DNA of 11,201 nucleotides from Aquamicrobium sp. (GTDB lineage: Bacteria > Pseudomonadota > Alphaproteobacteria > Rhizobiales > Rhizobiaceae). Below the pieces are notes generated by a model. The model worked only from the letters and a program-made list of their open reading frames with translations. It did not search any database and was not told where the DNA came from. The position numbers and the translations under genes were made by a program. Position 1 is the first letter of the stretch; each line of letters starts with the position of its first letter. Where the stretch lies: contig JACZJD010000526.1 in the NCBI GenBank assembly GCA_014860725.1, positions 1-11,201 of the forward strand, written 5' to 3'. This document shows, in pieces, positions 1-11,201 of this stretch.

Positions 1-1
1 G

Positions 2-1267
2 GCCCTGCATGGCGGCATCTATCGCGCCGATCCGGCGAGCGGCGCGGTGGCGGTGCCGATCTACCAGACCACGTCCTACCAGTTCCAGGATACGGGCCAC
101 GCCGACCGGCTGTTCGCGCTCGACGAGATCGGCCATATCTACACCCGCGTCTCCAACCCGACGCAGGAGGCGTTCGAGACGCGGCTGGCGGCGCTCGAGG
201 GCGGCGCGGCCGCGGTGGCGCTGGCGTCGGGGCAGGCGGCGTCGGCCTTCTCGATCCTCAACCTTGCCGGTGCGGGCGACAACGTCGTCTCCTCGACCGA
301 CCTCTACGGCGGCACCTGGGCGCTGTTCGCGGCGTCGCTGAAGCATTTCGGCGTCGAGGTGCGGTTCGTCGATCCCGCGGACCCGGAGAACTTCCGCCGC
401 GCCACCGACGAGCGCACCCGCGCCTACTATGCGGAATCGCTGCCCAATCCGAAGCTGAACGTCTTCCCCATCGGCGAGGTGGCCGACATCGGACGCTCGT
501 TCGGCGTGCCGCTGATCGTCGACAACACGGCCGCGCCGCTCGTCATCCGTCCGCTGGAGCACGGCGCGGCGGCGGTGGTCTATTCGACGACGAAATATAT
601 CGGCGGCCACGGCACCACCATCGGCGGCGCCATCGTCGACGGCGGCACCTTCCCCTGGGAGGAGCATGCGGAGCGCTTCCCCACGCTGACCCGGCCCGAT
701 CCGAGCTATCACGGCAAGGTCTGGGTGGAGGCGGCGAAGGCGCTCGGCCCCATCGCCTACGGCCTCAGGGTACGCACCGTGCTGCTGCGCGACGTCGGCG
801 CGGCGATCAGCCCGTTCAACGCCTTCCTGCTCATCCAGGGGCTGGAGACCCTGCCGCTGCGCATCCGCCAGCACAACGAGAACGCCGTCCGGGTCGCGGA
901 TTTCCTCCACAACCATCCGAAGGTCGCGAAGGTGATCTTCCCGCGCTACCAGACCGGCGAGGAGAAGCGCCGCGCCGACGCCTATCTCAAGCCCGGCAGC
1001 TACGGCGCGCTCGTCGGCTTCGAGCTGAAGGACGGGCGCGAGGCGGGGCGGCGCTTCATCGACGCGCTCCAGCTCTTCTACCATGTCGCCAACATCGGCG
1101 ACGCCCGCTCGCTCGCCATCCATCCCGCGACCACGACCCATTCGCAGCTTTCCGACGAGAACCAGCTCTCGACCGGCGTGACGCCCGGCTACGTGCGGCT
1201 TTCGGTCGGCATCGAAGACACGGACGACATCATCCTCGATCTGGCGCAGGCGCTCGACCGCGCCTGA
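2..1267 (+). CDS. metY: O-acetylhomoserine sulfhydrylase (MetY-like), 5' end outside window
   Basis: This is a PLP-dependent enzyme of the Cys/Met metabolism family that would make homocysteine from O-acetylhomoserine and sulfide in the cytoplasm. The open frame runs in from the left edge, and the first visible residues (ALHGGIYRADPASGAVAVPI) already match the family N-terminus, so only a few residues are missing; an internal GTG at 47 is not the start. Of 421 visible residues, VDNT (Asp at about 174) contacts the pyridine nitrogen and STTKYIGGHG carries the Schiff-base lysine (codon 593-595, about residue 198). The long stretch between this lysine loop and the C-terminal domain, including PDPSYHG, is typical of O-acetylhomoserine sulfhydrylases rather than the shorter cystathionine gamma-synthases. 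Small changes (VDNTAAP where VDNTFATP is usual) suggest a paralog. The stop lies 33 bases before the transporter genes, so it is probably in their operon. Family assignment is firm; the exact thiol or sulfide substrate is inferred. Confidence 0.9.
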   Translation, partial: ALHGGIYRADPASGAVAVPIYQTTSYQFQDTGHADRLFALDEIGHIYTRVSNPTQEAFETRLAALEGGAAAVALASGQAASAFSILNLAGAGDNVVSSTDLYGGTWALFAASLKHFGVEVRFVDPADPENFRRATDERTRAYYAESLPNPKLNVFPIGEVADIGRSFGVPLIVDNTAAPLVIRPLEHGAAAVVYSTTKYIGGHGTTIGGAIVDGGTFPWEEHAERFPTLTRPDPSYHGKVWVEAAKALGPIAYGLRVRTVLLRDVGAAISPFNAFLLIQGLETLPLRIRQHNENAVRVADFLHNHPKVAKVIFPRYQTGEEKRRADAYLKPGSYGALVGFELKDGREAGRRFIDALQLFYHVANIGDARSLAIHPATTTHSQLSDENQLSTGVTPGYVRLSVGIEDTDDIILDLAQALDRA

Positions 1268-1300
1268 CCGCCTCATCCTCGCAAGGAAGGGACCAGAACC

Positions 1301-2335
1301 ATGACGAACAAGGCATCGGCAAAGGCAAGGGGCATCTCCCGGCGCAGGTTCATCGGCGCGGCCGGCGCGCTGGGCGTGGCGGCAACGGCGGGCGGCGTGC
1401 TGTCGCGGCCGCTCAGGAGCCACGCGACCGCCGGCAACCCGACCAAGATCCGCCTGTCGTGGACCGAGTTCGCCGCCTGCCACTCTCCGGTGGCCTACGG
1501 CGTCTCCGAGGGCGTCTATGCCAGGCACGGCCTCGACGTCGAGCTGTTCTATCAGGGGTCGAGCGGCCAGACGCTGATCCAGTCCATCGCCACCGACAAG
1601 ACCGACGCCGGCGCCGGCCTGCTCTACGACTGGGTGAAGCCGCTGGAGCAGGGGCTCGACGTCAAGCTGTTCGTCGGCTCGCATGGCGGCTGCACTCGGC
1701 TTCTCGCCTCGAAGTCCTCCGGCATCGAGAAGCTCGAGGACCTGAAGGGCCGGAAGATCGCCTCCTACGACGTCGCCAGCCCACCCAAGCATTCCTTCCA
1801 GGTGGCGCTGGCCAAGGCCGGGCTCGACCCCGAGCGCGACGTCGAATGGCTGAACGTGCCGTTCGACCTCGTCGGCGAGGTGGTCGGGCGCGGCGAGGCC
1901 GATGCGCTCGCGCATCTCGACCCGTGGGCCTACGCCCACAAGAAGAAGTTCGATCTCCACGAGGTCTACAACACCCAGAGCGGCGTCTTCGACGGCGCGG
2001 TGTGCTGCGTGCTCGGGGTCAACGCGAATTTCCTCGAGGCCAACCGCGACGCGGTGCGCCGGCTGGCCGAGGCCAATATCGAGCTGCACGAGTTCGCCGC
2101 CGCCAATCCCGACAAGGTCGCGGACTGGTTCGTCAAGAACCTCAACCCCGGCTTCCCGCTGGAGGACATCCACGACAACATCGCCTCGTGGGACCTTCAC
2201 AACCACCCGGTCGGCAAGGAGCTGGTCGATCAGGTCGAATGGGCGGCGGACGACCTCGCGCTGATCAAGGTGCTCGATCCGACGACCAACAGCCGCGAGC
2301 TCGCCGAGCGCGTCACCATCGACATCCTGGCCTGA
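1301..2335 (+). CDS. Tat-exported ABC transporter substrate-binding protein, NMT1/SsuA type
   Basis: This is a 344-residue periplasmic binding protein that would deliver a small solute to the permease encoded downstream. The N-terminus has a twin-arginine motif (SRRRFIG, residues 13-19), an Ala/Gly-rich hydrophobic stretch (19-34) and a likely cleavage site near residues 42-44, so export of the folded protein by the Tat system is predicted. The mature part has the NMT1/THI5-SsuA layout: a binding lobe with GVYARHGLDVEL (71-82) and a mid-domain LEDLKGRKI (145-153). Cysteines occur at 60 (AACHSP), 131 (HGGC) and 235-236 (VCC), which is unusual for this class. A good ribosome-binding site, AAGGAAGG (1283-1290), precedes the ATG by 10 bases. 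The family is usually annotated for nitrate, sulfonate, taurine or pyrimidine precursors. A sulfur ligand is suggested by the upstream sulfhydrylase gene but is not shown. Confidence 0.9.
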   Translation: MTNKASAKARGISRRRFIGAAGALGVAATAGGVLSRPLRSHATAGNPTKIRLSWTEFAACHSPVAYGVSEGVYARHGLDVELFYQGSSGQTLIQSIATDKTDAGAGLLYDWVKPLEQGLDVKLFVGSHGGCTRLLASKSSGIEKLEDLKGRKIASYDVASPPKHSFQVALAKAGLDPERDVEWLNVPFDLVGEVVGRGEADALAHLDPWAYAHKKKFDLHEVYNTQSGVFDGAVCCVLGVNANFLEANRDAVRRLAEANIELHEFAAANPDKVADWFVKNLNPGFPLEDIHDNIASWDLHNHPVGKELVDQVEWAADDLALIKVLDPTTNSRELAERVTIDILA

Positions 2336-2349
2336 GGCGGGGGACGCCG

Positions 2350-3354
2350 GTGAGCGCGTTGACGGAAACCGGCGCGGCGGGCGGCGGCTACGCCTCGCCC
2401 GCCGTCGGGCAGAGGCTGTGGCGGCCGGGCCTCTATGCGGCCGGAACCTGGCTGCTCGCGGCCGCCGTCACCGTCTTCCTGCCCGACCTCATCCCGTGGG
2501 GCAGCCGCGACGTCTTCGTGGGATTGCTCCTCGCCGGCGCCGCTGTCTTCGCGCTGCTCGCCTTCGGCATCGACAGGCTCGGCCGCTCGCGCGACGCCGT
2601 CGCCTATTACGGCCCGTGGATGATCGCGCTCGGCGTCTGGTTCGCGCTGTGGGAGCTGGTGACGGCCAAGCTCGGCTGGCTGCCGAAACCGTTCTTCTCG
2701 CCGCCGCACGGGCTGCTCCACGTCTATATCGTCGACTGGGAGCGCATCGCGATCTGCATCGCCTATACGGCGCGGCTGTGGACGCTCGGCTTCTTCTCCG
2801 GCATCGCCGTCGGCTTCGTGATCGGCGTCGGCCTCGGCTGGTCGAAGGTGTTTTCCTACTGGGGCATGCCGCTCCTGAAGCTGATCGGTCCGGTGCCGGC
2901 GAGCGCCTGGATTCCGGCGACCTTCTTCCTGTTCCCCTCGACCTTCCAGGCCTCGATCTTCCTCGTCGCGCTCGCCTCCGGCATTCCGGTCGCGATTCTG
3001 ACCGCCTCGGGCGTCAATCAGGTCAACCGCGCCTATTACGACGTCGCGCGCACGCTGGGCGCCGACAGCCGCTTCCTGATCCTGCGCGTGGCCATCCCGG
3101 CGGCGCTGCCCAACGTCTTCGTCGGCCTGTTCATGGGGCTCTATTATTCCTTCGCCGTGCTGGTGGTGGCCGAGATGCTAGGGGCGAAATACGGCCTCGG
3201 CTGGTATCTCCAGTTCCAGACCGCCTATTCGGCCTACGCCAACGTCTACGCCATGCTCATCATCATGGCGCTCCTGTGCTCCGGGCTGGTCAAGCTCTTG
3301 TTCGTGGTGCGCGACCGCGTGCTCGCCTGGCAGAAGGGGGTGGTGCAATGGTAG
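2350..3354 (+). CDS. ABC transporter permease, SsuC/TauC-like with N-terminal extension
   Basis: This is a 334-residue inner-membrane permease of the binding-protein-dependent (BPD) type. The core has the family EAA-type cytoplasmic loop for contact with the ATPase (about residues 231-257, DVARTLGADSRFLILRVAIP then AALPN). The core helices run at about 87-107, 144-165, 188-220, 255-280 and 297-320. Two further hydrophobic segments (about 27-49 and 55-77) precede the core, making the protein some 70-80 residues longer than a usual SsuC (about 260). The GTG start at 2350 is chosen because it lies 14 bases after the binding-protein stop, has GGGGGA (2339-2344) 5 bases upstream, and begins a short hydrophilic leader before the first helix. 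The frame stays open far upstream, but that part overlaps the binding-protein gene and reads as Arg/Ala-rich shadow. The gene overlaps the ATPase gene by 7 bases. Confidence 0.9.
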   Translation: MSALTETGAAGGGYASPAVGQRLWRPGLYAAGTWLLAAAVTVFLPDLIPWGSRDVFVGLLLAGAAVFALLAFGIDRLGRSRDAVAYYGPWMIALGVWFALWELVTAKLGWLPKPFFSPPHGLLHVYIVDWERIAICIAYTARLWTLGFFSGIAVGFVIGVGLGWSKVFSYWGMPLLKLIGPVPASAWIPATFFLFPSTFQASIFLVALASGIPVAILTASGVNQVNRAYYDVARTLGADSRFLILRVAIPAALPNVFVGLFMGLYYSFAVLVVAEMLGAKYGLGWYLQFQTAYSAYANVYAMLIIMALLCSGLVKLLFVVRDRVLAWQKGVVQW

Positions 3355-4136
3355 CCGCGGCCGCCGTCGGGCCGGCCGAGGTTGCCGCCGGCCTTGCGCT
3401 CTCCTTCCGCGCCGTCTCCCACGAGTTCCGGCTCGACGGCAGGCCGCTGCCGGTTCTGGAAGCCATCGACCTCGACGTCGCGCCGGGCGATTTCGTCGCC
3501 CTGCTCGGGCCGTCGGGCTGCGGCAAGTCCACGCTGCTGCGGCTCGCCGCCGGGCTCGACGCGCCGGCGTCGGGGGCGGTGCTGGCCGACGAAGCCGCCA
3601 TTGCCGGACCGGACCCGTCGCGGGTGCTGGTGTTTCAGGACCCGACACTGTTTCCCTGGCGCAGCGTGCGCGACAACATCGCGGCCGGGCCGCAGGCGCG
3701 CGGCATCGCGGGAAAGGCGCAGGCGCGGATCGACGCCGCGCTCGACCTCGTCGGGCTCGCCGACTTCGCCGCCGCCTATCCGCACCAGCTTTCCGGCGGC
3801 ATGGCGCAGCGGGCGGCGTTGGCCCGTGCGCTGGTCAACGACCCGCGCCTGCTGCTGCTCGACGAGCCGCTGGGCAAGCTCGACTCGCTGACGCGGCTCG
3901 CCATGCAGGACGAGCTTCTGAAGCTATGGCAGCGGGCCGGCTACACCGCGCTTCTCGTTACCCACGATGTCGAGGAGGCGCTGCTGCTCGCCAACCGGGT
4001 GATCGTGCTCAGCGACCGGCCGGCCCGGATCAAGGCCGACCTGACCATCGACCTGCCGCATCCGCGCCGCCGCGACGGTGCGGAGATCGTGCGGCTGCGC
4101 CACGACATCCTCGCCATCATGGGATACGGCGAATGA
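3348..4136 (+). CDS. ABC transporter ATP-binding protein, SsuB/TauB-like
   Basis: This 262-residue ATPase drives the transporter formed with the permease and binding protein. All nucleotide-binding elements are intact: Walker A GPSGCGKST (54-62), Q-loop VFQDP (Gln97), signature LSGGMAQR (148-155), Walker B LLLLDEP (168-174), a D-loop-like GKLDSLTR (177-184) and the switch histidine in THD (His206). LFPWRSVRDN after the Q-loop is characteristic of the nitrate/sulfonate/taurine importer subgroup. The ATG at 3348 overlaps the permease stop (ATGGTAG) and has AAGGGGG (3334-3340) 7 bases upstream. The frame continues open for hundreds of bases upstream inside the permease gene, but that part is a shadow. 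The 3' end overlaps the next small gene by ATGA, consistent with translational coupling. The ligand cannot be inferred from the ATPase. Confidence 0.93.
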   Translation: MVAAAAVGPAEVAAGLALSFRAVSHEFRLDGRPLPVLEAIDLDVAPGDFVALLGPSGCGKSTLLRLAAGLDAPASGAVLADEAAIAGPDPSRVLVFQDPTLFPWRSVRDNIAAGPQARGIAGKAQARIDAALDLVGLADFAAAYPHQLSGGMAQRAALARALVNDPRLLLLDEPLGKLDSLTRLAMQDELLKLWQRAGYTALLVTHDVEEALLLANRVIVLSDRPARIKADLTIDLPHPRRRDGAEIVRLRHDILAIMGYGE

Positions 4137-4447
4137 GGACGGCCGCGTCCCTCCTGCCGCGCTCGCTCAGGGCGCTGGAGGTGCTCGGCGTCGCGCTCGT
4201 CGGCGTCGCCGTCCTGTGGTGGGCCATCGTCTACGGACAGGTGATCGCCAACACCGGCATGGCGCCGCAGCGCACCTTGCCCTGCCTGCTCCGCACCTCC
4301 GACCTGTGCTCGCTGGCCATGTCGCTGTGCAAGGAATGGCATTTCCTCGGCATCAGGCGCTATTCGGCGGAGCTGTTCTGGATCGGCGCGGGCGTGTGCC
4401 TAGTGTCGGCGGGCGGCGCATTCGTGCTGAGGCCGCGGGCGAGATAG
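4133..4447 (+). CDS. Small two-helix membrane protein with cysteine-rich loop, function unknown
   Basis: This 104-residue protein is not recognised as a named family. The ATG lies inside the stop of the ATPase gene (ATGA), so it is probably translated by coupling; no strong separate ribosome-binding site is visible. Two hydrophobic helices are apparent, at about residues 15-35 and 80-99. They are separated by a 45-residue loop containing Cys51, Cys59 and Cys66 within CLLRTSDLCSLAMSLC; Cys89 lies in the second helix. Arg10 and Arg13 before helix 1 and RPRAR at the C-terminus suggest both ends are cytoplasmic and the cysteine loop periplasmic. A cysteine-bearing periplasmic loop next to a cysteine-bearing binding protein suggests an accessory transporter subunit or a thiol/metal-handling partner. 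That role is inference from position only. Confidence 0.75.
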   Translation: MRTAASLLPRSLRALEVLGVALVGVAVLWWAIVYGQVIANTGMAPQRTLPCLLRTSDLCSLAMSLCKEWHFLGIRRYSAELFWIGAGVCLVSAGGAFVLRPRAR

Positions 4448-4489
4448 GCCGCTTCGCCGACCGCACCCCTGAATACCGATACCTGTAAT

Positions 4490-4505
4490 GAATGACTGTT
4501 CATTC
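4490..4505. promoter_or_regulatory. Inverted-repeat operator, FadR(TetR)-like motif
   Basis: GAATGA (4490-4495) and TCATTC (4500-4505) are perfect inverted arms separated by CTGT. Including the preceding T, the site matches the consensus of the Bacillus TetR-family fatty-acid repressor FadR (TGAATGA-MTAN-TCATTCA) at all but about two positions. It sits 66 bases before the crotonase start, in the only sizeable gap. This fits an operator for an acyl-CoA-responsive TetR repressor. No regulator gene is present in the window, so the cognate protein is unknown. Confidence 0.6.
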
Positions 4506-4509
4506 TATA

Positions 4510-4538
4510 TTGAACTGCAATCCGTCTTCCGTTAAGGT
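4510..4538 (+). promoter_or_regulatory. Candidate sigma-70-type promoter TTGAAC-N17-TAAGGT
   Basis: TTGAAC at 4510-4515 resembles a -35 hexamer and TAAGGT at 4533-4538 a poor -10, spaced by 17 bases. The inverted repeat ends 4 bases upstream of the -35. The match is partial and the alternative -10 CTATAT at 4505-4510 cannot be excluded. Confidence 0.35.
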
Positions 4539-4556
4539 CGCGCTGTCCCGCTGGAG

Positions 4557-4562
4557 AGGAGG
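4557..4562 (+). promoter_or_regulatory. Consensus ribosome-binding site of the crotonase gene
   Basis: AGGAGG lies 9 bases before the ATG at 4572. It is the strongest ribosome-binding site in the window and marks the first gene of the catabolic operon. Confidence 0.75.
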
Positions 4563-4571
4563 CCAGACGCG

Positions 4572-5408
4572 ATGGCAGGGCAGACGCTTCCGGAATTCGA
4601 CAATCTGCGGGTTTCGGTCGCCGGTGCCCGGGCCGATATCGTGCTGGCCCGGCCGGAGAAGCTCAACCCGCTCGACTGGACGACGGTGCGGTCGCTGAAG
4701 GCGGCCTCCCGGGCGCTCGAAGCCATGGACGACGTCCGCGTCGTGGTGATCCGCGGATCGGGCAAGGCGTTCTCGGCGGGGGGCGACCTCCAGGGCTATC
4801 TCGACCTCTACGCAGCGCCGGAGCGGTTCTCCGCCTTCCTCGAGGATTTCCGCGAGCTGCTGTGCGGCATCGAGCGGTCGCGCAAGGTCTATGTCGCGGC
4901 GGTCGACGGCGTGTGCGTCGCGGGCGGGCTGGAGCTGCTGCTGGCATGCGACCTTGCCGTCGCCGCGGCGCAGGCCCGCATCGGCGACGGGCATCTGAAT
5001 TTCGGCCAGCTTCCCGGCGCTGGCGGGTCGCAGCGCCTGCCGCGCGCCATCGGCGCCATGCGGGCGCGGGAGCTGATCTTCACCGGCCGGCTGGTCGATG
5101 CGGACGAGGCGTTGCGTCTCGGGCTCGTCGTCGCGGTCGCGCCCGAAGGCGGGCTCGACCAAGCCGTCGATGCGCTTGTCGCATCCATGCTCGCCCACGG
5201 CGCGCGCGGCCTTGCCGGTGCCAAGCGGCTGGTCAACGAAGGGCTTGCCATGCCGCTCGACGAGGCGCTGCGCTTCGAGATCGGCCTGGTGCACGCCTAT
5301 GCCACGGGCGATCCCGACGCCATGGAGGGACTGGCCGCCTTTGGCGACAAGCGGCCGCCGCGGCTGAGCGACACGCTCGCGCCGCCTTGCGGCGGAAAAG
5401 GGGGGTGA
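4572..5408 (+). CDS. Enoyl-CoA hydratase/isomerase family (crotonase fold) protein
   Basis: This 278-residue cytoplasmic enzyme acts on an acyl-CoA thioester, most likely hydrating or isomerising an enoyl-CoA. The oxyanion-hole elements are clear: GKAFSAGGDL (64-73) and VCVAGGLELLLACDLAVAA (114-132). GQLPGAGGSQRLPRAIG (145-161) is the conserved segment after the active site. Compared with rat mitochondrial enoyl-CoA hydratase, the first catalytic glutamate (E144) is kept as Glu121, but the second (E164) aligns with His141 in IGDGHLNFG. The protein may therefore be an isomerase, hydrolase, lyase or specialised hydratase. The C-terminal tail, rich in Gly/Pro (LAPPCGGKGG), is encoded by a GC hairpin and looks non-essential. 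The gene heads the operon behind a strong ribosome-binding site; the next gene starts 5 bases after its stop. Fold assignment is sure, reaction is not. Confidence 0.9.
   Translation: MAGQTLPEFDNLRVSVAGARADIVLARPEKLNPLDWTTVRSLKAASRALEAMDDVRVVVIRGSGKAFSAGGDLQGYLDLYAAPERFSAFLEDFRELLCGIERSRKVYVAAVDGVCVAGGLELLLACDLAVAAAQARIGDGHLNFGQLPGAGGSQRLPRAIGAMRARELIFTGRLVDADEALRLGLVVAVAPEGGLDQAVDALVASMLAHGARGLAGAKRLVNEGLAMPLDEALRFEIGLVHAYATGDPDAMEGLAAFGDKRPPRLSDTLAPPCGGKGG
5380..5394. repeat. GC-rich stem-loop inside the 3' end of the crotonase gene
   Basis: CGCCGC (5380-5385) and GCGGCG (5389-5394) form a perfect 6-base-pair stem with a CTT loop, followed by GAAAAGGGGGG that also provides the purine-rich site before the next ATG at 5414. 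It could be a copy of a short dispersed palindrome or an element tuning translation of the next gene. Only one copy is seen here, so the repeat reading is an inference. Confidence 0.4.
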
Positions 5409-5413
5409 CCGCC

Positions 5414-6577
5414 ATGTGGGCGCTGCGCGACAGATACGCACTGGCGGGCATCGGGGCGACGGAGTACCGCAAGGCCTCCGGCCGCACCATCCTCGCCCAG
5501 GCGGTGGAAGCCTGCGACAGGGCGCTCGCCGATGCCGGCCTGCCGCGCGAGGCGGTGGACGGCATCGTCAGCTTCCAGTTCCGCGATTCCGCGCCGGCGA
5601 TGGCCGTGGCGACGGCCATGGGCCTTCCCGCCGCCCATCACTGCGTCGACTACGAGGCCGGCGGCAACGGCGCCAACCTCATCATCCTCGCGGCCATCGC
5701 CGCGATAGAGGCGGGCCTCGCCACCAACGTCCTGTGCTTCCGGGCCATGAACGGGCGTTCCGGCTTCCGGCTCGGCGGCGGCCGCGACATGGTGGCGCGC
5801 GGGGTTTCCCAATACACCGCACCGTTCGGCTGGATCACCTATCCGCAGGCGATGGCGATGTGGTGCCGCCGCCACATGAACCGCTACGGCACCACCAGCG
5901 AGCAGCTCGGCCGGGTCGCCGTCGATATCCGCGCCCATGCGCTCGACAATCCGCGCGCCATGATGCGTATGCCGCTGACGCTCGACGATCATCAGGCCTC
6001 GCGCCTGATCGTCGATCCGTTCCGCATCTACGACATCTGTCTCGAAACCGACGGGGCCTGCGCGGTCCTCGTCACCTCGACCGAACGCGCGAAGGACCTG
6101 CGTAAACCGCCCGTGCTCGTCACAGCCGGCGTCTATGGCGGCGGGCCGGCCCAGGGCGACGACCTGTTCGACGCCATGCGCTGGCCCGACCATTCGCAGA
6201 ACTTCCTCGCTTATGTCGGCGACGAGCTGTGGCGCCGCGCCGGCCTCGGCCCCGCCGACGTCGATATCGCCGAGATCTACGACTGCTTCACCTACAGCGT
6301 GCTGATGGCGCTCGAAGGGCTGGGCTTCAGCCGGCCGGGCGAGGCGGCCGGCTTCGTCGAGGACGGCGGCATCCGCCGCGACGGCGGCCGGCTTCCCGTC
6401 AACACCCATGGCGGGCTGCTGTCCGAGGCCTATATCCACGGCCTCAACCATGTCTGCGAGGCGGTGGAGCAGCTGCGCGGCGATGCCGGCCCGCGGCAGG
6501 TCGAGGGCGCGCAGGTGGCCGTGACCACTGCCGGCGCGATGACGTGCGGCAGCGCGCTGGTCCTGAGGGCGGCATGA
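5414..6577 (+). CDS. Thiolase-fold protein, SCP2/Ltp2-like (probable acyl-CoA retro-aldolase subunit)
   Basis: This 387-residue protein belongs to the non-decarboxylating thiolase superfamily, lipid-transfer (SCP2-thiolase/Ltp) branch. Recognisable parts are the N-terminal AGIGATEYRK (11-20), EIYDCFTYSVLMALEGLGF (287-305), NTHGGLLSEAYIHG (330-343) with His332 and Tyr340, and the C-terminal MTCGSALVL (376-384). The nucleophilic cysteine of true thiolases, normally in a C-[AS]-S-G context, is absent: the segment reads VDYEAGGNGANL (78-89), with Glu81 at the cysteine position. This is expected for Ltp2-type aldolases of steroid side-chain degradation, which work with a DUF35 partner and cleave beta-hydroxyacyl-CoAs by retro-aldol chemistry. 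A DUF35 gene follows directly, overlapping by ATGA. An automated tool would probably call it acetyl-CoA acetyltransferase. Fold and partner are well supported; aldolase activity is inferred. Confidence 0.88.
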   Translation: MWALRDRYALAGIGATEYRKASGRTILAQAVEACDRALADAGLPREAVDGIVSFQFRDSAPAMAVATAMGLPAAHHCVDYEAGGNGANLIILAAIAAIEAGLATNVLCFRAMNGRSGFRLGGGRDMVARGVSQYTAPFGWITYPQAMAMWCRRHMNRYGTTSEQLGRVAVDIRAHALDNPRAMMRMPLTLDDHQASRLIVDPFRIYDICLETDGACAVLVTSTERAKDLRKPPVLVTAGVYGGGPAQGDDLFDAMRWPDHSQNFLAYVGDELWRRAGLGPADVDIAEIYDCFTYSVLMALEGLGFSRPGEAAGFVEDGGIRRDGGRLPVNTHGGLLSEAYIHGLNHVCEAVEQLRGDAGPRQVEGAQVAVTTAGAMTCGSALVLRAA

Positions 6578-7029
6578 TGGACGACGCATTCTCCGCCCTG
6601 CGCCCGCAGCCGCAGCCCGACCCGGACTCCGCGCCGTTCTGGGAGGGGCTGGCCGAAGGCCGGCTGCTGCTGCAGCAATGCATTGCCTGCGCCCGCCACC
6701 GCTTTCCTCCGGCCGAGACCTGCCCGCACTGCCGCAGCGCCGAGGCGGAATGGCAGCCCGCCGCCGGCACGGGGCGCGTCTATAGCTGGATCGTGGTGCG
6801 CCATCCAATTCCGGCGGAGGTCTTCGCGGCCGAGGTTCCGTATGTCGTGGCGCTGATCGATCTCGACGAAGGCGTGCGCATCGTCTCCAATCTCGTCGGG
6901 ATCGAGCCGGAAGCGGTGCGCGACGGCATGCCGGTGCGCGTCGTCTTCCGCGACGGCGGCGGGCGCGTGCTGCACGCCTTCCGCCCGGAGGAGGGCACCG
7001 CAGCAACCGCAGCAGGGGGAAAGACGTGA
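6574..7029 (+). CDS. Zn-ribbon/OB-fold (DUF35) acyl-CoA-associated protein
   Basis: This 151-residue protein has the DUF35 architecture: an N-terminal helix (PFWEGLAEGRLLLQQC, about 21-36), a rubredoxin-like zinc ribbon with Cys36, Cys39, Cys50 and Cys53 (CxxC-x10-CxxC), and an OB-fold domain starting at about residue 64 (GRVYSWIVVRHPI). All four zinc ligands are intact. Proteins of this class bind thiolase-fold partners and help hold the CoA substrate, as ChsH2-DUF35 does for Ltp2 in actinobacterial cholesterol degradation. The ATG at 6574 overlaps the stop of the thiolase-fold gene; a second ATG follows at once at 6577. The C-terminus ends in a low-complexity Ala/Thr/Gly tail (TAATAAGGKT) encoded by a short CCGCAGCA direct repeat. 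The gene overlaps the next by GTGA. Function as the partner subunit is inferred from order and overlap. Confidence 0.9.
   Translation: MMDDAFSALRPQPQPDPDSAPFWEGLAEGRLLLQQCIACARHRFPPAETCPHCRSAEAEWQPAAGTGRVYSWIVVRHPIPAEVFAAEVPYVVALIDLDEGVRIVSNLVGIEPEAVRDGMPVRVVFRDGGGRVLHAFRPEEGTAATAAGGKT
7014..7020 (+). promoter_or_regulatory. Ribosome-binding site supporting the GTG start at 7026
   Basis: AGGGGGA ends 5 bases before GTG at 7026. This supports the GTG over the downstream ATG codons at 7077 and 7086, which lack a comparable site. Confidence 0.55.
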
Positions 7030-8459
7030 TCGCCGAAGGGATCGAGGCCGCGCAGGCTTCGGCCATACTCGACCGTATGGGCCGCATGACGCGCGAGGAA
7101 CTGCTCGCGCTGCAGTTCGCCAAGCTGAAGCGGCAGCTCGACCGCCTCTACCACACCAACGCCTTCTATCGCGCCAGGCTCGACGCGGCCGGCGCGCAGC
7201 CGGAGCGCATCCGCTCCATGCACGACTTCCGCGAGCTGGTGCCGCTCTCCACCAAGGCCGAGTTCCTCGCCGACCAGGAGGAGCACCCGCCCTTCGGCCT
7301 CAGGGTCGGCGTGCCGCACGGCGAGATCGCGCTCGTCAACATGACCGGCGGCACCTCGGGGCAGGGGCAGGAAGTCTACGGCCGCACCTATGCCGACATC
7401 GTGGTGCAGGGCTATCTCCACGGCCTGCCCTGGTTCATGGCCGGCCTGCGGCCGGGACATTTCGCCATGAACTGCGTGCCGGCCGGCGGGCTGACCACCG
7501 GCGGCTGGGGGCCGCCCGAGGGCTTCCGCATCGCCGGTGCGGCTGCCATCCATGTCGGCGGTGCGATGACCACCGACGCCAAGATCGCGATGATGCGGCG
7601 GTTTCCCAACGTCAACTTCATCTACGCCTCCACCAACTATGTGATGACGCTCGCCGAGGGGATGCGCCGGGCGGGGATCGATCCCAGGGAAGCGTTTCCG
7701 CGCCTGAAGACGATCTTCCTCGTCGCCGAGGGCTATTCGCTCGAATGGGCGGAGCGGATGAAGGAGTTCTGGGGCGCGGCCCTGCACGAGGGCTACGGTT
7801 CGACCCAGGCGGCGGGCTTCTCCCACGTCACCTGCCGTCACGGCGTGGCGACGCCGGACGGCCGCCGCGCCATGATGCACGCGCTCGAATGGCACACGCT
7901 GATCGAGATCATCGACCCGGAGACCGGCGCGCCGGCCGAACCGGGCGAGGAAGGCGAGATCGTCGTCACCAATCTCGACATCGTCGGCGCGCCGGTGCTG
8001 CGCTTCTCCAGCCGCGACAAGGCGCGCTACCTGCCGCACCACGCCTGCTCTTGCGGACGGCCGTGGGACGGGATCGAGACCGGCACCATCGGCCGCTACG
8101 ACGACATGATGAAGATCCGCGGCAACAATGTCTGGCCGGCCGCGGTGGACGCCGCCGTCTTCGCCTTCGCCGAGGTCGAGGAATATTCCGGCCGCGTCTT
8201 CGTCGACGATGCCGGGCGCACCGACGTCGAGGTGATGGTGGCGCTGACGCCGGAGGGCGAAAGCCTCTCCGCCGACGACAGGGCGGCGCTGACGGCGCGG
8301 ATCGCCGAGAAGATCAAGGAAAGGACCAATGTGCGCATGTCGATCCGCCCGATGAGGCGGGAGGACCTGCCCAGCTTCGCCTACAAGGCGAGGCGCTGGC
8401 GCGACGAGCGCCAGGAGGGCTACAGCCGGCTCGCGCGCGGGGACGGGAAGGGAGGATGA
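7026..8459 (+). CDS. Phenylacetate-CoA ligase-like (PaaK-family) adenylate-forming CoA ligase
   Basis: This 477-residue enzyme should activate a carboxylic acid to its CoA thioester via an acyl-adenylate. PaaK-family features are present in order: an N-terminal region with LKRQLDRLYHTNAFYRARLD (34-53), the Gly/Thr-rich phosphate-binding motif NMTGGTSGQGQ (105-115), the A5-type EGYGSTQ (255-261), a CSCGRPW cysteine pair, the hinge motif GRYDDMMKIRGNNVWP (356-371), and a C-terminal FAYKARRW whose Lys454 may be the catalytic lysine. PaaK-type enzymes favour aryl or arylacetic acids, but related clades take alicyclic and terpenoid acids, so the substrate is open. The GTG start overlaps the DUF35 stop (GTGA) and is supported by a ribosome-binding site; an ATG at 7077 would shorten the N-terminus by 17 residues. 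It probably supplies the CoA ester used by the enzymes encoded upstream. Confidence 0.9.
   Translation: MIAEGIEAAQASAILDRMGRMTREELLALQFAKLKRQLDRLYHTNAFYRARLDAAGAQPERIRSMHDFRELVPLSTKAEFLADQEEHPPFGLRVGVPHGEIALVNMTGGTSGQGQEVYGRTYADIVVQGYLHGLPWFMAGLRPGHFAMNCVPAGGLTTGGWGPPEGFRIAGAAAIHVGGAMTTDAKIAMMRRFPNVNFIYASTNYVMTLAEGMRRAGIDPREAFPRLKTIFLVAEGYSLEWAERMKEFWGAALHEGYGSTQAAGFSHVTCRHGVATPDGRRAMMHALEWHTLIEIIDPETGAPAEPGEEGEIVVTNLDIVGAPVLRFSSRDKARYLPHHACSCGRPWDGIETGTIGRYDDMMKIRGNNVWPAAVDAAVFAFAEVEEYSGRVFVDDAGRTDVEVMVALTPEGESLSADDRAALTARIAEKIKERTNVRMSIRPMRREDLPSFAYKARRWRDERQEGYSRLARGDGKGG
8448..8455 (+). promoter_or_regulatory. Ribosome-binding site deciding the start of the 66-residue gene
   Basis: AAGGGAGG ends directly before an ATG at 8456, too close to serve it, but 6 bases before the ATG at 8462. 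This favours 8462 as the start. The site lies inside the 3' end of the CoA ligase gene. Confidence 0.6.
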
Positions 8460-8461
8460 GG

Positions 8462-8662
8462 ATGGAGATTGCCGAGATTGCCGCCGCTGCGCGACGGATC
8501 AGGACGGATGCGGCGGCCATCGCCGCGGCCGGCGACCAGCTTCTGGTCGGCCAGGCGATCCAGATCGGCCGGCTCGCCGAGTGGATCGAGGAAATGGCGT
8601 CGATCCCGCTCGGCCTGACGCCGGACGAGCGGCGCAGCGGAGCGCCGGAGATCGGACGATGA
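8462..8662 (+). CDS. Small alpha-helical protein of unknown function (66 aa)
   Basis: This small gene fills the space between the CoA ligase and the first short-chain dehydrogenase. I do not recognise the protein. It is 66 residues long, with no cysteine, no membrane segment and no signal peptide. Residues 2-47 look like one or two amphipathic helices rich in Ala, Ile and Arg/Glu (ends with RLAEWIEEMASIPLG), followed by a charged tail. Reality is supported by a well-placed AAGGGAGG, tight packing with the ligase stop, and an ATGA overlap with the next gene, leaving no spare bases. An alternative start at 8456 would add two residues and overlap the ligase stop. A small partner or chaperone of a neighbouring enzyme is possible, but this is a guess from position. 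Confidence 0.65.
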   Translation: MEIAEIAAAARRIRTDAAAIAAAGDQLLVGQAIQIGRLAEWIEEMASIPLGLTPDERRSGAPEIGR

Positions 8663-9435
8663 GCGGCCGGCTGGACGGGATGACGGCGCTCGTCACGGGC
8701 GCGGCGTCGGGCATCGGCAAGGCGACGGCCGAGCGCTTCGTCGCGGAGGGGGCGAACGTCGTCCTCGCCGACATCAACGAGGCCGCCGGCGCGCCACTTG
8801 CCGACGGGCTCGGCCCGCGCGCCCGCTTCGTGCGCGTCGATCACAACGACCGGGCGCAGATCCGTGCGGCGGTCGCGGCCGCGCTCGACGCCTTCGGCGC
8901 GCTCGACACTGTGGTCGCCAATGCCGGCGTGTCGTTCGCCGGCTCCGTCGACAGCGCCGACGATGCGGTGCTGGAGCGCGTCATCGGCAACAATCTCGTC
9001 GCCCAGTTCAAGGTGGCGCAGGAGGCGCTGCCCGCGCTTCGCGAGCGGGTGAAGGGCCGGCATCTTCAGGTGTCGATCCTGTTCACCGCCTCGCTCCAGA
9101 GCCTCAAGGCCAAGCCCAACTTCAGCGTCTACACCGCGTCCAAGCACGGCGTGATCGGCATGGTGCGCTCGCTGGCGCTCGAGCTCGCGCCGGCCGGCAT
9201 CCGCGTCAACGGGGTGTGCCCGACCGTCACCGACACGCCTTTGCTGCGCGAGTTCACGGTGGCGATGGCCGACGACGAGGAGGAGGCGATGCGCCGCTTC
9301 CGCGCCACCGTGCCCCTCGGCGTGATGGCCGAGCCGCGCGACGTGGCCGCGGCCTTCGCCTTCCTGGCCTCGCCGGACGCCCGGATGATCACCGGCCATG
9401 CCCTGACCGTGGACGGCGGCCAGATGGCCATGTAG
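8659..9435 (+). CDS. Short-chain dehydrogenase/reductase (classical SDR, likely NAD-dependent)
   Basis: This 258-residue cytoplasmic oxidoreductase has a complete classical SDR set: dinucleotide-binding TGAASGIG (13-20), NAG (88-90), Asn111/112, and catalytic Ser145, Tyr158 and Lys162 (YTASK). An acidic residue at the end of strand 2 (Asp38 in VVLADIN) predicts NAD(H) preference, which suits an oxidative step such as oxidation of a hydroxyacyl-CoA or of an alcohol released by cleavage. The C-terminal ALTVDGGQ (248-255) is standard for the family. The ATG overlaps the stop of the 66-residue gene (ATGA) and GGAG (8647-8650) lies 8 bases upstream. The segment HLQVSILFTASLQSLKAK before the active-site tyrosine is somewhat unusual. 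The substrate is not identifiable; FabG-like or 3-hydroxyacyl-CoA dehydrogenase labels are equally possible. Confidence 0.9.
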   Translation: MSGRLDGMTALVTGAASGIGKATAERFVAEGANVVLADINEAAGAPLADGLGPRARFVRVDHNDRAQIRAAVAAALDAFGALDTVVANAGVSFAGSVDSADDAVLERVIGNNLVAQFKVAQEALPALRERVKGRHLQVSILFTASLQSLKAKPNFSVYTASKHGVIGMVRSLALELAPAGIRVNGVCPTVTDTPLLREFTVAMADDEEEAMRRFRATVPLGVMAEPRDVAAAFAFLASPDARMITGHALTVDGGQMAM

Positions 9436-9436
9436 C

Positions 9437-9443
9437 GGAGGAG
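9437..9443 (+). promoter_or_regulatory. Ribosome-binding site deciding the start of the second SDR
   Basis: GGAGGAG lies 1 base before an ATG at 9445 and 7 bases before the ATG at 9451. The spacing favours 9451. Confidence 0.5.
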
Positions 9444-9450
9444 CATGGTC

Positions 9451-10218
9451 ATGGAGGGACCGTCGTTCAGGCTGGACGGGCAGGTCGCGCTGGTCACGGG
9501 CGCGGGCGGCGGCCTCGGCCGGCTCGCCTGCCTCGCCTATGCCGCGGCCGGGGCGTCGGTCGCCGCATCCGGCCGCGACCGCGCCAAGCTCGAGGAAACC
9601 GCGGCGCAGGTGCGCGCGGCGGGCGGCCGGGCGGAGATCGTCGTGGCCGACCTCGAGGAGAAGGGCGGCGCGCAGGCGATGGCCGACCAGACGCTCGACC
9701 GCTACGGCCGGATCGACGTGCTCCTCAACAATGCCGGCATCATGCTCGCCAAGCCGTTCATGGATTCGACGCCCGAGGAGTGGGCCCGGGTCATCGACGT
9801 CAACGTGCTCGGCGTCGCCTCCTGCTGCCGCGCCGTCATCCCCGCGATGATCGAACGCGGGCAGGGCAGCATCGTCATGATGGGGTCGATCCTGTCGCTG
9901 CGGGCCTTCGCCAACCGCAGCGCCTACGGCGTGTCGAAGGCGGGCGTCGCCAGCCTCGCCAAGGCGCTGGCCTTCGAGCTCGGCCCACACGGCATCACCG
10001 TCAACACCGTGGCGCCGACGGTGATCGAGACCGACCTCAACCGCGACCTCATCAGGACCCAGCCGCATCTCTACGACGGCGTGCTGCGCCGCACCGCGCT
10101 CGGCCGTCTCGGCGTTCCCGAGGACCTTGCGGGCCTGCTGGTGTTCCTCGCCTCGCCCGCCTCGCGCTACGTGACGGGGCAGGTGATCGGCGTCGACGGC
10201 GGCTTCCTCGCCTCCTGA
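9451..10218 (+). CDS. Short-chain dehydrogenase/reductase (classical SDR, possibly NADP-dependent)
   Basis: This is a 255-residue classical SDR, last gene of the + strand operon. Motifs are TGAGGGLG (17-24), NNAG (93-96), Asn119 in DVNVLG, and catalytic Ser146, Tyr159 and Lys163 (YGVSK). After strand 2 it reads AASGRDR (38-44), with Arg42 and no acidic residue, a pattern often linked to NADP(H). It may therefore run in the opposite redox direction to the SDR encoded upstream. The end VIGVDGGF (245-252) is typical. I chose ATG 9451 from ribosome-binding-site spacing; ATG 9445 would add Met-Val. The gene follows the first SDR by 15 bases. Its stop lies 6 bases from the stop of the converging gene. 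Sequence identity to the first SDR looks moderate, so a recent duplication is unlikely. Substrate unknown. Confidence 0.9.
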   Translation: MEGPSFRLDGQVALVTGAGGGLGRLACLAYAAAGASVAASGRDRAKLEETAAQVRAAGGRAEIVVADLEEKGGAQAMADQTLDRYGRIDVLLNNAGIMLAKPFMDSTPEEWARVIDVNVLGVASCCRAVIPAMIERGQGSIVMMGSILSLRAFANRSAYGVSKAGVASLAKALAFELGPHGITVNTVAPTVIETDLNRDLIRTQPHLYDGVLRRTALGRLGVPEDLAGLLVFLASPASRYVTGQVIGVDGGFLAS

Positions 10219-10224
10219 ACCCGA

Positions 10225-10986
10225 TCACAGCGCCGGCCACACGCCTCCGGAGACGGCGAGGATCTCGCCCGTCACGTAGGAGGATTCGTCGCTGGCGAAG
10301 AACAGCACGGCATTGGCGATGTCGCGCGGCTCGCCGAGCCGCTTGAGCAGCGGCTTGGCGGCGTAGTGCTCTAGCTCGTCCGCGCCGAGCCGGTCGAGAA
10401 CGCGCGTGCGGATGGTGCCCGGCGCGATGCAGTTGACCGTGACGTGCGGCGCAAGCTCCATCGCCAGCGTGCGCGTGAAGGAGGCGACGGCCGCCTTGGC
10501 CGCGCCGTAGTCGGAGCTGCCCGTCTCGCCGGCAAAGTTGATCGACGTCACGTTGACGATGCGGCCGGCGCCGCGCTCGACCATGCCGGGCGCGATGCGC
10601 TGGACGAGATGGAAGTTCGGCTTGAGGTTGAGGGCGAAGGTCGCGTCCCAGCGGCTTTCGCTCATGGTCAGGAACGGCTCGAACAGCGTCTGCGCGCGGA
10701 TGCCGCCGACGATGTTGGCGAGGACGTCGACCCGGCCGAACCGTTCGAGCGCGGCCTCGGCGAAGGCGGCGGCCTCGCCGGCGACGGTGAGGTCGCCGCG
10801 CACGGCCACGACACGCTTCTCGTCGCCGAGGATTTCCGCGAGCCACCCGGCGGTCTGGTCGAGCCGGCTCTGCGAGATGTCGCTGATCGCGACGCTCGCC
10901 CCTTCCTCGGCCAGCCGCTCGGCGACGGCCCCGCCCATCGGGCCGCCGGCGCCGGTGACCATGGCGATCTTTCCTTCGAGCCTCAT
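10225..10986 (-). CDS. Short-chain dehydrogenase/reductase on the converging strand
   Basis: This is a 253-residue SDR read leftward. It has a glycine-rich loop TGAGGPMGG (11-19), Asp36 after strand 2 (NAD preference likely), Asn120, Ser148, Tyr160 and Lys164 (YGAAK). Two features are atypical: the usual NNAG is replaced by ANIVGG (90-95), and the Ser-to-Tyr spacing is 12 rather than 13. The catalytic set is still complete, so activity is expected. The ATG at 10986-10984 overlaps the stop of the acyl-CoA synthetase gene on the same strand (ATGA), and a purine-rich GGAGGAGAGAG precedes it. The frame is open further upstream, but that part is an Arg-rich shadow overlapping the synthetase. It probably oxidises or reduces an intermediate of the acid activated by the synthetase; no specific substrate can be assigned. 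Confidence 0.9.
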   Translation of the reverse strand: MRLEGKIAMVTGAGGPMGGAVAERLAEEGASVAISDISQSRLDQTAGWLAEILGDEKRVVAVRGDLTVAGEAAAFAEAALERFGRVDVLANIVGGIRAQTLFEPFLTMSESRWDATFALNLKPNFHLVQRIAPGMVERGAGRIVNVTSINFAGETGSSDYGAAKAAVASFTRTLAMELAPHVTVNCIAPGTIRTRVLDRLGADELEHYAAKPLLKRLGEPRDIANAVLFFASDESSYVTGEILAVSGGVWPAL

Positions 10987-11201
10987 GCGCTCTCTCCTCC
11001 CTGTCGCGTCGGCTGCGCCTCGGCGGCGGCGCGTATCGCCTCCACCGCCTCGGGGTTGACGAGCGCGGAGAGGTCGCCCTGCGCCTCGCCGGTGAGGACG
11101 GCGCGAATGACGCGGCGCATCGTCTTCATGTTGCGGGTCTTGGGCAGGTCCGGCACGCACAGCACCCGCTCGGGCCGGAAGGCGCGGCCGAAGCCTTGCG
11201 C
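10983..11201 (-). CDS. AMP-forming acyl-CoA synthetase, C-terminal end only
   Basis: Only the last 72 residues are inside the window; the frame enters from the right edge. The visible part is the C-terminal subdomain of acetyl-CoA synthetase-like enzymes: RAFRPERVLCVPDLPKTRN followed by MKTMRRVIR, where the Lys at about visible residue 26 corresponds to the catalytic A10 lysine. The usual SGK is NMK here, as in some acyl-CoA synthetases related to acetoacetyl-CoA synthetase. The tail GDLSALVNPEAVEAIR is typical of this group in alphaproteobacteria. The true start is outside the window; the GTG at 11165 is internal. The stop overlaps the SDR start by ATGA, so the two genes are coupled. It is a second acid-activating enzyme beside the PaaK-like ligase. 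The substrate cannot be judged from this fragment. Confidence 0.85.
   Translation of the reverse strand, partial: AQGFGRAFRPERVLCVPDLPKTRNMKTMRRVIRAVLTGEAQGDLSALVNPEAVEAIRAAAEAQPTRQGGESA

Follow-up and report, generated by a model that had tools for sequence, protein, structure and literature searches.

A thiolase-fold protein of 387 amino acids and the DUF35 protein encoded directly after it probably constitute a retro-aldolase of the Ltp2/Sal kind, placed within a cassette that would serve acid activation and β-hydroxyacyl-CoA cleavage. Both are encoded in the window, the whole stretch of 11,201 bases (70% G+C) analysed here. Retro-aldolase activity had been proposed in a preliminary description of this DNA, and fold, tree, residues and gene pairing all argue for it, the nearest solved fold being that of Ltp2.

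Gene organisation of the window

The plus strand carries a run of genes extending from a crotonase to a second short-chain dehydrogenase, with 4-nt overlaps at both the aldolase/DUF35 and the DUF35/ligase junctions. The following features were considered:

1301..4136, plus strand: SsuA/NMT1-type ABC importer upstream of the cassette (binding protein 1301-2335, permease 2350-3354, ATPase 3348-4136)
4572..5408, plus strand: crotonase-family protein of 278 aa, opening the conserved cassette
4932-4934, plus strand: crotonase Glu121, kept catalytic Glu (alignment)
4992..4994, plus strand: crotonase His141, replacing the second catalytic Glu found in enoyl-CoA hydratases (alignment)
5414..6577, plus strand: thiolase-fold protein of 387 aa (ATG 5414, TGA 6577), an Ltp2-like aldolase in a subfamily of its own
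5663..5665, plus strand: Gly84 codon, column of the thiolase nucleophilic Cys (alignment; also aligned with Sal Gly89)
6278..6286, plus strand: Tyr289-Asp290-Cys291; Tyr corresponds to base Y294 (Ltp2) or Y302 (Sal), Cys to Sal C304 (roles from the available part of PMC12329534)
6401..6415, plus strand: NTHGG motif (sequence and alignment)
6431..6433, plus strand: Tyr340, in one column with Ltp2 Tyr344, the proposed catalytic acid, and with Gln352 of Sal
6574..7029, plus strand: standalone DUF35 protein (zinc ribbon and OB fold), 151 aa (ATG 6574, TGA 7029)
6679..6732, plus strand: Cys36, Cys39, Cys50 and Cys53 of DUF35, intact C4 zinc motif (sequence)
7026..8459, plus strand: PaaK-like acyl/aryl-CoA ligase of 477 aa, whose GTG start overlaps the stop codon of DUF35
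8659..9435, plus strand: short-chain dehydrogenase 1 (SDR1) of the cassette
9445..10218, plus strand: short-chain dehydrogenase 2 (SDR2) of the cassette

The overlap of the thiolase-fold gene with an intact CxxC-x10-CxxC DUF35 gene, as originally described, was thus borne out (4 nt; Cys36/39/50/53). Also present are a 104-aa protein without a Pfam match after the ABC ATPase (4133-4447), a minus-strand SDR gene facing the cassette (10225-10986) and, preceding it on the minus strand (10989-11201), a protein end resembling acyl-CoA synthetase, so named from LPKTRNMKTMRR, which we take to be a motif of that enzyme.

Placement among thiolase-fold proteins

Among 7995 candidates scored, 4261 proteins matched the 387-aa protein at E <= 1e-40, and a DUF35 gene directly followed the aldolase gene in 53/53 related loci; motif and gene pair are therefore no chance event. 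In the phylogenetic tree, the protein fell in a clade of its own (100/100) beside the Ltp2-type aldolases and outside both Sal and the true thiolases. It thus adjoins the former and lies away from Cys-bearing thiolases, rather than grouping with thiolases that have a relocated active cysteine, the outcome initially named as contrary to a retro-aldolase. By sequence and by fold, the best solved relative was the Ltp2-ChsH2(DUF35) aldolase, followed by 4u4e and Sal; the predicted structure was built with 79 sequences, an earlier model from 23 close sequences having given a pLDDT of 72. A thiolase fold devoid of the nucleophilic Cys, a base Tyr and a DUF35 gene partner, the features of the DUF35-dependent retro-aldolase group, were all found.

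Active-site residues

Conservation was assessed over 177 family rows (171 distinct), comprising the window protein, 120 listed homologues, all 53 loci and three plasmid copies. Gly84, Tyr289, Asp290, Cys291, Phe292 and Tyr340 were invariant in all of them, and His332 varied in 18/177. The preliminary description had also listed EIYDCFTY and NTHGG as retained motifs: both are present (from residues 287 and 330, respectively), but YDCF is more than a plainly kept thiolase motif. The corresponding stretch reads YDHF in Ltp2 and YDCY in Sal, which makes Cys291 informative.

According to the available part of PMC12329534, Tyr294 acts as base and Tyr344 as acid in Ltp2, while Sal requires Tyr302 and Cys304, the latter reported as an acid and not a nucleophile, and has Gln352 in place of Tyr344. 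Tyr289 and Cys291 share alignment columns with Sal Tyr302 and Cys304, and Tyr289 and Tyr340 with Ltp2 Tyr294 and Tyr344. As judged from these columns, the 387-aa family combines both known active sites, i.e. the catalytic Tyr, a Sal-type Cys and a second, Ltp2-type Tyr. Since both described sites are combined, single mutants in this clade could tell whether a Cys or a Tyr protonates the enolate. In the same alignment, the window protein retains two CoA-binding residues of Sal, Arg216 (here Arg197) and Lys19 (here Lys20). The Sal role residues Gln161, Asn162, Gln347 and Gly391 are changed, a point against the retro-aldolase reading, and Gln347 and Gln352, near Cys304, are replaced by Leu335 and Tyr340.

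A cleavage like that of Sal, with a Tyr/Cys dyad, release of an aldehyde and a non-catalytic Tyr340, is possible, though we consider it doubtful. YDC is common to Sal, TbSLP (YDCF) and the window protein, yet Tyr340 is invariant where Sal has Gln352, the clade lies nearer to Ltp2 than to Sal in the tree, and no aldehyde dehydrogenase occurs among the annotated neighbours, save near a Sphingopyxis plasmid copy. Orthology to Sal itself was ruled out by the Gln positions and the tree.

The cassette and its neighbours in related genomes

A scan of one genome per species returned 53 loci with 64-71% identity to the 387-aa protein; it favours close kin, as exact peptide patterns of the window protein were used. 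A single copy at this identity was found in 10/10 genomes inspected, further paralogues reaching at most 44%. Under a distance filter, a crotonase preceded the aldolase in 44/52 loci; five of the eight misses (L011, L012, L014, L029 and L033) do have an adjoining crotonase, leaving three Bosea-type loci without one. A same-strand PaaK-like ligase was present in 38/50 loci, SDR2 in 31/45 and SDR1 in 16/45. Part of the neighbour families were annotated, and those recurring were GntR regulators, APH-type phosphotransferases, acyl-CoA dehydrogenases and Liv-type importers. In Stella vacuolata, two acyl-CoA dehydrogenases and two further crotonases lie directly upstream, while a Bosea plasmid bears FadB-like and MaoC-like genes near the aldolase in place of the cassette crotonase.

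The importer of the window was not conserved across the 53 loci (binding protein and permease 0/53; ATPase 1/53, far away and at 42%), and a cassette role for it was therefore dropped. The idea that the cassette could be the indole-3-acetate iad locus was likewise abandoned, as the literature search gave nothing usable.

Pairs of this aldolase and DUF35 are spread over Alpha- and Betaproteobacteria, which the record titles assign to soil, groundwater and sea, and one occurs in a Rokubacteria bin; the substrate of the clade is for this reason probably a common one. The cassette is also located on plasmids, namely Novosphingobium pABRDHK22 (L097), Bosea pB32-2 (L098) and a plasmid of Sphingopyxis macrogoltabida (L099); the Sphingopyxis copy adjoins cytochrome P450, ferredoxin and aldehyde dehydrogenase genes. 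A search of the open-licence PMC literature, a scope outside which most subscription papers fall, returned no published description of clade or cassette.

The cassette crotonase is itself unusual. Enoyl-CoA hydratases presumably rely on two catalytic glutamates, and Glu121 and His141 were interpreted on this assumption. The first Glu was kept in 42/43 aligned cassette crotonases, the remaining row being cut off there, and the second was replaced by His in 43/43, as well as in 120/120 listed crotonase homologues, which are partly the same as the 43 rows. This substitution of His for one catalytic Glu in every aligned member is new; the enzyme may act as a hydratase, an isomerase or a hydrolase.

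DUF35 zinc site and IpdA-bearing genomes

The DUF35 protein of the window consists of zinc-ribbon and OB domains only, with a C36-x2-C39-x10-C50-x2-C53 motif. All four cysteines were present in 40/53 loci, and two or more were lost in the other 13 (L017, L019, L020, L026, L027, L029, L030, L035, L037, L038, L042, L045 and L048), which form one Sphingomonadales/Caulobacterales clade (100/97) within which the zinc cysteines were lost once. In the 50 of 53 genomes tested, an IpdA orthologue (E < 1e-95) was detected in all 13 cysteine-loss genomes versus 2/37 others (Fisher 3e-10, uncorrected for kinship). A single clade of Sphingomonadales and Caulobacterales with IpdA-bearing genomes and a DUF35 protein devoid of its zinc site is new, and offers a natural test of the function of this site. 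The CxxC motif is also missing from IpfE, the DUF35 protein of an ibuprofen pathway, so that this site may have been lost repeatedly.

The association with IpdA bears on whether the enzyme might cleave steroid side chains or rings, in the manner of Ltp2 or Sal, in a steroid-degrading host. In six Sphingomonadales loci, IpdA lies upstream on the cassette strand, together with an IpdC-like NMO, an acyl-CoA dehydrogenase and a ligase (one IpdA member was tested, matching 6con at 5.8e-72); a KshA-like Rieske protein also occurs in six loci, which do not fully coincide with these (the one member tested matched 4qdc at 5e-41). The whole run of IpdA and cassette is present, and annotated, on the Novosphingobium plasmid. 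Moreover, in one family draw of 199 genomes, IpdA was found in 23 and the cassette aldolase in four, all among the 23 (Fisher 1.4e-4; 1.2e-3 without the centre genome). Nevertheless, we judge this function distinctly unlikely for the family: only 15/50 genomes tested carry IpdA, on which ground a purely steroid role was set aside, the window itself has an intact C4 DUF35 and no neighbours of the IpdA, IpdC or KshA type, and the neighbours differ in the Stella, Bosea, Pseudolabrys and betaproteobacterial loci.

Two IpdA copies were observed in three genomes (G007, G024 and G005, with loci L035, L019 and L027), one copy being on the cassette contig in S. colocasiae and Sphingopyxis BIN8 and not in C. 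estronivorus. Two paralogues in one genome hint at an additional HIP-type pathway. As far as the available portions of the sources go, a review describes bile-acid degrading Sphingomonadaceae as having no known side-chain aldolases (PMC8399759), Caenibius grown on cholate showed no induced Sal candidate (PMC12882949), and the estrogen cluster of N. tardaugens has its own ChsH2-like and lipid-transfer genes (PMC7793797). These gaps are given as context, and the present clade is not proposed to fill them.

Loss of the thiolase nucleophile and gene annotation

The motif VDYEAGGNG, from residue 78, had been read as occupying the place of the thiolase nucleophile, and alignment with the true SCP2-thiolase 6hsj confirmed this, Gly84 falling in the column of the nucleophilic Cys. 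That Cys was absent in 46/50 rows of the tree alignment, the four rows retaining it grouping with SCP2-thiolase; its absence is normal for this branch of the thiolase fold.

The loss could be compensated in a C-C bond-forming or thiolytic enzyme with a relocated nucleophile, either Cys378, in the C-terminal loop, or Cys291. Both are widely kept (173/177 and 177/177 family rows, respectively), and DUF35 proteins partner true thiolases and acylases too (6esq, 7pxp and 5m3k). Relocation is nonetheless improbable, given that the nucleophile column is Gly in 177/177 rows, that Val or Thr replaces Cys378 in 4/177, that Cys291 aligns with the Sal Cys304 reported as an acid (PMC12329534, available part) and that tree and fold place the protein with Ltp2; a thiolase with a relocated Cys was set aside, Gly84 being fixed while Cys378 varies. 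That the pair could act as a decarboxylase, or bind acyl-CoA as a subunit without catalytic activity, is more improbable still, for although TbSLP, also bearing YDCF, has weak malonyl-CoA decarboxylase activity, Sal tested negative for this activity (both from the available part of PMC12329534) and the aldolase residues are fully invariant.

With Gly84 in place of the nucleophilic Cys, the protein falls outside the thiolases and acetyl-CoA acetyltransferases. The early warning against the latter label was right, relatives often being so named, and the public name steers pathway reconstruction to the wrong reaction. As far as their sequences indicate, genes of this kind, to which records from soil and water bacteria often give the name acetyl-CoA acetyltransferase, most likely encode a chain-breaking, not a chain-joining, enzyme that acts together with the small zinc protein of the adjacent gene.

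Proposed reaction and substrate

Under the retro-aldolase reading, the PaaK-like CoA ligase would activate an acid, and the crotonase, together with an acyl-CoA dehydrogenase encoded at some of the loci, would prepare the β-hydroxyacyl-CoA; how the β-hydroxyl is made is unsure, as the cassette crotonase has one of the two hydratase glutamates and three Bosea-type loci have no such crotonase beside the aldolase. Tyr289 would then take the proton of the β-hydroxyl, the C-C bond would break, and Cys291 or Tyr340 would protonate the CoA enolate, yielding acetyl- or propionyl-CoA and a carbonyl product. These roles are proposed because all three catalytic residues of Ltp2 and Sal are present. DUF35 would complete and stabilise the active complex, and the SDRs would handle a ketone product. 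A ketone appears more likely than an aldehyde, in view of the SDRs, of the Tyr shared with Ltp2 and of the absence of aldehyde dehydrogenases from the annotated neighbours; the aldehyde dehydrogenase near the Sphingopyxis plasmid copy speaks against a ketone-only view.

The gene neighbours, from which the substrate is deduced, fit best with an acyl-CoA that is cyclic or branched and yields a ketone. The cyclohexylacetate pathway includes a (1-hydroxycyclohexyl)acetyl-CoA lyase, and a search of titles and abstract starts in the open-licence PMC literature found no paper on its gene. A broader scenario, offered tentatively and on balance rather doubtful, is that the clade represents a third, general thiolase-fold aldolase, with the Sal Cys and the Ltp2 Tyr, acting on alicyclic or aromatic side chains whose β-carbon belongs to a ring, e.g. 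converting (1-hydroxycycloalkyl)acetyl-CoA into a cyclic ketone and acetyl-CoA. A dedicated Glu/His crotonase would feed it, and in Sphingomonadales and Caulobacterales it would later have been drawn, along with a DUF35 free of zinc, into a second polycyclic pathway of the IpdAB type.

Comparison with known systems

Ltp2-ChsH2 (6ok1, Thermomonospora curvata), the steroid C3 side-chain aldolase, shares the base and acid Tyr columns with the window protein; the two belong to separate clades, and Ltp2 has YDHF, with an oxyanion His, whereas the window protein has YDCF. In that system, the MaoC hydratase ChsH2 carries DUF35 as one of its domains, while the window has a standalone DUF35 gene downstream of a crotonase gene. 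The PRK07855 score of the 387-aa protein was 363.8, below the 469-bit cut-off, and tree, motif and score ruled out a plain Ltp2 orthologue. By comparison, Comamonas Ltp2 is 61-64% identical to actinobacterial Ltp2 (available part of PMC12502768).

Sal-Shy (9myr, Comamonas testosteroni), the bile acid C5 side-chain aldolase, is 30% identical to the window protein and has the Tyr and Cys of YDC in common with it, but bears Gln at the position of Tyr340. Its partner Shy combines a C3H1 zinc site with a MaoC domain, whereas the window DUF35 is of the C4 type. The putative thiolase 4u4e (Sphaerobacter thermophilus) lies outside the clade of Ltp2 and the window family. The benzoylsuccinyl-CoA thiolase BbsAB (7pxp) resembles the window pair in joining a thiolase fold to a separate DUF35 subunit; identity with it was ruled out by the scores, which reached 100.6 of 750 and 36 of 250 bits against the NCBIfam cut-offs for BbsB and BbsA.

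The ibuprofen genes of pIBU218 (L100:1621-6783) encode a ring dioxygenase, IpfD, IpfE (DUF35) and a CoA ligase, the names being assigned by gene order against the available part of PMC9195938. A second, Ltp2-type copy (YDHF, 42%) adjoining another DUF35 is also present there. IpfD and IpfE resemble the window pair in combining a thiolase-like protein with Gly for Cys (aligned via 4u4e) and a separately encoded DUF35, the gene run also including a CoA ligase. However, IpfD is 35% identical over 368 residues, has YDAF and is not an ortholog of the window protein, IpfE has no CxxC motif where the window DUF35 has C4, IpfDE acts after a ring dioxygenase, and IpfF and the window ligase did not match at E 1e-3. 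In the available part of PMC9195938, the ipfDE step is called a retro-aldolase reaction on a non-steroid acyl-CoA, an ipfDE-encoded 'thiolase' being mentioned as well; the aldolase-DUF35 kind is therefore not new. What is new here is the proteobacterial cassette of crotonase, aldolase and DUF35, often with a PaaK-like ligase and SDRs.
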